A stretch of DNA of 64,000 bases, taken from the NCBI GenBank assembly GCA_937928555.1, contig CALFWR010000021.1:1-64000 (forward strand). Direction: 5' to 3'. Below, piece after piece: positions 1 through 64,000 of this stretch. How positions within the stretch are numbered: position 1 is the stretch's first letter; every line of letters begins with the position of its first letter. This stretch comes from an uncultured Pirellulaceae bacterium. GTDB lineage: Bacteria > Planctomycetota > Planctomycetia > Pirellulales > Pirellulaceae. The notes under the pieces were generated by a model. The model saw only the letters and a list, made by a program, of their open reading frames with translations. It searched no databases and had not been told where the DNA came from. Made by a program: the position numbers and the translations under genes.

Positions 1-36
1 AGGGCGGTGGGAGTTTTCTTGCCGCCCTGATTTTTT
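1..36 (+). terminator. Rho-independent terminator of a gene left of the window
   Basis: A 7-bp GC-rich stem (AGGGCGG / CCGCCCT) with a 14-nt loop is followed by GATTTTTT. It would end a plus-strand transcript arriving from outside the window. The first dispersed repeat starts directly at the end of the T-run. Confidence 0.7.
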
Positions 37-223
37 CCCGGATTATTCACGAGGCGTGGGCGTGACTTTCAGTTCAGCCAATGAACGTCGTCTCAGTCCG
101 GGTAAAATCGCTTTGGTCCACATCATCGGCGAGGTGAACCGGAATTTCCGAAGCGAACCCGGTGTCACGTTAGCTTTTGTGTGGTTCAACCCGATCAACG
201 CCTGTCGTCGTGAACAATCCGGG
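37..223 (+). repeat. Dispersed MITE-like element, copy 1 (subtype A1)
   Basis: The element begins with CCCGGATTATTCACGA and ends with TCGTGAACAATCCGGG, an inverted terminal repeat with one mismatch. It is 187 bp long. The interior closely matches copy 2 at 10373 and more distantly copies 6 and 8. No convincing gene lies inside. Flanks are TTTTT on the left and TTTAA on the right, so the target duplication is only partial here. It lies between a terminator and the Hsp90-like gene. Confidence 0.9.
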
Positions 224-385
224 TTTAAACGGAAGTCAAAGAAAAGACCGCAGGATTTCTCTGTTCCTCTGTGACGCTGTGTTTCCATGACAGCCGCGGC
301 ACGTTTGTTCGCTATAACTATGCGTTCATTTGATGATGTGAACCCGCACCGTCTGTGGACGCTCCAATCATTGCTTCCGCTCACA

Positions 386-419
386 ACAAGCAAACCGAAC
401 AAACAAGCAAACCGAACAA
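386..419 (+). repeat. Two tandem 17-bp repeats just before a start codon
   Basis: The 17-bp unit ACAAGCAAACCGAACAA occurs twice in a row (386-402 and 403-419), ending 5 nt before the ATG at 425. No Shine-Dalgarno sequence is visible between the repeat and the start, so the purine- and A-rich repeat forms the untranslated leader of the Hsp90-like gene. Confidence 0.8.
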
Positions 420-424
420 ACGTG

Positions 425-2248
425 ATGCCAAGCCAACACAATTTTCAGGTCAACATGAAGGGGATCATTGACCTGCTTTCCAATCACCTCTACAGCAATC
501 CGCAGGTTTTTGTCCGCGAACTGCTACAGAACTGCACCGACGCAATCGAAGCCAGACGCTTTGCCGAACCTGAACATGTCGGCACGATCGAGTTCGAAGT
601 CATCAAGGCCGCACCACCAAATGCGCCCACGCTGGTCATTCGTGACAACGGAATCGGGCTCACCGAAGCAGAAGTCCACCAATTCCTGGCGACCATCGGC
701 GAGTCCTCAAAAAAGGCAGCCGTCAACCGCGAGGATTTCATCGGCCAGTTTGGGATCGGATTACTTTCTGCTTTTCTTGTGTGTGAGGAAATCGTGGTCA
801 TCACCCGTTCCATCGAGCCGGATTCGACGACCGTTCAGTGGAAAGGCCGCTCCGACGGGACGTATTTGACTTCCACCATCGATCGTGATTTTGAGCCCGG
901 CACCGAAGTCTTCATTCGTGCCAAACATGGTTGCTTTGACTTTTTTGACTTCGATTTCATCGCCGACTCCGTGGCGCACTACGGCAGGTATCTCGGCCAT
1001 CAAATGACCGTTTCCTGCGGCGATCAACAGCAGCAGATCGAAGAAACGCCACCTTGGGCAATAAGCGGCACCAATCGCAACGAGCGCCGCGATGAGTTGT
1101 TGGAATTTGGCAGGCAATCGCTGGATCGCGAGTTTTTCGATGCAATTCCTGTCGTTTTGCCGGAGCTTGGAGTCGAAGGAGTCATCTTTGTTTTGCCGCG
1201 TGCTAACCGTTCGACTCGCAACCACCTGCATCAAATTTACCTGAAGAACATGTTGCTGACCGAATCGGTGGACAACCTGCTTCCGGATTGGGCATTTTTT
1301 GTGACCTGCGTTTTGAACGTTCGCCACCTCAGGCCCACCGCTGCCCGCGAGTCGTTCTACGAAGACGATCAACTTGCCGAAACGCGGCTTGAGTTGGGTC
1401 GGTTGCTGAAACAATACATGACCGAACTGGCGGAATCGGATCCCGATCGCCTCAGTCAGTTCCTCGCATTGCACTATCTTTCCATCAAGGCATTGGCCAT
1501 CGAAGACGATGACTTCTATGCGATTTTTATTGACTGGCTTCCGTTTGAAACCAACATGGGGCACATGACGCTTGCCGAGTATCAGCGGCTTTCATCGGAG
1601 CCCGTCAGTTACGTGGCGACCGTCGACCAGTTTCGCCAGGTTGCCAACGTGGCCGCGGCCCAGTCCCGGTGCCTGTTCAATGCGGGTTTCACCTACGACG
1701 CCGAACTGTTAGACAAGCTCAATAATCGCCCCGGTTCGTCGGGTTCGGAGTTGGTGGATCCGGGTGAACTCGCCCAAGAACTGGAGGAACTCAGTGAAGC
1801 CGAACAGGACAGGGTCGCCAGTTTGATCGAAACCGCCGGCAACGTGTTGGCTGAGTTTGAATGTGAACCGGATGTCCGCAAATTTGATCCCGCCGACTTG
1901 CCAGCCCTGTTGACGACCAATCGTGACGCAGGTTTTTTACGTAGTGTGGAACAGGCCAGGGAAGACGCTGACTCGTTGTTCTCCGACATTCTGGGGACGC
2001 TTGGTGATCAGGTCAAAAGCACCGCCCGGACGCAACTGTGCCTGAATTTTCGCAATGGCCTGATCCGGAAACTTGCCTCCGTCAGTGACGAAACCATTCT
2101 GCGGCAGTCGATCGAAATGCTCTACGTGCAGTCTTTGTTGCTGGGCCGGTTTCCTGTCACGCCCAACGAAATGCAGTTGTTGGGAAAAGGGATGTTGGGC
2201 ATGATCGAAGCTTCGCTTGACGCAAAAGACCAGGGAGGTAGCCAATGA
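425..2248 (+). CDS. Hsp90 (HtpG)-family chaperone-like ATPase
   Basis: The product has 607 residues. The N-terminal GHKL ATPase fold is clear: RELLQNCTDAIEA (N-box), DNGIGL (DxGxG), IGESSKKA and GQFGIGLLSAFLV near residue 105 match the Hsp90 nucleotide pocket. A middle-domain signature (ARESFYEDD, matching the SREx loop) follows. The protein is close to HtpG in length, but its C-terminal third does not obviously carry the dimerisation domain and it diverges from classical HtpG. The start at ATG 425 (MPSQHNFQ) is chosen because it fits the family N-terminus; the reading frame is open upstream to 287 but that part overlaps no recognisable domain. The stop overlaps the next start (ATGA), so the two are translationally coupled. 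A cytosolic folding or remodelling role is inferred. Confidence 0.88.
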   Translation: MPSQHNFQVNMKGIIDLLSNHLYSNPQVFVRELLQNCTDAIEARRFAEPEHVGTIEFEVIKAAPPNAPTLVIRDNGIGLTEAEVHQFLATIGESSKKAAVNREDFIGQFGIGLLSAFLVCEEIVVITRSIEPDSTTVQWKGRSDGTYLTSTIDRDFEPGTEVFIRAKHGCFDFFDFDFIADSVAHYGRYLGHQMTVSCGDQQQQIEETPPWAISGTNRNERRDELLEFGRQSLDREFFDAIPVVLPELGVEGVIFVLPRANRSTRNHLHQIYLKNMLLTESVDNLLPDWAFFVTCVLNVRHLRPTAARESFYEDDQLAETRLELGRLLKQYMTELAESDPDRLSQFLALHYLSIKALAIEDDDFYAIFIDWLPFETNMGHMTLAEYQRLSSEPVSYVATVDQFRQVANVAAAQSRCLFNAGFTYDAELLDKLNNRPGSSGSELVDPGELAQELEELSEAEQDRVASLIETAGNVLAEFECEPDVRKFDPADLPALLTTNRDAGFLRSVEQAREDADSLFSDILGTLGDQVKSTARTQLCLNFRNGLIRKLASVSDETILRQSIEMLYVQSLLLGRFPVTPNEMQLLGKGMLGMIEASLDAKDQGGSQ

Positions 2249-3330
2249 GCCATGCCGAAGTTGTTCAAATGTTGCTGGAGTCTGTCGATTGGGAGCACAG
2301 TACCCAGAAAGTTCACTTTCTTGAGGAAGCTGTCAAGCTCGCCGACGCCATTCCCGACCAGCACCTCGCCTACGAAGTGCGCATGGAGCTGGTTACCGCT
2401 GCCGAGTTTTCGGGTAACTACGACATTGCTTTTGTCGCTTACAGTTGGTGTCGCAATTATTCTCGCAATAATCCGGACAAGGTCGACTGGCAGTCGGTTA
2501 TTTGGCGGCTGAAGTGGATCGTCGATCTCGGGCTGCATGTTCCTTCAATCTCAAAAGCCCAGATCGAGGAGATGCTGGATGATCTGGAAACCAGCGTTAC
2601 CGACAACGGCTACAGCCCCAGACCTGCCCATGGATGTCGGGCCGCGATATATCGGTCAATGGGCATGCTGGACAAGGCCCGCGAGTATGGTGAAAAGTGG
2701 CTTGCATCCCCGCGTGACTCCATGACAGATTGCGAAGCCTGCGAAGTTCACAAAGACGTCCTTCTGAAGATCGCCTTGGGCGAAAGTCAGCGGGCGATTG
2801 AAATCGCCAGGCCGTTACTTGAAGGAGAGTTGAGTTGCACGACCAAACCCGAGGGAACCTATGGGGCGTTAATGATTCCCTTGCTTCGTTTGGGCGACGT
2901 TGAGCGGGCGATTGAACTGGCACGAATCGGCTATCCGATGATTCGTGGCAAGAAACTCTACATCTGGCAGCTCTCTGATTTCCTGCTCCTGCAAACGCGA
3001 ACGGGCCAGTGGGAGTTGGCGGTTGATAACTTCGATAGCACAGCCCGTGTCGTGGGAGAGGCGAACAGCTTTCAAGACCAATGTGATTTTTTTGTGGCCG
3101 CGACCGCACTATTGTCCGGATTCAACGACGTAGGAATCGAATCACAATCTTTGCAACTGCCCAAACACTGGGACTGCCATCGCAAAGACGGAATCTACGA
3201 TACGGCGGAACTGAGAACCTGGTTTGACGGCAAATCCGACGAAATCGGCCGGCAGTTTGATGCTCGCAACGGCACCGATCGGTTCGTCACCCGCAAGGCC
3301 GAGAAACTCGCATTGGCAAGCGGCAAGTGA
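2245..3330 (+). CDS. Helical-repeat (TPR-like) protein coupled to the Hsp90-like gene
   Basis: The product has 361 residues, no signal peptide and no membrane segment. The sequence is built of paired amphipathic helices with TPR-like spacing, for example the segments around DKAREYGEKWL, ESQRAIEIARPLL and GDVERAIELARIGYP. I cannot assign exact repeats by eye. It starts with ATG inside the stop codon of the Hsp90-like gene (4-bp ATGA overlap), so the two products are made together. In eukaryotes TPR proteins are classic Hsp90 partners, so a co-chaperone or client adaptor role is an attractive inference, but no EEVD-type tail was found on the Hsp90-like partner. Function is otherwise unknown. 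Confidence 0.75.
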   Translation: MSHAEVVQMLLESVDWEHSTQKVHFLEEAVKLADAIPDQHLAYEVRMELVTAAEFSGNYDIAFVAYSWCRNYSRNNPDKVDWQSVIWRLKWIVDLGLHVPSISKAQIEEMLDDLETSVTDNGYSPRPAHGCRAAIYRSMGMLDKAREYGEKWLASPRDSMTDCEACEVHKDVLLKIALGESQRAIEIARPLLEGELSCTTKPEGTYGALMIPLLRLGDVERAIELARIGYPMIRGKKLYIWQLSDFLLLQTRTGQWELAVDNFDSTARVVGEANSFQDQCDFFVAATALLSGFNDVGIESQSLQLPKHWDCHRKDGIYDTAELRTWFDGKSDEIGRQFDARNGTDRFVTRKAEKLALASGK

Positions 3331-3465
3331 GTGAGCCGGCAGCGGATCTGCCTGAAAGATTTTTCGCGTGGATTCTGAACCCGCATGGGAGCATTGGGGT
3401 CCTGTCGCTATATTTGCCGCGAAACACGAACACCAAAAACGAACATCCAAAAGCTGCCTTGTTCC

Positions 3466-4746
3466 ATGACTGACATCTTTTCCGAGCTCCAGTGGCGGGG
3501 GCTGATCCACCAAACAACCGCCGACGACGTCCTTCCAAAATGGCTGCACCAAGGGTCGCGAACCGTTTACGCGGGCTTTGACCCCACCGCCGACAGCTTG
3601 CATGTGGGAAGTCTGCTGCCCCTGATGATGCTGCGGCGTTTTCAAAAGACAGGCCACCGCCCGATCGCCATCGCCGGCGGCGCGACCGGAATGATCGGTG
3701 ACCCCAGCGGCAAAAGCGCCGAACGTAATCTGCAATCCGAAGAGCAACTCGCCGCCAACCTCGCCGGCATCGAAACGCAAATGCGGCACATTTTGGACTT
3801 CGACTGCGGAGATACGTCGGCCTTGCTGGTCAACAACAACGACTGGATGAAAGAGTTCAGCTACACCGCGTTTCTGCGCGACGTGGGCAAGAACTTCCCT
3901 GTCAACGTGATGCTGGGAAAAGACAGCGTGAAAGGGCGATTGACCAGCGACGCCGGTCTGTCATACACCGAATTCAGCTACATGCTTCTTCAGGCTTATG
4001 ACTTTGTGCGTCTTTGTCAGGACCACGGTTGCGAGCTTCAGATCGGCGGCAGCGATCAATGGGGCAACGTCACCGCCGGAATTGACCTTGGTCGCCGCAT
4101 GCTGCAAAAGCAACTTTATGGCATGACCTGCCCGCTACTGACGAAGTCCGACGGAACCAAAATGGGCAAAACCGAATCCGGTGCGATCTGGCTGTCGGCA
4201 GAAAAGACTTCGCCCTACGAGTTCTTTCAGTACTGGCGAAACGTTGACGATGCCGATGTCGACAAGTGCCTCAAGTTCCTCACCGAGCTAAGCGAAGAAG
4301 AAATTTCAGCCTTGGCACAGTCTCGTGAAGCGGATGCTGCGAAGTGCGAAAGCCAGATTCGTTTGGCGGAAGAGGTCACCACGCTAATCCACGGCGAAGC
4401 GGGGCTGAAAAAAGCCAAGCTTGCATCGGAGGTTCTTTTCGGTGCCAAGATCAGCGACGTTTCCGACGAAGACCTGAATCAGATTTTCGCCGACGTTCCC
4501 AGCGCCGAGTTTTCACGTGCCACGCTGGAATCTGAAGGATTGACCTTGATCGATGCGTTGGCGTTAACGGGTTTGTGCAAGAGCAAGGGCGAAGCCCGCC
4601 GCACGATTACCGAAGGCGGCGCCAACGTCAACAACGTTCGCCGCAACGATGTCGAAACGACGTTGACTTCCAGCGACAAAGCCAGCGATTCAATTATCGT
4701 ACTGCGTCGCGGCAAGAAGAAATTTGCCCTAGTGAAGTTGGTCTAA
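3466..4746 (+). CDS. tyrS: Tyrosyl-tRNA synthetase
   Basis: The product has 426 residues, the normal length for a bacterial TyrRS, and charges tRNA-Tyr in the cytosol. The class I signatures are present: the HIGH-type motif in the segment TADSLHVGS near residue 43 and the KMSKS-type loop as KMGKT near residue 232. SDQWGN marks the tyrosine-binding region and the C-terminus carries an S4-type RNA-binding domain (segment from about residue 360, with GEARRTITEGGANVNN). ATG 3466 is preferred because MTDIFSELQWRGLI is the conserved N-terminus; the frame is open upstream to 3385. It is the last plus-strand gene before a palindromic repeat. Confidence 0.96.
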   Translation: MTDIFSELQWRGLIHQTTADDVLPKWLHQGSRTVYAGFDPTADSLHVGSLLPLMMLRRFQKTGHRPIAIAGGATGMIGDPSGKSAERNLQSEEQLAANLAGIETQMRHILDFDCGDTSALLVNNNDWMKEFSYTAFLRDVGKNFPVNVMLGKDSVKGRLTSDAGLSYTEFSYMLLQAYDFVRLCQDHGCELQIGGSDQWGNVTAGIDLGRRMLQKQLYGMTCPLLTKSDGTKMGKTESGAIWLSAEKTSPYEFFQYWRNVDDADVDKCLKFLTELSEEEISALAQSREADAAKCESQIRLAEEVTTLIHGEAGLKKAKLASEVLFGAKISDVSDEDLNQIFADVPSAEFSRATLESEGLTLIDALALTGLCKSKGEARRTITEGGANVNNVRRNDVETTLTSSDKASDSIIVLRRGKKKFALVKLV

Positions 4747-4754
4747 AGTAGTCC

Positions 4755-4848
4755 AAAGTAGTAGGCACACTCCGTGTGCCGTCGCGCACTAAGCACACTC
4801 CGTGTGCCGCCCAGGTTTGAACGGCACACGGAGTGTGACTACTACTTT
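4755..4848. repeat. Nested palindromic repeat between convergent genes
   Basis: A left arm AAAGTAGTAGGCACACTCCG (continuing to 4782) is mirrored at 4821-4848. The core GCACACTCCGTGTGCCG also occurs twice directly (4765-4781 and 4793-4809), and CACACTCCGTGTG is itself palindromic. Any transcript folds into alternative long hairpins. It lies between tyrS and the minus-strand amidohydrolase, whose TAG stop sits inside the right arm, so it can serve both as a bidirectional terminator. Confidence 0.8.
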
Positions 4849-6041
4849 GTTACCACTTCCCGCTTGGCATGATCAACCGAAACTTCAATCTTCCCCTGCG
4901 AAAAATCTGGCAGACAATACCCCGCAACGAACTCCTCCAACTCAAGCCGCTGCGTCTCCAGCGGCGGGAACAAACTCGCGTTCAGCGCCGCTTCGGCGCC
5001 GTGCGGCATTCCGTCACTGCCCAGAATCAAATCGACGCCCGGCACAAAACCAACCTCGTCAATCAACATGCGAAACGGATTATTGAGCGAACAATATTCC
5101 GCATCCATCCGATCGGCGTAGTCCACCGAATCACAGCTAAAGTTCGGCTGCATCGACAACGTCACACCAAGCTCTTTCGCTCGGCGGGCCTGCGTCAGCG
5201 AAATCAGCTGAACGTGCTCAAGGCGAACACCGGAGCAGTCACCACCGGTCGCTTGCAAAGCACTGAGCCCCTGTTCGATCGCGCGGTCGCCGATCGCGTG
5301 CATCGCCAACGAACCGCACTGCGCCAAACAGGATTCAACCGTTTCCAACAGCCCAGAATCGGAATAAACCAGCATCCCGCAGTTGTCCGATTGCTGTAAA
5401 TAGGGACGATCCGTTGCCGCAGTGCGTGAGCCAATCGCACCGTCGGTGAACAGCTTCATGCCCGCGACCTGCCCCTTGCGCTTCTCCGACAAGTTCCCAT
5501 AAGTATCCGGGGCAACCCAAAATCGCGTCCGATCCAACAACCCCGCATTCTCAAATCGCTCGATCTCCGCTTCGTCGACCAGCAACAGTTCTTCAGCCCA
5601 ATAGATCCCCAACTGTTCCAGTTCACGGAAAAATCCGATCAGTCCTTCTTCACTGGCGTTCAGATTCGCAAACCAGTTCAACACCGTACGCAAGTTGGCT
5701 TCGTACCAGTCACGATCGTCCAGCTTTTCGATCACGTCGCCGTAAACCTGGTGTAACTTTTCCCGACCTGCGTCGTTGATAACCAGTGAGTGCAACGAAA
5801 CGTTGAAAATCGCTACCGGCGGCAAATCGTTCAGCTCCGAATCGGTCCACTGAAAGTGATTGCTCCGCCAACCATTGGCAACAACCAGATGGTCACCCGA
5901 AGACGCATCGGTCAGGCGGCGATTGGCTTCGGCCTTGCAGTCGACTTCGGACAATCGCAGCCCCTCCCCGAACCCCGCGTAGAACTGCGGGTGGGTGTGA
6001 TGGTCGTGAAGCAGTGGAATGGTGTGTCGCTCAATGGTCAT
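4842..6041 (-). CDS. YtcJ-like amidohydrolase
   Basis: The product has 399 residues from the ATG at 6041 (MTIERHTIPLLHDHHTHP). It belongs to the metal-dependent amidohydrolase superfamily: HDHHTH near the N-terminus gives the HxH metal ligands, GMKLFTDGAIGSRTA is the central lysine region typical of the YtcJ branch, and LAMHAIGDRAIEQ, LEHVQLIS and LGSDGMPHGAEAAL supply the remaining ligands. Substrate is unknown; relatives hydrolyse amide or N-acyl bonds. No signal peptide is seen, so it is probably cytosolic. It is somewhat shorter than typical YtcJ proteins (about 540), mainly at the ends. It stands alone, convergent with tyrS. Confidence 0.85.
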   Translation of the reverse strand: MTIERHTIPLLHDHHTHPQFYAGFGEGLRLSEVDCKAEANRRLTDASSGDHLVVANGWRSNHFQWTDSELNDLPPVAIFNVSLHSLVINDAGREKLHQVYGDVIEKLDDRDWYEANLRTVLNWFANLNASEEGLIGFFRELEQLGIYWAEELLLVDEAEIERFENAGLLDRTRFWVAPDTYGNLSEKRKGQVAGMKLFTDGAIGSRTAATDRPYLQQSDNCGMLVYSDSGLLETVESCLAQCGSLAMHAIGDRAIEQGLSALQATGGDCSGVRLEHVQLISLTQARRAKELGVTLSMQPNFSCDSVDYADRMDAEYCSLNNPFRMLIDEVGFVPGVDLILGSDGMPHGAEAALNASLFPPLETQRLELEEFVAGYCLPDFSQGKIEVSVDHAKREVVTK

Positions 6042-6325
6042 GGTTTTCTGGCTCTTTGTTAACCGCGAAGCATACACCAATCCAAATTCGCTTGCACAAA
6101 ACACAAAACGGACCGTGTAGAAAATTCCATTGGGCAGGATTTATTTACACGCTTGCGAAAAACGAATGCCATCAAGGTTGAGCTGTTGGCAGGCGGTACA
6201 GTCGCCCAGGACCGCGTAAAATTCAAACTGCCAGCGGCATTTTGCGAATTGGCACACCGGTTGCCGACCCTGGAGATCGTGTTTTGTATCACTGTTCAGG
6301 AGCAGCCCAAGGGGCTGACCAACCC

Positions 6326-8149
6326 ATGAGAACGCGTAACAAAAAAAGGCAACCTTCGATTCAGATTCTGGAAGACCGTCGTCTCCTCGCGGCGGACTTT
6401 GCGGCCGAGCTTCTCCCGCCGGACTTCGTCCCCGGAATGACCTGCGATGTGGCGGAAGTCTCAACGATGGAAGTCGCTCAAGACCAAATTGACCTTGATG
6501 CGACCGAACTTCCGGTTGCTTCGGCGGACCCGTCGGCAGAATCTTCGCTTGACCCAGCGGTCGAAGCTTCCGCCGATCCGGGCGAAGATTCACCAATCGA
6601 TGAAGCCAGCGTTGATGAGGCCAATATCGATTCGGGAACCGAAGAAGCCAGCGCGGTCTCCCTTGGCGATCCGGTCGATGGCACCGACGGCTACTTCGGA
6701 GAACTTGCCGACGGTGAAAGCCAGACGTTTTCACTGACCCCATCGCAGGATGGCATCGCAGAAGTCGTCGTTGCGTCTTCGTTTGGCGGTGCTGAAACGC
6801 ATTTGACGATCACCGATGCCGACGGCAACCTGGTCACCGAATCGATCACCGAAAACCTCGACGGGTTCCAGCAGTTGTCGTTTGAAGTCACTGCCGACAC
6901 AACCTACGAACTGACCGTCGGAACCGAAGACGGAGCTTCTGGACGGTTCCAGGTCACTTCCGGTCACTCGGACTTTCCCGAACCGGTGGACCTTCACGCT
7001 GACGAAATTGGAAGCGATTCGACAGAGCTGACTTTCACCGAATCGACGTCTGAAATTTCCGGTGAACTTGAGGAAGCCGGCGACATCGACACGTTCCGCT
7101 TTGTGGCACCCGCTGACGGCGAAATCCGTCTGGACCTTGCTGAACTCGTCGCCGACAACGCAACCGAATTGCAGGTCCGTGTTCAAGACGCTCAAGGTCA
7201 GCAGTTGACTCGCGGTATCACCAACGAAGAAGTCGGCATCTCTTTCGATGTCGTTCAGGACGGCGAGTACTTCCTTGAAATTTCCGCGGCCGAAGGCCAG
7301 ACCGGATTCTACGGACTGGCCCTGACGCTTGATGCAACCGAAACCGAAACCGAGACGCCAACACCCGGACCGGAGGCTCCGATCGTGGAAGTCATCGATG
7401 ACGTTGATGGCGACGGAACCGAGGACGTCGTTGCCGATGACAACACCAGCGACGTCTCGGATGGCGGTCTGATTGATGACATCGCGGGCGACGAAGGCTT
7501 GATTGATGATATCGCGGGCGACGAAGGCCTAGTTGATCGCATTCTTGAAGAAGAAATCACTGGCGATGCGATTGTCAGCGAAGAAGTAACCGAAGAAGAT
7601 GCGATCGCAGGAGATGCGGATCCTCTCATTGAATCGGACTTCCAAGAAGAAGTCGTCGGCGTCACCGATCAGGAAACGGAAATTTGTGTAATCGATGTTG
7701 TCAGTGATGGTGAGTCAGTCGGCGAGCAGGATGTCGTGATCGTTGATGACATCACGCCGGTCGACGATGTGACGACCACACCAGAAGACCAGTCGGCCGC
7801 AGAGATCGTGGACGTTGACGACATTGCTGTTGATCAGCCGATCGATTTGCCGGAATCTTTCGAAGCGGACCTTGAACTACCTGCGGACCGCAACCCGGCT
7901 GACGAAACGGAAATCGACTTGGCTGAATCAGTGGACGACTTGCCTGTAGATCCTGCCGTAACTCCTGTTGACGAAATCGTCGACGAGCGAGCCGATGAAT
8001 CGTTGCGGGCTTGCTTTGGTGGCGAAAACGAAGCCGTCGATTCGATTTTCGAAGAACTCGATTCGTTTGACATCGACTCCGGCGAATTGTTTGGCTTTGC
8101 CTTTGACAAGCTTCGCCGCGGCATCATTGCCGGAGCAAGCCACGCCTAG
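6326..8149 (+). CDS. Secreted acidic LEPR-XLL protein with PPC-like beta domains
   Basis: The product has 607 residues. The N-terminus is basic and then reads SIQILEDRRLLAADF, which matches the LEPR-XLL motif found at the start of large exported planctomycete proteins. Two beta-rich segments follow (about residues 105-215 and 220-335, with GESQTFSLTPSQDG and DIDTFRFVAPADGEIRLDL) that resemble bacterial pre-peptidase C-terminal (PPC) domains. The C-terminal half is extremely rich in Asp and Glu, with a perfect internal repeat GLIDDIAGDE twice around residues 387-406. ATG 6326 is chosen since it leads straight into the motif. An extracellular, perhaps calcium-binding role is inferred. Confidence 0.75.
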   Translation: MRTRNKKRQPSIQILEDRRLLAADFAAELLPPDFVPGMTCDVAEVSTMEVAQDQIDLDATELPVASADPSAESSLDPAVEASADPGEDSPIDEASVDEANIDSGTEEASAVSLGDPVDGTDGYFGELADGESQTFSLTPSQDGIAEVVVASSFGGAETHLTITDADGNLVTESITENLDGFQQLSFEVTADTTYELTVGTEDGASGRFQVTSGHSDFPEPVDLHADEIGSDSTELTFTESTSEISGELEEAGDIDTFRFVAPADGEIRLDLAELVADNATELQVRVQDAQGQQLTRGITNEEVGISFDVVQDGEYFLEISAAEGQTGFYGLALTLDATETETETPTPGPEAPIVEVIDDVDGDGTEDVVADDNTSDVSDGGLIDDIAGDEGLIDDIAGDEGLVDRILEEEITGDAIVSEEVTEEDAIAGDADPLIESDFQEEVVGVTDQETEICVIDVVSDGESVGEQDVVIVDDITPVDDVTTTPEDQSAAEIVDVDDIAVDQPIDLPESFEADLELPADRNPADETEIDLAESVDDLPVDPAVTPVDEIVDERADESLRACFGGENEAVDSIFEELDSFDIDSGELFGFAFDKLRRGIIAGASHA

Positions 8150-8371
8150 GTTTGTGGCGTATGCCGCCAACAGAATCTGAAACCGAATTCTGATTCCAGG
8201 ACAAGGACGTCCTGCTCTTTTTACTGCCCCATCTGATTGAGAGAATCAGCCTCTTGGGCAGCAGCGATTACCCTTTGCATCGCGCCTCGACACGTGTTCT
8301 CCGTTAAACAGCAGAAAACAAGATTGCCGCTGGAAGTCACAACCACGAAAGTGCTCGACACGATCCGCCAC

Positions 8372-10246
8372 TTACCCGGCCTTTTTCTTGCGCTTTTCCT
8401 TCATCTCGTGGTAGTACTCGATCGCGGGTTTCAGTGGCAAAGAAATCTTTCCCATCTTCGATTTCTTGTCCAGGTTCGAATTGATCTCTTCTTCGGAAAC
8501 CTTTGATGACTGCACACCGCCCTCGGGCACGTCCAGGCCAGCGACCCAGACGATCGAGTTAAGCACAACGGTTCGATAGCCGTCATCAACCCAGTTGCGG
8601 TGGTAGTGGCCGCCGGTGAAGCCACCGCCGCGCGAACCGTCCGGTCGCGTGAAACCCCACAACAAAGTCTGCTTTTTGCCAAATCCGGCCGGTCCGTTGT
8701 CGTTCCAAAGATTGATCGGCACCAGCTTGTCCGCTTTCGGCACCGCAGTCACAAGCGGGATGGCTTTTTCGTCAAACCGCAGACTGTAGTACAGTTCGTC
8801 ATAGACCTGTGCCGGTTTCTCGTAGCCACGGCCAATCGGATGATCGGAAGCGGCTTCAAGGTCCGCAACCCAGTGAGGGTTCACGGAAAAACCGGTTTCC
8901 ATGAATCCACCCACCGTTGGCATATAATAGTCCTGCCCCGATTTGATTTTCTTTGGATGGACACCGTAATGCATAAAGAGTAATCCGACGCCGCTTTTGG
9001 CAAGCTCCATCATCCGCAGATAATGCTCGCGCTGCACCGAATCGGAATCGCAGTAGATTACAATCGCTGCGGCACCATCAAGCACCGAATCGTCCTCGGG
9101 CCAGCCTGAAATTACGTCTGCCTGAATGGGCAAATCAGTCTGCTCGTTGAGCCGTTTGGCCAACAACTTGCAGCCCGCATTGAACTCGTGCTGCCCGGAG
9201 GCATGCGATGGTCTTCCAGCGAGAAATACAATTCGTTTCGCTTTGGCACGAACCAGTTTCGCCGGATCGATCTTTGCCGAAGGTGTCTCGTCGGCCGTCA
9301 AATCGCCCAAGGCGTATTGAATCCCGTCCAGATAGTGCTGCAACACAACCGGGTTCCAATACGTAAAATTGTTGTGGCCAAGGTTCGAACAGAACACCCG
9401 TCCGCCGCCGTGGCGATGGATCCAGGCGATCGGAAAATCACCCTTGGGATCGGCGAACTTTTGGGTCTTCATGTCCATCCCCTTGCCGACAAGGTTCCGG
9501 GTTTTGGTCATGTCCATCGACAGCAACACTCGCGAACGCTCACGGGCGAAACTGCCGCCGCGATAGATGTACAGCTCGTCGCGAAACCATGTACTTTGGT
9601 TTTTCCATGCGGAATTCAACTCATGTTCTGGCGACTCGACTTTGGCAGCCCAGGTGCCACGAGCCGTCCATGGGTGACACTGGAAAACGCCGCCGGTTAC
9701 TTCGGCGCCTTCAGGCCACTGCTCGCAAGCCGAAGTCGCGCCATGAATGCCAATTATGCCGCCGCCCTTCTGAACAAAATCCAAAAACGCAGCACGCTGG
9801 TCATCGTTCAGAAATGTATCAAAGCCAACCGCATTGTTAAGCATCACCGCGTCGTACTTTGAAAGGTTATCTTTGTTGAACACCGCAGGGTCATCGGTGG
9901 ATTCGATCGAGAACGCACCCGTTGCCGCGCCCAGCTTTTCAAAGGCAGCGATCCCGGTGGCAATGGAGTCGTGCGGAAAGTCGCACTTGTAAAACGAGAG
10001 AATCCGCCGTTGCTTGCGTGGCTTGACAGTGGCAGTTTCTGGCAGTGCCGCGTCGATCAGCGCCAGCTCAGCGTCGGTTGGCTTGTAGTGTTCCAGCAGG
10101 ACTTTCTTTTTGGTTTCCCAATCCGCCTGACGCCAACCGCTGGGTGCCGGCCCGCGCTTTGAGCCCCTTTTTTCGACCTGCGCAAAAGCGACCTGAGTCG
10201 TGACCAAAGTAATGACAAATGCAAACAGCAATCCCGGACGATTCAT
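8372..10246 (-). CDS. Secreted protein with two ThuA-like domains
   Basis: The product has 624 residues from ATG 10246, which starts a clear signal peptide (MNRPGLLFAFVITLVTTQVAFAQ). The ThuA-like (class I glutamine amidotransferase-like) fold appears twice. The first copy covers roughly residues 75-310 (KQRRILSFYKCDFPHDS, KYDAVMLNNAVG, GGGIIGIHGATSA, FPIAWIHRHGGGRVFCSNLGH). The second covers about 325-580 (AKRIVFLAGRPSHASGQHEF, GVGLLFMHYGVHP, LLWGFTRPDGSRGGGFTGGH). ThuA proteins are linked to trehalose and other sugar use, and in planctomycetes are often periplasmic. The tail is strongly basic (EMKEKRKKKAG). Single gene. Confidence 0.85.
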   Translation of the reverse strand: MNRPGLLFAFVITLVTTQVAFAQVEKRGSKRGPAPSGWRQADWETKKKVLLEHYKPTDAELALIDAALPETATVKPRKQRRILSFYKCDFPHDSIATGIAAFEKLGAATGAFSIESTDDPAVFNKDNLSKYDAVMLNNAVGFDTFLNDDQRAAFLDFVQKGGGIIGIHGATSACEQWPEGAEVTGGVFQCHPWTARGTWAAKVESPEHELNSAWKNQSTWFRDELYIYRGGSFARERSRVLLSMDMTKTRNLVGKGMDMKTQKFADPKGDFPIAWIHRHGGGRVFCSNLGHNNFTYWNPVVLQHYLDGIQYALGDLTADETPSAKIDPAKLVRAKAKRIVFLAGRPSHASGQHEFNAGCKLLAKRLNEQTDLPIQADVISGWPEDDSVLDGAAAIVIYCDSDSVQREHYLRMMELAKSGVGLLFMHYGVHPKKIKSGQDYYMPTVGGFMETGFSVNPHWVADLEAASDHPIGRGYEKPAQVYDELYYSLRFDEKAIPLVTAVPKADKLVPINLWNDNGPAGFGKKQTLLWGFTRPDGSRGGGFTGGHYHRNWVDDGYRTVVLNSIVWVAGLDVPEGGVQSSKVSEEEINSNLDKKSKMGKISLPLKPAIEYYHEMKEKRKKKAG

Positions 10247-10372
10247 CGAAAATCCAAACAGAGACCCAAGTGAAAAAAACATTATATTGCCCATGAAGGC
10301 TGCGCCCACCTTCTCGGACCCTCCGAACGCCATCAAACGCCGACCCATTGACTTTCAGCCGCCTATTGTAAA

Positions 10373-10560
10373 CCCGGATTATTCACGAGCCGTGGGCGTG
10401 ACTTTCAGTTCAGCCAATAGACGCCGTGTCAGTCCGGGTAAAATCGCTTTCCTGCACTTCAGCGGCGAGGTGAACTGGAATTTCCGAAGCGAACCCGGTG
10501 TCACGTTAGCTTTTGTGTGGTTCAACCCGATCTACGCCCGTCATCGTGAATATTTCCGCC
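10373..10560 (+). repeat. Dispersed MITE-like element, copy 2 (subtype A1)
   Basis: It starts CCCGGATTATTCACGA and ends in a degenerate partner, TCGTGAATATTTCCGCC. The interior is nearly identical to copy 1. Flanking TAAA occurs on both sides, consistent with a target-site duplication. The element ends exactly at the stop codon of the ABC permease gene, whose TAG lies partly in the duplicated target. Confidence 0.9.
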
Positions 10561-11522
10561 TAAATCGGAGCCGGCAAATCACGTTTTACAAATATCCGAC
10601 AACCCCACCAATACAGGCCCACGCCCAACACAAGCAGCACCAAATTGTTGACCGCGGGCCCCGGCAGTATTTCGCCTCGGGAGCTTTCTCGCACCAACGC
10701 GACGCAGCCCCAAAAGCTCTTTGACGTTGCTTCGACCGAACTTGCCGGCGAGTAAAACCCGAACACGGTTCCGTACCGCACCCAGCTGAAGGTTTCACTT
10801 GCCAGGGCGATGATCTTCATCCCGCCTTGCAAAAAGTAAAACCCCGCCACGATGCCCAGCGTCCGCCAGCGAAACCGATCCCAGGAACTGCACCAGGCAG
10901 AAAATCCGCCCAGCAGGATTCCAAAGGTCAGCAGATTGACGATTCCCGGCAAAAACAGAACCGGATTGACACGATCGGCCATCGCGATCGTTTCGATACG
11001 CGGCTGGGCGAAAGTCATCGGAAACTCCATGACTCCGAACGACATCGTCGGATAAGTCGTTTCACTGACGCTGGTGGTCCAGATCCCAATCGCCATAAAC
11101 AACCAGGAAATCGCCACCAGTCCCACCAGGCCCAAAGTCGTCCACGCCGCATGCGTCCACCAGATCCGCCTGCGACTGACCGGCTGCGCACAAAGCATCT
11201 CCATCGTGCCCCGCGAGACCTCTCCGCTTACCACATCCGAACCACGCACCATCACCCAACTGGTCACCAGCAACAGCAACATCGGTTCATCCAGAGTCAA
11301 AGCCGTCCGGCCCAGATAGGAAACCAGCCAGTCAAAGTCCACCGTGGCGAACTTCCGCCAGTCCTTGGGAAGCAAATCGATGATCTGTCGGAACTGCGAC
11401 GTGTCGAACTCGCCCACAACATGCACCCGCACCCAGCAAAAGATCGACGTTCCGATCGCCAGAGCGGCCCACAGCATCCATGACTCACTGAAGTATTTCC
11501 TTCGCAGTGCATTGCCACTCAC
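10560..11522 (-). CDS. ABC-2 type transporter permease
   Basis: The product has 320 residues with about six hydrophobic segments (for example LTLDEPMLLLLVTSWVMV, LVGLVAISWLFMAIGIW, LPGIVNLLTFGILLGG and a C-terminal one, LVLLVLGVGLYWWG). GEVSRGTMEMLCAQPVSRRRI is the typical cytoplasmic motif of ABC-2 exporter permeases. A GTG start at 11522 is chosen because it overlaps the TGA stop of the ATPase gene (GTGA), the usual arrangement for such pairs; the frame is open further upstream. Substrate is unknown. The gene's 3' end is abutted by a dispersed repeat. Confidence 0.85.
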   Translation of the reverse strand: MSGNALRRKYFSESWMLWAALAIGTSIFCWVRVHVVGEFDTSQFRQIIDLLPKDWRKFATVDFDWLVSYLGRTALTLDEPMLLLLVTSWVMVRGSDVVSGEVSRGTMEMLCAQPVSRRRIWWTHAAWTTLGLVGLVAISWLFMAIGIWTTSVSETTYPTMSFGVMEFPMTFAQPRIETIAMADRVNPVLFLPGIVNLLTFGILLGGFSAWCSSWDRFRWRTLGIVAGFYFLQGGMKIIALASETFSWVRYGTVFGFYSPASSVEATSKSFWGCVALVRESSRGEILPGPAVNNLVLLVLGVGLYWWGCRIFVKRDLPAPI

Positions 11523-12451
11523 ACTTGCACCTCTTTTGTCAGGTGAATTCGGTCGTAGATCGAACGAAGCCCCACCGGTTCGACGCTGACGTTTCTTAGC
11601 GACATCTCCGCCAGCCATTTCAAAACAGGCGAAAGATCACCTTCGGTTTCGATCTGCACACGTCGATCATCCTGCACGATTGACAACTGTTCGGCCAATC
11701 CATCGGCGACCGCCCGCGCCGCGACGTCTTCGTCGGTTACAGCGCGGATCCTGTGCTGCCATTTCATGTTTTCGAGTGACTGCTGAAAAGCCAACTTTCC
11801 CTGCTTGAGAATCGCCACCGAATCGCAAACATCCTCAATCTCTGAAAGGACATGCGATGAAAAGATCACCGTCTGGCCATTGGATTTGGCTTCCCGGATC
11901 AGATTCAGGACTTCGCCACGCACTGTCGGATCAAGGTTCGCCGTCGGTTCGTCCAGGATCAACAGCGGCGCGTCAACCGAAAGAGCGATCGACAACGCCA
12001 GCTTTTGCTTCATCCCGGTCGACATTAAACCCACCCAGCGTTTGGCTTCCAGTTCCAGTCGCCGAGCAACGTCCAGGGAACGTCGGTAGCTTCCATTGGG
12101 ACGCAGGTCTGCGAACAGCCTCATCAGTCCCTTGGCCCGCATCGTTCGTGGCAGCCTCGCATCGCCCGGCAGATAAGAGACCTCGTTGTGAACGTCGACA
12201 CGCTGCCGCCAACAGTCCAGCCCCGCGATCGTCGCCTGCCCGGCCGAGGGCTGCAGAAAACCCAGCAGGCAGCGAATAAAAGTCGACTTTCCGGCACCGT
12301 TGGGGCCCAGCAACCCAAAAACGACACCTTTTGGGATCGTCAATTCGACACCGTCGAGCGCCCGAAAGTCACCAAAGGACTTGCTCAACCCACGGGCCGC
12401 CACCAACGGGGCTTCCAGGGAATGCTTGCTGGTGTTGTCAAAGTCCGACAT
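11519..12451 (-). CDS. ABC transporter ATP-binding protein
   Basis: The product has 310 residues. Walker A is GPNGAGKS (near residue 50), the signature region is MSTGMKQKLALSIAL, the form usual for NatA/drug-exporter ATPases, Walker B is LLILDEPTANLDP and the switch histidine lies in IFSSHVLSEIEDV. A C-terminal accessory domain follows. The true start is ATG 12451 (MSDFDNTSKH). The frame stays open upstream to 13267, but that part is antisense to the TIM-barrel gene. It forms an exporter with the overlapping permease. The 114 bp to the divergent gene must hold both promoters. Confidence 0.92.
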   Translation of the reverse strand: MSDFDNTSKHSLEAPLVAARGLSKSFGDFRALDGVELTIPKGVVFGLLGPNGAGKSTFIRCLLGFLQPSAGQATIAGLDCWRQRVDVHNEVSYLPGDARLPRTMRAKGLMRLFADLRPNGSYRRSLDVARRLELEAKRWVGLMSTGMKQKLALSIALSVDAPLLILDEPTANLDPTVRGEVLNLIREAKSNGQTVIFSSHVLSEIEDVCDSVAILKQGKLAFQQSLENMKWQHRIRAVTDEDVAARAVADGLAEQLSIVQDDRRVQIETEGDLSPVLKWLAEMSLRNVSVEPVGLRSIYDRIHLTKEVQV

Positions 12452-12565
12452 TCGCTCTATCTTCACAACTGGTGGCGGCCTGCACGTACGGTACGCGCCA
12501 TTTTTTGTTGACTGACCAGTCAACCTTTTTAGAACCAATCCGATCTGCGCAAAAGGAGTCTGCGT

Positions 12566-13321
12566 GTGTTTGTTGCCGCAACTACGCAATGCTACCCCGA
12601 TTTGCCGCTTGATGAGACCATCGAAAAGTTGGCTCATTTGGAATTCTCCCATGTCGAAATGGGGATCATCGAAAGCGGAAATCACCTGAAACCGTCTGAC
12701 GTCATCAATGACTTTGAGGCCGCGCTCCACATATGCACCAACACGCATCGGCTGGTCGTCACCGGATTTGACCTGGACATCGAACAGACCGGCGAACAGT
12801 ACATTCAGACGTTTACCAAATGCTGCGAACTGGCCAAAGCCGCCAAAGTCGTCTCGCTGACGGTCCGCGCCAGTGAGCACGGGACGCCGTTCAACGAAGA
12901 AGTCGAACGCTACAAAAGCCTTGTCAAAATCGCCGAAGCCCACGGTGTTCGCGTCGCGATGCGGACACAAATCGATCGCCTGTCGGCAGACGTCGACACG
13001 GTTTCGGTTATCTGCGGTCACGTCAAAGGCGTCGGCCTGGCACTTGACCCCAGCCATTATCATTTTGGCAACGCCGAACCGCCAAACTACGAAAAACTTT
13101 TCTCCTACGTTCACAACGTTTACCTCCGCGATTCGACACCTGAGAAACTTCAGGTTCGCGTGGGGCAGGGGATCATCGACTACGGCCGGATTATCAATCT
13201 GCTTCGCAAAGAGAACTTCAAGCGAACGCTGTGCATCGACATCCAACCCGACGGCGACGTCGATCACGATGGCGAACTGCGTAAGCTTCGACTGCTGCTC
13301 GAAAGCCTCGTTTTGATCTAG
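12566..13321 (+). CDS. Sugar phosphate isomerase/epimerase-like TIM-barrel protein
   Basis: The product has 251 residues, a typical length for the AP-endonuclease-2-like TIM-barrel family. The conserved beta strands are seen (FSHVEMGI, RLVVTGFDLDI, VVSLTVRASEHG, VRVAMRTQIDRL, VGLALDPSHYHF, HNVYLRDSTP, RTLCIDIQPDGD). The late acidic and histidine residues fit divalent-metal binding. The GTG start at 12566 is supported by an AAGGAG Shine-Dalgarno sequence 8 nt upstream. The substrate cannot be predicted. It is transcribed divergently from the ABC exporter. Confidence 0.85.
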   Translation: MFVAATTQCYPDLPLDETIEKLAHLEFSHVEMGIIESGNHLKPSDVINDFEAALHICTNTHRLVVTGFDLDIEQTGEQYIQTFTKCCELAKAAKVVSLTVRASEHGTPFNEEVERYKSLVKIAEAHGVRVAMRTQIDRLSADVDTVSVICGHVKGVGLALDPSHYHFGNAEPPNYEKLFSYVHNVYLRDSTPEKLQVRVGQGIIDYGRIINLLRKENFKRTLCIDIQPDGDVDHDGELRKLRLLLESLVLI

Positions 13322-13463
13322 AAGTTAACTTTACTGATCCAGCCCGGAATTTTTCAGCGGCGCACTCCAATGCGCCGCAGGCATTCGCTTGGCCGGCCCC
13401 GGCGATTCGCTCAGGTGCGGGAATTTCTTATCACGATCCTGGACTCCAACTGGCAGCCTTGCC

Positions 13464-14432
13464 GTGACCGACGCCCCGAAACCTGAAAAGCCTCGTACGT
13501 GGGGCCGACTGCTCACCCTCGGTGGCTGGATCTTGCTGGCCACGTTTTTGTTTTCGCTTTTTGGAAAGCAGTTCTTCCTCGCGGACATTCTTTCCAATTT
13601 CCGTGTTCATTTCCTGATCGCGCTCACGATCGGCCTGCTACTTTCACTCAAAAGCAATCGCGGTTGGCTGCTGAAACTGTCGCTCGCAATCGCAACAGGC
13701 TGGGCCGGTTTTCAAATCGCATCGCTCTGGTTCGCGCCGCCACAACCGACGCCTGGAAAAACCCAAATCCGGATAATGTCTTTCAATGTCCTCGCCACCA
13801 ATGAACAATTTTCGCCTGCAATTTTCGAGATTCGCAAACACGATCCCGATGTCGTCGCGGTTCTCGAGTACGCCAACCAATGGCACGACGCATGCGAGTT
13901 CATCACTGAACAGTTTCCCTATTCGGTTCGCATTCCCCGCTGGCACGGATACGGAATCGCCGTTTTCAGCAAACTGCCGTTCAAACAATCCCAATCCGTT
14001 CAGCTAACCAAAACGATCATCGACGTCCCCGCGATCGAAGCCACCGTGACCGTGGACGGCAAAGACATCCGCATTTTTGCGGTCCACACCGTCTCGCCGA
14101 TCAACCAGTTTCGCTGGGACATCCGTAACGAGCAACTGGAAGAAATCGCCACGTGGATCAATGAAAGTCACGATTCGACCGTTGTGGTAGGCGATTTCAA
14201 CATGGCACCCTGGTCTTGGTGGAACCAGAACTTTCTCGCCAACACCGGCCTGCGAGAAAGCCGCCCTGGATTCGGACCGCAAGCCACCTGGCCGTCCTTG
14301 CTGGGCCCTCTCGCGGTCCCAATCGACTATGCCTTTGTCAGCCACGACATCCACGTTCACAACCGATTCATCGGCGCCAACGTCGGTAGCGACCATCGCC
14401 CGGTCATCGTTGACCTTTCAGTCAGCGAGTGA
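13464..14432 (+). CDS. Membrane-anchored endonuclease/exonuclease/phosphatase-family protein
   Basis: The product has 322 residues from GTG 13464 (VTDAPKPEKPRTWG). Three hydrophobic segments occupy about residues 15-100, then the EEP hydrolase domain follows: IRIMSFNVLATN (metal-binding Asn), DPDVVAVLEY (catalytic Glu), AVHTVSP, TVVVGDFNMAPWS (DxN) and VGSDHRPVIVDL (SDH). The arrangement of N-terminal helices plus an external EEP domain resembles YafD-like proteins. An open frame continues upstream to a TTG at 13389, so the exact start is uncertain. The substrate, lipid phosphate or nucleic acid, is not evident. Confidence 0.85.
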   Translation: MTDAPKPEKPRTWGRLLTLGGWILLATFLFSLFGKQFFLADILSNFRVHFLIALTIGLLLSLKSNRGWLLKLSLAIATGWAGFQIASLWFAPPQPTPGKTQIRIMSFNVLATNEQFSPAIFEIRKHDPDVVAVLEYANQWHDACEFITEQFPYSVRIPRWHGYGIAVFSKLPFKQSQSVQLTKTIIDVPAIEATVTVDGKDIRIFAVHTVSPINQFRWDIRNEQLEEIATWINESHDSTVVVGDFNMAPWSWWNQNFLANTGLRESRPGFGPQATWPSLLGPLAVPIDYAFVSHDIHVHNRFIGANVGSDHRPVIVDLSVSE

Positions 14433-14610
14433 GTTGAACAGGCGAACCGAAGATGCGTGCACTCCAGTGAGCCGCTGGCCGTGAGGCCTCGGGTTCGCCC
14501 TCAACGGGCACGCCAATTTTCTGCACTCCCGCGATGTCGGTGAAGCTGGCATCACGTTGATTCGGTGCTTTCGTTTTCACGAAATCGATGAGATACTTCT
14601 GGTCAGGCAT
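14422..14610 (-). CDS. Possible small protein, 62 residues
   Basis: The frame opens with ATG after a weak GAGAG ribosome-binding sequence and reads MPDQKYLIDFVKTKAPNQRD at the start, with plausible amino acid composition. The second half (EGEPEASRPAAHWS) is encoded by a GC-rich stretch with short palindromes (GCCGCTGGCCGTGAGGCCTC) and may be read-through into a repeat. It overlaps the 3' end of the EEP gene by 11 bp. I do not recognise it, and it could be a gene remnant. Confidence 0.3.
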   Translation of the reverse strand: MPDQKYLIDFVKTKAPNQRDASFTDIAGVQKIGVPVEGEPEASRPAAHWSARIFGSPVQLTR

Positions 14611-14718
14611 TTCAACTCTCTGAACAGAATATCGATCAGCAACGCTGGATATCAGGATATTTGCTCGTCGGCACTTTGACCAGCGAACCTTGTCGGTAGA
14701 ATGAGTTCTTCCAAATGC

Positions 14719-14792
14719 GGGCCAGTAGCTCAGTTGGTTAGAGCAGGGGACTCATAATCCCTTTGTCGCGGGTTCAAGTCCTGCCTGGCCTA
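14719..14792 (+). tRNA. tRNA with CAU anticodon (Ile2 or elongator Met)
   Basis: The cloverleaf is complete: acceptor GGGCCAG / CTGGCCT with a G-U end pair, D-stem GCTC / GAGC, anticodon arm GGGGA-CTCATAA-TCCCT and T-arm GCGGG-TTCAAGT-CCTGC. The anticodon is CAU. The GACTCATAATC core and the variable/T-arm region resemble bacterial tRNA-Ile2, whose C34 is changed to lysidine, but an elongator tRNA-Met cannot be excluded without comparison. It is not the initiator, which lies at 21625. CCA is not encoded. Confidence 0.93.
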
Positions 14793-14794
14793 TC

Positions 14795-14839
14795 AAGCCG
14801 CACCAGTGAAACGCCTCTGCGTTCGGGTGCGGCTTTTTT
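14795..14839 (+). terminator. Terminator after the CAU tRNA
   Basis: AAGCCGCACC pairs with GGGTGCGGCTT across a 24-nt partly structured loop and runs into a T-tract. It begins two bases after the tRNA ends, so it terminates the tRNA transcript. Confidence 0.8.
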
Positions 14840-15053
14840 CGTATTTCATCTTCGTGGTTGAATTTGTCCGGCAGTGTTTGAAGTTCCAAAGCGTGGGACT
14901 TACTTTTTTGGTCATACCCGGAATTCAACGAGTAACCAGGAGGCCGAAGTGGGATTCATGGTCGATGGCAAGGGTCTACGTGAGGCTCATCCATGCAAAC
15001 CCCCATGGGCCACTTTTCGGTGGTTGCAATGTGTTGGGACTTCAGGCGGCGGT

Positions 15054-15272
15054 TCAGTTCCAAACGCACAGCCCCTTCGGTTGTGAGTTCCAAACGCACA
15101 GCCCCTTCGGTTGTGGAAACGGTCGGTCGTCTGGCCACGATGGCTCAAACGGCGACGGCGCGGGCTTGGGGCGCGTCTCCGGCTTGGGCTCGGTTGCAGG
15201 TTTGACGTCGGGTTCAACTGTAGGTGTGTCTGGCATGGGAGAATTGATAGCTTCCGGCAGCAATTGAGTCAA
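15054..15272 (-). CDS. Possible small proline-rich protein, 72 residues
   Basis: The frame reads MTQLLPEAINSPMPDTPTVE and then a Pro/Lys/Glu-rich stretch (EPKPETRPKPAPSPFEPSWP), which looks protein-like. It ends in two identical SQPKGLCVWN-type units that come directly from the 30-bp tandem duplication. No ribosome-binding site is obvious and the frame was not recognised. It may be a short genuine protein whose tail was altered by the duplication, or a remnant. Confidence 0.3.
   Translation of the reverse strand: MTQLLPEAINSPMPDTPTVEPDVKPATEPKPETRPKPAPSPFEPSWPDDRPFPQPKGLCVWNSQPKGLCVWN
15056..15115. repeat. Perfect 30-bp tandem duplication
   Basis: The unit beginning GTTCCAAACGCACAGCCCCT occurs twice back to back (15056-15085, 15086-15115) with a difference only at the last base. 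It lies in a gene-poor stretch. Confidence 0.85.
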
Positions 15273-15285
15273 ACGATCCTAGACT

Positions 15286-15310
15286 ATTCACGATGACGGG
15301 CGTCGATTGG
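15286..15310. repeat. Solitary terminal fragment of the dispersed element
   Basis: TATTCACGATGACGGGCGTC continues into GATTG and matches the terminal plus subterminal sequence of the dispersed family (TTATTCACGACGACGGGCGTTGATT) with about three substitutions. No partner end is found nearby, so it appears to be a decayed or one-ended remnant. Confidence 0.5.
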
Positions 15311-15417
15311 AGCCGAATCACGCGCGGCGAACGAGACTGTCAGCTCGCTGGCAAAGCGGGGCCTCGACACAACGACAATCTACCAACGCCAAAGGTTCGT
15401 CAACCCCATGCCGGCAT

Positions 15418-16530
15418 CTACAAACGCTTCCAGTCGCCCTGTTCCAGGTTGAACCAATCCAGCTGAATCTGGCTTTTGTCTTTCCCTTGCGACGGGCTGA
15501 CCAGAACCGCCGCAACTTCAGGTGACTGGCGGCAAAACGCTTCCACCTCTTCGATCGACATCACAAAAAACGCCGTCGCCAAAGCGTCACTCAACTCTGC
15601 TGAACCGGAAATCACCGTCGCCGAAAGAATGTGGTCCGTTGGCCAACCCGTTTTCGGATGGATGATGTGACCGTAACGCTTGCCGCGGTGAACGAATCCC
15701 TGCCGCCCGCTGCCAGAGGTTCCCAACGCCCGGTCACGCAAAAAGAACTCCGCCAGCCGACGGTCGGGCAAAGTAGGATGGCTTAGCCCGACCGGCCAAT
15801 GCCCCGCCTGGTCTTCAGGCCGCTGAAGGTCCGCCTGAGCCCCCCGCGCGAAAACGCTGCTCTGCCCACCGTGAATGATGTAGTCCCCAATTTTTGCTTC
15901 GTCGAACAGCCTCGCAACCCGATCGATCGCGTAGCCTTTTCCGATTCCACCCAGGTTGATCTTGAGACCTTCCACCGCGAATTGAACGCTTCGATCATCG
16001 GCGTTCAATATCAGATGCTGCATGCCGACGCGAGCCAAAGCTTCCGCGATCGCATCCTCACCAGGCGCCTGCCCCTGGCGTTGCTCGAATCCCCAGATCG
16101 ATGACAGTTCACCCGCAGTGCAATCAAAGGCCCCATCGGTCCTCTCAAAGATCCCTTTGGCTCGGGAAAGCAACTCAAAAACGCCGGCCCCGGTTTCAAC
16201 CGAATCTGCAAAAGCCAACCGATTGATCGCCGCAATCTCGCTGTCCTCACGGAAGATCGTCAACTGGCTTTCGATCGAATCGATCAACTCCATCGCACGC
16301 CCCGCGGTCGCAGCCGCCTGGCGGTACTGACGCATGTTGAACATCAGCTCCCACGTGCAAGCCATCGCTTTCTTTTCGTAGCTCTCCAGGTACGCGGCTT
16401 GCCTCGCCTGGCCATCGCTCAATTCCAAACCCGGCACATCGAATTCGTAGTTTTCAACTGCCTGACGAACTGCCCGCGCGAGGGCTCGGCCCTTGAGGAA
16501 TTCTCTGCGATCGGAACGTTCGTTTTTCAT
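15418..16530 (-). CDS. apbE: FAD:protein FMN transferase (ApbE family)
   Basis: The product has 370 residues. ApbE enzymes transfer FMN from FAD to a threonine of flavoproteins such as NqrB/NqrC/RnfG subunits or FMN-binding domains. Visible motifs are CTWELMFNM near residue 58, [57 protein letters not shown] and [13 protein letters not shown], all in the family's order. The N-terminus has RREFLKG but no clear signal peptide or lipobox. The ATG overlaps the tal stop (ATGA), so it is coupled to tal as the last gene of a five-gene operon. Confidence 0.92.
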
Positions 16531-17474
16531 GCCTTGGCGGCAAGGCCTTCGCTCAGCATCGTGGCCAGCTTCCGCTGATCCACGGCAAACCGGCGGATAC
16601 CTTCGGCAAGCTTCTCCGTTGCCATCGCGTCCTCGTTGAGCATCCAGCGGAAGGTCGACTCATCGACTTGCGGACATTCAACCTCTTCCGACGATTTGGC
16701 TTTGTCGACGTTCAGCTTTTCTTCGAGCCTGCCGTCGGCCTGATCCAGTTCGTTGAGCAGCTTTGGAGAGATCGTCAGCAAATCGCAGCCCGCCAATTCA
16801 ATGATCTCGCCGGTGTTGCGGAAACTGGCTCCCATCACTTCGGTTTTGAATCCCTGCTGTTTGTACAAGTTATAAATCTCGGTGACTGACTGGACGCCGG
16901 GATCTTCAGCCCCCACAAAATCCTGTCCCGTTTTGGCTTTGTGCCAGTCAAGGATTCGCCCCACGAACGGCGAAATCAGCGTCACGTTGGCTTGACCGCA
17001 AGCAATCGCCTGGCCCAGCCCGAACAGCAACGTCAGGTTGCAGTGAATGTCTTCGGACTCAAGCGCTTTGGCCGCCTGAATCCCCTCCCAGGTGCTTGCC
17101 AGTTTGATCAGGATTCGTTCGCGGGAGATCCCATCGGACTCATAAAGCCCAATCAATTTTTTTGCTTTCTCGACACTCGCGGCGGTATTAAATGAAAGCC
17201 TTGCATCGACTTCTGTCGAAACCCGACCGGGAACGATTTTCAAAATCTCCTTGCCAAAGCTCACGCTCACCAAATCCTGGGCGTTGTCCAGCGAACCCTT
17301 GGCGTCGACGACGGCTTTGTCGACCAACGGCTGATACTGTTCCAGTTGCGAGGCCTGCAATATCAGCGACGGATTGGTCGTCGCATCAACCGGCTCAAGC
17401 TCCTTCATCGCAGCAAAGTCTCCGGTATCTGCGACGACGGTTGTAAGTGACTTCAATTGTTCCAGTAGCGACAT
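16527..17474 (-). CDS. tal: Transaldolase
   Basis: The product has 315 residues from ATG 17474 ([19 protein letters not shown]), the size of TalA/TalB-type enzymes. It moves a dihydroxyacetone unit between sugar phosphates in the non-oxidative pentose phosphate pathway. Signatures are [11 protein letters not shown] near residue 30, [15 protein letters not shown] with the Schiff-base lysine, and [25 protein letters not shown] follows. It lies 53 bp downstream of the MfnE-like gene and overlaps apbE. Its place among cofactor genes suggests co-transcription with C1 metabolism genes, where pentose recycling is useful. Confidence 0.96.
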
Positions 17475-17527
17475 GAGGGCCCTCGATTGCTTCAATTATT
17501 CAATGACTTTGATTTTCCTGACAACCC

Positions 17528-18085
17528 TCATTCTAGCGGAAACTCGGCAACGCACGATTCCCCCTCCACGCAAGCAATTCGAACTTCGTCCAATCCTGCC
17601 ACCGCCGTCTGAAAGAACCGATCCACAAATCCGCATTCGATCAGTTCAAACACCTTGCGGCTTGGCGGAGCGATCGACTTGACCAGCACCAACGCGTCGG
17701 CGTTCCGCTGCGCAGCCCACAATGCGGCAATCGAATCGCTGGTCACCGTCCAATCGCGCGGGATGTCGCCCTGCCCCAATGCCCAGCGGGAAAGGTCCCG
17801 AATCACCGGCCCGTCCGATGACTCTTTTGGGTCACGCACCGGCAGGCCAAGAAGCTTGCCCGCCACCGTCGACGTCACCGCCAGCGCTTCGCAAGCCAAC
17901 TCATGAGCAGCTTTGTCGTCAAAGTTTAACTCCCGGATCGCATCCACGAACTTGCCACCCCCGGCGACGATCGATACTTTCAAATTTGATTCGGCAAGGC
18001 CATCGATCCACGTTGAAATTGGAGCCATCAAAGCTGGCTGCGTGAACAAGCTGCCGCCCAGCTTGATGACGACTTCACCCTTCAT
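17528..18085 (-). CDS. Amino acid kinase-family protein, MfnE-like
   Basis: The product has 185 residues from ATG 18085 (MKGEVVIKLGGSLF). The amino acid kinase fold is shown by VIKLGGSL at the start, VSIVAGGGKFVDAIRE near residue 45 and VTSDSIAALWAA near residue 120. The short length and sequence resemble the archaeal kinase group that includes MfnE, which phosphorylates the aminomethylfuran intermediate of methanofuran. Methylotrophs and planctomycetes carry relatives for methylofuran-type cofactors. The start overlaps the end of the MfnF-like gene by 11 bp. A longer open frame reaches 18247 but lies inside the upstream gene. Confidence 0.75.
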   Translation of the reverse strand: MKGEVVIKLGGSLFTQPALMAPISTWIDGLAESNLKVSIVAGGGKFVDAIRELNFDDKAAHELACEALAVTSTVAGKLLGLPVRDPKESSDGPVIRDLSRWALGQGDIPRDWTVTSDSIAALWAAQRNADALVLVKSIAPPSRKVFELIECGFVDRFFQTAVAGLDEVRIACVEGESCVAEFPLE

Positions 18086-19133
18086 GGCTCGCCTTTGCCA
18101 GCATCGCCACGCAATAGGCCGGCGCGACGTTTGAAACACTACCAATACTGCCAACACTGTCGCACAGGTCGTCAAACGCAGCGAACGACGCCCCAGGCCG
18201 GGCCGCACCAAGGGTCCGGTGAATCCAGGCTTCGCCCGTTCCCGCAATCACAAATTTCTCTCCGGGAACTTTACTGCGACCGATGACTCGATCCACGGAA
18301 CAGCAAAGCAACTCCGCAAGTCGCCCGACTGTCTGTGCCGCTAGGGTTTCGATCGTCCCGGATTCAAGCTCGCATTCGTCCGCACACAAACATCGGGCCA
18401 AGCGATGGCGAGCGTAAGATTTCGTCCGCGGTCGTCCGTCCGCTGTTTCGACATCGTCCGGGTCTTCGGCAAGCTCGTCGGCAACCACCAACGCGTCCTT
18501 GACCGAGGCAAAGTACTCACTGGCTAGAGGGATTTTCCGTCCGTTGATTTCGACGCTGCCCAGCAAACCAACCACCGGAGTGCGTCCAACCCCAGCATAG
18601 ACCAATTCGCCGTGCTCCAATCGCCGCACATCCGTTTTCCCGATCGCCGTCACGCGGCCAAATGAAAACGGAATGACGTCCATCGTTGTCGAACCCACGT
18701 CGATCAGAATTCCACTTTCATCGGGCAACAATCCACTGGCAAACAACGCCGTCAGGTACCAGTTCGACGCCGCCACCTGTAGCCAAAGTCGTTTCGCGGA
18801 TTCAGGATCCAGAAACGGGCCTGCCACGCTTCCAAAGATCGGAGCACACAAGCCCAGCCGATCGCAAACCGAAACCAGACAATCAACGATGTACTCGACG
18901 CCCTCTTTTTTGCTTGCAAAGCAATCCGCCAGCTCGCCAGTCATCACCGCTGCGACCCGCTGGGAAGAACCATTCCCGTTTTGGCAGATCAGAGGGCAGA
19001 CCAACTCACGCAATCGCTCACCCAACAACTCGTGCTCGCGCCATAGCGGAAACGGAACCGAACAGGCATCGCCCATTGAAGTGGCGGCCTTCAGATTCGC
19101 GCCGCCAATGTCCAAACCAATCCACGTCGTCAC
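18075..19133 (-). CDS. Hydantoinase/oxoprolinase-fold protein, MfnF-like
   Basis: The product has 352 residues. The ASKHA-type nucleotide site is visible: WIGLDIGGANLKAAT at the start, ILIDVGSTTMDVIPF near residue 142 and KFVIAGTGEAW near residue 293. This combination and length fit the MfnF group (COG1548), which joins the furan and tyramine-glutamate parts of methanofuran; bacterial versions occur in tetrahydromethanopterin/methylofuran gene sets. It overlaps both neighbours (ATGA with the TIGR01777 gene, 11 bp with the MfnE-like gene). The biochemical role in this organism is inferred from family and neighbours. Confidence 0.78.
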   Translation of the reverse strand: MTTWIGLDIGGANLKAATSMGDACSVPFPLWREHELLGERLRELVCPLICQNGNGSSQRVAAVMTGELADCFASKKEGVEYIVDCLVSVCDRLGLCAPIFGSVAGPFLDPESAKRLWLQVAASNWYLTALFASGLLPDESGILIDVGSTTMDVIPFSFGRVTAIGKTDVRRLEHGELVYAGVGRTPVVGLLGSVEINGRKIPLASEYFASVKDALVVADELAEDPDDVETADGRPRTKSYARHRLARCLCADECELESGTIETLAAQTVGRLAELLCCSVDRVIGRSKVPGEKFVIAGTGEAWIHRTLGAARPGASFAAFDDLCDSVGSIGSVSNVAPAYCVAMLAKASHEG

Positions 19134-20044
19134 TGACCTACAATTGCCTTGATCGCTTCGTCGATCGTTGAAAACTGGAACTTGAATCCGTGCTCAAGAG
19201 CCGCCTTTGGAACCGCCCTCTGCGAATTGAACAAGCTATCAGCAAACTCACCCAACGCCAAACGCAGCCCAAACTTTGGAGCGGGCAGAAACGCCGGTCG
19301 ATGCATGGCCCTCGCCAATGAGCGGGTCATCTCCGCATTGGTGACCGGATGCGGAGCCGTTGCATTCAGAATTCCACTGACGTTCTCATAATGGATCGAC
19401 CAGCGGATCATCTCCGCAAGATCAGCAACGTGGATCCATGGGACATACTGCTTTCCATCGCCAAGCTTGCCGCCGATCCCCCATTTGAACAGCGGGATCA
19501 TTTTGGCCATCGCACCACCTTCCTTGCCCAACACGATTCCGATTCGCAGACAGACCACGCGGACACCGTGTTCGGCCAACCGCAGGTTGGCGGATTCCCA
19601 ATCACGGCAAACGTCAGCCAGATAACCATCGGCTAACGGGTGGCCTTCTTCGACAAGGGCATCTCCCGCATCGCCGTAGATTCCAACCGCCGAAGCCGCG
19701 ACGAGAACTTTGGGTTTTTGCTGCAGTTTCAGGATCTGATCGACCAGAGCATTCGTCGCGTCGATTCGGCTGGAGCGGATCCGCTCTTTCTTGCTCGCAT
19801 CCCAGCGGCCCTCTGCGATGGACTCGCCCATCAAATTTACCACCGCGTCGATTTCTGATTCTGCGGGAAGCTCAAAGTCATCCGACCACTGCAAAAACTC
19901 GGCATTGGTATCAGTCAGCTTTCGCCGGGCCGCATCGACGTTTCTTGTGGTCAGGATTTTTTTGTCTAACACCGGAAGCAGGTAGCGGCCTACAAATCCG
20001 GTTCCGCCGGTGACCAGCGTGGTATGTCTTTGCTTGTTTGCCAT
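19130..20044 (-). CDS. TIGR01777-family NAD(P)-binding oxidoreductase
   Basis: The product has 304 residues from ATG 20044 (MANKQRHTTLVTGGTGFVG); the frame is open seven codons further. It is an SDR-type epimerase-fold protein with GGTGFVG for the dinucleotide. The segment VVNLMGESIAEGRWDASKKE, then SSRIDATNALV, GIYGDAGD and VPWIHVADLAEMI are characteristic of the TIGR01777 (YfcH-like) group. The reaction is not known. It is the first gene of the operon and ends in an ATGA overlap with the MfnF-like gene. Confidence 0.88.
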   Translation of the reverse strand: MANKQRHTTLVTGGTGFVGRYLLPVLDKKILTTRNVDAARRKLTDTNAEFLQWSDDFELPAESEIDAVVNLMGESIAEGRWDASKKERIRSSRIDATNALVDQILKLQQKPKVLVAASAVGIYGDAGDALVEEGHPLADGYLADVCRDWESANLRLAEHGVRVVCLRIGIVLGKEGGAMAKMIPLFKWGIGGKLGDGKQYVPWIHVADLAEMIRWSIHYENVSGILNATAPHPVTNAEMTRSLARAMHRPAFLPAPKFGLRLALGEFADSLFNSQRAVPKAALEHGFKFQFSTIDEAIKAIVGQ

Positions 20045-20153
20045 CGTATCTGACCCGTGAAACAAAAAGACGGATAACTTGAGCCCTGCGGTTCAGGCTC
20101 TCGGGGTGTTATTCTGGGCACTGCGGCTTGGACCCATCGCAAATCAACCAACG

Positions 20154-20186
20154 AAAAAGCCCGGTCCAATTTGAACCGGGCTTTTG
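20154..20186 (-). terminator. Terminator of the BON-domain gene
   Basis: AAAAGCCCGGT and ACCGGGCTTTT form a 10-11 bp stem around TCCAATTTGA, with A- and T-tracts outside. It lies 25 bp past the stop codon of the BON gene on the minus strand and could work in both directions. Confidence 0.85.
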
Positions 20187-20210
20187 AGTTGACTTGTCAG
20201 ATCCGTCGGT

Positions 20211-21005
20211 TTAGTGACGTGACTTGTCGTGGAAGTCAAGGAACCAGAATCCGTCATCCCACTCAAGACTTACCTTACGCCATCCCAGTGGGACTTGTGG
20301 GTAAGGATAGAATGGGCCGATGTAAGGCCAGGCCGAAGCCGAGTACTGACGGGGGTATGAGACGGCACCGAAGTTCGGATGAGCCGCGTACCCTGGCCAC
20401 GCGTAACCGGGAAGGTTTGGCGATCCCGAAGGAGCCGCCGCAAAACCACCACCGCCTGCAGGACCACCGATGGCGAGTGGCTCGCCAGCAGGAGCTCCAG
20501 CAGCGGATGCGAACGGAAGTGGCTCACCTGAGATGATTCCACCTGAGATGATTTCTCCACCGCCCACAATTGAGCCACCTACAGCGGGATCCATATAGCC
20601 CTGAGGCGCGATGGCCTTGGGGGCTGGAACGGGTCGAGCGAAACTCGCTGGGCGAAGCGCCTGACCTGTTTGTGGACCTGACTGGTATGCGGCCTGTTTT
20701 GAAGCAGACTGATTTGCAGCTTTTACATCGATGTCGTCCACAACCTGGACCACACCGAGGTAACCGGCTTCTTGAGCTGTTCGCAGGATCATCATTTCCT
20801 GCTCCGGGTTAGAAACGTAACCCTTGAACCATACGGTTCCGTTTTCAACTTGAAGGTCTACGTTGAAACCACGTAGTTGACCTTGCTGTTGAGCAACTTG
20901 CAGTCGACTTTGGATAAAGTCAGCGATTTGCGTGTCGTCAGCCATGGCTGAGCTGGAAAGCAGCGCTGATGCCGCGACCGCAAGTCCCAAAAATAAACGT
21001 CGCAT
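20211..21005 (-). CDS. Secreted BON-domain protein
   Basis: The product has 264 residues from ATG 21005, with a perfect AGGAGG ribosome-binding site 6-7 nt upstream and a signal peptide (MRRLFLGLAVAASALLSSSAMA). A BON domain covers about residues 25-85 (IADFIQSRLQVAQQQGQLRG, VENGTVWFKGYV, VVQVVDDIDV); such domains bind lipid or cell-surface material. The rest is low-complexity, rich in Gly, Ala, Pro and aromatic residues (YAWPGYAAHPNFG, YIGPFYPYPQVP), and ends WDDGFWFLDFHDKSRH. A cell-envelope role is likely. The frame is open upstream to 21281 without signals. Confidence 0.85.
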   Translation of the reverse strand: MRRLFLGLAVAASALLSSSAMADDTQIADFIQSRLQVAQQQGQLRGFNVDLQVENGTVWFKGYVSNPEQEMMILRTAQEAGYLGVVQVVDDIDVKAANQSASKQAAYQSGPQTGQALRPASFARPVPAPKAIAPQGYMDPAVGGSIVGGGEIISGGIISGEPLPFASAAGAPAGEPLAIGGPAGGGGFAAAPSGSPNLPGYAWPGYAAHPNFGAVSYPRQYSASAWPYIGPFYPYPQVPLGWRKVSLEWDDGFWFLDFHDKSRH

Positions 21006-21438
21006 CAGATTCCTCCTGGCAATCCCGCGCTGCAGAGTCCTTTGTTTCGGAATGACTACGGTAGCCAAACTTCCTGGGTCCAAGAGACTTTGGATGGCAG
21101 CGGTATTGTTGAGCGTTTTCAAAAAAGCGAAAAGCGGATTCGAACGTGGACCGCCAGAAGGAACGCAACATCCAACATATCTTCGGCCTCGTGCCGATGC
21201 TGGTTTTGCGAGTGTCCCCCCTCGCGGGATCAGTAAATGAACCCACCTATTCTGTCGGCAGCCTTTACTCCGCAGACTCACAATTTTTCCGATTTTGATG
21301 AGGGAATCGAAAATTCACGTTTTGCTGAACCACTCGCTAGCGAAACACGGACGCTGTTTACTCCATATTTCAACCGCCGCTTTCTCCAGAAGGCAATGGC
21401 ACTGCACCCCGAATCCTCTGCATCCGCCCTCCGACCCC

Positions 21439-21566
21439 GTACTCAGTACTCAGTACTCAACCCCATTTCTCCGTCCGCCCTCGCCATTTCCGCACTCCGC
21501 ACTCCGCACTCCGCACTCCGCACTCCGCACTCCGCACTCCCCATTCCCCATTCCCCATTCCCCATT
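21439..21566. repeat. Cluster of three different heptanucleotide tandem repeats
   Basis: GTACTCA is repeated three times at 21439-21459, CCGCACT seven times at 21490-21538, and directly abutting it CCCCATT four times at 21539-21566. All have period 7. They are noncoding and lie 59 bp before the initiator tRNA. Confidence 0.95.
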
Positions 21567-21624
21567 CCTGCAGAAATTTTCCAAACAGGCCTCGACAAAG
21601 AATTCCGCCTCGCTATTATTTCGC

Positions 21625-21698
<74 letters not shown>

Positions 21699-21708
21699 CT
21701 CCAAAATC

Positions 21709-21745
21709 AAAGCCGGCTTGGATCAAACATCCAAGCCGGCTTTTT
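21709..21745 (+). terminator. Strong terminator after tRNA-fMet
   Basis: AAGCCGGCTTGGAT and ATCCAAGCCGGCTT form a perfect 14-bp stem around CAAAC, followed by TTTTT and preceded by an A-rich stretch. It can end both the tRNA transcript and the convergent SapC transcript. Confidence 0.93.
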
Positions 21746-21782
21746 CTGTTCTGACATCCGTCAGCCTCCAAACCAAACAGCT

Positions 21783-22535
21783 TTAGCTGACCGGTTCGTC
21801 CTGATCCACGTCACCCGGATTCTTGGGCACGAATCGATTGACGATGAAATGCAGATTGTTCATCGACGCCATCTGCAAATACGCCAGCTCCAATATGTTG
21901 GACTGGGCCAAGTCCGCCATCTTCTCGGGCGCCAGAGCCTTCAGTTTCTGCCGCGAGACGCTGTAAAAACCGCGCAGCGACCTTGTCTGCCCATCCGGCT
22001 TTTTGATGTTCGCCTGCATCGGCTCAAGCACATCCATCTCCTTCAGTTTCTTGCAAAAGTTCTGCGTGTTGGCAAACTGCTTCTGATAGTCACTAAGAAA
22101 CTTCAGCATGTTTTCGGTATACGGCGTCTTTTTCCCATCAGCATCGAACAGACGCTGCCCACGGCCTTCCTGATTGCACCCCGACCACTGCTCATCGACG
22201 CACAGCGTAAACTGCTTCTTGTCTTCGCTGCTTGAAAACACAAACGGATAGCGTCGAATAAACGCCGGAACGTAATCGGCTTTCCAGCGAAAATCCTGAT
22301 CCAGAAACAGGTTCGATTCGCCTTCCACACCCAGCACCACCATCGGCGTCACCGCTTCCTCATTTCCGGAGAACACAATCGTGTACTCGCGCGACGCCAG
22401 CGGAATTTCGACCGCCGTCAGCGGCACCGCGTTGATCTTCGATGCAAACTCAAAACTGACCGACTCGATCGACAAGTCCCGATGTTTCTCGCTGGAAATC
22501 GGCGTCACATTTTCATAAATCAATACCTGAGTCAT
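21783..22535 (-). CDS. SapC family protein
   Basis: The product has 250 residues from ATG 22535 (MTQVLIYENVTPISSEKHRD), with AGGAG upstream. The sequence shows the SapC family layout: the N-terminal PLTAVEIPLASREYTIVFSG, then ALGV-like VVLGVEGESNLFLD, RWKADYVPAFIRRYPFVF, CVDEQWSGCNQEGRG and LFDADGKKTPYTENMLKFL. SapC was first described with an S-layer protein operon in Campylobacter, but the function in other bacteria is unknown. No signal peptide is visible. The neighbours are a tRNA and a dispersed repeat, with no S-layer gene identified. Confidence 0.88.
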   Translation of the reverse strand: MTQVLIYENVTPISSEKHRDLSIESVSFEFASKINAVPLTAVEIPLASREYTIVFSGNEEAVTPMVVLGVEGESNLFLDQDFRWKADYVPAFIRRYPFVFSSSEDKKQFTLCVDEQWSGCNQEGRGQRLFDADGKKTPYTENMLKFLSDYQKQFANTQNFCKKLKEMDVLEPMQANIKKPDGQTRSLRGFYSVSRQKLKALAPEKMADLAQSNILELAYLQMASMNNLHFIVNRFVPKNPGDVDQDEPVS

Positions 22536-22679
22536 CCCATTTACTCCTGTTTGGTTGTCTGCTCTCGCAGTGTCAAAAAGCAGCTTGTTTACAAGCTGTA
22601 ACGCATTCGAAAAGAACAAAAAATGGCGTCAACCGAACGGACCCGGTTGACGCCAATAACTCATCCCATCCCGACTAAA

Positions 22680-22866
22680 CCCGGATTATTCACGACGACG
22701 GGCGTTGATACTACGCCTGGCCAACAGGAGCAAGGGAAAAGCTGAATTTCAACAAGAAACGTAAATCATCCGGTAGATGAAAACCACAGCGATCGTTTCA
22801 CCGCATCAGAGTCGCGGATCACTGTCAAAACTGATTCTAACGCCCACGCCTCGTGAATAATCCGGG
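22680..22866 (-). repeat. Dispersed MITE-like element, copy 3 (subtype B)
   Basis: Both ends are perfect (CCCGGATTATTCACGA and its inverse TCGTGAATAATCCGGG) and the length is 187 bp. A 5-bp direct repeat CTAAA flanks it on both sides. The interior matches copies 4, 5 and 7; relative to copies 5 and 7 it is inverted. It separates the SapC and PEP-CTERM genes. Confidence 0.93.
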
Positions 22867-22907
22867 CTAAACCAGAACTGGCAATAGTATCGCTGCAAAT
22901 TTCAACG

Positions 22908-23525
22908 TTAGCAAGTCGCAGAGTTTCGGCGACGTCGAGTTACCATCAGGCCACCGAACAGACAAACCACAGCCAAACTTCCAGGCTCGGGAACCGCCGC
23001 GAAATTCGCACGCCCTTCAATGCCATCAAATGTAAAGGCGATTGGTGCTCCAGTGTTGTCAGTGAGTTGCGGATCGTTCCCCTGCAATGTGGTTACATCA
23101 AATGTGAACCCACCCAATTCGGTTGCCCCAGCGGCAATGTCAAAATTGAGCGTAAACAGGTTGACACGATTGTCAGCACCGGCAGTGACTGGAGGCCCGA
23201 CCCCGGATATAACGAGATCCGGGGCAAAGGAGGTATCGTCAAGTGTTGTAGATCCGATCTCGCCCGCAGAAGCAGAAGTCACAGAGAAATCATTGATGTC
23301 TGCTCCGCCGATTGCGGCGACCTGAATTCCCCAGGCATAGCCACCAAATTGCGTGGATGCATCGCCCCCGGTCACATCGACAAATCCAGTGATCGTCCCG
23401 GATGTGCTCGCAGCGAATGGATCCGGAGACACATCCAGCCCGACAACAATTTCAGCTTGAGCAGCTTGCGAAAATGCCAGGAAGGAAAACAACAGCAAGC
23501 CGCAAGTAACAATATTTTTGGTCAT
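22908..23525 (-). CDS. PEP-CTERM-anchored secreted protein
   Basis: The product has 205 residues from ATG 23525 (MTKNIVTCGLLLFSFLAFSQ), preceded by GAGAG. A signal peptide is followed by a beta-rich domain that resembles cohesin-like or related extracellular folds (EIVVGLDVSPDPFAASTSGT). The C-terminus is a PEP-CTERM sorting tag: VPEPGSLAVVCLFGGLMV followed by TRRRRN. Such proteins are processed by exosortase and displayed or secreted. It starts 93 bp after the giant gene ends, same strand, so co-transcription is possible. A cohesin-type reading would be interesting because the giant protein carries a dockerin-like end, but the domain assignment is tentative. Confidence 0.83.
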   Translation of the reverse strand: MTKNIVTCGLLLFSFLAFSQAAQAEIVVGLDVSPDPFAASTSGTITGFVDVTGGDASTQFGGYAWGIQVAAIGGADINDFSVTSASAGEIGSTTLDDTSFAPDLVISGVGPPVTAGADNRVNLFTLNFDIAAGATELGGFTFDVTTLQGNDPQLTDNTGAPIAFTFDGIEGRANFAAVPEPGSLAVVCLFGGLMVTRRRRNSATC

Positions 23526-23618
23526 TAAAAGTTCTCTCAATCTCAAGGTCAGCGTTCTCATTGATTTATTCTCGTTAGAAAGGAACGCTCCACAAGGAAC
23601 GTGCCAGTTTCGTTCCAC

Positions 23619-26600
23619 CTACTTTTTGAAGGAAACATCCAGTTTGGTCTCGATTGAGTCCTTGAAGGTGTTGTTACTAAATTCGAAGTCCGTTTGTCCA
23701 TCGTCTGTAGCAGACTTTTCGAAAAACGAGTCTCGCTGGGAAAATTTGCCGTCATCACCAGCTTCGATATGGCCAGCCAGTTCGCCCGACGATTCTCCCA
23801 AATTTGATCCGGAGTCAAATTGACTCGTACTGGTCAGGAAACTTCCCTCATCCACATCAGCCTGCAATTTTGAGCTGAAGAACGGTGTATTGCCCGGGCC
23901 ACCAGTGGCAGAGAAGCTACTGCTTCCACCGCCAGACGGAAGTCCGAATCCGAAGGGTTGGCCAACCAGTAATCCAAAGATCGCCGAAGCATCCCCAACA
24001 TTCACCACGCCGCTTCCATCCACATCCGAATAGATGTCAAACGCCAGATTGCTCGTATTAACACCAAATGGCAATCCAACCAATGAACCGAATACCAAGC
24101 TGGCATCGCCCACAGTAGTTCGGGCAGTATTCGGGTCAGCCGAACGAGTCGAGTCTCCCGGAAGCACATTGAAATCGAAGTTGAAGTCACCTCCAACAAC
24201 GTTATCTCCAGTGTTAAACCCACTGACACCATTGGTGAATTCGCCATTGAGCCTCGATCCGCTTTCACTCGCCAAGCCATCAACAATCTCCAGACGAACC
24301 CGGTCACTGCCAATCACGCTGTCAAGTTCCAAACGGACCGTGCGGGATCCCGCATCGTAAGTCAAGCCCGTGATGTCTGGCGTATCATTGAGTCCTTGCA
24401 ACTCAAAGTTGCTCAGATTAAGCGTTGATACGTCAACGTCTTCGCTGAATGTCACCAGGATAGTATCCAGGTTGACCCATGGAAGCGTATCGTCCTGGCC
24501 GGCACCGGTTGGAATCGAGTATCCCTGGAATCCTACTGGCCCTGTTGGATCAATCAGGTTGCTGAACGCCGGAGCAAACTCGGTAGAAGCCACTCTCACG
24601 TTAGTGACAGCGAACGAAGTGTCGTTGTCGATGATTGTCGTTGTTGCGATCGTTTCATCAAAACAGATCGCTTCACCATCGAGAAGCTCATTCGCCGGAG
24701 TCGCTCCTTGAACAAACTGAATACCGGTAATCCGAATCGAAATCAGTTCGTCTCCCTCGATCAACAGGTCTTCATTGACATCTACAGTCAAAATTTCGGA
24801 GCTTGAACCAACACCAACGATGACCGAATCGTTAAACTGGAAGTCGCTTCCGACATCCGCAGTCGTGATTTCTTCTCCGGTTATCGGATCCGTCAGAACG
24901 ATTTCAAAGAAGATTTCGATTCCTGCATCGCCCGGGGTGTCTCCCGCTTCGAGAGCGACTGCCGCCCCAGTAGCATCCAGAAGGCTGAACACAAATGTTC
25001 CGTTTGAATCATCCTCTGTCGCATTGGAGGTGCCGGTGATAGCCACCTTCAAGCCATCGCTGGCCGCGATCGTGACCACTGCTTCGTCATTCGCAACATC
25101 AACATCGATGTCCGCGTTGCCGGCAGGATTGCTGATCGAATCCACGATCGTGACAGTGACCTGTTCGGCTGACTCTGCCAGAGTGTCATCAACCACGTTG
25201 ACATCCAGGTACCCATCAGACTCACCCGCTGGAATCGTAATGGTTCCAATGCCGGTGGTGGGATCGAACGTGAATCCACGATTGCTGTCGAAAGTGAAGT
25301 CATTGAAAGGATTGGCCTGACCGTTGATCGGATCAGTATTTGGACTGCTTCCCGTTGGAAGTGCCACCTGGAATTCAATCACAGTGTCAGAATCGCTTAG
25401 CGTCAGATCGCCCGCGTTATCACGCAGGAAGAAGACAAACCTTCCGTCGTCCTGACCTGCCGGATCGGTTTCAGCGGCATCGGGATCAGTCGCTACCACC
25501 GATACCTGACCTTCGTCATCGTCGTCGATCTGGACAGTGTCAGATTGGTTGGCTGAACCAAGCGAAACTTCCGGATCACCGCTGTCAACGCTGACCAAAG
25601 TCAGCGTCACCTGTTCATCGTCTTCCAGCACTCCGTCGCCATCGTCGGCATCACCTGTGACATCGTCGTCAATCACGTTGACAACGACATCGACCGCAGT
25701 GATTTCAACATTGCCCGGGCTGCCCGGAATTTCGACGGTGTAAGCTCCACCACCTAGATTCACCAAAGCGACAGGAGTTGTCGTTCCAGAGACAAATGCC
25801 GTCAGGGAATAATCCGCATCAGGTCCGGCGAATTGAGCATCACCCGAAAGCTGGAACCTGACGACGGTTGCCGTTGAACTTGGGTTGGACTGCGTAATTG
25901 TAAATACGCCGTTATTAAAGACAGGAATGTCCGTTGGTTCAGCCGCTTCATCGTCGGTAGCAACAACCGTGATGACCGCCTGATCGTTGTCGCCTCCGCG
26001 AGTCAAACCGCCATCATCTGCAGTTGGATCGCCAGCATCACGATCATGGATCGTCGCCGTCGAATCATCCGAATCGTCATGGGCACGATCACCCAGTGCA
26101 GAGTCGGAAGCATTCAGGCTGGCCACGAACGTTTCCACACCAAAGGATGGCAGCGTCGTCGCAGCTCCGCCTTCAACGATGTTGTCCTGAACAACACCCA
26201 CGTGAACCGTCTGGGACAATTGCCCGGCATTAAAGGTCACGGTTTGCGAACCACTGTCAAAGTCAGTGCCAAACGGAACAGACGTTTGATTGATCTGGAG
26301 TGATCCAGGTGCGCCATCGACGTTGAAGTTCGCTCCGTTTGCCGTGCCGCCACCAAAGGATACCGTTAGTGGAACATTGACATCAATCGGATTGGACGAA
26401 GTGATCTCAAAGGAAACCGTCGTCAAAGCCGCGTTGTTGACGTAAGGGTTCGCGTTGGTTCCTTCGTCCACGGTCGGATCATTGCCATCGATACCGGTAA
26501 TGGTAAACGTGGCCGTGTCGTTGTCGACAATCAAAGCCTGACCAAAGTTCGTGCCAAGAGACTGGTTGTCCAGAATGACAACTTCTCTGCCATCGGACAG

Positions 26601-29600
26601 CGTCGTTGGCGTCGAACCACCATCGATAATCAGTTGTGCGGTGAACAGTTCGTCAAGTTCGACGAAGACGTCATCGTTGATATCGATTGTGATCGTACGT
26701 GTCAGATCCGTGCCCGAAACACCGCCATTGGCAGGGAAGTTCACCGTGCCGGTGTTTCCAACGGTACCGCCATCATTGTTGATAAAGTCCTCATTGGAGA
26801 CACTTGCATCCAGCGAACCCGCACCCGTTGCGGTGCCATCGCTCAGATTCAGGAACACATCGACATCGATATCGATTGGCTGTGACAGTTCGATGGTGAA
26901 TGTGATTTGACCATCACCCTCGTTGGCCTGAGTATTGACCACAGTGAATGTCGGCAAGTCATTATCGACAATCGCGATGGTCGCACTATCAGCGGCACCG
27001 TCGATCGTGATGTTCTGATCACCGCCGACACCATTGGTGCCCGGAACGGTAATCAACTCAACAGTAACATTTTCAGTATCTTCCTGAGTCAGGTTGTCGA
27101 TAACGTCAAGCGTGATCGGAGCTGAAAGATCACCGGCCGGGATCGTTACTTCGCCAAAGATGAATGGTCCAGCTTGCCCGTTGAGCGTAAAGTCAGCACC
27201 GTAGAACGCCTCTGTATTTGAGACATCGACTGCGAACCGGACAACCGTGTCGGTTGAACTCACTTCACTAAGCAGGACGACAAACTGACCATCGTTTTGA
27301 CCTTGAGGATCCGTTTCAGCTGCGTCCGGATCTGCCCCGTCTGCGGCGTCACTGGAAATCGAAACCGTAGCAACGTCATCATCAAGGATGGAAACCACAC
27401 CGGTTCGCTCTGCCAGGTCTGAGTGCAGCACAACCGCAGGGTTGTTGGCACCACTATCAACCGCCGTGGTGGTGACTTCGACCGTTTCGGTCAGTTCGAC
27501 AATCTCATCGTCCAGAGCGAAGACAATGAACGTCGCTTCAGCATCCTCGCCTAGCGAGAAGTCGGGGTCGATACCATTGAAAGCCGGAATCACAACCGTG
27601 TCGACAATGCTGCCAAAGTCAAAATCAGCACCCAAGGCAGCAGTTCCACCGGTCACAGCAAAGGTCACCTCGACATCGGTGTCGCTGGCCAGACGCTGGG
27701 TATTGTCGTCCTGATCCACCAGACGCAGAACGTATCTCGCCTCGTTCTGATCGCCAAAACCATCTTCCAGAGCAATTCCGTCCAGAACGTCCAGTTGCAA
27801 CTCACCAATATCGGTGTCCTCGATAACGATCGAGGACGATCCACCAGCGGTGATGCCAGGACTGCCAGTCTGAACGCCGTTGACGGTCAGAGTGGCCGTT
27901 TCGTCGTTCTCAATGATGAAGTCATCGAGCGTGACCAGGTCGATCAGCACTTCGGTCTGACCCGGAGCAAACGTGACGTCGTATACCGTGGCACTGCTAC
28001 CAACATTCGTCAGCGATGCACCACCGATTCCGGAAGCTCCGGCCAGCTCAATCACGTAGTCACCCTGATCGGTGGCTGTGTCAGCGGTACCAAACGGAGC
28101 CACGACCGCGTCACCGCCGAGCGTAAACCGGACGGTTGTCGCGGTTGTGCTTGGGTTGGACAGGGTCAGTGTGAACTGTCCGTCGTTCCCGGGGCTGTCG
28201 GGTTCGATCGCAACGCCATCGCTAACCGATGGTGTCACCGTCCCGCCATCATTATCAAAGATATTGACTGTGGCCGAGAGATCAGTGCCCAATACTCGGT
28301 TGGAAGCCGCGAAAACGGCGGTACTATCTACGATCGACGAACTGTTTTCGACCGCGGACGTCAGTTCACTGTCCAGGCCGGTCAAGGTTACGATCACAGT
28401 TTCCGGATCAATGTTTTGCTCGTTGAGCAGGTCATCGATCACATCCACATCCAGCAACACAAAGCTCTGGCCGGCTGGAATAACAATTTGACCGTCGATG
28501 GTAAATTCGCTGGAAGTACCTGCGTTAAAGGTCGTCGCTCCAGTGAACCCGTCCAGATCTGCAAAGTCCTGCGGATTGGTCGTGTTCGGATTAAGGCTAA
28601 TGTCATCACCCAACGATGCCGTTGTCGCCGTTCCAGTTACCACGTAGTTGACAATCGTGTCGCCAAACTGGAACGGATTGTCAATCGTGATCGTGAATTG
28701 GCCGCTGTCGCCAGCACCGGTTCCCGGTTCAGCCGCGTTTTCATCGGTGGCTGCGATACTGACACTGAACGTTTCATCATTGATCTCGACTCGGGCCACA
28801 TTCATGCCCATGCCTTCGACGTAGATGTCTTCCCAAGGATTGTCTTCGTCAAACTGGAAGTGAATCAAACCATCGTCATCGCCAGAACCGCCTCCATCAG
28901 TAGTGAAAGAACTGACCGATGATGAAGGAGCAACATCAAGTTCAATCTGCAGGTCACCGACAACACCATCGTTGTCATCAGCGTCGGTCATGTCTCCATC
29001 GAAGTCCCGATCGTCGGTCGCGACACCAAAGCTTGGGTCGAGGCTGAGTTGAACGTACTCGTCACCCACATCCAGCGGATTGGTAGAACTTCCCGGCGAT
29101 TCTGCCAGCAATTCCACGTCGATGAACTGTTGGTAGGCGCCTGAACCAGCACTGCCAGCGATTCCGCCGTTACCAGTGAAAGTGATTTCGCCAGCGTACA
29201 GGACTCCTGGCCCTGGAACGATATCAACGAATCCGGGAATCACGAAATCAGCACCAAAGGATGCGGTGCTGGCCGCATCCAGCAGGACGCGAACGGTCGT
29301 GTCGGTTTCACTTTCAATATGTTGGCCCGTCAACGGATTAACCAGAGAGACAACGAACTGACCGTCTTCACCTGGTGACGCACCTGGCTGGGTCGATTCG
29401 GTTGCATCGCCATTGTTTTCAATAATCACCTTGGCGACGTCGTTGTCGAAGATTGTGACCGTGTCGCTTGCCGAAGCACCAACGCCGATCACTGAGTTAT
29501 CCGTTCCAAGGACCTCGATGCGGACAAATTCGTTCGGTTCAACGATCGAATCATCCGCCACATTGACAGTGATCACCGCACCGGGGTTAAAGTTCCCTCC

Positions 29601-32600
29601 CGGAATAACAACCGTATAAACTCCTGGCGAAACCAATGTCAGATCGTTGGCCGCAGGCGCCGAAAGCGTGAAATCTCCGGCTTCAGCATCGGTTGTCACC
29701 CGAAACTCTACCGTCGTGTCACTGACACTAGGCTGCGTCAAATCGATATGGAACACACCCGGATTAAGAGCTTCGTCAACGCCATTGGTTTCTTTGGCAA
29801 TTGAATCGACAGCGTCAATGGAAACCTCTGCCGACTCGTCGTCAACAATGACCACGAATCCGGTGTCCTCATCAGTCGAGTAATTCGGATCGGCACTCGT
29901 TACGACGGTGATCGCAGAATTACTGGTTTGATCAAGGCTAACAATAACGGTCTCATCACCTTCAAGAACCGAATCATCGATAACGAATACCGATGGATTG
30001 GTGCCCAATGAATCCAACGCCGCTGATGAAGTTCCTGCCGGAATGAAAACGTTACCGTCCAGGGTAAGAATATCTTCGCCGTTGGTTGCCGTGCTGGCCG
30101 AATCAAAAACGTAGTTAATCGTGGTGCCCGACTGGCTGGTCACAGGATTGCCATTGGCATCCCGCAAGCTGACCACAATGTCCTTGTGATCGGCCGTTGA
30201 AGTTCCTGGCTCGCGTGCTTGACCCGGATCGCTATCCGTATCGTCGAGTGCTTCGGCAAGGGTGTTGTCAGTGCTGACAAACACGACCGCTGTGTCGTTG
30301 TCGACGATGTTCACTGACGCGTGCAAGTGCGTGCGAACATCAATTTCCAGGTGATTCAGGTTTTGAACACCTGGAAGTGCCGATACATCAGCAACAACTT
30401 CTGAAGGTTGTAGTGCCACAAACCCTGTCGCTGGCAAATCACCAAAGAACACACGGCGAATCGTCTCGACTCCGGCGCCGCCAGGTGAAGTGTCGGTCCA
30501 GTAGACAAAGTCGTTCTTCAGATCCAGGGCGATGCCGCTGGGGAATCCAGTGCCAGAACTGGCAATCGTCTGAAGGTTGCTTCCGTCAAGATCCGCACGC
30601 TGAATCGTGTCATTGGCTGCATTGGTCCAGTAGACCTTACCGCCTTCAACATCCAGGGCGATTGATTGCGGGCTGCCAGGATTGGTAGCAGAGAACTGAA
30701 CAATCGTCTCGATGCTGGAACCATCAAGGTTCGCTCGCGAAATGCGATCCAGACCATCGTCGACCCAGTAAATCACATTGTTGACTTCATCGATTGCCAG
30801 ATCATCCAGATCCGACACGCTGTCTGGCAGATCCAGCAGATCCTCGATCACGCCACTGCCATCCTTGCGTGCTCGGTGCAACTCGGAGGTATCTTCATCA
30901 ACCCAGTAGACAAAATCGCCGGCGACGACAATCCCGCGTGGATCAAAGGAAGTATCGACAATTCGTTCTGCAGTGCCGGCGATGACCCGTCCATCAAATC
31001 CAAGCTGGGCTCGGAAGATACCCTGAACGCCCGGATCGTTGCCGCTGTAGTAAATGAATCCCTCTTCTCGATCGATCGAGATTCCAAATGGATCCGAATC
31101 GCCTAAAACAAGGGCATCGGTGTTGAGAATCTGTTCCAGACCCGTGCCGTCAATATCAACGCGGCCAATGCCATCGGAACCGCCGATGCCAGTCACGTTA
31201 TCGGTGAAGAAGGCAAACCCAAGATGAATGTCTTCGTCGCCATCGACAACCGAATCCAACCACAGCGAAACCACTTCCAGATCTTCGATCTGGGTATCGT
31301 TGAAGGTATCAACGACCACCCTCACCGATTCTTCACCGGCCGGGATGGTGACCTGGAACTGGCTGCCGTCGGTGCTCGTTGGCGTCAAGTCGACGCCCGT
31401 AGCAGTTGTCAACTGATAGTCCGCGATCAGGTGGTTTTCAATCGCCACGTTCAACGAGAACGAATCAACGGTTGTGATGTTGGCATCATCAACAACGACC
31501 CGGATCGTGTAGGTGCCGGCATCGAGTCCGGCGGCAAACACGCTTGATGCAATTCCCAGCGAATTAGCCCCGGAAGTGCTAACTCCATCAAACACCTGGA
31601 TCGTACCCGAGCCCGAATCGAATCCGATGTCGACCAGATCGCCATCGTTGAGAACGGTAAACGTGAACGTGTACGTCGCATCGTCAACACCGTTGATGAT
31701 CGTGTGTGGCGTGCTTGCTCCATTGGGCGAGAAGAACAGCGAACCACCAAAGCCTGAGCCGGGGAATCCGTCAATATTCTGGAAGGCCGTACCGGTTGCC
31801 GTCTGGGCACCCAAGAATGGGGTTGCGGTATTATCGATTTCGAACGCGACGATTGTGTCGGTGTCCGAAGTCGTGGCCGTGGTGCCATCGGGGCCTCGCA
31901 AAGTAATGTCAAACCCGGCATCGACGTCGTCATTCAGGTTATCCGCACCATCAGAACTGGGTTTGACTTCGACAAAACCCGTATCGTTATCGCTGATCGT
32001 GACAAACGCGTTGGTTTTGACGAACTCAAGCGACTCCACGTTGTGGTCAAGATCGCCGAACAAAAACGATTCAGCGTCCAACGCTGAAGTCGAATCATCA
32101 AACACGTGCAGATCCAGATCCGAGTCGTCGTTGTCCGCAGCGAAGAACGAATTGCCGGCAAAGTTACCATTTTCGCGATGCGCTAGAGCATTGAAATCGA
32201 AACCACCTGATGTCCCGGCGACAACATTCCCGGCTACGTCCCTGAGCGTTTCGTTTTCGCCATGGAACAGGACGCCGTCGACTGGATTGAATCCAAGTGA
32301 ATCGGTCTGCCCACTGTCTGCCAGTTGAATGCCCCCCGAGATCGCACCGGTCGATTGATTGATCGTGTAAAGTACACCACCAAAGGTCACGCCACGCAGG
32401 GCGCCACTTCCATCAAATTCGATATCGCGGAAGTCATCGTCTCCAAGAGACCCGACCAGTTCGGCGATACCGGTAGCTGGATCAACGATGACCAAAGCAC
32501 GGAAAATGTCGTCTGTTTCGACAACGGCGTACAGATCATGTGTTCCCGGTTCCAAGGCCAGTCCAAAACCACCATTGACGGCCACGCCATCGATCGTAAT

Positions 32601-35600
32601 GGCAACCGAACTGTCAGTACTGCCATCATTGTTGAAATCGATGTTGTCACTGACGTCGGTATTGAGGACTCGCAGGAACTCATCATCCGGGCTAACCGAA
32701 TACAGATCCCTGCGAACGGTAACGTCGCCATCATTTGGATTCGCGGCCGTAACACTCTCGATCTGAATCGAGACACGTTCCAGATCCTCAATGATGTTGT
32801 CATCGGTGATATCCACGTTGATGATCGCATAGCCATCGGCTGCCGGAATCGTAACGGTTCCGGTCAACAAGGTGAAATCATCGCCATTGGTGGCGTCGCC
32901 ACCGATTTTGTACGTCACTGTCAAATCGCCATCGGCGGTTCCAATTTGGGCTCCCAACGGCGAGTCCGGATCAAAGACCGGACCATCCCCATCCAAGACA
33001 AATGGCAAGTGGACGATAAAGGATGCGTCAGCACCCCCTTCGGTGCCCGCAGGATCTAGGGCCTGAACCTGAACCGTTGGGTCAGGATGGATTTTGACAA
33101 CTGCCGAATCGCCATGCAGGCTGACTCCGCTGTTGGAAGAAATGATCGAATTGACTCCGACTTCGGCCTGCTCGACGAACTCCTCCAGAACGGCATCGTT
33201 GATCACGTTCAGGTCTACAAACTCGGAAGTTCCCTGGTTCGCAGCAAAGGTAACGACGGTTCCCGATAGGTTGTAGTCAGCACCCAAAGTCGCATCTGCA
33301 AAGACGCCATTGCCCAGCAAAACACCCAGATCAACTTCGACGGGCGCGTCGCTGAATCCGGTCAATCGAATTTCGAATTGGCCGTTATCATTGCCTTCTC
33401 GAGCGTAAGGATCCGACGCTTCGATAACGACTTCAATCTCGTCATCGTCAAAAATGGTGATCGACGCTTCCGTATCAGCCTCGCTATCGTCTACCTGGAC
33501 CTGCGTCGTCAAAGCGTCGGTGCTGGTCAACTGAAGATCGACCGTTTCGTCGCTTTCATTGGTCGGCCGATTGAAGTCATCAAAGACCTCAACGTCAATA
33601 TCTGCTCCCGACGATCCTGCCAGAATAACAACCTCGCCCGAGAGCTGGCGATAGTCCGCGTTGACGCCATCATTGGTCAATGCCGGATTGGCTGCGGAAC
33701 TTGGATTCAACACATCGTAGAACACGGTGATGTCGATGTCCGTGGTCACCAAATTGCCACTGGCATCAACCAGGTTGACCCGGAACTGGCCATCGGTATT
33801 TGCTTCCGCAGCGTCCTGAACGGCAACGATTTGAGCGAAAGCCAGGTCGTTGTCACGGACTTCAATCACATCGGTTGCCAGTTCCGGGTCGGTCGTGACC
33901 TCAATATTGGAATCCGACTGGTTGCGATAAATGCCCTCCAAAGAAACACGAACGAATTCGGTATTTTCAATCCCAAGATCATCCAAAGCCGCGATGTTGA
34001 TCTCGGCTGATGGTGTGAAGGCCGGGATGCGGACCACACCCTGCAGCCCAAACAGGTCATCGCTATTGGCAATTGTGGTGTCCGTTGAGGCGTTAAACAG
34101 AATCACGTCCCCGCCAAGGATGCTGCTCAGGTCAATGTCAGCCAAAATGGTCGATGGTGAAACACCAGCCGGGAACACCAGTTGGAAAATCACATCCGTA
34201 TCGGTGTCGCTGACGTGGGGGCTGTCGAGCGAAACGGTAAACACACCGTCCTGTCCGCCTTCCTGGGCAAAGGCCGTTCCATCAATCGTGACACTCGACG
34301 CATCTTCGTCGTCGATTGTGACAACGCTGGAAACGTTATCGATTGTGAAATCCCAGTCGCCCGAGTTTGGAGCGTCATCAATGGCCCCGTCGAGCGTGAG
34401 ATCGACCGATTCCTGATCTTCGATGATCGTGTCGTCATTTACGTCAACGGTGATGGTGACTTCCGACTGTCCTGCAGGGACGGTCAGCAGGAATACATTA
34501 GGAACGCTGGTCGATGTGATGCTACCGTTGTTGCTGACGACCAGTTCGTAGTCATCACCCAGATCAGCAGCACCTGAAACAGTAAATTGGACAACGGTGT
34601 CAATTGAGCTGGTGACCGGGGCAGCGTTGGTGCTGGATCGCTGCAAGCTGACGGTAAATTGGCCATCATTGGGGTTAGAATTGAACAGCGGATCTTCGTC
34701 AGCCTGGTCGTCATTGGCCACCAGATTTACGAAACCGGAATCGTTGTCGGTGATGACAACAGCCTCATCAATTTCGCCGCCTTCGTGGATGCGGATATCG
34801 GGATCGCGGCGCTCGAATCCAGTCAACTCAAAGTTAACGCTTTCGGATCCGAAGGATTGCGAGGTTCCGCCTTCCAGGATTGCGTCATCGATTGGGTCGA
34901 TGTTAAACGAAGTCGACGTTTGCCCAGCAGGAATCAGAACGCCTTCGTCCATGTTCGAAATCGAAACATGCAGCGTGTAGTTGCTGCCATTGAATAGTGG
35001 CAGCGTGCGGGTTTGCGCCGTGGGAAAGCCGCTGCCACCGTTCGCATTATTCCTGAAACGTGAAACTTCGATGAAGTAAGTGCCCGCGTCCAATACATCC
35101 GTACGAATGCGAGCATCCTGAACGCCGGAACTGCCAGCATCTCCAGCGTTGTTGTTGTTGCCGAAACGCGCATCGGCCAACTGGCCCGAGTCCGTGTTCA
35201 GGATCCTAAGATGCGAATTGAAGTTGGCGCCATCAATATCCGCAGTGATTCTGCCGTCCTCGTACAACACAACCTCAAAATAGTGGATGGCAGGTCCACC
35301 GGTCACCGAACCATTGATGGTGTTGTGTGCCTCGGTTGTCGAGTTCTGAATGTTTGGATCACTTTGTAGCGAAAAGAAACCATCAACCCGCTGTGCATTG
35401 GCAAGCGATGTGTTGCTGCCGTTGTCGTTGATCGTGGCGCGGAAGTCTGTGCCGGGAACCGCATCGCCTGTGATGTCAACGGACACCAAAACGTCCTGAC
35501 TGCTGGTGGTGGGAGCCCCAGGATTGTCAGCCGTTCGATCGGTTTTCAGCTCAACAACAAAGCCGCCCGAATCCTGAACACCTTCGTTGGCGTCGGCATC

Positions 35601-38543
35601 GACTGTTTCAATACTGACTGAACCGAAGTCATTGTCTTCGATCTTGACGGTGCCGGTGCGATCCGAAGAAATTCCGACAACATTGGCCTGAGCCCCGCTG
35701 TCAGAGCGAATCCTCAAAACAGCTTCTTCGATACCCGGACTGTCGGTCAAACCACCTTCGATGATCGTGTCTTCGATAGCTGTCAACTGGATATCAATGC
35801 TCGTTTCGCCGGCAGGGACGGTGACTGTAACGCGTCCATTGGGAGCCACTGTCAACGGGACATCAAAGACTCCAGAGCCCGGTACGGATTCCACCTGCAA
35901 CGAGTAATCGACGCCGGCAACCGCTTCGCCGTCCACGGTGTCAATCACCACATTCAGATTGGAAGTCAATTCAGTGTCGAGCGTCACGCGGAACAGGCCC
36001 GTATCGCCACCCTTGAACACACCCTGGGCACCGGAGAATACAAAGTCGCCTCCGTTCCCGCCGTTGTCAGCATTGTCTTCGGTATTGACGCTGATTTCGA
36101 TGCGATCCAGCACCAGAGTCGGATCAGCTTCGAAAGTGCCTTCGAAATTCGCAGATCCATCGGGGAATACAACCGAAGGCGCGGCGACGATTGATCCGTC
36201 AGTGTAGAAGAAGCGAACGCTAACCGAGGCATCCCCGGCATCCGATGATCCTGCCGTACCAGTAATGATGACTTCGTCGTACTCATTGTCGAAAACGTCA
36301 ATGAAGAACACATCCACCACGCCCTGAACAGTTGTTCGAGTTGTTCCACCGCCATCGGTCAGAACAGAAGCCCCGCTCGGGTCAACCGCAGGGAACGCCA
36401 GTGGGCCTTCGGCCGCGTGCTCATCGACGGCTTCGAGTGAAACGACTGCAGCCGTTTCGTTGTCTTCGATCACAACAGTATCCGCTGCCGGATTAGTGAA
36501 GTTCACTTGTTCAGGCGTCTGACCGGCCACCGAAGGACCGTCGATCGTCGCATTGGTGATTTCGACGGTAAACGTTTCATCGCCTTCGAGCACAAAGTCA
36601 GGCACAATATCAATGTCCAACTGAGCCGACGTTTGCCCGGCACCAATGACGATCGTGCCGACAAATGCGTTACCCGCCAAGCTGGAAGTGCCATCACCCG
36701 GACCATCGGGATCCAAAACAACAAAATCCCCATTTGGGCCAGGGCCGGCAGTCGCAGTCACCCCTTCGATGCGGAAGTCAATCCTCGTTGGCGTAGTGGT
36801 GGCTTGATCAATCGTGAACGTGACCTGAGCCTGAACGATACTGTCGTCATTGGTCGGATCATTATCGGAAAGATTGTCTTCCTGTGGGTCCGGATCGTTG
36901 ATGTTGAAGGTCACAGTCTCGACCCGCGTATCGATCGAGGTACCGCTGGATTGATTCGTGACAGGGGCTATTGCGTTGCCCGCGAGGTCGGCTGCTCCGG
37001 AAACGTTAACCAGCACATCGGCAAGTTCGATATCGTTATCGACAAGCGTGTAAGTGACGCTCAAGGTGTCGTTGGCATTACCACCAGTGTTGCTAAACAC
37101 CGGTGCCGACGGCGCTGTCAAAGTTGCAGCAGCGAGTGCCTGCGGTAGCGCAATGGCGGGGATAACGCTTGGGTCAAGCGATTCGTCAAAGACAATCGTC
37201 AGCGTAACGGTCCCGGGGATATCTGATTCATCGATGAACGTGTCGCTGAAATCAATGCTCGTAATCGTTGGCGCAACGGTTTCCTTGATGATGGTGTCTG
37301 TCGCGGTCGCGGTGTTTCCCGCGCCGTCAGTCGCAGTAATCGTTGCGGTGATCGGACCATCGACGAGCGAGCTTAGATTTTGAGAGCCAGCTCCGTTGCC
37401 AACCATAGAAACAGTTATCGTGTTCGTGCCGTCGCTGAAGGTGACCGTTGCAGGACTTGCGTCCGCATCCAAACCTGCAACAGTGAAATTACCTGGCACT
37501 GCTTCAGTGGCATTGATGACACCGTCAACGTCATCGAACGTCACAGACAAATCACTGCCAACATCGGCGGTTGTATCCAGGGTCAGTGGCGGCCCCGCGA
37601 CGTCAGCGGTGTTGCCCGCACCATCAGTCACAGACAGCGAAGTCGCGATTGGCCCATCGGCAAGTGTCGAAAGATCGACGGTTCCCGCCGAAGCAAGCGC
37701 CGTCACAATCATGCCCGCACTGTCTTCGAACGAAACGATGGCGGCTGCAACAGCAACGTCGGTATCAATTCCGCTTGTGGAAAAACTAACCGCTGTTGAT
37801 TCCGCAGCATTGATCGTCGTGTCGGTGACGGACAGGGCAAGGTCAGCACCTACGTCCGCAGTTGTATCCAAAATCGCACCCTGAACATCAGGAGCGCCCG
37901 TTGGTAACCCCGAACCATCCAGCTCTGCTGCTGTAAAACTAACAATGCCATCGGGAGTTCCAGTGGCATCAATCGCAGGCGATGTAAATGCTCCAGTCCC
38001 ATCTGCAGTCACGGTGATTGTGCCTGTGATCCCGGGGCCAGAAATGGCGACGTCTGCGCCGGCAGCTACGCCGTTACCGACAACAGTAAAGCTCGAAACC
38101 TCACTGGAGTTAATGATGTTGTCCCCGGCAACGGACAGGATATCAACAGCCAGCATCTGCTTGGGCTCCATCGCCTCGTAGGTCTTGGCGCTCATGTCGC
38201 TCTTGTGCGAACTGCGGGCGGTTTTGCCCTTTTTGCGTTTGCGATTGGTGCGGCGGCCAATGATTCCGTGACGTGCCATCGTGACGGCCCGACGCTGTGT
38301 CGGGATTGGCTGTGAGAGGCTGCTGAGCAGACCCGTCAAAGCCGCCCAGAAGTAGCGGAAACGGCTAATGGTCAGAGGAATGAAACGATTGAAGCAGCGA
38401 TTCCAGCGTTCGAAGCGATCTTTTCGTTCGCGATACAGGGCCATCCAGTGCCGATTACTCCTTTGTGCCCGAACCTGTGCCTTTTCTGTACGACGGTTGT
38501 AGCGTGATCCAAAATTGGCTTGACGGTTTCTGCGCGCAAACAT
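23619..38543 (-). CDS. Giant Calx-beta/Ig-like surface protein with LDL-receptor B repeats and dockerin
   Basis: One uninterrupted frame of about 4,974 codons (about 0.5 MDa). ATG 38543 is chosen because CGGAGAGA lies just upstream; the frame also opens at a GTG at 38612. The N-terminus is strongly basic with one hydrophobic stretch (YFWAALTGLLSSL), then YEAMEPKQMLAVD (around 38150), a degenerate LEPR-XLL motif. Three or so Ig-like repeats follow (TTADVGADL, DGAGNTA), then about twenty Calx-beta domains recognisable by ends such as VTIFDNDVAKV and VVITDNDSGFV followed by an acidic start. A YWTD/LDL-receptor B beta-propeller-like block lies near 30430-31060 (NVIYWVDDGLDRISRANLDG). The C-terminus has a dockerin-like pair of calcium loops (about 23930-24190, SDVDGSGVVNVGDAS). 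A calcium-stiffened adhesin or sheath role is inferred. Confidence 0.92.
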   Translation of the reverse strand: MFARRNRQANFGSRYNRRTEKAQVRAQRSNRHWMALYRERKDRFERWNRCFNRFIPLTISRFRYFWAALTGLLSSLSQPIPTQRRAVTMARHGIIGRRTNRKRKKGKTARSSHKSDMSAKTYEAMEPKQMLAVDILSVAGDNIINSSEVSSFTVVGNGVAAGADVAISGPGITGTITVTADGTGAFTSPAIDATGTPDGIVSFTAAELDGSGLPTGAPDVQGAILDTTADVGADLALSVTDTTINAAESTAVSFSTSGIDTDVAVAAAIVSFEDSAGMIVTALASAGTVDLSTLADGPIATSLSVTDGAGNTADVAGPPLTLDTTADVGSDLSVTFDDVDGVINATEAVPGNFTVAGLDADASPATVTFSDGTNTITVSMVGNGAGSQNLSSLVDGPITATITATDGAGNTATATDTIIKETVAPTITSIDFSDTFIDESDIPGTVTLTIVFDESLDPSVIPAIALPQALAAATLTAPSAPVFSNTGGNANDTLSVTYTLVDNDIELADVLVNVSGAADLAGNAIAPVTNQSSGTSIDTRVETVTFNINDPDPQEDNLSDNDPTNDDSIVQAQVTFTIDQATTTPTRIDFRIEGVTATAGPGPNGDFVVLDPDGPGDGTSSLAGNAFVGTIVIGAGQTSAQLDIDIVPDFVLEGDETFTVEITNATIDGPSVAGQTPEQVNFTNPAADTVVIEDNETAAVVSLEAVDEHAAEGPLAFPAVDPSGASVLTDGGGTTRTTVQGVVDVFFIDVFDNEYDEVIITGTAGSSDAGDASVSVRFFYTDGSIVAAPSVVFPDGSANFEGTFEADPTLVLDRIEISVNTEDNADNGGNGGDFVFSGAQGVFKGGDTGLFRVTLDTELTSNLNVVIDTVDGEAVAGVDYSLQVESVPGSGVFDVPLTVAPNGRVTVTVPAGETSIDIQLTAIEDTIIEGGLTDSPGIEEAVLRIRSDSGAQANVVGISSDRTGTVKIEDNDFGSVSIETVDADANEGVQDSGGFVVELKTDRTADNPGAPTTSSQDVLVSVDITGDAVPGTDFRATINDNGSNTSLANAQRVDGFFSLQSDPNIQNSTTEAHNTINGSVTGGPAIHYFEVVLYEDGRITADIDGANFNSHLRILNTDSGQLADARFGNNNNAGDAGSSGVQDARIRTDVLDAGTYFIEVSRFRNNANGGSGFPTAQTRTLPLFNGSNYTLHVSISNMDEGVLIPAGQTSTSFNIDPIDDAILEGGTSQSFGSESVNFELTGFERRDPDIRIHEGGEIDEAVVITDNDSGFVNLVANDDQADEDPLFNSNPNDGQFTVSLQRSSTNAAPVTSSIDTVVQFTVSGAADLGDDYELVVSNNGSITSTSVPNVFLLTVPAGQSEVTITVDVNDDTIIEDQESVDLTLDGAIDDAPNSGDWDFTIDNVSSVVTIDDEDASSVTIDGTAFAQEGGQDGVFTVSLDSPHVSDTDTDVIFQLVFPAGVSPSTILADIDLSSILGGDVILFNASTDTTIANSDDLFGLQGVVRIPAFTPSAEINIAALDDLGIENTEFVRVSLEGIYRNQSDSNIEVTTDPELATDVIEVRDNDLAFAQIVAVQDAAEANTDGQFRVNLVDASGNLVTTDIDITVFYDVLNPSSAANPALTNDGVNADYRQLSGEVVILAGSSGADIDVEVFDDFNRPTNESDETVDLQLTSTDALTTQVQVDDSEADTEASITIFDDDEIEVVIEASDPYAREGNDNGQFEIRLTGFSDAPVEVDLGVLLGNGVFADATLGADYNLSGTVVTFAANQGTSEFVDLNVINDAVLEEFVEQAEVGVNSIISSNSGVSLHGDSAVVKIHPDPTVQVQALDPAGTEGGADASFIVHLPFVLDGDGPVFDPDSPLGAQIGTADGDLTVTYKIGGDATNGDDFTLLTGTVTIPAADGYAIINVDITDDNIIEDLERVSIQIESVTAANPNDGDVTVRRDLYSVSPDDEFLRVLNTDVSDNIDFNNDGSTDSSVAITIDGVAVNGGFGLALEPGTHDLYAVVETDDIFRALVIVDPATGIAELVGSLGDDDFRDIEFDGSGALRGVTFGGVLYTINQSTGAISGGIQLADSGQTDSLGFNPVDGVLFHGENETLRDVAGNVVAGTSGGFDFNALAHRENGNFAGNSFFAADNDDSDLDLHVFDDSTSALDAESFLFGDLDHNVESLEFVKTNAFVTISDNDTGFVEVKPSSDGADNLNDDVDAGFDITLRGPDGTTATTSDTDTIVAFEIDNTATPFLGAQTATGTAFQNIDGFPGSGFGGSLFFSPNGASTPHTIINGVDDATYTFTFTVLNDGDLVDIGFDSGSGTIQVFDGVSTSGANSLGIASSVFAAGLDAGTYTIRVVVDDANITTVDSFSLNVAIENHLIADYQLTTATGVDLTPTSTDGSQFQVTIPAGEESVRVVVDTFNDTQIEDLEVVSLWLDSVVDGDEDIHLGFAFFTDNVTGIGGSDGIGRVDIDGTGLEQILNTDALVLGDSDPFGISIDREEGFIYYSGNDPGVQGIFRAQLGFDGRVIAGTAERIVDTSFDPRGIVVAGDFVYWVDEDTSELHRARKDGSGVIEDLLDLPDSVSDLDDLAIDEVNNVIYWVDDGLDRISRANLDGSSIETIVQFSATNPGSPQSIALDVEGGKVYWTNAANDTIQRADLDGSNLQTIASSGTGFPSGIALDLKNDFVYWTDTSPGGAGVETIRRVFFGDLPATGFVALQPSEVVADVSALPGVQNLNHLEIDVRTHLHASVNIVDNDTAVVFVSTDNTLAEALDDTDSDPGQAREPGTSTADHKDIVVSLRDANGNPVTSQSGTTINYVFDSASTATNGEDILTLDGNVFIPAGTSSAALDSLGTNPSVFVIDDSVLEGDETVIVSLDQTSNSAITVVTSADPNYSTDEDTGFVVIVDDESAEVSIDAVDSIAKETNGVDEALNPGVFHIDLTQPSVSDTTVEFRVTTDAEAGDFTLSAPAANDLTLVSPGVYTVVIPGGNFNPGAVITVNVADDSIVEPNEFVRIEVLGTDNSVIGVGASASDTVTIFDNDVAKVIIENNGDATESTQPGASPGEDGQFVVSLVNPLTGQHIESETDTTVRVLLDAASTASFGADFVIPGFVDIVPGPGVLYAGEITFTGNGGIAGSAGSGAYQQFIDVELLAESPGSSTNPLDVGDEYVQLSLDPSFGVATDDRDFDGDMTDADDNDGVVGDLQIELDVAPSSSVSSFTTDGGGSGDDDGLIHFQFDEDNPWEDIYVEGMGMNVARVEINDETFSVSIAATDENAAEPGTGAGDSGQFTITIDNPFQFGDTIVNYVVTGTATTASLGDDISLNPNTTNPQDFADLDGFTGATTFNAGTSSEFTIDGQIVIPAGQSFVLLDVDVIDDLLNEQNIDPETVIVTLTGLDSELTSAVENSSSIVDSTAVFAASNRVLGTDLSATVNIFDNDGGTVTPSVSDGVAIEPDSPGNDGQFTLTLSNPSTTATTVRFTLGGDAVVAPFGTADTATDQGDYVIELAGASGIGGASLTNVGSSATVYDVTFAPGQTEVLIDLVTLDDFIIENDETATLTVNGVQTGSPGITAGGSSSIVIEDTDIGELQLDVLDGIALEDGFGDQNEARYVLRLVDQDDNTQRLASDTDVEVTFAVTGGTAALGADFDFGSIVDTVVIPAFNGIDPDFSLGEDAEATFIVFALDDEIVELTETVEVTTTAVDSGANNPAVVLHSDLAERTGVVSILDDDVATVSISSDAADGADPDAAETDPQGQNDGQFVVLLSEVSSTDTVVRFAVDVSNTEAFYGADFTLNGQAGPFIFGEVTIPAGDLSAPITLDVIDNLTQEDTENVTVELITVPGTNGVGGDQNITIDGAADSATIAIVDNDLPTFTVVNTQANEGDGQITFTIELSQPIDIDVDVFLNLSDGTATGAGSLDASVSNEDFINNDGGTVGNTGTVNFPANGGVSGTDLTRTITIDINDDVFVELDELFTAQLIIDGGSTPTTLSDGREVVILDNQSLGTNFGQALIVDNDTATFTITGIDGNDPTVDEGTNANPYVNNAALTTVSFEITSSNPIDVNVPLTVSFGGGTANGANFNVDGAPGSLQINQTSVPFGTDFDSGSQTVTFNAGQLSQTVHVGVVQDNIVEGGAATTLPSFGVETFVASLNASDSALGDRAHDDSDDSTATIHDRDAGDPTADDGGLTRGGDNDQAVITVVATDDEAAEPTDIPVFNNGVFTITQSNPSSTATVVRFQLSGDAQFAGPDADYSLTAFVSGTTTPVALVNLGGGAYTVEIPGSPGNVEITAVDVVVNVIDDDVTGDADDGDGVLEDDEQVTLTLVSVDSGDPEVSLGSANQSDTVQIDDDDEGQVSVVATDPDAAETDPAGQDDGRFVFFLRDNAGDLTLSDSDTVIEFQVALPTGSSPNTDPINGQANPFNDFTFDSNRGFTFDPTTGIGTITIPAGESDGYLDVNVVDDTLAESAEQVTVTIVDSISNPAGNADIDVDVANDEAVVTIAASDGLKVAITGTSNATEDDSNGTFVFSLLDATGAAVALEAGDTPGDAGIEIFFEIVLTDPITGEEITTADVGSDFQFNDSVIVGVGSSSEILTVDVNEDLLIEGDELISIRITGIQFVQGATPANELLDGEAICFDETIATTTIIDNDTSFAVTNVRVASTEFAPAFSNLIDPTGPVGFQGYSIPTGAGQDDTLPWVNLDTILVTFSEDVDVSTLNLSNFELQGLNDTPDITGLTYDAGSRTVRLELDSVIGSDRVRLEIVDGLASESGSRLNGEFTNGVSGFNTGDNVVGGDFNFDFNVLPGDSTRSADPNTARTTVGDASLVFGSLVGLPFGVNTSNLAFDIYSDVDGSGVVNVGDASAIFGLLVGQPFGFGLPSGGGSSSFSATGGPGNTPFFSSKLQADVDEGSFLTSTSQFDSGSNLGESSGELAGHIEAGDDGKFSQRDSFFEKSATDDGQTDFEFSNNTFKDSIETKLDVSFKK

Positions 38544-39342
38544 TTGCTGTCTCTCCGATGGGAAGTGAGTCTGTTGGGCCGTAGCCCGAGGTCTTATTCG
38601 TTTTGGACTCACCTCCCGGAAGTAAGATCACCTGCTGCTTTTGCCTCACAATAGGTGATCACTTTCAGGAAGAGACATTCGCGCTACGCGAACGTATCGA
38701 TGGCAAGTCGCTCTTCATCACCCGTTTTAGACGAATCCGCTGTGCCACAAAGGAACGTGCCCGGAACAGTCCATGTGCCGGTCATTCCTTAAGCACAACT
38801 CAAACAGAAAAACCCGACAAAACAAACTGGTCGGTACGATCAAAGTACCTGTCAACAATTGCTTGCGAGCGAATAGCGATCGTTCGCACGATCAAACAAG
38901 CCGCCAAGTCATCGCCAGCAGGTTGCCAGCCCGTGCAGCCGTGCTTTGAAATCAAGCGGCATGCAATCAACAACAACAAGCACCGAATTCAGCATCCAGT
39001 TCGTGCCGGTTGTTTGCCGTCAGTGCGCTGACTCTACTTTCGCCTCTGCCGCACCAAGGAGCTGCGGTTCGACACAAGAACGCAATTCGTTCTGGTTCGC
39101 CTGCCGGGCGAACTGGCCTGGACTCTGGGCTCGTTGCCAGCAGCGAGGGTTACCGATTTCGAAAACACTGCCAACCTCCGTTTGCTCGCCCTGAAACCAG
39201 AACGAACCCTGTTCCGCTTCAGGCGGCCAATCACAACCTACGGTAACCCTGAAGAGCGGCCACGCGGTCGGTGTTAACTGCAGCAGCGGTCACCCTGAAA
39301 CAGCTTTCAGATGCCCTCTGGACACGCAGCGCCGTCTTTTAG
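38544..39342. other. Intergenic region upstream of the giant gene
   Basis: About 800 bp without a convincing gene. The plus-strand frames here have unnatural composition. It should hold the promoter of the giant gene at its left end. I see no clear hairpin or operator. Confidence 0.6.
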
Positions 39343-39529
39343 CCCGGATTATTCACGACGACGGGCGTTGATTCTGCGTCTGGCCAACAGGAGCGAGGGA
39401 AAGGCTGAATTTCAACAAGAAATTTGAATCATCCAGGAGATGAAAACCACAGCGATCGTTTCAACGCATCCGAGTCGCGGATCAGTGTCGGAACTGATTC
39501 TAACGCCCACGCCTCGTGAATAATCCGGG
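39343..39529 (-). repeat. Dispersed MITE-like element, copy 4 (subtype B)
   Basis: Perfect 16-bp inverted ends and 187 bp in length. A 5-bp direct repeat TTTAG flanks both sides. The interior is nearly identical to copy 3 and inverted relative to copy 5. It lies directly upstream of the first XRE regulator. Confidence 0.93.
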
Positions 39530-39711
39530 TTTAGATGTATTTACATTTTGACAACCGGACTGATTTTTTTCGGCAAATGTCCGGAAAAATGAGCTGTTTT
39601 GAAAAAACTTTCACGCTATCGGAATTTTTCTATTCGATGACGTGCCGGAATTGTGTCTTAAGCAGTGAAGAGCGTTTTATCATCCAAACAACACTACAAC
39701 GGGATGTACAG

Positions 39712-40347
39712 ATGGGTTATCCGTGCAATACGGGAAACAAGTCGTTTCGGTGCAACGGAGATTTGCTTCGTTTTTATCGTGACCGAAAAGGAATGACACA
39801 AAATCAGCTGGCCTGCGAGGCCGGCTACTCGGTTCGTCTGGTTGGCAAAGCGGAAGCCGGCCAGCCGATCCGAATGGAAACAGTTGAGGTTCTTGCCGAG
39901 GCGTTGAGCTGTCCCGAGCAGACGATTGGTCCGATCGACTTGATGACCGACCCGGTTGCCTTGGCAAAGAAATACGTTTCGGCTCAGTCATTGCAGCGGG
40001 AACAGTTTGTTGCCCAAGTCGATAACATTCTTTCAGCAAATTTTCAGTTGCACGTCCTTGCTGACTACAACCGACTTGGCCTGAAGAACATCTACCATGG
40101 CGTCGGTGGTTTGAGCGAGTACTATGGTCGCTTGTATCGGTCGCCCAATGGGTTCAGCGGAAACGCGGCTGGGATTCAATCACAATTCTTTGCATTGGGC
40201 AATGAAGTTTTGGTATGGTTCCAGCCGGATGCTTCGGTTGACCTCAGTGGTGAATTTCTGTTTCGTTCAACCACCAAACTTCATTTTTCTGGAGGCATGT
40301 TGGTGGAACAGGAAGACCGAATTTCAAGTCAAAAGAGTATCGCCTGA
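39712..40347 (+). CDS. XRE-type HTH protein with NTF2-like C-terminal half (paralog 1)
   Basis: The product has 211 residues from ATG 39712 (MGYPCNTGNKSFRCNGDLL); the frame is open upstream to 39535, right at the end of a dispersed repeat. Residues about 17-75 form an XRE/HTH_3 DNA-binding domain (LLRFYRDRKGMTQNQLACEAGYSVRLVGKAEAG). The rest (about 90-205, with FQLHVLADYNRLGLKNIYHG and GGLSEYYGRLYR) looks like an NTF2/SnoaL-type alpha+beta pocket domain, which could bind a small ligand. It is a clear paralog of the next gene, 145 bp downstream. It is probably a ligand-responsive transcription factor; the target is unknown. Confidence 0.8.
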   Translation: MGYPCNTGNKSFRCNGDLLRFYRDRKGMTQNQLACEAGYSVRLVGKAEAGQPIRMETVEVLAEALSCPEQTIGPIDLMTDPVALAKKYVSAQSLQREQFVAQVDNILSANFQLHVLADYNRLGLKNIYHGVGGLSEYYGRLYRSPNGFSGNAAGIQSQFFALGNEVLVWFQPDASVDLSGEFLFRSTTKLHFSGGMLVEQEDRISSQKSIA

Positions 40348-40492
40348 TTGATTGGCCTTTGACGCCGACCGTGATCAGCCAATGGCCTCCTGGCCTTGCT
40401 CCCTGAGCTGTCACACAAAACGCAGCGACAACTTGACTCCCCTCCTTCCCCTTTGACTGCCCCTCTGCAGTTCCTTCCTCACGCCAGACGCG

Positions 40493-41206
40493 ATGATGAA
40501 TCGAATGCAAGAACACAGGTACACATTGTCAATACAAACAGGAAACGAGAACGGGATGGGACGGCGTAGCCAAAGTAGATCATCAGGGAGTTCGCTTCCC
40601 TGCAACGGGCGTCTGATACGGCTCTATCGGGAACGAAAAGGGCTCACTCAAGCCGAACTGGCACAGCAATCGGGTTACTCCGTGAGGTTGATTGGGAAAG
40701 CGGAGGCTGGCAAGCCGATCAAACTCGATACGATCGAGATTCTTGCCGAAGCGCTTAGCGACGCAAATCTGATTTTGAAACCCTGTGACCTTATTTCGGC
40801 ACCGGCAACGCTTGCCGAAAAGTACGTGCAAGAACTGTTGCAACACCAAGGCAATGTGGTGCAGGAGATTCGGCACTTCCTTGCCGATGACTTTGAACTG
40901 CGGTGCTTTTCGAACGACGAATCACTCGCGATTCAGGGCTTCTATCAGGGTTCGGCGGGGCTGTCGCAGTATGCGGACAAACTGTTCCGGGTGGTCGAGC
41001 TACCCGATGGGATCGACGTTTCGTCATGCTGCAGTCTTTTCCCGGTCGAAGACGATGTCGTTGTCTGGTATCTGTTCCAACCGCTTCTCAGATCCGAAGT
41101 CGATCCCGCGGCCGCCAAAGCCGGACGTTCTGTGAGCCTGACGACGAAGCTTGGTTTCCGCAACGGACTTCTTTTGTCCCAGGAAGACCGGATTGTCGTT
41201 CATTAA
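40493..41206 (+). CDS. XRE-type HTH protein with NTF2-like C-terminal half (paralog 2)
   Basis: The product has up to 237 residues; later starts at 40505 or 40556 are possible. The layout matches paralog 1: LIRLYRERKGLTQAELAQQS in the HTH helix pair, GYSVRLIGKAEAGKPIKLDT shared almost word for word, then the same alpha+beta domain (DFELRCFSNDESLAIQGFYQ, AGLSQYADKLF, SLTTKLGFRNGLLLSQEDRI). The TAA stop is followed directly by the first base of a dispersed repeat. Duplication followed by divergence is evident. The two could form a heteromeric regulator or control each other. Confidence 0.8.
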   Translation: MMNRMQEHRYTLSIQTGNENGMGRRSQSRSSGSSLPCNGRLIRLYRERKGLTQAELAQQSGYSVRLIGKAEAGKPIKLDTIEILAEALSDANLILKPCDLISAPATLAEKYVQELLQHQGNVVQEIRHFLADDFELRCFSNDESLAIQGFYQGSAGLSQYADKLFRVVELPDGIDVSSCCSLFPVEDDVVVWYLFQPLLRSEVDPAAAKAGRSVSLTTKLGFRNGLLLSQEDRIVVH

Positions 41207-41393
41207 CCCGGATTATTCACGAGGCGTGGGCGTCAGAGTCAGTTCCGACAGTGATCCGAAACTCTGACCCGATCAAACGATCACTGTGGTTTTCATCTAC
41301 CGGATGATTCACATTTCTTGTTGAAATTCAGCGTTTCCCTGACTTCTGTTGGCCAGACGTAGAATCAACGCCCGTCGTGGTGAATAATTCGGG
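41207..41393 (+). repeat. Dispersed MITE-like element, copy 5 (subtype B)
   Basis: The element starts CCCGGATTATTCACGA and ends TGGTGAATAATTCGGG (two mismatches to the ideal), 187 bp. TTAA flanks both sides. Internal inverted repeats (CAGTGATC / GATCACTG, GTCAGAG / CTCTGAC) would fold a transcript. It fills the gap between convergent genes: it starts directly after the XRE stop codon and ends 7 bp before the trmL stop. Confidence 0.92.
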
Positions 41394-41400
41394 CTTAAAA

Positions 41401-41880
41401 TTAAAACGAAAGCCCCAACTGACGGCACGCTTCGAAGCCTGCCACCGCCACTGCGGAACTCAGATTGATACTGCGAACATTTTCATGCGTTGGGATTCGC
41501 AGCAATTGATGGTCGGGATAGGTGCCGGTCAACGTCGACGGCAAGCCACGCGTCTCGCAGCCAAACACCAGTGTGTCGCCACGTTCAAATTCGACATCCA
41601 GATAACTGCGAGTGGCGAATCGCGAATACAGCCAAACCCTTTCGGACACGGGATTCAGTCGCTGCAAAAAGTCGTTCCAGTGATCAGCGATTTCCCATTC
41701 GAGATGTTGCCAGTAGTCCAGGCCCGCGCGGCGAAGCGATTTTTCGGTAACCTGAAACCCAAGGGGCCTGATCAACCAGAGTTTGGCCTGTAAGGCGACG
41801 CAGGTCCGCCCAACGGCGCCCGTATTGGGCGGAATTTCCGGTTCGTGGAGAACAATATTTAACTGCGGTTGGTACTTCAC
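41401..41880 (-). CDS. trmL: tRNA (cytidine(34)-2'-O)-methyltransferase
   Basis: The product has 159 residues, the size of the minimal SPOUT enzyme TrmL, which methylates the wobble ribose of tRNA-Leu. The N-terminus LNIVLHEPEIPPNTGAVGRT, the middle RRAGLDYW and the knot motifs LVFGCETRGLP and RIPTHENVRSINLSSAVAVA are diagnostic. The gene is divergent from ispG (109 bp apart). Confidence 0.95.
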   Translation of the reverse strand: MKYQPQLNIVLHEPEIPPNTGAVGRTCVALQAKLWLIRPLGFQVTEKSLRRAGLDYWQHLEWEIADHWNDFLQRLNPVSERVWLYSRFATRSYLDVEFERGDTLVFGCETRGLPSTLTGTYPDHQLLRIPTHENVRSINLSSAVAVAGFEACRQLGLSF

Positions 41881-41989
41881 GGGGACATTTCTGGCGTGCG
41901 AAAGAAGTGCATTGTAGGAAAGCCTCCGTTAAACAAGAATACGTCCGGCAGCATCCTTCCAACCCGGCCTATCAACAACCGGCAATTCC

Positions 41990-43144
41990 GTGATCAAAAT
42001 CCAGAGAAATCCCACTCGCGCGGTCCGAATCGGCAACGTCACCATCGGCGATGGCAACTCGATTGCAGTTCAGTCCATGACCGCGACCAAAACCCAGGAC
42101 ATCGACGCCACGGTGGCGTTGGTCAAACTGATGCAGAACGCCGGAGCGGACGTGGTTCGGATCGCGGTTGACAGCAAGAAAGACGCTGCGGCTTTGGCTG
42201 AAATCAGAGCCCAGTCAACGGCCAACCTTTCGGTGGACCTTCAGGAAAGCTACCGCTTGGTCACCGATGTCGCGCCGCACGTCGATAAAGTCCGCTACAA
42301 CCCGGGCCATCTTTACCATCACGAAACCGACAAACCGTGGCAGGAAAAAGTTCGCTTGATCGCCGACACCTGCGTTGAGCACGATTGCGCGATTCGTGTG
42401 GGCGTCAACTGCGGCAGCGTTGATCCGGCCAAAAAAGAAAAATACGATTCTGCCGATTCGATCACTCCGATGCTTGAAAGCGCCCTTGAGCATTGCGAGT
42501 TTCTGGACAGCATTGGCTTTGTGCGATACTGCGTTTCGCTGAAGGACTCCGACCCCGCCAAAGTCATCGAAGTCAACCAGCGTTTCGCCAAAGCTCGCCC
42601 GGACATTCCGTTGCACCTTGGTGTCACAGAGGCCGGCATGCCACCGGACGGAATCATCAAAACGCGCATCGCGTTCGAACAGCTGATCGGTAAAGGCATC
42701 GGTGACACGGTTCGTGTTTCTTTGACATTGCCCAATGCCCGCAAAGGCGAAGAGATCCAGGCCGGTCGCGAGATCGTGGACGACATCCATGCCGGTCGGG
42801 TTCGCAGCGTGGTCAGCTTTGATCCCAACTCGCTGAACATCATTTCCTGCCCAAGCTGTTCGCGTGTCGAAAACGAGGCCTTTGTCGACCTCGCGGCCCA
42901 GGTCAAGGAAATGACTGCCTACGCCAAAGACCACGCGATCACGATTGCGGTAATGGGATGCCGGGTCAACGGCCCGGGCGAAACCGACGATGCGGATCTG
43001 GGGCTGTGGTGCGGTCCCAAAGTCGTCAATTTGAAAAAAGGCGAACAGAGCCTGGGGGCTTTTCCGTACGATCAGATCCTTCCTGAATTAAAATCCGAAC
43101 TGGACAAGCTGATTGGCGAGAAGGCCGGCAAGGCAAATTCGTAG
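41990..43144 (+). CDS. ispG: 4-hydroxy-3-methylbut-2-enyl diphosphate synthase (flavodoxin/ferredoxin)
   Basis: The product has 384 residues. IspG makes HMBPP from MEcPP in the MEP isoprenoid pathway with a [4Fe-4S] cluster. The N-terminus [20 protein letters not shown], then [21 protein letters not shown] and LGVTEAGMP mark the TIM barrel; CPSC near residue 287 and GCRVNGPGE near residue 322 provide the cluster cysteines and catalytic Glu. It is of the short bacterial type (no insertion). The start is GTG at 41990. A small membrane-protein gene follows after 37 bp. Confidence 0.97.
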
Positions 43145-43181
43145 CGCACGCCGGATTCTGATTGCAAAAAGGATAATTGCT

Positions 43182-43544
43182 GTGTTTTGGATTGACTCAT
43201 CGGTGGCGGTGCCGGCGGCGATGCTTGTGGCGGCAGGCTTGCTTGGGCTGGGGTTTCTGTTCCATTTTGCCCCCAAAGACGGGTTAAAATTAACGCGGCA
43301 CCACGCCGAAGACTTGCCAGCGGTGATGGCGGGACGATACTTCTTTTTCGCATTTGTCATCGTGGCGGTGGCCTGGGAAGGATCGCCAATACTGCTTTTG
43401 GCTGTATTCTGTGCGTTGTCCGGTGTAGCGTTTCTGGATGCTGCGACCTATCGTTCACGCGGCAAAACGTTCTGGCCCCATTTGGCCGCCGGAATTGCCG
43501 CCCTGGTGATCCCGGTCATTGTCCTGTTCGGGCAATCGCATTAA
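43182..43544 (+). CDS. Small integral membrane protein
   Basis: The product has 120 residues from GTG 43182, which has AAAGGAT 8 nt upstream; a longer frame starts within ispG at 43113. Three or four hydrophobic helices are visible (VPAAMLVAAGLLGLGFLF, YFFFAFVIVAVAWEGSPILL, LAAGIAALVIPVIVLFG) separated by short charged loops (HFAPKDGLKLTRHHAEDLP). I do not recognise the family. It is likely co-transcribed with ispG. Confidence 0.7.
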   Translation: MFWIDSSVAVPAAMLVAAGLLGLGFLFHFAPKDGLKLTRHHAEDLPAVMAGRYFFFAFVIVAVAWEGSPILLLAVFCALSGVAFLDAATYRSRGKTFWPHLAAGIAALVIPVIVLFGQSH

Positions 43545-43651
43545 CAGAAACTTACCGCTGAAGAAACTTACCTCTGACTTCTGTCAGACTTCAGCATGTC
43601 CGACTCCAACACGCCACCACGCAATTCGCGACGCCACTTGAGGGCTCCCAC

Positions 43652-45010
43652 ATGATCAACACCCTCTTCCTTCCTGAACTTCGCGAGATGCTGGCGGAAA
43701 ACAACGCTCAAGGGTTGGCGGAATTCTGCAACGCTCTGCATCCGTCACGGACCGCCGAGTTCATGGCGGGACTCGAAAGCAACGAGGTCTGGGAAGTTTT
43801 TCAACACACCGACCCCAGCAACCAGGCGGACATTCTTTCGTACTTCAGTCGCCCGAAACAAGTCGAACTGGTGACGCAGCACGATCGCCAGGAAGCCGCA
43901 GCGATTGTGCAGATGCTGCCGCCAGATGAACGCGTTGACCTGTTCCAGGAACTCGAAGACGACGCCCGCGAAGAACTGATCGCGCTGATGCCGGCCGAGA
44001 TTCGCCTGGATGTTCTTCGGTTGCAACAGTATCCCGAAGACACTGCCGGTTCGGTGATGACAACCGACGTCACCAAGCTTCCCGAGCATCTCACCATTGG
44101 CGAAGCCATGAATGAAATTGCGCGGCAAGCGGGGCAGCGCGAAACGATCTACTACCTGTACATTGTCGACGCCGAGGACCATTTGCGTGGCCTCGTTTCG
44201 GCGCGGCAACTGCTTGTCGGGATGGGCAAACCGGAAACGCCAATTTCTGAAATCATGCAAACCGACCTGGTCGCCGTTCACGTGATGGACGACCAGGAAG
44301 AAGTCGCCAACAAAGTCGCACGCATGGACCTGCTGGCGATTCCCGTTGTTGACCTTGAGCGACGGATGGTCGGAATCATCACGCATGATGACATCATCGA
44401 CGTCGTCCGCGAAGAAGCCACCGAAGACGCGCACCGAAGCGCCGCGGTCGAACCGCTGGACCAAAGCTACCTTTTGACGTCCGTTTTGACCCTTAGCTGG
44501 AAACGCGGCATCTGGCTTACGATTCTGTTTTTCTGTGCACTATTGACGGCCTTTGCGCTCAAGCAATACGAACAGCGACTGGAGAAGATTTCCTGGCTAA
44601 TGCTATTTATTCCGCTGATTATCAGCAGCGGAGGCAACTCCGGCAGCCAATCGGCGACTCTGATCATTACCGCTCTTTCGCGTGGTCACATCAGCGTCGG
44701 AGACTGGGCCAAAGTCGTGGTTCGGGAACTTTGGATGGGCCTGCTTTTGGGGCTTGGATTGGCACTGATGGGCGTCGCCGCATCGTGGTTGCTGATCACC
44801 GGTGCCGACTGGAAAATGATCATGGTGGTTCCTGTGACACTGATTCTGGTTACCGTTTCAGGAACGTTGACGGGCTCGATCCTTCCGCTGATGTTCGAAA
44901 AACTGGGGCTTGATCCGGCCATGATGAGCAACCCCTTCGTCGCGGGGATCGTCGATATTCTTGGTATCGTTATCTACATGACGGTCGCCTGGTGGTTTGT
45001 AGGAGTCTGA
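43652..45010 (+). CDS. mgtE: MgtE-family magnesium transporter
   Basis: The product has 452 residues, full length. The N-terminal superhelical domain (about 1-125), two CBS domains (about 130-250, with GSVMTTDVTKLPEHLTIGEA and ISEIMQTDLVAVHVMDDQEE) and five membrane helices (about 280-452) occur in the family order. The pore region is LIISSGGNSGSQSATLIITA and the last helices hold NPFVAGIVDILGIVIYM. MgtE channels are gated by Mg2+ binding between the CBS domains. The leader has a small CTGAAG/CTTCAG hairpin but no recognisable M-box. Confidence 0.96.
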   Translation: MINTLFLPELREMLAENNAQGLAEFCNALHPSRTAEFMAGLESNEVWEVFQHTDPSNQADILSYFSRPKQVELVTQHDRQEAAAIVQMLPPDERVDLFQELEDDAREELIALMPAEIRLDVLRLQQYPEDTAGSVMTTDVTKLPEHLTIGEAMNEIARQAGQRETIYYLYIVDAEDHLRGLVSARQLLVGMGKPETPISEIMQTDLVAVHVMDDQEEVANKVARMDLLAIPVVDLERRMVGIITHDDIIDVVREEATEDAHRSAAVEPLDQSYLLTSVLTLSWKRGIWLTILFFCALLTAFALKQYEQRLEKISWLMLFIPLIISSGGNSGSQSATLIITALSRGHISVGDWAKVVVRELWMGLLLGLGLALMGVAASWLLITGADWKMIMVVPVTLILVTVSGTLTGSILPLMFEKLGLDPAMMSNPFVAGIVDILGIVIYMTVAWWFVGV

Positions 45011-45020
45011 CGATCGGCCG

Positions 45021-45056
45021 GGATTGCGATTTGGGAAGGGATTGCGATTTGGGAGG
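45021..45056. repeat. Tandem 18-bp duplication downstream of mgtE
   Basis: GGATTGCGATTTGGGAAG at 45021-45038 is repeated at 45039-45056 with one change near the end. It lies 11 bp after the mgtE stop codon and is noncoding. Confidence 0.85.
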
Positions 45057-45167
45057 GGGTTCGATTGCCCGCTTTTTTCGTGCGTCGCCTGATCGCAAAA
45101 CCGCACATACCCACCAGGCCGAACAAAAGCGTTGATGGTTTGGGAACCGACTGCACGGTGAACTCAA

Positions 45168-45355
45168 CCCGGATTATTCACGATGCGTGGGCGTGACTTT
45201 TGGTTAACCCAATGATTCCGGCATCAACTGAAAGCAAAGCCTGTTTTGGAATTCATCAGCGAGGTGAACCGAAATCCCGGCGGCGATCCTGCTTTGAGAT
45301 ATCCTTGGCGTGACTTGAATGGCAATCAACGCCCTTCGTCGTGAATAACTCCGGC
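45168..45355 (+). repeat. Dispersed MITE-like element, copy 6 (subtype A2)
   Basis: It starts CCCGGATTATTCACGA; the right end, TCGTGAATAACTCCGGC, is degenerate. TCAA flanks both sides. The interior shares GAGGTGAACCG and CGGCGGCGATCC with copy 8 and is a diverged relative of copies 1 and 2. It lies between mgtE and the M13 peptidase gene, which converge. Confidence 0.88.
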
Positions 45356-45637
45356 TCAAAAGTGTCAACGAAATTCCTGCAAACCTGTTCGTCTTGCTGA
45401 AAACTCAACTGCTGTATCGTGGCTTCAATTTTTTGAAAAACAGTGATTGCGAGGAACGTCGCGGGCAACTTCACAGGACTGTCGGCAATTCCACTTCGCA
45501 CGCAAAAACAATGCACCGCCCCATTTTGTGACAGGACGGTGCATCGATAATTGGAAAAAGCTGCTCGCGGGCAGAATCAGTTGGCAAGCGAATTGGCCTT
45601 GTGATCTGAACAAACCGAAGCGGTCATGCGGCATTTG

Positions 45638-47677
45638 CTACCAGATCTGAATCCTCTGATCGAGCGATTTGAAAAGTCTGTCGCCTTCTTTAAGCCCAAA
45701 CGCTTTGTAGAACGCGTCGATGTTTGTCACCGGACCGTTGGCGCGGAACTCCGATGGCGAGTGGGGATCGGTCTGCAATCGCTGCAGCATGTCCTGGTCA
45801 CGATACTTGCGAGCCCAGACGCGGGACCAACCGACAAAGAACAACTGGTCCTGGTTCCAGCCGGCAACTTCGATCGGTGGCTTGCCGGCCAACTCTTCGG
45901 TCATCGCTTTGTGGGCGATTTCAAGTCCGGACAAGTCGGCGATGTTCTCGCCAAGGGTAAATTGTCCTTTGACGAACTGCCCGGGCAGTGGCTCATAGCC
46001 GTCGTATTGCTTGACCAACCGGCTGGCCAATCCCATAAAGGCTTTGCGGTCGTCTTCGGTCCACCAGTTTTTCAGATTCCCGTCGCCATCGTAGCGGCTA
46101 CCCTGGTCATCGAAAGCATGTGAAATCTCGTGCCCAATCACAGCACCAATTCCGCCGTAGTTCAGCGGAGCGGGGGCGTTGACCGAAAAGAAAGGTGGCT
46201 GCAAGATCGCTGCCGGGAACACGATTTCGTTTTTCGTCGGGTTGTAGTAAGCGTTGACCGTTTGCGGCGACATGCCCCACTCTTCACGGTCGATCGGCTT
46301 GCCCAGTTTGTCGACCTCGCGTTGGAACTCAATCGCGGCACTGCGAAGCAGATTGCCAACCAGGTCGTCCGGTTCAACCTCAAGCGCCGAGTAGTCACGC
46401 CACTTATTGGTGTAACCAATTTTGGTTTCGATCTTGGACAGCTTGACGCGGGCCTTGGCCCTGGTTTCGTCTGACATCCAGGACAGTGTGTCGATGCTGT
46501 CGCCGAAGGACTTGAGCAGATTCTTGACCAAGCGATCCATTTTTTCTTTAGCCTCGGGCTTGAAATACCTTTCGACATAGATCTTTCCGATCAACTCGCC
46601 CATCGTGCCGAATCCCCGGGAGGGCGACATCGATTCGATCGCCCGCTTCCAGCGTGGTCGCTGTTCCTTGGCTCCACCCAGCTTTTGGCGGTGCAGTTTG
46701 AAGTGAGCCAAAGCAAAGGCGCTTGAAAGATAAGGCGCGTAGCTGTCGATGATCTGGAACTTGGTCCAGGCCTTGAGCGTCTCCAGCGACGTTTGCTTGA
46801 ATATCTCATCGCAATCCTCAAAAAAGCTGGGAGTGTTGACGACGACGTCCGCGCCCGGGCTGATACCGCTGGACAGGAACCAAGCATCCCAGTCAAAGAC
46901 CTCGTTGAGCTTGTGAAGGTCTTCGACTTTGTATTTGTTGTATCGCTTTTCGGCGTCGCGAAGGGTGATGCGATCCCACTGTGCATTCGCCAGACGGGTT
47001 TCGAAAGCGATAATGTCGCCAGCGGTGACTTCGTCGTACTGCTCGCTGGCAAGGCGAAACACATCGTTGATGTAGGTTGCCAGAGCCGCTTGGGCTTCGC
47101 GGTGCTCTTCTTTTTCGCGAACCAGGTAAAAGTCACGATTGGGCAATGTCAAACCGCTCTGCACCAGGTAGACGATGTACTCCGATGAGTTTTTGGCGTC
47201 GACTGAAATGTACGCACCGATCGGTGAATTGACGCCGACTTTTGAAAGCTTGGCAAAGTGCTCAAAGAGCTTTTCCTTGGATTCGAGGGCATCCACTTCT
47301 TGCAGCATCTCTTCGATCGGTTGGACGCCGAGTCCCTCGATCGATTCTTCGTTCATGAACGAACGATAGAAGTCAGCAACTTTTTGTTCGGCGCTTCCTT
47401 TTTCAAAGGTGCCTTTGGAAAGTTCGTCAATGATGGCCTTGATCCGTTGCTCGGAAAGGTCGGCAAGTTTGGTGAACGAACCGTAGTTGGTTTTGTCGGC
47501 CGGGATGTCGGTTTCTTTTAACCAAGTTCCGTTGACGAACTGAAACAGGTCGTCCTGCGGGCGTGTGCTTTGGTCAAAAGAGGAAGTGTCCAGCGGAGCA
47601 TTGTCCTGGGCTGTGAGGGCCGAAAACGGCAGCAGAAAAACGGCGGAAAATAAGCAGATAGCGATGTCTTTAGTCAT
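45638..47677 (-). CDS. M13-family (neprilysin-like) zinc metallopeptidase
   Basis: The product has 679 residues from ATG 47677, which begins a signal peptide (MTKDIAICLFSAVFLLPFSA). The catalytic motifs of M13 peptidases are complete: NAYYNPTKNEIVFPAAILQP, GHEISHAFDDQGSRYDGDG (HExxH) and ENIADLSGLEIA (third zinc ligand Glu). The C-terminal FRANGPVTNIDAFYKAF is the substrate-site arginine region. It is an exported peptidase that cuts small peptides on the hydrophobic side. No membrane anchor besides the signal peptide and no lipobox. A single gene, divergent from the next one. Confidence 0.95.
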   Translation of the reverse strand: MTKDIAICLFSAVFLLPFSALTAQDNAPLDTSSFDQSTRPQDDLFQFVNGTWLKETDIPADKTNYGSFTKLADLSEQRIKAIIDELSKGTFEKGSAEQKVADFYRSFMNEESIEGLGVQPIEEMLQEVDALESKEKLFEHFAKLSKVGVNSPIGAYISVDAKNSSEYIVYLVQSGLTLPNRDFYLVREKEEHREAQAALATYINDVFRLASEQYDEVTAGDIIAFETRLANAQWDRITLRDAEKRYNKYKVEDLHKLNEVFDWDAWFLSSGISPGADVVVNTPSFFEDCDEIFKQTSLETLKAWTKFQIIDSYAPYLSSAFALAHFKLHRQKLGGAKEQRPRWKRAIESMSPSRGFGTMGELIGKIYVERYFKPEAKEKMDRLVKNLLKSFGDSIDTLSWMSDETRAKARVKLSKIETKIGYTNKWRDYSALEVEPDDLVGNLLRSAAIEFQREVDKLGKPIDREEWGMSPQTVNAYYNPTKNEIVFPAAILQPPFFSVNAPAPLNYGGIGAVIGHEISHAFDDQGSRYDGDGNLKNWWTEDDRKAFMGLASRLVKQYDGYEPLPGQFVKGQFTLGENIADLSGLEIAHKAMTEELAGKPPIEVAGWNQDQLFFVGWSRVWARKYRDQDMLQRLQTDPHSPSEFRANGPVTNIDAFYKAFGLKEGDRLFKSLDQRIQIW

Positions 47678-47873
47678 GTTTGTCGACCACGAAAATGTGA
47701 ATTGGGCGCAATTTCCCAGATTATCGGGAAGGTTGGCTGGCCGCAAAGGGTCCAACTGCGAAGCAAAACCGGAAGATTACCCTCATTGGAACAGAGAATT
47801 TCCAGTGATGCCGAACGACGTATATTAATGGGCGGCAGGTGCCCTTGCTTTACTGAATCAAGCCGGATCAACG

Positions 47874-48659
47874 ATGACCACTCCAGAGTCCAAGAAACCG
47901 ACGTTCATGGAAAACGTGCAAACCGTCAACAGTGCCGTCAGGACCGCTTTGATGGTGGCGGTGGCGGGAGTGCTCGGATTCGGGGGCTACGTTGGATACA
48001 ACGAATACATCGTGCCCGGGATCGCAGGCAAAGAGGCGATGGAAAAGCTGGATTTGCTGCAGTCGAAGTACGACCAACAGGAAACCATGCTGAAAACGGT
48101 CACCGATCAAAATGAAAAACTCTCGACATCAATGAAGCTGTTGAAGGTCGATCGGCGGATGGCTCACGTGACGGTGGACCGCAAATACGTTGACGAAAAC
48201 GGTCAGAAGTGGCTGGAGATCAGCTTTTCGGAACTTGACGACAAAGGCGAAATTATCGGTTCGACGCGGGAATTTGCGCTGCGAGGCGAAAAGTTCTTTA
48301 TCGATTGCTGGGTCGCCAAATTCCAGGACAAATACATCGAACAGGCCGACCCGCTCAGATCCGCGACGATCGTGGCGTTCAAAAGCGTCTTTGGCGACGA
48401 AATGAAACACGTCGAAGCTTTTCCCTTGGACGATTTCACCAAGCCCGGGGTCTACGCCCAAACCGAGCAATCTGCATTCGAAAAGCAAATCTGGGCGGAC
48501 TTTGCTCAAGCCTGCAGTGACCCCGAGATGCAGAAAGACTTGGGCATCCGCGCGATTCACGGATCGGCCAGCTATCTCATGCCCGTGGAAGGCAAAACCT
48601 ACGAGCTGATGGTTCGCTCCAGCGGATCAATCAGCCTTGTGCCCCTCGAGCAGCGGTGA
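47874..48659 (+). CDS. Membrane-anchored protein of unknown function with coiled coil
   Basis: The product has 261 residues. One N-terminal membrane segment (about residues 22-45, TALMVAVAGVLGFGGYVGYN) is followed by a coiled-coil stretch (AMEKLDLLQSKYDQQETMLK to about 95) and a compact C-terminal domain with DRKYVDENGQKWLEISFSEL and GEKFFIDCWVAKFQD. It looks like a type II membrane protein facing the periplasm. Similar proteins are likely in other planctomycetes, but I cannot name the family. The start has no strong ribosome-binding site. Confidence 0.75.
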   Translation: MTTPESKKPTFMENVQTVNSAVRTALMVAVAGVLGFGGYVGYNEYIVPGIAGKEAMEKLDLLQSKYDQQETMLKTVTDQNEKLSTSMKLLKVDRRMAHVTVDRKYVDENGQKWLEISFSELDDKGEIIGSTREFALRGEKFFIDCWVAKFQDKYIEQADPLRSATIVAFKSVFGDEMKHVEAFPLDDFTKPGVYAQTEQSAFEKQIWADFAQACSDPEMQKDLGIRAIHGSASYLMPVEGKTYELMVRSSGSISLVPLEQR

Positions 48660-48696
48660 CAATTCTGTCTTGGCAATGGTTGCGATCTGCTTTGAT

Positions 48697-48893
48697 CCCG
48701 GATTATTCACGAGTCGTGGGCGTCAGAATCAGTTGAGACAGTGATCCGCGACTCTGATGCGATGAAACAGTCGCTGTGGTTTTCATCTACGAGACAATTT
48801 ACATTTCTTGTTGAAATTCAGCTTTTCCCTTGCTCTCCCTTGCTCCCGTTGGCCGGGCGTGGAATCAACGCCCGTCGTCGTGAATAATCCGGG
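48697..48893 (+). repeat. Dispersed MITE-like element, copy 7 (subtype B)
   Basis: Perfect 16-bp inverted ends. It is about 197 bp, longer than the others by one short duplication (TTGCTCTCCCTTGCTCCCGT). TGAT flanks both sides, with one extra G on the right. The interior matches copy 5 in the same orientation. It lies between two plus-strand genes. Confidence 0.92.
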
Positions 48894-49058
48894 GTGATTC
48901 TTCGTAAATCACGCCTCGGCACGATGCACTCGGCCAACCTTGGTCAAAAAACAATTTTTTTTCTGTGATTTTTCTCGCAATCAGCTACCTTCAGTTGTTT
49001 CGTTCCAGATCCGTTCCGGTTCGGGAAACAATTCCAGTTTTGACCATTGGGGGTGGAA

Positions 49059-50114
49059 ATGATGACTTCAAAACGACTTATGGGACTTATGGCTTTGGCG
49101 TTTCTGGCCATGGCGACCTGCAGTGCCAATGATGCGGATGCTCAGCTGACATTTAATATCTCGTCGACCGGCAACGCTCAGGCAGATGCGGGCTTTCAGC
49201 AGGCGGCAGATTTTTGGTCGAGCGTTTACGACGACGACATCACGATCAATATTGCTGCGGGATTTAGATCCCTTGATCCGGGGGTTCTTGGGCAGGCTGG
49301 CTCGGCAAGAATCTCTGCCAGCTACTCGGCGGTGAGAAACGCCCTGGTTGCAGATGCAACCAACAGCTTTGATTCCACTTTCGCGAACAGCCTGACGGTA
49401 AACCCCTCGTTCGATGTTTACATCAATCGAACTGGGGATAATCCAAACGGCAGCCAAAGCGCGATACCCTACGTCGCAGCCCAGGATGTACTTCGATTCA
49501 CCCGCGCCAACGCTAAAGCTATTGGACTTGTTGCTGCCAACAGTGTGGTAACCGACGCCTCGATTGAGTTCAGCAGTAACTTTACTTTTGACTTCGATCC
49601 TTCAGATGGAATCTCAGCGGGACAAATTGACTTTGTTGGCGTTGCCATCCACGAGTTGGGCCACGCGATCGGGTTCACCAGCGGTGTTGACACTCTCTCT
49701 GCAAACGTCGGTCGAACGGCTGCCAACTCGGAGTTCGCGACAATTATCGATCTCGCGCGGCACTCTCCAGACTCCGTTGCCGCAGGAGCGCTTTTTGATC
49801 TGACAGCCGACAACCGGGACAAATTCGTCTCGTTCGATGGTGGAGTAACCGCCGGGGCTCCCGGCCTTAGCCACTTTTCAACCGGTTCCTTTGGAGACGG
49901 CCGCCAGGCAAGTCACTGGAAAGATGGCCTTGGTTTGGGAATCCTCGATCCAACCTCCGCCCCAGCCGGCCAGTTGAACATCGTCACCGAGCTTGACATT
50001 CAAGCTTTGGACGCCATTGGCTTCAACCGAATCGCAGCCGTGCCGGAGCCTGCGAGCCTGGTTGTGCTGTCTGCGATTTGCTTCGCCGGCGTGCTTCGAC
50101 GTCGCCGAGCATAG
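49059..50114 (+). CDS. Secreted PEP-CTERM metalloprotease (NF038122-like)
   Basis: The product has 351 residues from ATG 49059 with GGGGGTGG just upstream. The signal peptide (MMTSKRLMGLMALAFLAMAT) precedes a beta-rich domain and a zinc site, VGVAIHELGHAIGFTSGVD (HExxHxxGF with a following Asp). That pattern, and the whole layout, resembles the NF038122 metalloprotease group. The C-terminal tag AAVPEPASLVVLSAICFAGV followed by RRRR is a PEP-CTERM signal for exosortase. It is an extracellular protease; its substrate is unknown. Confidence 0.87.
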   Translation: MMTSKRLMGLMALAFLAMATCSANDADAQLTFNISSTGNAQADAGFQQAADFWSSVYDDDITINIAAGFRSLDPGVLGQAGSARISASYSAVRNALVADATNSFDSTFANSLTVNPSFDVYINRTGDNPNGSQSAIPYVAAQDVLRFTRANAKAIGLVAANSVVTDASIEFSSNFTFDFDPSDGISAGQIDFVGVAIHELGHAIGFTSGVDTLSANVGRTAANSEFATIIDLARHSPDSVAAGALFDLTADNRDKFVSFDGGVTAGAPGLSHFSTGSFGDGRQASHWKDGLGLGILDPTSAPAGQLNIVTELDIQALDAIGFNRIAAVPEPASLVVLSAICFAGVLRRRRA

Positions 50115-50132
50115 GGTGACTTGATTGAATCG

Positions 50133-50162
50133 AAAGCCGCAAGCGTTGCTTGTGGCTTTTTT
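50133..50162 (+). terminator. Terminator between convergent genes
   Basis: AAGCCGCAAGC and GCTTGTGGCTT pair (one G-U) around GTT and run into TTTTTT. It lies 18 bp after the metalloprotease stop codon. Confidence 0.88.
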
Positions 50163-50193
50163 CGCGCCAACGCGAGACTCGCCCGCGACCGAT

Positions 50194-51219
50194 TCAAGCT
50201 TCCTTCTTTTCACCCAGTCTTGAAACGCCGTAAGTGACGACCAGGCCAAGTCCGATCAGGGCCAAAGATCCGCCGACCTGACCGACGCCGGGAGTGAACC
50301 ACTGCGTTGGCCAATCTTCCCGATCGATCTCCGGCAGGCTCTCGGTCGTCACCTCGCGACCTTTGACAATGTCTCCCACGTGGGGCTGAACCCCTTCCTG
50401 AAAGGGCCAAAGCCCAATCGTTGATCCCAACAGCAAACCCAAAAGCACCCCTAGGGTCGCTTGCTTTTGATTTTCAAGCAACCACTTGAGAAGGTTGCCC
50501 ACGACCACAACGCCAACCACGACACCGATACCCACCGGCAGCACCACGCTGATCGCAGGATCCATCGCCGCAGAAATGTCTTTGGCCTTGAGAGCCGTTT
50601 TGAACTGATCGATGCCAGCGAGAATCGGCACGTACTGACCGAGCAACAGAAGCAGGTAGCCGCCCGACACGCCTGGCAAAATCATCGCGCTCGCTCCGGC
50701 AAGTCCCGCAATGAACATCATCAGAAAGCTCGCTGAACCTGATCCAACGAATCCACTGTGCTGCAAATACGCCAACAGGACCATCAACCCAAACGCGACA
50801 CCGGCAGCAAAGATGGCTTTTTTGGACACCGGTCGCGCCAGTCGCCAGACCAACGGAAGCCCACCCAGGGTCAGGCCGATGAACAGGCTGTACATCACCC
50901 ACCGCTGGCCGATGACAAGGTCTTTCAGTAATCCTGCGAACAACAGGATCGCTGCACCCGCTGCGATGACGACACATCCCAATGTTATGATTGATTTGAG
51001 TTTGAACCTGAACCGCGTCAGGTCTGCAATGGCTTCGATAAAGTCCGGATAGACCCCGGCAGCGAGCAGCATCGTCCCCCCGCTAATTCCCGGCACCAGA
51101 TTCGCAAGTCCCATCAGGACTCCGCCAAAAAGCGAACGCAACCCGGTCGCAACATTGACGCCTGACTCGATCGTCGCTCCGCTGGACGGCGGGCTGGCAT
51201 AAGGATCCTTGGAGTTCAT
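50194..51219 (-). CDS. DUF368 family transporter (PopT-like undecaprenyl phosphate translocase)
   Basis: The product has 341 residues with about eight to ten hydrophobic helices. The two family signatures are clear: LVPGISGGTMLL near residue 42 and MILPGVSGGYLLLLLGQY near residue 180, forming the inverted-repeat re-entrant loops. DUF368 proteins were shown to recycle undecaprenyl phosphate (PopT) across the membrane for cell-wall synthesis. Planctomycetes with thin peptidoglycan still need that lipid carrier. The start is ATG 51219; ispE is divergent 180-235 bp away. Confidence 0.9.
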   Translation of the reverse strand: MNSKDPYASPPSSGATIESGVNVATGLRSLFGGVLMGLANLVPGISGGTMLLAAGVYPDFIEAIADLTRFRFKLKSIITLGCVVIAAGAAILLFAGLLKDLVIGQRWVMYSLFIGLTLGGLPLVWRLARPVSKKAIFAAGVAFGLMVLLAYLQHSGFVGSGSASFLMMFIAGLAGASAMILPGVSGGYLLLLLGQYVPILAGIDQFKTALKAKDISAAMDPAISVVLPVGIGVVVGVVVVGNLLKWLLENQKQATLGVLLGLLLGSTIGLWPFQEGVQPHVGDIVKGREVTTESLPEIDREDWPTQWFTPGVGQVGGSLALIGLGLVVTYGVSRLGEKKEA

Positions 51220-51453
51220 TCAAAAGACTCGCTTATCGGTCGTGTTAATGGCACGAAAAGATGGGTTAGCTGCACAACCAACTGAGTTTAACATTTGCGC
51301 AGATTGGGCAACGGCGAAGAAAAGCTCATCGTTTGTTTCATCGGACTTTTGGATTTCGCGCAGGAGTGACAGCATAAATCTGTTAAGGTATCGACGTAAA
51401 TGTTCTCGGTTCACGCTACCCAAGTGTCGGACGGAACATGCTTGTTGGGCATC

Positions 51454-52380
51454 ATGAAGACGAATAGCATCGGATTGGACGGGCGCGACATTAAAGTTGC
51501 AACACCTGCCAAGATCAACCTGTTTTTTGAGCTACTGGGCAAAAGGCCCGACGGTTTCCATGAAGTAGAAACGGTGATGGCGACGGTCTGTCTGTTCGAT
51601 CAGTTGTATCTCAGACCACGGCAGGACAATGAGATTCACTTGACCGTCAGGGGCGAAGGAGCCGACAGCATCCCCACTGACGAGCAGAATCTGGTTTATC
51701 GGGCACTTGATTCTTTGCGATCACGATTCGGGCTTGAGTCCCACGGCTGCGATGTCCTTCTTGAAAAGCGGATTCCCGCTGCGGCCGGACTGGGAGGTGC
51801 GTCGGGCAACGCCGCTGGCGCTCTTTTGGCGGGAAGGCGACTTTGGCAGATTGACGCCAGCGACGAACAAATTGGATCCATCGCAGCGGAACTTGGTAGC
51901 GATGTGCCATTTTTTCTCTCTGGAGGAATCGCCAGATGCACCGGAAGGGGAGAAAAGACCGAGGCCATTAATGGACCTTCAGGCCTGGCGGTGGTGATCG
52001 CCAAACCGGATACTGGGATGTCGACCGGGAAAGTGTACAGCCGCTGCACCGTCCCTGAGTCACCCCGGCGATCCACACGAGTAATCGAAGGCATCCGAAC
52101 AGGCGACGTCTCGGGAATTGCCGGCGGGTTGTTCAATCGCCTTGAATCAGTCGCGGCGCAGATGAGCAAATCAATTGAAGAGATGAGAACGCTGTTTGAT
52201 TCCCTTGGCTGCCTGGGGCATCAAATGAGTGGAAGCGGATCGGCCTGGTTTGGGCTGTTCCGGAGTGTTGCCGATGCAAGGCGCGCCGCAAAAGTTGCAA
52301 CGAGGAACAATGACAACAAGATTTTTGTCTGCACAACCACAGGTAAAGCGACATCCGTTGCTTTGACGTATGCAGACTAA
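51454..52380 (+). CDS. ispE: 4-diphosphocytidyl-2-C-methyl-D-erythritol kinase
   Basis: The product has 308 residues from ATG 51454; an alternative ATG at 51400 would add 18. IspE phosphorylates CDP-ME in the MEP pathway. GHMP-kinase signatures are [20 protein letters not shown] at the start (with the Lys and Asn), then [20 protein letters not shown] (ATP loop) near residue 107, [14 protein letters not shown] and [15 protein letters not shown] near the C-terminus. spoVG follows after 14 bp. Confidence 0.95.
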
Positions 52381-52394
52381 GCGGAGGGAGTCCG

Positions 52395-52955
52395 ATGGAA
52401 ATTACGGAAGTCAGAATCAAACTCATGGAGTCGTCCGAGGATCGCCTTCGTGGATTTTGTAGCATCACCTTTGACCGGAGCTTTGTGGTCCGCGATCTCA
52501 AGATCATCGACGGCAACTCGGGTCCGTTTGTCGCGATGCCCAGTCGCAAATTGACCTCCAATTGCCACAATTGCAATTCAAAGAACCACATGCGTGCGAA
52601 CTTTTGCAATCAGTGCGGCAACAAACTTCGTCACATACGGCCCCAAAAAGGCAACGACGGTCGCGCGAAACTCTACGCCGATATCGCGCACCCGATTAAC
52701 GCCGCCTGCCGTGAAATGATCCAGAATCGCGTCATCGATGAACTGGAAAAGGAACTGGAACTGGCAAAACAGCCGGGCTACCGATCGCGCTACGACGAAG
52801 GCTACGACGCGGCCCACGATGCCAACAGCCGGAAATCCTCGAACCTGCGAGTCGACCAAAAACACTCCAACACCAAACCACCGGTTCAGAAGAGCAACCA
52901 ATCGCAGGACGCGACGGAAAAGAACAGGGACGAATTCGGCAAGGGGATCCTCTAG
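52395..52955 (+). CDS. spoVG: SpoVG-family protein with an inserted zinc ribbon
   Basis: The product has 186 residues, against about 95 for Bacillus SpoVG. Residues 1-52 match SpoVG ([39 protein letters not shown]). At the place where SpoVG has a short loop, a CxxC...CxxC ribbon is inserted ([19 protein letters not shown], about residues 57-75). The SpoVG helix then resumes ([20 protein letters not shown]). The tail is long, polar and probably disordered. SpoVG proteins bind DNA or RNA and act as global regulators. It has GGAGG before the ATG and is 14 bp from ispE, a neighbourhood also seen in Bacillus. Confidence 0.88.
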
Positions 52956-53374
52956 GGCCTCTAGGGCCCGGGCCCTGTTCGGTCTTGCGTTGTTGTTGGC
53001 TCGCCTCTCTGAGGCGTGAAAACTCGATTGGCCTTCACCCTCTGAACCCGTGCCGCTACAACCAATTGTGACGGTTGTGCCAAACTTTTGGGCTCAATGC
53101 TGCCTTGGGCCACTCAATCGACGCTGGCCGATTTCCATTTGCACCGACACCATTGCTTTTCCTGTTTTGCCGCTCTGGCGGCGTCGAAACGAAAGAAGTG
53201 TCTCTCGGTCTCACCGACGGGGCGTTGGTCATGAAATCGTCGATTTTTGGCGGTTTCGAGTCTGGGCTGCTTTTCCCGGGGTGCCATCTCAAATGCCCAA
53301 CTATACTTGAGGCAGCGTAGGTTCCGGGAAATCCCTGCGCAACCGTTCCCTCAGTCTGCCACAGATTTGAGCTC
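52956..53374. other. Intergenic region, no gene seen
   Basis: About 420 bp without a supported gene. Just after spoVG there is CTCTAGGGCC twice and a self-complementary GGGCCCGGGCCC (around 52965-52977), which may fold. The rest probably carries the promoter of the next gene. Confidence 0.55.
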
Positions 53375-54661
53375 ATGAAACAAGTAACTGCAATTCGTTC
53401 ATCCTGGTGTTGGTCGCTACTGTCGCTTTCGATGGTAGTCGCATTTTTGTCGACAGCTTCGGCGCAGGATCTCAAGTACAAGCCTTACGCGCCGGGCGTG
53501 CTCAAAAGCATCCCCAGTGCACTCGATGTGCGGGACAGCTTTTCGCTGCCAATGCCGATGCCGGGCGTCAAACTGAATCAGTACAGCCCTGGCGAAGTCT
53601 CTGTCGATCAGACGCTTTACGGCCATGCCCGTCGCGTGATGTTTTTCCGCGATGTCTGGCAGTATGATTTTGCCTTTACCGGCTTGCGTCAGGTGAGTCT
53701 TTCGACGCTCGGAAACAAGGGGCAAGAGGACCGCAACGTGTGGTACATGATTTATCGTGTTCGCGACATCGGCGAAACGATGACGTATGACGAAGTCAAA
53801 AAGGATCCTGCCTTTGACCAGATTCATCACGAACTCAAACGCGGTGAAGACGTCGCCGATCGGCATTTCCTTCCTCGCTTTTCACTCGAAGGCTGGGTCA
53901 CCGATCCGAAAACCAAAGCCTACAAAAAAGTCGTTTACCGGAATGTGGTCGCGCCGCGACTGGCCCGTCAGATTCGCAAACGCGAAGACCCCTCGGTGGC
54001 ACTTTACGATTCCGTGGAAATGTCGAAACTTGAAATTCCTAAAGTCGATCCCGACTCCGAAGCCGGAGTTTGGGGCGTCGCGATCTGGGAAGACGTCGAT
54101 CCGAACATTGACTACGTCAGCGTGTACGGCAGCGGCCTGACCAACGCGTACCGCATCATCCAGAAGGACGGCGAGATCTCCTTCAAGAAGAAAACGCTGC
54201 AGCTTAACTTTTGGCGTCCCGGCGACCGCATCGACGAATCAAAGGACAATGTCCGTTTTGGAATTCCGCTGGTTGACGATCCCCGCGAGCAAGTCCTGAT
54301 CGCCCGACGTTACGACCTGCCAGGTCCGGTGCTGCGAAGTTACATCTTCAGCAAAGACGCAGATTCTGAGGTCTTGATCGCTGAAACAGATGCCATGGTC
54401 AACCTGAAAGACTTCAAATCAGCCATCACACCGGTGCTCAATAAAGGCAACCTGCCGGCAAGTGTCGCGGAAGCGATCACCAAGGTGGGCTACGACATTG
54501 ACCCTGATGTCGGGGTCGATGCTGTCATCCAAGGCGAAAAGTGGATCTTCAGCCAGGGCGGTGAAAGGTTCGTTCTCAAGCTCGAACCGCTCTTCTGGGA
54601 GCCATCATTTGAGGGAATTCGCTTCATCAAAAGGCTTGATTCCATGTGGATCTACCGGTAA
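53375..54661 (+). CDS. Secreted protein of unknown function, planctomycete type
   Basis: The product has 428 residues. The N-terminus is a signal peptide ([20 protein letters not shown], cleavage after SAQ). The mature part is mostly beta with aromatic-rich segments ([60 protein letters not shown]) and no recognisable catalytic motif or sorting tag. Its composition resembles proteins conserved in planctomycetes near ribosomal gene clusters, but I cannot name it. It precedes rpmA by 100 bp on the same strand. Confidence 0.8.
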
Positions 54662-54761
54662 AATCTCGCGACTTTCCAATTCAGATCGGCGACTGGGTTT
54701 GCCGATAAATTCACGATATTCAATCACATCAATCGCCTTTGGCGAACTTTCGGGTAGAGAA

Positions 54762-55007
54762 ATGGCTCACAAGAAGGGACAGGGGTCCAGCCGCAACGGC
54801 CGCGACTCCAATGCACAACGACGCGGTGTCAAGAAATTCGGTGGCGAAAAAGTCATCGCTGGAAACATCCTCATCCGTCAGGTTGGCAACAAGTGGCACC
54901 CCGGCCGTGGAGTCGGACAGGGCAAAGATTACACCCTGTTCGCACTGGTCGACGGCAAAGTCATGTTTGATCGCAAAGGGCGACGGATAAACGTCGTCAC
55001 TGAATAG
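54762..55007 (+). CDS. rpmA: 50S ribosomal protein L27
   Basis: The product has 81 residues starting [20 protein letters not shown], the universal L27 N-terminus that reaches the peptidyl transferase centre; no cleavable extension is present. [20 protein letters not shown] and the C-terminal basic tail complete the family. GGGTAGAGAA precedes the ATG. rplU (L21), usually next to rpmA, is not seen immediately upstream. Confidence 0.98.
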
Positions 55008-55028
55008 CTTCCCAACATCGAACACTTC

Positions 55029-55062
55029 AGGATGCCCATGGTTCATGCGGCATCCTTTTTTT
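55029..55062 (+). terminator. Terminator after rpmA
   Basis: AGGATGCC pairs with GGCATCCT around CATGGTTCATGC, followed by seven T. A short duplication, TTTTTTGTGCCCAA, comes directly after. It separates rpmA from obgE. Confidence 0.85.
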
Positions 55063-55170
55063 GTGCCCAATTTTTTGTGCCCAATCGTTGGCCCATCCAG
55101 GTTTGTTACCGGTCGCTTACCTTCATCAATCTATCTCCCCCTTCAACACTTTTAGCACTAAGCGAATCCA

Positions 55171-56178
55171 ATGTTTGTTGACCGCGTCGAAATCCAGGTC
55201 TCCGGAGGAAGAGGTGGCCACGGCTGCATGAGCTTCCGGCGCGAAAAATACGTTCCTCGCGGAGGGCCCGATGGCGGTGACGGCGGTGACGGAGGCAGCG
55301 TGATTCTGGTCGCAAAGCAGGGCGTCAACTCGTTGATGGCGTTGGCCAATCGACATCACATCCGCGCCAAAAACGGTACCGGCGGAATGGGTTCCGGCAA
55401 GCACGGAAAAAGCGCCGGCGACACCATCATCCCGGTCCCGCCCGGAACAGTGGTAATCGATTCAGCCAATGGCTTGATCCTCAAAGACCTCGCCGACGGC
55501 GAAACGGTTGTTGCTGCCCACGGCGGACGTGGAGGACGCGGCAACACTCGATTCAAATCCGCAACCAACCAGGCACCTCGCAAAGCCACCGAAGGCCAGC
55601 CCGGGGAAGTCCGCCAACTCACCCTTGAACTCAAAGTCATCGCCGACGTTGGACTCATTGGAAAGCCCAACGCGGGCAAGAGCACGCTGCTTTCGCGAGT
55701 CAGTTCCGCGCGGCCGCAAATCGCCGACTATCCTTTTACCACGCGATTCCCAAACCTTGGCATGGTCCAACTGGACTGCGATCGCACTTTCGTCATGGCG
55801 GACATCCCCGGGCTGATCGAAGGAGCCAGCGACGGCGTCGGGCTCGGCCATGACTTTCTCAAGCACATCGAAAGGTCCGGCCTGTTGGTGCATCTCGTGG
55901 AACCGCTCCCGGCAGACCAAACCGACCCAATCGAAAACTGGAAATCCATTCGTCAGGAGCTTTCTCGATACAACACGGCTCTGGGCGAGCGGCCCGAAAT
56001 TTTGGTTGTGACCAAATGTGAACTGCCCGATGCCGAAGCGGTCGCTACGGAACTGGAGCAAGTGTCTGCCAGGGAAGTCCTGCGTATCTCCTCGGTCACC
56101 GGTTCAGGTTTACCGACGCTGCTGAATCGAATCGCCGACACGCTACTGGCCGAACAGGACGCAAAGCCATCATGGTAA
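55171..56178 (+). CDS. obgE: Obg-family GTPase
   Basis: The product has 335 residues: the glycine-rich Obg fold (about 1-157, GGRGGHGCMSFRREKYVPRG, GGDGGDGGSVI) and the GTPase domain (GLIGKPNAGKST near residue 164, switch YPFTTRFPNLG, DIPGLIEGAS, TKCE). The C-terminal OCT domain of some species is absent. Obg links ribosome assembly to growth. Asp/Glu-rich substitutes are seen in the G4 motif (VVTKCE in place of NKxD). The stop overlaps coaX (7 bp). Confidence 0.96.
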   Translation: MFVDRVEIQVSGGRGGHGCMSFRREKYVPRGGPDGGDGGDGGSVILVAKQGVNSLMALANRHHIRAKNGTGGMGSGKHGKSAGDTIIPVPPGTVVIDSANGLILKDLADGETVVAAHGGRGGRGNTRFKSATNQAPRKATEGQPGEVRQLTLELKVIADVGLIGKPNAGKSTLLSRVSSARPQIADYPFTTRFPNLGMVQLDCDRTFVMADIPGLIEGASDGVGLGHDFLKHIERSGLLVHLVEPLPADQTDPIENWKSIRQELSRYNTALGERPEILVVTKCELPDAEAVATELEQVSAREVLRISSVTGSGLPTLLNRIADTLLAEQDAKPSW

Positions 56179-56942
56179 ACGCGATCGCCGTTGACGTCGG
56201 CAACAGCAGTATCAAACTGGCCACTACGGGTTCAAAAACTCAGTCCATCTGCCGTCTCCGGCATGACTTTGACGCGGCAGAGCTTGCCCGATTTGTCATT
56301 CAGTCGAATCTGAGCAATCCAGCGTGGTACATTTGCAGTGTCGATCAGCAAACCACCACTGCGTTGATCGCAAAAATTAACGATCAATTCGCCGATGCCA
56401 AAGTCACTCAGCTTCGCCACGCGAATGTGCCGCTGACGATCGATGTCGACGCTGCAGAACGAGTGGGCATGGATCGGCTTGTCGCGGCGTGGGCGGCAAG
56501 GCAATCTTTCGACAACCAAACGCTGATTGTTGTCGATGCCGGCACCGCAGTGACGGTCGACGTTGTAGTCGACAGGCGATTTACCGGCGGGCTGATCTTT
56601 CCCGGCCCCAAAACGTCACTGGCGGCGCTGCACTCCCATACCGATGCCCTGCCAAACCTTGCCGATCGATGGGATGGTATCGCAGGCCGTTCCGTCGCAG
56701 CGATCGAAGTTGGCGACGACAGCGAGACCGCGATCTTGCTTGGTGTGCATCAGCATTTTTTTTGCGGTTTGCAATTGCTTGTGAACCGCCTGCAACAGCA
56801 GCACCCGGGAAGCCAGATCGTCTGCACGGGCGGAATCCTGAAACACGGTAAAGATTGCATTGGCGGCGACTGGGCGTGGATGGAAGGCCTCGTTTTGCAG
56901 GGCGTATCGTTGCTCGCACACCGGACTTGCATGGAGCCATAG
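56172..56942 (+). CDS. coaX: Type III pantothenate kinase
   Basis: The product has 256 residues. It makes 4'-phosphopantothenate in coenzyme A synthesis. AIAVDVGNSSIKLA at the start (phosphate loop), AERVGMDRLVAAWAA, IVVDAGTAVTVDVV and RFTGGLIFPGPKTSLAALH match type III kinases in order. It overlaps obgE, and the MnmE-like gene starts 3 bp after its stop, so the three are one operon. Confidence 0.93.
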   Translation: MVNAIAVDVGNSSIKLATTGSKTQSICRLRHDFDAAELARFVIQSNLSNPAWYICSVDQQTTTALIAKINDQFADAKVTQLRHANVPLTIDVDAAERVGMDRLVAAWAARQSFDNQTLIVVDAGTAVTVDVVVDRRFTGGLIFPGPKTSLAALHSHTDALPNLADRWDGIAGRSVAAIEVGDDSETAILLGVHQHFFCGLQLLVNRLQQQHPGSQIVCTGGILKHGKDCIGGDWAWMEGLVLQGVSLLAHRTCMEP

Positions 56943-56945
56943 CCC

Positions 56946-58007
56946 ATGGCTGACGCGACATTTCGTGAACTCACTGCCCAAGGCCGCGGCGCGATTGCGG
57001 TTGTCGCCGTTAGTGGACGCGACGCTCTGCGTGTTGTCGATGAGTGCTTTTCGGCAGCAGCAAAAAGGCCTCTGCTGCAACTTGCCGACCGTCCCATCAT
57101 TTACGGGCGATGGAATTCGACCGATGAAGATCTCGTCATCGTTCTGGGCGGTGACGTTGTGGAAATCCATTGTCACGGTGGAACCGCAGTCGTCGCTGCG
57201 ATCACATCGGACCTTGCCGCCGCAGGTGCCCGGCCAGCAGCTCACCAGCCCGCCACGAACTCGCTTGTCGCCGAAATCGAATTGGCGTTGCAGTCCTGCC
57301 GCACGCAGCGGACCGCCGCATGCCTTTTACAACTACATGGCGTCTGGTCGGAAATGGATCGGGAGAAGTCCCTTGCACCCGACACCGCCGCGCGGGCGAT
57401 CGAACTACGCAAGTTTGGACAGCATCTGATCGAACCGTGGAACATTGTTTTGTGCGGGCCACCCAACGCGGGAAAAAGCTCGCTGATCAACGCGATTTCA
57501 GGATTTGAAAGAGCCATCGTTCACGCCACCGCCGGCACCACCCGAGACGTCATCCAACAGCAAACCGCCATTGATGGCTGGCCCGTTGTCATGTCCGACA
57601 CCGCCGGAATCCGCGACGCCAAAAGCGAAATTGAAAAAGAAGGCGTCAAGCGAGCAAGGCATCAGATCGAAAATGCAGACCTTGTGTTGTTCATTTTTGA
57701 CATGACCGACACACCGCAAAGCATCGAAGCGTTTCTTGATTCGACCTTGCCTCTGGTTCAAAACCGTTACCTGTTGGTCTTCAACAAACTTGACCTGGCA
57801 GGGCAGGGCAATCGCAAACCCGTTGCCCGCGAACCCTCGGTCGCCGTTTCGGCATCCACTGGCGATGGTTTGAACGAATTGCAACAGCAGATTTCGGACA
57901 TTCTCGTGCCAACGGTTCCCGACCTCAGCCTTCCTCTGCCCGTCGGGGAATTTCAACTTCAGTTTCTTGAAAAAGTCTGCAGGTCATCGCAGTCGCCGGA
58001 CCACTAA
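56946..58007 (+). CDS. Reduced MnmE-like GTPase without the CIGK tail
   Basis: The product has 353 residues against about 450 for MnmE. The N-terminal folate-type domain is recognisable (TFRELTAQGRGAIAVVAVSG, VEIHCHGGTAVVAAITSDLA). The G domain is intact: LCGPPNAGKSSLINAI near residue 170, DTAGIRDAKSEIEKEGVKRA, FNKLDLA and SVAVSASTGDGLNELQQQI. The helical domain is much shortened, and the C-terminal Cys-Ile-Gly-Lys motif needed for the tRNA U34 modification is missing. Either the frame ends early through mutation (see 57971) or this is a divergent planctomycete subtype that does not perform the MnmE reaction. Confidence 0.8.
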   Translation: MADATFRELTAQGRGAIAVVAVSGRDALRVVDECFSAAAKRPLLQLADRPIIYGRWNSTDEDLVIVLGGDVVEIHCHGGTAVVAAITSDLAAAGARPAAHQPATNSLVAEIELALQSCRTQRTAACLLQLHGVWSEMDREKSLAPDTAARAIELRKFGQHLIEPWNIVLCGPPNAGKSSLINAISGFERAIVHATAGTTRDVIQQQTAIDGWPVVMSDTAGIRDAKSEIEKEGVKRARHQIENADLVLFIFDMTDTPQSIEAFLDSTLPLVQNRYLLVFNKLDLAGQGNRKPVAREPSVAVSASTGDGLNELQQQISDILVPTVPDLSLPLPVGEFQLQFLEKVCRSSQSPDH

Positions 58008-58255
58008 AGCGAGTGGCCGTCGAGGATTTCCCGTAATGGGATTCGCCAGAATTCCTTTGCCTTGGGGAATTCGGGCGAACGCTCTACGAGCCCTTCATTA
58101 CCGCAAAATCCAAAAAAGGATGGCGACCGACAAGCGGCGCCGCGTGCCTGGAAAGCCTTGGCGTTTTGCAGGAATGTCAGGCTGAGCTTGTCGATTCGCG
58201 GCGGAGGCTTAAACTTCGGATTCCGTTCCCGCGTGCTGGCACACCAATCGCATGA
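57971..58255 (+). pseudogene. Apparent coding remnant between the MnmE-like gene and the antiporter
   Basis: Another frame reads protein-like sequence: VIAVAGPLKRVAVEDFP, a TAA at 58034, then WDSPEFLCLGEFGRTLYEPF and onward to ACLESLGVLQECQAELVDSR and [12 protein letters not shown], ending at 58255. Its stop overlaps the antiporter start in an ATGA arrangement, which normally marks a real gene junction. No start codon follows the TAA, and a TGA lies at 57968. The simplest reading is a gene broken by a nonsense codon (TAA for Tyr) and a frameshift near the AAAAA at 57970-57974. A sequencing error is possible. I do not recognise the family. Confidence 0.5.
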
Positions 58256-59685
58256 CTCCCTTTCAAATTACTGCCGTCGTTATCACTCTTTCGGCGCTCT
58301 TCGGATACTTGAACGTCCGATTCCTCAAGCTGCCCAACACGATTGGATTGATGATCATTGCGATCGTGTTCTCCAGCGTGCTGTTCCTCGCTCGCTGGAT
58401 GTTCCCCGAGACTTCATTCGCGGCTGACTTTGCGACCAACATCCTCGAGAAAATAAAGTTCGGCGACCTGTTACTGGACGTCATGCTAGGCTTCCTGCTG
58501 TTCGCCGGAGCCATGCATACCAATTTTGATCAACTTAAAGTCCAGCGTTGGCCGGTTTTGATATTCGCGACCCTGGGGGTTTTGGCATCCACGTTCATGG
58601 TTGGCTTTCTGGTTTGGTGGATTTTTGGGCTGCTGGGAATTCAACTTAAATTCATTCACTGCCTGTTGTTCGGTGCCCTGATTTCACCGACCGATCCGAT
58701 CGCGGTTCTTGGCATTCTCAAACAGGCCGGCGTCCCCAAAAAGCTGGAAACAAAGATCGTTGGCGAATCGCTTTTCAACGACGGCGTCGGCGTGGTCGTG
58801 TTTGCGACGATCTTCAGCATCGCCACCGGCGGCGGCCACCCGGGCCAACACAGCCCCCACGAGCATGAGGAAAAAGCAGCCGTTTCCGGGGTTTCTTACC
58901 AACACGATGCAGGTGTCGAAGCAGAACACCCAGTGGCCAGCAGTGATGAAAAAGATCGTGATCAAAGCGATCACGGGGACAGCGGCCACAGTGAAATGAC
59001 GGCACTGGGCGTTGTCAAGCTGTTTGGCCAGGAGGTTCTTGGCGGGATCGCATTGGGTTTTGTGTTTGGGATGGCAACCTTTACCCTGCTGCGTTCGATC
59101 GACAACTATGAAGTCGAAGTCATGATTACTTTGGCCTGCGTTTTTGGCGGCTGTGCGATCGCAAAGTGGCTGCACTATTCAGCTCCCCTGGCGATGGTGG
59201 TGGCTGGTTTGTTCGTGGGTAACGACACGGTGCGTGGGACGTCGATGTCCCAACAAACCGAACTCTACGTCGACAAATTCTGGGAACTGGTCGACATTTT
59301 GCTCAACGCGATCCTGTTTGTATTGATCGGATTCGAAATGCTGTTGATCAACTTCGATCAAAGCTTCCTGACTGCTTCGGCGGCGGCGATCGTCATCGTT
59401 CTAGGGAGCCGATTCTTTTCACTGCTGCTTCCGGTTCGCTTCTTTGCCGAAAGGCTCAGCTTTGTCCCCCACACCACCACGATCATGGCTTGGGGCGGAT
59501 TGCGGGGCGGTATCTCAATCGCACTGGCTTTGGCGATGCCGGACGAGTGCAAGGATCTGTTCCTGACGGTGACTTACGCCGTCGTTGTTTTTTCAATCAT
59601 CATTCAGGGCCTGACCGTCGGACCGCTGGCTCGGAAACTGATTGGAATTGAGAGTCTCGGGAACGAAGACGACAGCGGGCACTAG
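58252..59685 (+). CDS. CPA1-type Na+/H+ antiporter with a His-rich loop
   Basis: The product has 477 residues with about 12 membrane helices. [17 protein letters not shown] (near residue 145) and [19 protein letters not shown] (the essential Asn-Asp pair) are typical of CPA1/Nha[17 protein letters not shown] is the late conserved helix. Between helices, about residues 195-245, lies an insertion with many His, Asp and Glu ([29 protein letters not shown]) that the core family lacks. The ATG overlaps the stop of the remnant frame. Confidence 0.9.
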
Positions 59686-59783
59686 ATTCGTGACGAACCA
59701 TCATGTGACGAACCAACATGGGGCGACACCGACGACGTTTTGGGTAGAATTTTGGATTCACATTCACCTGCCCGAGAGCCCCA

Positions 59784-60848
59784 ATGTCATCGCGCCCTGA
59801 AACTATCGAGTGGATCGGATCGACCGACGGCCACCTGTGCCTGATCGACCAAACCCTGCTTCCCACGGATCTTCAACGCATCGACTGCAAAGACGTGGAA
59901 ACTGTCTGGGAAGCCATCAAGATGCTTCGCGTGCGGGGGGCGCCCGCGATCGGCATCGCAGCATCGTATGGAACGCTCGCTGGGCTTCAAACAGTTGACG
60001 ACCAGGACGCGGCAGCTTTCAAAGCCCGCTTCGAGGAAGTCACGAAGTACCTTGAAACCAGCCGACCGACGGCCGTAAATCTGTTTTGGGCCATGGATCG
60101 GATGCGGAATTGCTTTGCCGAAAACGAGTCCATGGCCTGCGGCGATCTTCGCAGTCGCTTGCTCGAAGAAGCCCGGGCGATCCATGCCGAAGACCGTCAG
60201 ATGTGCCACTCCATCGGCAAACACGGCGCCGGATTGCTTGGCGGTGTAAGCGGCGTGTTGACGCACTGCAACGCCGGCGGTTTGGCGACGGCCGAATACG
60301 GAACAGCTCTTAGCGTGTTTTTTACCGCGCAAGACCAGGGCCACGACCTGCACGTATTTGTCGATGAAACCCGTCCGCTTCTTCAGGGTGCCCGCTTGAC
60401 CGCTTGGGAACTGATGCAGCGAAACATCAAAGCGACCTTGATTTGCGATTCGATGGCCGCCCAGGTCATGAAAGAAGGCAAAGTCCAGGCGGTTGTGACC
60501 GGAGCCGACCGCATCGCAGCCAACGGCGATTCCGCCAACAAGATCGGAACGTACTCAATCGCCGTCCTAGCCAAAGCTCACAACATTCCGTTTTACATCG
60601 CGGCCCCTAGCAGCACGTTTGATCTTTCGATTCAATCCGGAGAGCAGATTCCGATCGAACTGCGAGGCTCCGACGAGATCACCAACGGTTTCGGTCGGCA
60701 GACCGCTCCTGATGGCGTCGAGGTTTACAATCCCGCATTTGATGTAACCCCGGCCGAACTGATTCGCGCGATTATCACCGAACGGGGCGTGATCGACCCG
60801 GTCACCAGCAGCGGGGTCGCGGATGTTGTCGGCGCCGCGGTAGGCTGA
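59784..60848 (+). CDS. mtnA: S-methyl-5-thioribose-1-phosphate isomerase
   Basis: The product has 354 residues. MtnA turns methylthioribose-1-phosphate into the ribulose form in methionine salvage; it is a relative of eIF2B. RGAPAIGIAASYG near residue 55, LTHCNAGGLATAEYGTAL (catalytic Cys) near residue 160, VVTGADRIAANGDSANKIGT (catalytic Asp) and the C-terminal region PAFDVTPAELIRAIITERGV are conserved. No other salvage genes are seen in the window. Confidence 0.96.
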   Translation: MSSRPETIEWIGSTDGHLCLIDQTLLPTDLQRIDCKDVETVWEAIKMLRVRGAPAIGIAASYGTLAGLQTVDDQDAAAFKARFEEVTKYLETSRPTAVNLFWAMDRMRNCFAENESMACGDLRSRLLEEARAIHAEDRQMCHSIGKHGAGLLGGVSGVLTHCNAGGLATAEYGTALSVFFTAQDQGHDLHVFVDETRPLLQGARLTAWELMQRNIKATLICDSMAAQVMKEGKVQAVVTGADRIAANGDSANKIGTYSIAVLAKAHNIPFYIAAPSSTFDLSIQSGEQIPIELRGSDEITNGFGRQTAPDGVEVYNPAFDVTPAELIRAIITERGVIDPVTSSGVADVVGAAVG

Positions 60849-60896
60849 CGGGCTCATTGAAGCACCTCAAAGGCGTGGCGTGCGTGTTCGGTCAAC

Positions 60897-61081
60897 CCCG
60901 GATTATTCACGAGGCGTGGACGTGGCTTTCAGTTCAGCCAATGAACACCGTATCTGTCGGAAAAAAGTCCTACTTTGGAACTCATCAGCAAGGTGAACCG
61001 AATTCCCGGCGGCGATCCAGCTTTGGGTACGTCTGGCGAGACTTAACCGCAATCAACGCCCCTCGTCGTGAATGATTCCGG
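60897..61081 (+). repeat. Dispersed MITE-like element, copy 8 (subtype A2)
   Basis: It begins CCCGGATTATTCACGA; the right end, TCGTGAATGATTCCGG, is partly degenerate. Flanks are TCAAC and TTAAC, four of five matching. The interior matches copy 6. It lies between convergent mtnA and the YdiJ-like gene. Confidence 0.87.
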
Positions 61082-61125
61082 TTAACGACCTCCAGCCGAG
61101 GGACGTCGCTGGCGAAACGCATGAT

Positions 61126-64000
61126 TCAGCTCGTGGCGATGTTCGCCGGTTCCAGCAAGGACGCGCGAAGAATTTCCGCAGGGTGCAGAGCCGTCACATC
61201 GGTGCCGTCCAGAATTTGGTGCCGGCAACTGACGCCTGACGCTGCGATCAGAGAGCTTTCGGGTTCGCTGCGAATTGCCGGGAACAGCACCAATTCACCG
61301 ATCCGCATCGACACGTCGTAGCTTTCGGCTTCGTATCCGAATGAGCCCGCCATGCCGCAACATCCTGACGGAATCAGGCGAACCTTGTAATTGGTCGGCA
61401 ATGATAACGTCCGAATTGCAGGCACCAGTCCTACGAGAGCTTTCTCGTGACAATGGCCGTGCAGCCGAACAATCTTCTTTTCGTTCGTAAACAACTCCTG
61501 CCCAACGTCGCCTCGCTCAACCGCCGCACCGACGAACTCTGAAAACGTCAGGCAGTTGCGAGCAAGCTCACGGGCGTCACTCTGTTCACTTCCCCGGAGA
61601 AGAGCCACGTACTCGTCACGAAAAGTCAAAATTGCTGACGGTTCTACACTCACCAACGGAGTTTCATCGCTAACGAGATCTTTTAGCAGACTCACATTTT
61701 TCGCTGCGACTTTTTTGGCCTCGCGCAAGCAGCCTTTGGAGATCAGTGCCCGGCCACTTTGGACATGCCGTGGCAAGTTAACCTGCCATCCCAGTCGCTC
61801 GAGCACTTCAACGGCGGCGATCGCCGGAGCCGGATCGTTGAAATTCGTAAACTCGTCAGCAAAGAAGTTGACTTTTCCTTTGGAGCCCGCGTTGGCAGCG
61901 GGCTGATGACTGCCGAACCAACGCTCGAAGCTGACTTTGGCGATTTTTGGCATCGAGCGGTCTTTGGCAAAGCCCACCACTTGCTTCAACAAGCCACCGG
62001 TAATCGAGTTGCCCGCAAGAAAGTTCGCCACCCCCGGCATCCGACTGCCCAACCGATTCATCCGATCCAGATTGGCGATGAACCTCGTCCGCAGCGTCCT
62101 GCCCCGTTCGTCCTGCCACGCCTGAAGAAATTCGGCTTTTATCTTGCCAACGTCGACGTTCGACGGACATTCACTTTTGCATGCCTTGCACGACAAACAC
62201 AGTGACATCGCCGCCGCGATGTCTTCATGAACCAGCGGGTTGCCGTCGTTCTGTTTGCCATCGCCCTGCCTTGCATTGGCTGCTGCGGCCAGGACGTTGC
62301 GAACCGTGTTGGCACGCGCCCGCGTCGAATCTTTCTCTCGACCGGTCGCCATGAAACTGGGACACATCGTACCGCCCATCGCTGCGCTTTTGCGACAGTC
62401 CCCGGACCCTGAACACATCTCAGCGGAGCGTTGAATCCCTTGCACGTTGTCAAAATCAAAAACCGTGTTCAGCTGGATCGTTTCTGGCCGGCCCTCGAAA
62501 CGCAGCCCCACATCCATCGGTGTGGCGTCAACAATTTTGCCGGGGTTGAAGATTCCCGCAGGATCAAACAGCTGCTTGATCTCCTTCATCCAGCGGTAGC
62601 ATTTTGGCCCGACCATGGATTCGAGAAACTCGGCACGCAGGCGCCCATCACCATGCTCGCCGCTTAGTGAGCCCCGGTACTTTTTCACAATCGCTGCCAC
62701 GTCGGTGGCAATCTCACGAAACTTGCTGACCCCTTGGTCGGTTTTCAAATTCAAAACGGGCCGCAGATGGATTTCGCCACTGCCGGCGTGAGCGTAGTAA
62801 ACACAGCGGCAATCGTATTTCTGATCCAGCAACTGGTCGATCTCGCGGATGTACGCGGGCAAGTCCTCAATCGCGACTGCGGTGTCCTCGATCACCGCCA
62901 CGGGCTTTGAGTCACCCACGACGTTGGCTACAACGCCCAATCCTGCCTTTCTCAGATCCCAGATTTTCCTGATGTCATCGCCACGGAGCATTGGAAACGC
63001 ATAGCCCAGGCCCGCATCGCGAAGCTGTTTTTCAATCAACGCTGCCTGCTGTGTGATGTCGTCTACCGATTTGCCGCGGAGCGAAAGAACCAGAATCGCC
63101 CCCGGCGTCCCCTGGACAAACTGCAAATTCTCCCGCTGCGAAAGATTCCTTTGGGCACCTTCAAGGACAAGGTTGTCGATCAGCTCGGACGCGAAAACGT
63201 TGTGCTGCATGGCAATGATGTTCGCTCGCAGCGACTGGTCGACGGATTCAAAATGCACACACAAAAGGCCATTTTCCGGAGGTGGCAATTCGTGCAACTG
63301 TAGCGTCACTGACGTCGTGAAAAACAACGTGCCCTCGCTGCCGGCAAGCAACTGGCAGAGATTGAACCGTTTCTCTGCGGTGCCGCGGAAGATATCGCAA
63401 TCCATCAGTGCGTCGACGGCATACCCGGTGTTGCGTCGGCTAACGTTGGCCTTTGGGAAGGAACGCGAAACTTCGTCGCGTAGATCGGGGTCGCCAAGCA
63501 TGTCAAGGAACTTGCGATAGATGTCACCTTCGAGGCTTTCCAGTTCACATTTGGCGGCGAACTGTTCGGCAGTGACCGGTTCAAACGTGACCTTGCTACC
63601 GTCACTCAGAAATCCGGTCAGCGAAATTGTCTGGTCGCGTGTGGTGCCGTACACGATCGAGTTCGAGCCACAGGAGTTGTTACCAACCATTCCGCCGATC
63701 ATGGCGCGATTGGAAGTCGACGTCTCGGGTCCGAACATCAACCCGTCGGCGGCCAGGAATCCATTGAGCCGATCGCGGACCACGCCTGGCTGCACGACAA
63801 CGGTTCGCTTTTGAAGATCCACATCGCCGATGTCAACAAAATGGTGACTGACATCGACCACGATTCCGCTGCCGACCACCTGGCCGGCCAAAGACGTCCC
63901 GGCAGTCCGCGGGATAAGGCTTGTCTGGTGCGCTTTGGCGAACAGAATCAGTTTTCGGATGTCCGATTCCGATTTGGGAAAGGCAACCGCAAGCGGTGTT
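61126..64000 (-). CDS. YdiJ-like FAD/4Fe-4S oxidoreductase, 5' end cut by the window
   Basis: At least 958 codons are inside the window and the frame runs off the right edge; the visible beginning (TPLAVAFPKSESDIRKLILF, then IPRTAGTSLAGQVVGSGIVV) is the FAD-binding (PCMH) domain. GlcD-like FAD-linked oxidase follows, ending near DPAGIFNPGKIVD. The second half is GlcF-like: CSGSGDCRKS with MCPSF, CLSCKACKSECPSNVD, and a CCG-type domain with GCCGMAGSFGYE. This fused layout is that of YdiJ and related D-2-hydroxyacid dehydrogenases. It probably oxidises a hydroxyacid (2-hydroxyglutarate or lactate) and passes electrons to the quinone pool. The substrate is unproven. Confidence 0.92.
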   Translation of the reverse strand, partial: TPLAVAFPKSESDIRKLILFAKAHQTSLIPRTAGTSLAGQVVGSGIVVDVSHHFVDIGDVDLQKRTVVVQPGVVRDRLNGFLAADGLMFGPETSTSNRAMIGGMVGNNSCGSNSIVYGTTRDQTISLTGFLSDGSKVTFEPVTAEQFAAKCELESLEGDIYRKFLDMLGDPDLRDEVSRSFPKANVSRRNTGYAVDALMDCDIFRGTAEKRFNLCQLLAGSEGTLFFTTSVTLQLHELPPPENGLLCVHFESVDQSLRANIIAMQHNVFASELIDNLVLEGAQRNLSQRENLQFVQGTPGAILVLSLRGKSVDDITQQAALIEKQLRDAGLGYAFPMLRGDDIRKIWDLRKAGLGVVANVVGDSKPVAVIEDTAVAIEDLPAYIREIDQLLDQKYDCRCVYYAHAGSGEIHLRPVLNLKTDQGVSKFREIATDVAAIVKKYRGSLSGEHGDGRLRAEFLESMVGPKCYRWMKEIKQLFDPAGIFNPGKIVDATPMDVGLRFEGRPETIQLNTVFDFDNVQGIQRSAEMCSGSGDCRKSAAMGGTMCPSFMATGREKDSTRARANTVRNVLAAAANARQGDGKQNDGNPLVHEDIAAAMSLCLSCKACKSECPSNVDVGKIKAEFLQAWQDERGRTLRTRFIANLDRMNRLGSRMPGVANFLAGNSITGGLLKQVVGFAKDRSMPKIAKVSFERWFGSHQPAANAGSKGKVNFFADEFTNFNDPAPAIAAVEVLERLGWQVNLPRHVQSGRALISKGCLREAKKVAAKNVSLLKDLVSDETPLVSVEPSAILTFRDEYVALLRGSEQSDARELARNCLTFSEFVGAAVERGDVGQELFTNEKKIVRLHGHCHEKALVGLVPAIRTLSLPTNYKVRLIPSGCCGMAGSFGYEAESYDVSMRIGELVLFPAIRSEPESSLIAASGVSCRHQILDGTDVTALHPAEILRASLLEPANIATS

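Follow-up and report, generated by a model that had tools for sequence, protein, structure and literature searches.

Does a bacterial Hsp90 have a dedicated helical-repeat partner, in parallel with the Hsp90-TPR co-chaperone systems of eukaryotes? The question is raised by two overlapping genes near the start of the window, by which we mean the whole stretch of DNA analysed (64,000 nucleotides, bases 1-64000 of contig 21 in a draft host genome of 4.87 Mb rated 91% complete). Bacterial HtpG proteins have been split into Groups A, B and C (Chen 2006, PMC1525184), and the same source gives a length of 615 aa for HTPG2, the second copy of Streptomyces coelicolor, which matches the size of the Streptomyces members of NCBIfam family NF010683 found here. 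According to the available text of Press 2013 (PMC3708813), an obligate Hsp90 co-chaperone has not been identified in bacteria; hsp90B and hsp90C were ignored in that analysis.

NF010683 is probably the 'HTPG Group C' or hsp90C of these two papers (PMC1525184, PMC3708813), an assignment made by length and taxa and not by tree. The paired TPR gene is not mentioned in the available portions of either paper, and the literature searched yielded no description of the Hsp90-TPR pair. The Hsp90 family is known already; its pairing with a TPR family lacking a name looks undescribed. We report here that this divergent bacterial Hsp90 is almost always encoded with its own TPR partner across several distant phyla.

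The locus

The features of the locus are as follows, all on the forward (+) strand.

385..421, +: perfect 17-bp tandem array of 2.2 copies (AACAAGCAAACCGAACA) that stops 3 bases short of the Hsp90 ATG
425..2248, +: Hsp90-family ATPase, 607 aa, member of NCBIfam NF010683 (PRK14083 'HSP90 family protein'), by profile score, alignment and predicted fold
2232..2239, +: strong Shine-Dalgarno-like AGGGAGGT near the 3′ end of the Hsp90 coding sequence, separated from the partner ATG by 5 bases, read directly
2245..2248, +: ATGA overlap in the sequence, partner start plus Hsp90 stop; putative translational coupling
2245..3330, +: TPR-type helical-repeat partner protein, 361 aa, of a family without a name, by predicted fold and profile searches
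2731..2742, +: C163-C166 of the partner motif D162-C163-x-x-C166, each Cys in 53/54 aligned partners
2836..2838, +: C198 of the partner, in 53/54 aligned members
3256..3273, +: C-terminal F-D-x-R-N-G of the partner, with D339 in 51/54, R341 in 53/54 and N342 in 54/54 aligned members

The coordinates that the initial annotation gave for both genes are correct, and the ATGA junction that it described is found at 2245-2248. The Hsp90 open frame extends upstream to an ATG at 287; homologues begin close to the first residue of the protein that starts at 425. Among the named matches listed, those closest to the window Hsp90 are Planctomycetota records, and the nearest relatives are only about 50% identical.

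A tandem 17-bp repeat had been noted where a ribosome-binding site would be expected. It is indeed there, and no Shine-Dalgarno-like sequence precedes the Hsp90 ATG at 425. Such an array appeared in 0/10 first-order Markov copies of the window and in 0/2000 local resamplings. The unit, rich in A and C, is single in the genome when at most one mismatch is allowed, with two further places at two mismatches. It is possible that the repeat acts as an unstructured leader aiding ribosomes where a Shine-Dalgarno site is lacking.

Other short perfect tandem repeats also occur in the window. An imperfect array of 13 bp x 2.3 lies at 3422-3452, just 5′ of the next gene, which resembles a tyrosyl-tRNA synthetase as judged by eye; a perfect 30-bp direct duplication is found at 15056-15115, and a TCCGCAC heptamer array inside a 21-bp repeat at 21489-21568.

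The Hsp90 protein

Family membership. The window Hsp90 scores 700.2 bits against NF010683 (cut-off 455) over residues 3-602 of 607, and is thus a full-length member. It stays under the cut-off of the classical HtpG model NF003555 (176.1 bits versus 371, matching residues 4-574) and misses the gathering score of Pfam PF00183 (21.2 bits versus 24.4), and it passes that of HATPase_c_3, PF13589 (37.4 versus 25). A sequence search of the PDB gave human TRAP1 as the best match, with Escherichia coli HtpG aligned across residues 5-575. In PADLOC only its ATPase domain was matched, by TmtA models 1302-1782 positions long, with a top score of 45.9 bits.

ATP site. The Hsp90 alignment holds 48 sequences, 47 of the 80 Hsp90s from named loci (see below) plus that of the window. 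E32, N36, D74, G76, G78, G107, F109, G110 and G112 are invariant in all 48, as is the middle-domain R308, and T160 is kept in 47; the nucleotide-site motifs read earlier from the single protein are borne out by its relatives. We take the functional roles of these residues, R308 included, from Hsp90 biochemistry.

Fold. An AlphaFold2 model (pLDDT 88.0) has the N-terminal, middle and C-terminal Hsp90 domains. It matches full-length TRAP1, 7kcl_B, with Z 30.7 (533 aligned residues, rmsd 6.4, model residues 7-602), and can be aligned with full-length Hsp90s as far as residue 604. The initial annotation called the C-terminal third divergent, which holds for its sequence but not for its fold: the predicted model aligns with full-length Hsp90s and the family profile matches through residue 602, so this third is canonical in fold. 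Judged from alignment and model, ATP site, middle-domain arginine and three-domain architecture are all retained in the window Hsp90, which is predicted to be active.

Tail. Among the 48 aligned members the C-terminal tail varies and is unconserved, and none ends in EVD, the tail being of the EEVD type in 0/48.

Other copies. At the thresholds used, the genome of the window has no other Hsp90-type match, classical HtpG included, which answers whether a separate htpG accompanies the pair. Four genomes of the Planctomycetota draw described below (G018, G079, G107 and G164) each have another Hsp90-like match, at about 184-214 bits and below the cut-off. A tree in which 18 classical rows and 8 further Hsp90-like ones were included separates the paired Hsp90s as a single clade with support 100/100, subject to a long-branch warning.

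The partner protein

The AlphaFold2 model of the partner is an all-helical solenoid (pLDDT 96.5, pTM 0.91). Its best structural match is domain III of MalT (1hz4; Z 23.3, 314 aligned residues, rmsd 4.8), and APC/C subunits, NprR, Rap and LGN are also among the best. The earlier guess of a TPR-like protein was therefore right at the fold level. The window partner reached no Pfam TPR gathering score, the best being 18.9 bits against 23.5, nor did it match any solved TPR co-chaperone by sequence, and PADLOC gave no match for it.

For the alignments, only partners of at least 300 aa that no contig end truncates were used, which 70 of the 76 from named loci are; 53 of these and the window protein make up the 54-member alignment. 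One row (L044) was a different gene and was removed before model building. At E up to 0.001, no NCBIfam model matched any of the 54 members, and no single Pfam TPR model matched more than four of them; the family is without a Pfam or NCBIfam model of its own. Together with C198, the conserved CxxC may make up a site for metal binding or redox chemistry. Actinomycete partners are much longer, about 660-1080 aa in all, through a long C-terminal extension; in the one scanned, from Streptomyces globosus, the extension has TPR matches by Pfam.

Gene order and copy number

Named loci. These are the best 80 of at least 565 confirmed loci and hence a biased sample; the genome draws below are the fairer test. 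They come from Planctomycetota, Myxococcus/Corallococcus, Acidobacteria, Flexithrix, Tenacibaculum, Undibacterium, Desulfobacterales, Paenibacillus and other Bacillota, and many actinomycetes. In 76 of these best 80 of at least 565 loci the partner gene is the immediate downstream neighbour of Hsp90, in the same orientation. One of the same 80 has it convergent to Hsp90 (L098) and three have no nearby partner: at L073 the contig ends near Hsp90, in Flexithrix (L087, genome G207) the partner is elsewhere in the genome, unlinked, and at L088 it is on another contig of apparently the same genome, G164. Different contigs carry the two genes in G164 and in G018, and in G107 they are 8 kb apart on opposite strands. 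The six plasmid-collection records with the same gene order comprise three from Streptomyces, one from Paenibacillus and two from Listeria.

Spacing. Among the relatives in these best 80 of at least 565 loci, the commonest overlap is 4 bases (28/76), followed by 1 base (19/76), with small gaps favoured because the partner start was set to the candidate nearest the Hsp90 stop. No open reading frame fusing Hsp90 and partner domains was found among the best 80 of at least 565 loci.

Copy number. Tandem partner pairs occur in Listeria and in two further genomes (G047, G531), a second copy lies close by at L115, and six genomes (G199, G216, G218, G219, G223 and G226) each carry the partner family two or three times, judged by strong matches, which suggests that one Hsp90 may serve several adaptors there. 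In Listeria (L058:5312-10613) the Hsp90 gene is preceded by fri on the opposite strand and followed by the two tandem partners, then by an SMI1/KNR4 family gene. From its position beside fri (PMC3534079), lmo0942 appears to be the Listeria member of the Hsp90 family; in the available text of two papers, PMC3534079 among them, it figures only as a cloned fragment or as an entry in a list of heat-shock genes.

Neighbours. Sequence clustering showed no third gene family common across phyla within 8 kb, so the Hsp90-TPR pair seems to stand alone, although such clustering can miss weak families because shadow open reading frames of GC-rich genomes are mixed in. A reading of the pair as a defence system is unsupported, with nothing specific in PADLOC and no third gene across phyla.

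Co-inheritance. Hsp90 and partner distances correlate with r 0.88 over 71 pairs (the 70 partners plus the window). When partners were permuted within taxonomic groups, all 1000 of 1000 permutations fell below this value, the maximum being 0.663.

Co-occurrence across genomes

Three genome draws were searched for both families. In Planctomycetota, Hsp90 exceeded the NF010683 cut-off in 7/199 genomes and the partner was present in the same 7, a pairing confirmed by a partner profile search of 198 genomes. In Actinomycetota the Hsp90 was found in 7/198 genomes with the partner in the same 7, one further genome (G400) having the partner alone, and in Bacillota both were found in the same 4/249. 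Pooled over 646 genomes this gives 18 with both, 1 with Hsp90 only, 1 with the partner only and 626 with neither, weak partner matches (about 18-24 bits) in six Planctomycetota, three Actinomycetota and three Bacillota genomes being scored as absent. The sole genome with Hsp90 only (G191, Planctomycetota) carries two fragments of Hsp90 and lacks the partner. The Fisher p for co-occurrence is 8e-33, and 3e-28 when the three centre genomes are left out. The partner adjoins 9/9 Hsp90s over the cut-off in the Actinomycetota draw and 4/4 in the Bacillota draw.

The pair nearly always occurs together (18 genomes with both, 1 with each alone). A helical protein living mostly apart from the ATPase, or one devoid of a TPR-like fold, would have told against the initial annotation; neither outcome appeared, Hsp90 being present in 18/19 genomes with a strong partner match and the predicted partner fold being of the TPR type. 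The partner family travels almost only with NF010683-type Hsp90, usually overlapping or abutting it.

Related clades and unpaired partners

A second, divergent clade of Hsp90-like proteins was seen at three loci (L065:4902-9143, L190:3683-8076 and L191:6368-11205), scoring about 260-293 bits to NF010683. Downstream of each stands a long TPR-type protein of its own, 764-946 aa in length and with a C...CxxC motif. An hhalign comparison of the window partner family with the second-clade partners gave P 9e-4 but a probability of 22%, one side being represented by only three sequences; a common origin of the two kinds of partner is a suggestive lead only. A broader reading, which we consider rather unlikely, would have the Hsp90-TPR partnership predate eukaryotes, with this clade and the Pseudomonas aeruginosa/L190/L191 clade perhaps descending from one ancestral operon, and would make it the first obligate bacterial Hsp90 co-chaperone system, its adaptor responsive to redox state or metal.

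More distant Hsp90-like proteins were also seen. At L186:1420-7607 (G181) a protein of 872 aa shows a match to an anti-phage TIR model (29 bits) in its C-terminal part. Three proteins of 383 aa are encoded in tandem behind it, and the single one that was scanned is TPR-rich. On a Pseudanabaena plasmid (L064:4222-9804) an 877-aa Hsp90-like protein has a TIR-domain protein as its neighbour, and the second gene downstream codes for a TPR protein.

Partner-family proteins apart from Hsp90 were seen twice: in the actinomycete genome G400 (L192:5804-9013), which has no NF010683-type Hsp90, and in an Actinomyces oris plasmid record (L063:5938-8973), where no Hsp90 of this family neighbours the gene and a YbjN-domain gene lies near.

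Interpretation

On balance we favour the view that the two genes encode a dedicated, ancient bacterial pair of Hsp90 and TPR co-chaperone, whose proteins would bind each other directly. The Hsp90 dimer would go through the usual clamp cycle driven by ATP. Its TPR partner would bind it, likeliest at the middle or C-terminal domain and not at an EEVD tail, there either presenting a defined set of clients or tuning the ATPase. The overlapping genes and the strong ribosome site within the Hsp90 end would hold both proteins at a fixed ratio; the presence of AGGGAGGT before the partner ATG, against none before the Hsp90 ATG, fits such coupled translation. The tandem or extra partner copies of some genomes would provide more than one adaptor per Hsp90. 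Several findings speak against this view: the unlinked genes of G164, G018, Flexithrix (L087/G207) and G107, the two genomes with one gene alone (G191 with Hsp90 fragments, G400 with the partner), the absence of a fused open reading frame among the best 80 of at least 565 loci, and the unconserved Hsp90 tail. TPR solenoids also have many kinds of binding partner, so that a co-chaperone role does not follow from the fold by itself.

The pairing and the fold uphold the proposed parallel with eukaryotic Hsp90-TPR systems, and the missing tail limits it: because 0/48 Hsp90 tails are of the EEVD type, the eukaryotic EEVD-TPR clamp is not copied here, and with the tail absent in 48/48 it is ruled out as the docking mode.

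Alternatively, the TPR protein could be a dedicated client, a helical-repeat protein doing the actual work of sensing or scaffolding that is folded or assembled by a private Hsp90. One-to-one pairing and gene overlap would also fit a private chaperone and its substrate, signalling TPR proteins (MalT, NprR, Rap) are among the top structural matches, and the far longer actinomycete partners (about 660-1080 aa) have a length that an effector might have. We nevertheless judge this arrangement unlikely. Hsp90s usually have several clients, the partner is downstream in nearly all loci (76 of the best 80 of at least 565), and the short partner is a bare solenoid with no evident output domain.

Somewhat less likely still is that both proteins serve one pathway, for example in stress or defence, without contact, the operon merely coordinating their expression. 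The setting of the distant Hsp90-like relatives beside TIR-type and TPR genes (L064, L186), which resembles an immunity module, speaks for it; against it, no common cross-phylum third gene was seen within 8 kb, PADLOC gave no match for the partner and matches the Hsp90 to TmtA in the ATPase domain only, and pairing is near-obligate in three genome draws. Chance adjacency or an annotation artefact, in whose favour there is nothing further than that bacterial genes are often close together, is highly improbable and is rejected by the 76 of the best 80 of at least 565 loci, in distant taxa, by the Fisher p of 8e-33 and by two confidently predicted folds.

As a gene pair conserved across distant phyla, the two genes are a concrete candidate for a bacterial Hsp90 co-chaperone. 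If the proteins bind and the TPR protein changes the ATPase or the clients, TPR co-chaperoning of Hsp90 would not be a eukaryotic invention, and a system of just two small components would lend itself to study more readily than its eukaryotic counterpart.

Comparison with known systems

Classical HtpG (NF003555/PRK05218) has the ATP site and the three-domain fold in common with the window Hsp90, which differs in lying below the NF003555 cut-off and in belonging with the other paired members to a separate clade. Mycobacterium tuberculosis HtpG, likewise a bacterial Hsp90, is reported in the available text of PMC10269695 to bind another protein, DnaJ2, but this is a J-protein belonging to the Hsp70 system and not a dedicated TPR protein encoded with the chaperone. 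In eukaryotic Hsp90 with Hop, FKBP51/52 and PP5, an Hsp90 is again partnered by a TPR solenoid; there the chaperone has an EEVD-type tail, found in 0/48 members here, and a set of TPR co-chaperones is shared, whereas here the system is one gene pair.

What the first reader, a model, noticed from the sequence alone, without database searches (positions are those of the whole stretch)
39343..41393. Paired XRE/NTF2-like regulators bracketed by inverted copies of the same element
Two tandem paralogs with the same HTH plus NTF2-like layout lie between copy 4 (reverse) and copy 5 (forward) of subtype B. The outer ends would let the whole 2-kb unit move like a composite transposon. The upstream copy ends 6 bp before the open frame of the first gene and so could provide promoter sequence. 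HTH fused to an NTF2-like pocket suggests a small-molecule sensor. The function is unknown.
Basis: partly seen in the sequence, partly recalled or inferred. Interest (0 to 1): 0.62.

Follow-up and report, generated by a model that had tools for sequence, protein, structure and literature searches.

The report
Regulator pair hit by two MITEs
Two neighbouring gene-regulator genes in a planctomycete bacterium are not a jumping unit: they sit beside a giant surface-protein gene, as they do in related species without the repeats, and the two matching DNA repeats around them are separate insertions from a family of about 730 copies in this one genome.

Summary
Two 187-bp copies of one inverted-repeat element (39343-39529 reverse, 41207-41393 forward) bracket two tandem paralogues, each with an XRE-type HTH and an NTF2/SnoaL-like C-terminal domain. 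The composite-transposon reading is not supported. Copy 4 has its own 5-bp target duplication (TTTAG/TTTAG), copy 5 a near one (ATTAA/CTTAA); the outer ends do not match. The 1.7-kb core is single-copy in this assembly. The elements are a non-autonomous MITE family: 1115 TIR ends here, 0-6 in each of 27 congeners, about 730 copies by extrapolation. Inverted bracketing within 2.2 kb occurs 17 times in 824 kb, so it is routine. Gene 1 most likely starts at 39712, 182 bp from the element, not 6 bp. Best reading: local regulators, probably of the divergent giant gene, that received two unrelated MITE insertions, one in the shared intergenic region and one at the gene 2 stop codon. Control of the giant gene is inferred. 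The element's parent transposase was not found.

The parts
39343..39529 (-). MITE copy 4, 187 bp, 16-bp perfect TIRs
   Evidence: folds as a hairpin from the TIRs inward, z -5.1
39338..39342 (.). left target duplication of copy 4, TTTAG
   Evidence: exact match to 39530-39534
39530..39534 (.). right target duplication of copy 4, TTTAG
41207..41393 (+). MITE copy 5, 187 bp
41202..41206 (.). left flank of copy 5, ATTAA, which contains the TAA stop codon of gene 2; near-TSD with CTTAA at 41394-41398
   Evidence: 4 of 5 match (16% of shuffled pairs reach this)
41394..41398 (.). right flank of copy 5, CTTAA
39712..40347 (+). gene 1: XRE HTH + SnoaL/NTF2-like protein, 211 aa (mechanical ORF opens at 39535)
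40556..41206 (+). gene 2: XRE HTH + SnoaL/NTF2-like paralogue, about 216 aa from the homology-supported start (mechanical ORF opens at 40493)
23619..38543 (-). giant extracellular protein gene, about 4974 aa, Calx-beta and LDL-receptor class B repeats, divergent from gene 1 (mechanical ORF opens at 38612)
38544..39711 (.). divergent intergenic region (1168 bp; 976 bp without copy 4 and one TSD) that received copy 4
   Evidence: 838-1206 bp in three congeners
41401..41880 (-). trmL-like tRNA methyltransferase, convergent neighbour beyond copy 5; not next to the pair in congeners

Best explanation
The two genes are a local tandem pair of one-component regulators (XRE helix-turn-helix fused to a SnoaL/NTF2-like regulatory domain) that belongs to a conserved locus with the divergently transcribed giant extracellular repeat protein (23619-38543). 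The most likely mechanism, inferred, is that they bind operators in the shared intergenic region and control the giant gene and themselves, with the SnoaL-like domain modulating DNA binding by ligand or intramolecular contact. The two flanking repeats are independent insertions of a MITE family that multiplied in this species (NTNAN target, 5-bp duplication, mobilised in trans by a transposase not identified here). Copy 4 landed in the shared intergenic region and copy 5 at the stop codon of gene 2. Shown: family membership, private target duplication of copy 4, single-copy core, synteny without elements. Inferred: regulation of the giant gene, ligand sensing, any effect of copy 4 on expression.
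For: TSDs: copy 4 TTTAG/TTTAG, copy 5 ATTAA/CTTAA, outer pair TTTAG/CTTAA differs at 2 of 5. In an 824-kb sample 45 of 84 full elements have an exact private 5-bp TSD against 1.9 in shuffles, with T at position 2 in 45 and A at position 4 in 43. Core 39534-41202 found once. Burst: 563+552 ends here, at most 6 in any of 27 congeners. Density 124 per 824 kb, 2.4% of bases, about 733 copies extrapolated; 17 inverted neighbour pairs within 2.2 kb. Synteny: tandem pair divergent from homologous giant in G015, G025 and G002; N-terminal matches E 7e-15, 2e-23 and 1.5e-22, A4 alignment, no element ends next to these pairs (G025 has none genome-wide). Co-occurrence in the genus: 4 of 28 genomes have the tandem pair and the same 4 have the strong giant hits. 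Divergent giant extracellular genes also in G159 (with a second, very divergent regulator gene in tandem), G228 and G042; background 4 of 338 genes in all sampled stretches, 3 of 187 in this genome.
Against: Copy 5's duplication is imperfect, and 16% of shuffled pairs reach a 4-of-5 match. The window pair are each other's closest relatives (100/99 and 100/100 support) and do not group with the pairs of G002, G015 and G025, so orthology of the regulators rests on position, not on the tree. Most family members outside the genus are not next to a giant gene (other neighbours include a citrate transporter-like gene, a sulfatase and an amylase). No shared operator motif was found across the four intergenic regions; only short blocks between G015 and G025. 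No expression or binding data.
Confidence: 0.8

Rival explanations
1. Composite transposon: the two MITEs in inverted orientation moved the gene pair together as a 2-kb unit, using a transposase supplied in trans.
For: Correct geometry, intact TIRs at both outer ends; MITEs flanking and moving resistance cassettes and integrons are described (PMC10969869).
Against: Copy 4 has its own exact TSD, copy 5 a 4-of-5 one, and the outer ends differ. Core single-copy. Tandem pair next to the homologous giant in congeners without elements there. Copy 4's best match elsewhere is 96% identical, higher than its 89% to copy 5. Such bracketing is routine in this genome.
Confidence: 0.05
2. The pair was brought or kept by the MITEs for regulatory reasons: copy 4 acts as promoter or operator for gene 1, or the proteins bind the element family and act as its silencers or regulators.
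For: Copy 4 lies between the giant gene and gene 1; promoters inside MITEs are known for Correia and others (PMC10969869).
Against: Homologous regulators occur in genomes with no such elements. No sigma-70-like match in 38500-41900 (0 found, 1.6 expected). Likely start codon is 182 bp downstream.
Confidence: 0.12
3. The regulators act on distant genes and adjacency to the giant gene is inherited chance.
For: Most relatives have other neighbours; within-genus cases are not independent; the window pair is not clearly orthologous to the congeners' pairs.
Against: Same divergent arrangement in four species of the genus and in three other genera, background 1.2-1.6%; binomial tail about 0.004-0.006 for 3 hits in 20-24 loci outside the genus.
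Confidence: 0.3

Closest known systems
Bacterial MITEs (Correia, ERIC, Chunjie, MITEAba12; review PMC10969869)
   Same: 50-500 bp, TIRs, target duplication, no transposase gene, often between genes, nested and shortened copies, hundreds of copies
   Different: No matching parent IS found; sequence, NTNAN target and TIR CCCGGATTATTCACGA were not matched to a named family here; about 730 copies is at the level of the 711 ERIC copies reported for Photorhabdus
ECF sigma factors with C-terminal SnoaL_2 domain (ECF41, ECF56; PMC7730460)
   Same: A DNA-binding transcription factor with a fused SnoaL_2/NTF2-like C-terminal domain that modulates activity
   Different: Here the DNA-binding part is an XRE/Cro-type HTH and not sigma2-sigma4; not members of the ECF groups
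XRE-family one-component regulators (HTH_3, HTH_31)
   Same: N-terminal HTH over the Pfam cut-off in both window proteins
   Different: SnoaL-like C-terminal domain; no paper with at least three of the terms helix-turn-helix, SnoaL-like domain, XRE family and NTF2 was found
Composite transposons
   Same: Two related elements in inverted orientation around cargo genes
   Different: Flanking elements encode no transposase, copy 4 has a private TSD, no shared outer TSD, core single-copy

Membership tests
MITE (non-autonomous TIR element) | Terminal inverted repeats | tested here: met
   16-bp perfect TIRs in copy 4, 14/16 at one end of copy 5
MITE (non-autonomous TIR element) | Target-site duplication per copy | tested here: met
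   45 of 84 exact 5-bp, null 1.9; NTNAN
MITE (non-autonomous TIR element) | Short, no transposase gene, high copy number | tested here: met
   187 bp, 124 copies in 824 kb, 1115 ends genome-wide
MITE (non-autonomous TIR element) | Shares TIRs with an autonomous IS | tested here: inconclusive
   IS1380-like copy L087 has CCTAGTCC ends and the IS4-like relatives have GAATGGCACT ends: neither matches. Only 17% of the genome was read in full
Composite transposon | Single TSD at the outer ends and none private to each flanking element | tested here: not met
   TTTAG vs CTTAA outside; private TSD exact for copy 4 and 4 of 5 for copy 5
Composite transposon | Whole unit found at more than one place | tested here: not met
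   core single-copy in own genome
Composite transposon | Cargo absent from the orthologous site in relatives | tested here: not met
   tandem pair present beside the homologous giant gene in three congeners
XRE-family regulator | Cro/C1-type HTH over curated cut-off | tested here: met
   HTH_3 and HTH_31 in both proteins
SnoaL/NTF2-like domain | Domain hit in the C-terminal region | tested here: inconclusive
   No direct Pfam hit in window proteins, but 11 of 16 family members hit SnoaL_2, relatives' C-terminal profile hits both, PDB NTF2-like hits by profile
SnoaL/NTF2-like domain | Cone-shaped alpha+beta fold with pocket | tested here: inconclusive
   AlphaFold pLDDT 45 and 38 with two sequences

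The most novel reading that the evidence does not exclude
A dedicated class of HTH-SnoaL one-component regulators, often in tandem, controls divergently transcribed giant extracellular repeat proteins in Planctomycetota; in this species a recent MITE burst inserted a copy into that control region.
Probability: 0.4. Interest if true: 0.5.

Novelty: new member of a known kind. Interest (0 to 1): 0.36.

Why it matters
It removes a false mobile-unit claim and replaces it with two checkable facts. One: a single species carries roughly 730 copies of a 187-bp MITE that is nearly absent from 27 congeners, a recent bacterial MITE burst. Two: the gene pair is part of a conserved arrangement with a giant surface-type protein, which gives a first candidate regulator for such giant planctomycete proteins and makes the link directly testable by binding and deletion.

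Tried and rejected
Composite transposon: rejected on TSDs, single copy and synteny. IS1380 parent (L087): TIR CCTAGTCC, rejected. IS4 parent (L089/L178): an element end lies about 90 bp outside the likely IS end, but related IS4 copies end in GAATGGCACT, which L089 also has, so rejected. Transposase near a lone end at C91:33152: none recognised among the ORFs listed. AlphaFold on the pair and on the C-terminal fragments: too low to search folds, so no fold search was run. Homologue scan of genome contigs with a single sequence gave only HTH matches. Common operator across intergenic regions: none found by BLASTN. Paper searches for planctomycete MITEs, for planctomycete giant proteins with Calx-beta, and for HTH-SnoaL regulators found nothing. 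An amylase gene first counted as a divergent giant (L262) was dropped after Pfam.

Full report
What is there. The region holds two inverted 187-bp copies of one element (39343-39529, 41207-41393) with the TIR CCCGGATTATTCACGA. Between them lie two tandem genes whose products are 41% identical and carry an XRE-type HTH. So the raw observation is right.

The elements. A 16-bp end search gives 563 forward and 552 reverse hits in the 4.87-Mb genome, but 0 to 6 in each of 27 congeners. An HMM over an 824-kb sample of this genome (nine contigs, most of them read almost in full) finds 124 copies, 94 nearly full length, covering 2.4% of bases, or about 733 copies if extrapolated. The contigs were chosen because they were already known to hold copies, and many contigs end inside an element, so the figure is rough. 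Of 84 copies with both ends and flanks, 45 have an exact 5-bp target duplication (1.9 expected from shuffled flanks), with T at position 2 in all 45 and A at position 4 in 43. This is a MITE family with target NTNAN. The strand folds as a hairpin from its ends inward (z -5.1). Shortened forms exist, down to a 36-bp TIR-only copy with a TTGAG duplication (C14:81036), and copies nest in one another.

Not a composite. Copy 4 has the private duplication TTTAG/TTTAG. Copy 5 has ATTAA/CTTAA, a 4-of-5 match that 16% of shuffled pairs would also reach. The outer ends, TTTAG and CTTAA, differ at two positions. The core is found once in the genome. In the sample, 44 neighbouring element pairs lie within 2.2 kb, 17 of them inverted, so a bracketed gene pair is expected somewhere by density alone.

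The genes. Alignment with 14 relatives puts the likely start of gene 1 at 39712 and of gene 2 at 40556. The element therefore ends 182 bp, not 6 bp, before gene 1. The simple promoter scan found no sigma-70-like site in 38500-41900. The C-terminal half has no direct Pfam hit in the window proteins, but 11 of 16 family members hit SnoaL_2, a C-terminal profile made only from relatives hits both window proteins, and the family profile hits NTF2-like PDB chains. The structure predictions failed for lack of sequences.

The locus. Upstream and divergent lies a gene for a giant protein of about 4974 aa with Calx-beta and LDL-receptor class B repeats and a YEAMEPKQMLA stretch near its N-terminus that aligns with the congeners' (T/S)YE.LEP..LLA. 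In G015, G025 and G002 a tandem HTH-SnoaL pair sits divergently from a giant gene with a homologous N-terminus (E 7e-15, 2e-23, 1.5e-22); the G025 gene is complete at 5674 aa, the other two run off their contigs. No MITE end is seen beside those pairs. The intergenic distances are 894, 838 and 1206 bp, against 976 bp here once copy 4 and one TSD are removed. Within the genus the tandem pair and the strong giant hits fall in the same four genomes, though the giant profile was built from those four. Outside the genus, three of about 22 loci (G159, G228, G042) also have a divergent giant protein with Calx-beta, PKD or cadherin-like repeats. The background for genes of similar size is 4 of 338 over all sampled stretches and 3 of 187 in this genome, giving a binomial tail near 0.004-0.006. 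This test was made after seeing the pattern, so it is a lead. The window pair are sister sequences and do not group with the congeners' pairs: they were duplicated or replaced in this lineage, or evolved fast.

Mechanism. The best reading is a pair of one-component regulators acting on the shared intergenic region, with the SnoaL-like domain modulating activity as in SnoaL_2-fused ECF sigma factors (PMC7730460). That control is inferred. Copy 4 inserted into this region; copy 5 inserted at the TAA stop of gene 2 and leaves the stop codon in place. Whether copy 4 alters expression is unknown.

Limits. The parent IS was not found. Only part of the own genome was read in full.

Noticed in passing
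G000 whole genome; nine contigs read at length: About 730 copies (2.4% of bases) of a 187-bp MITE in one species, nearly absent from 27 congeners: a recent burst with no parent transposase found.
   Followed up: partly
G000 C14:81036-81071 (L154): A 36-bp element made of the two inverted ends only, with an exact TTGAG duplication, hinting that the ends alone suffice for mobilisation.
   Followed up: no
L013 (C109), L014 (C35), L022 (C40), L177 (C96 end), end of C21: Several contigs start or end inside a copy of the element, so the repeats break the assembly and copy counts are rough.
   Followed up: no
L089:1258-2416 (C96 end): An IS4-type transposase gene is cut by a MITE insertion at the contig end, and a lone CCCGGATTATTCA end lies about 90 bp beyond the IS4 end.
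   Followed up: partly
L273:9474-10873 (G159): A regulator pair with overlapping ORFs directly divergent (219 bp) from a 3085+ aa Calx-beta/PKD/cadherin giant in another genus; the second member is very divergent.
   Followed up: partly
L132-L134 (G015): A close relative has short (about 80 bp) elements with nearly the same ends, so the end family is older than the burst.
   Followed up: no
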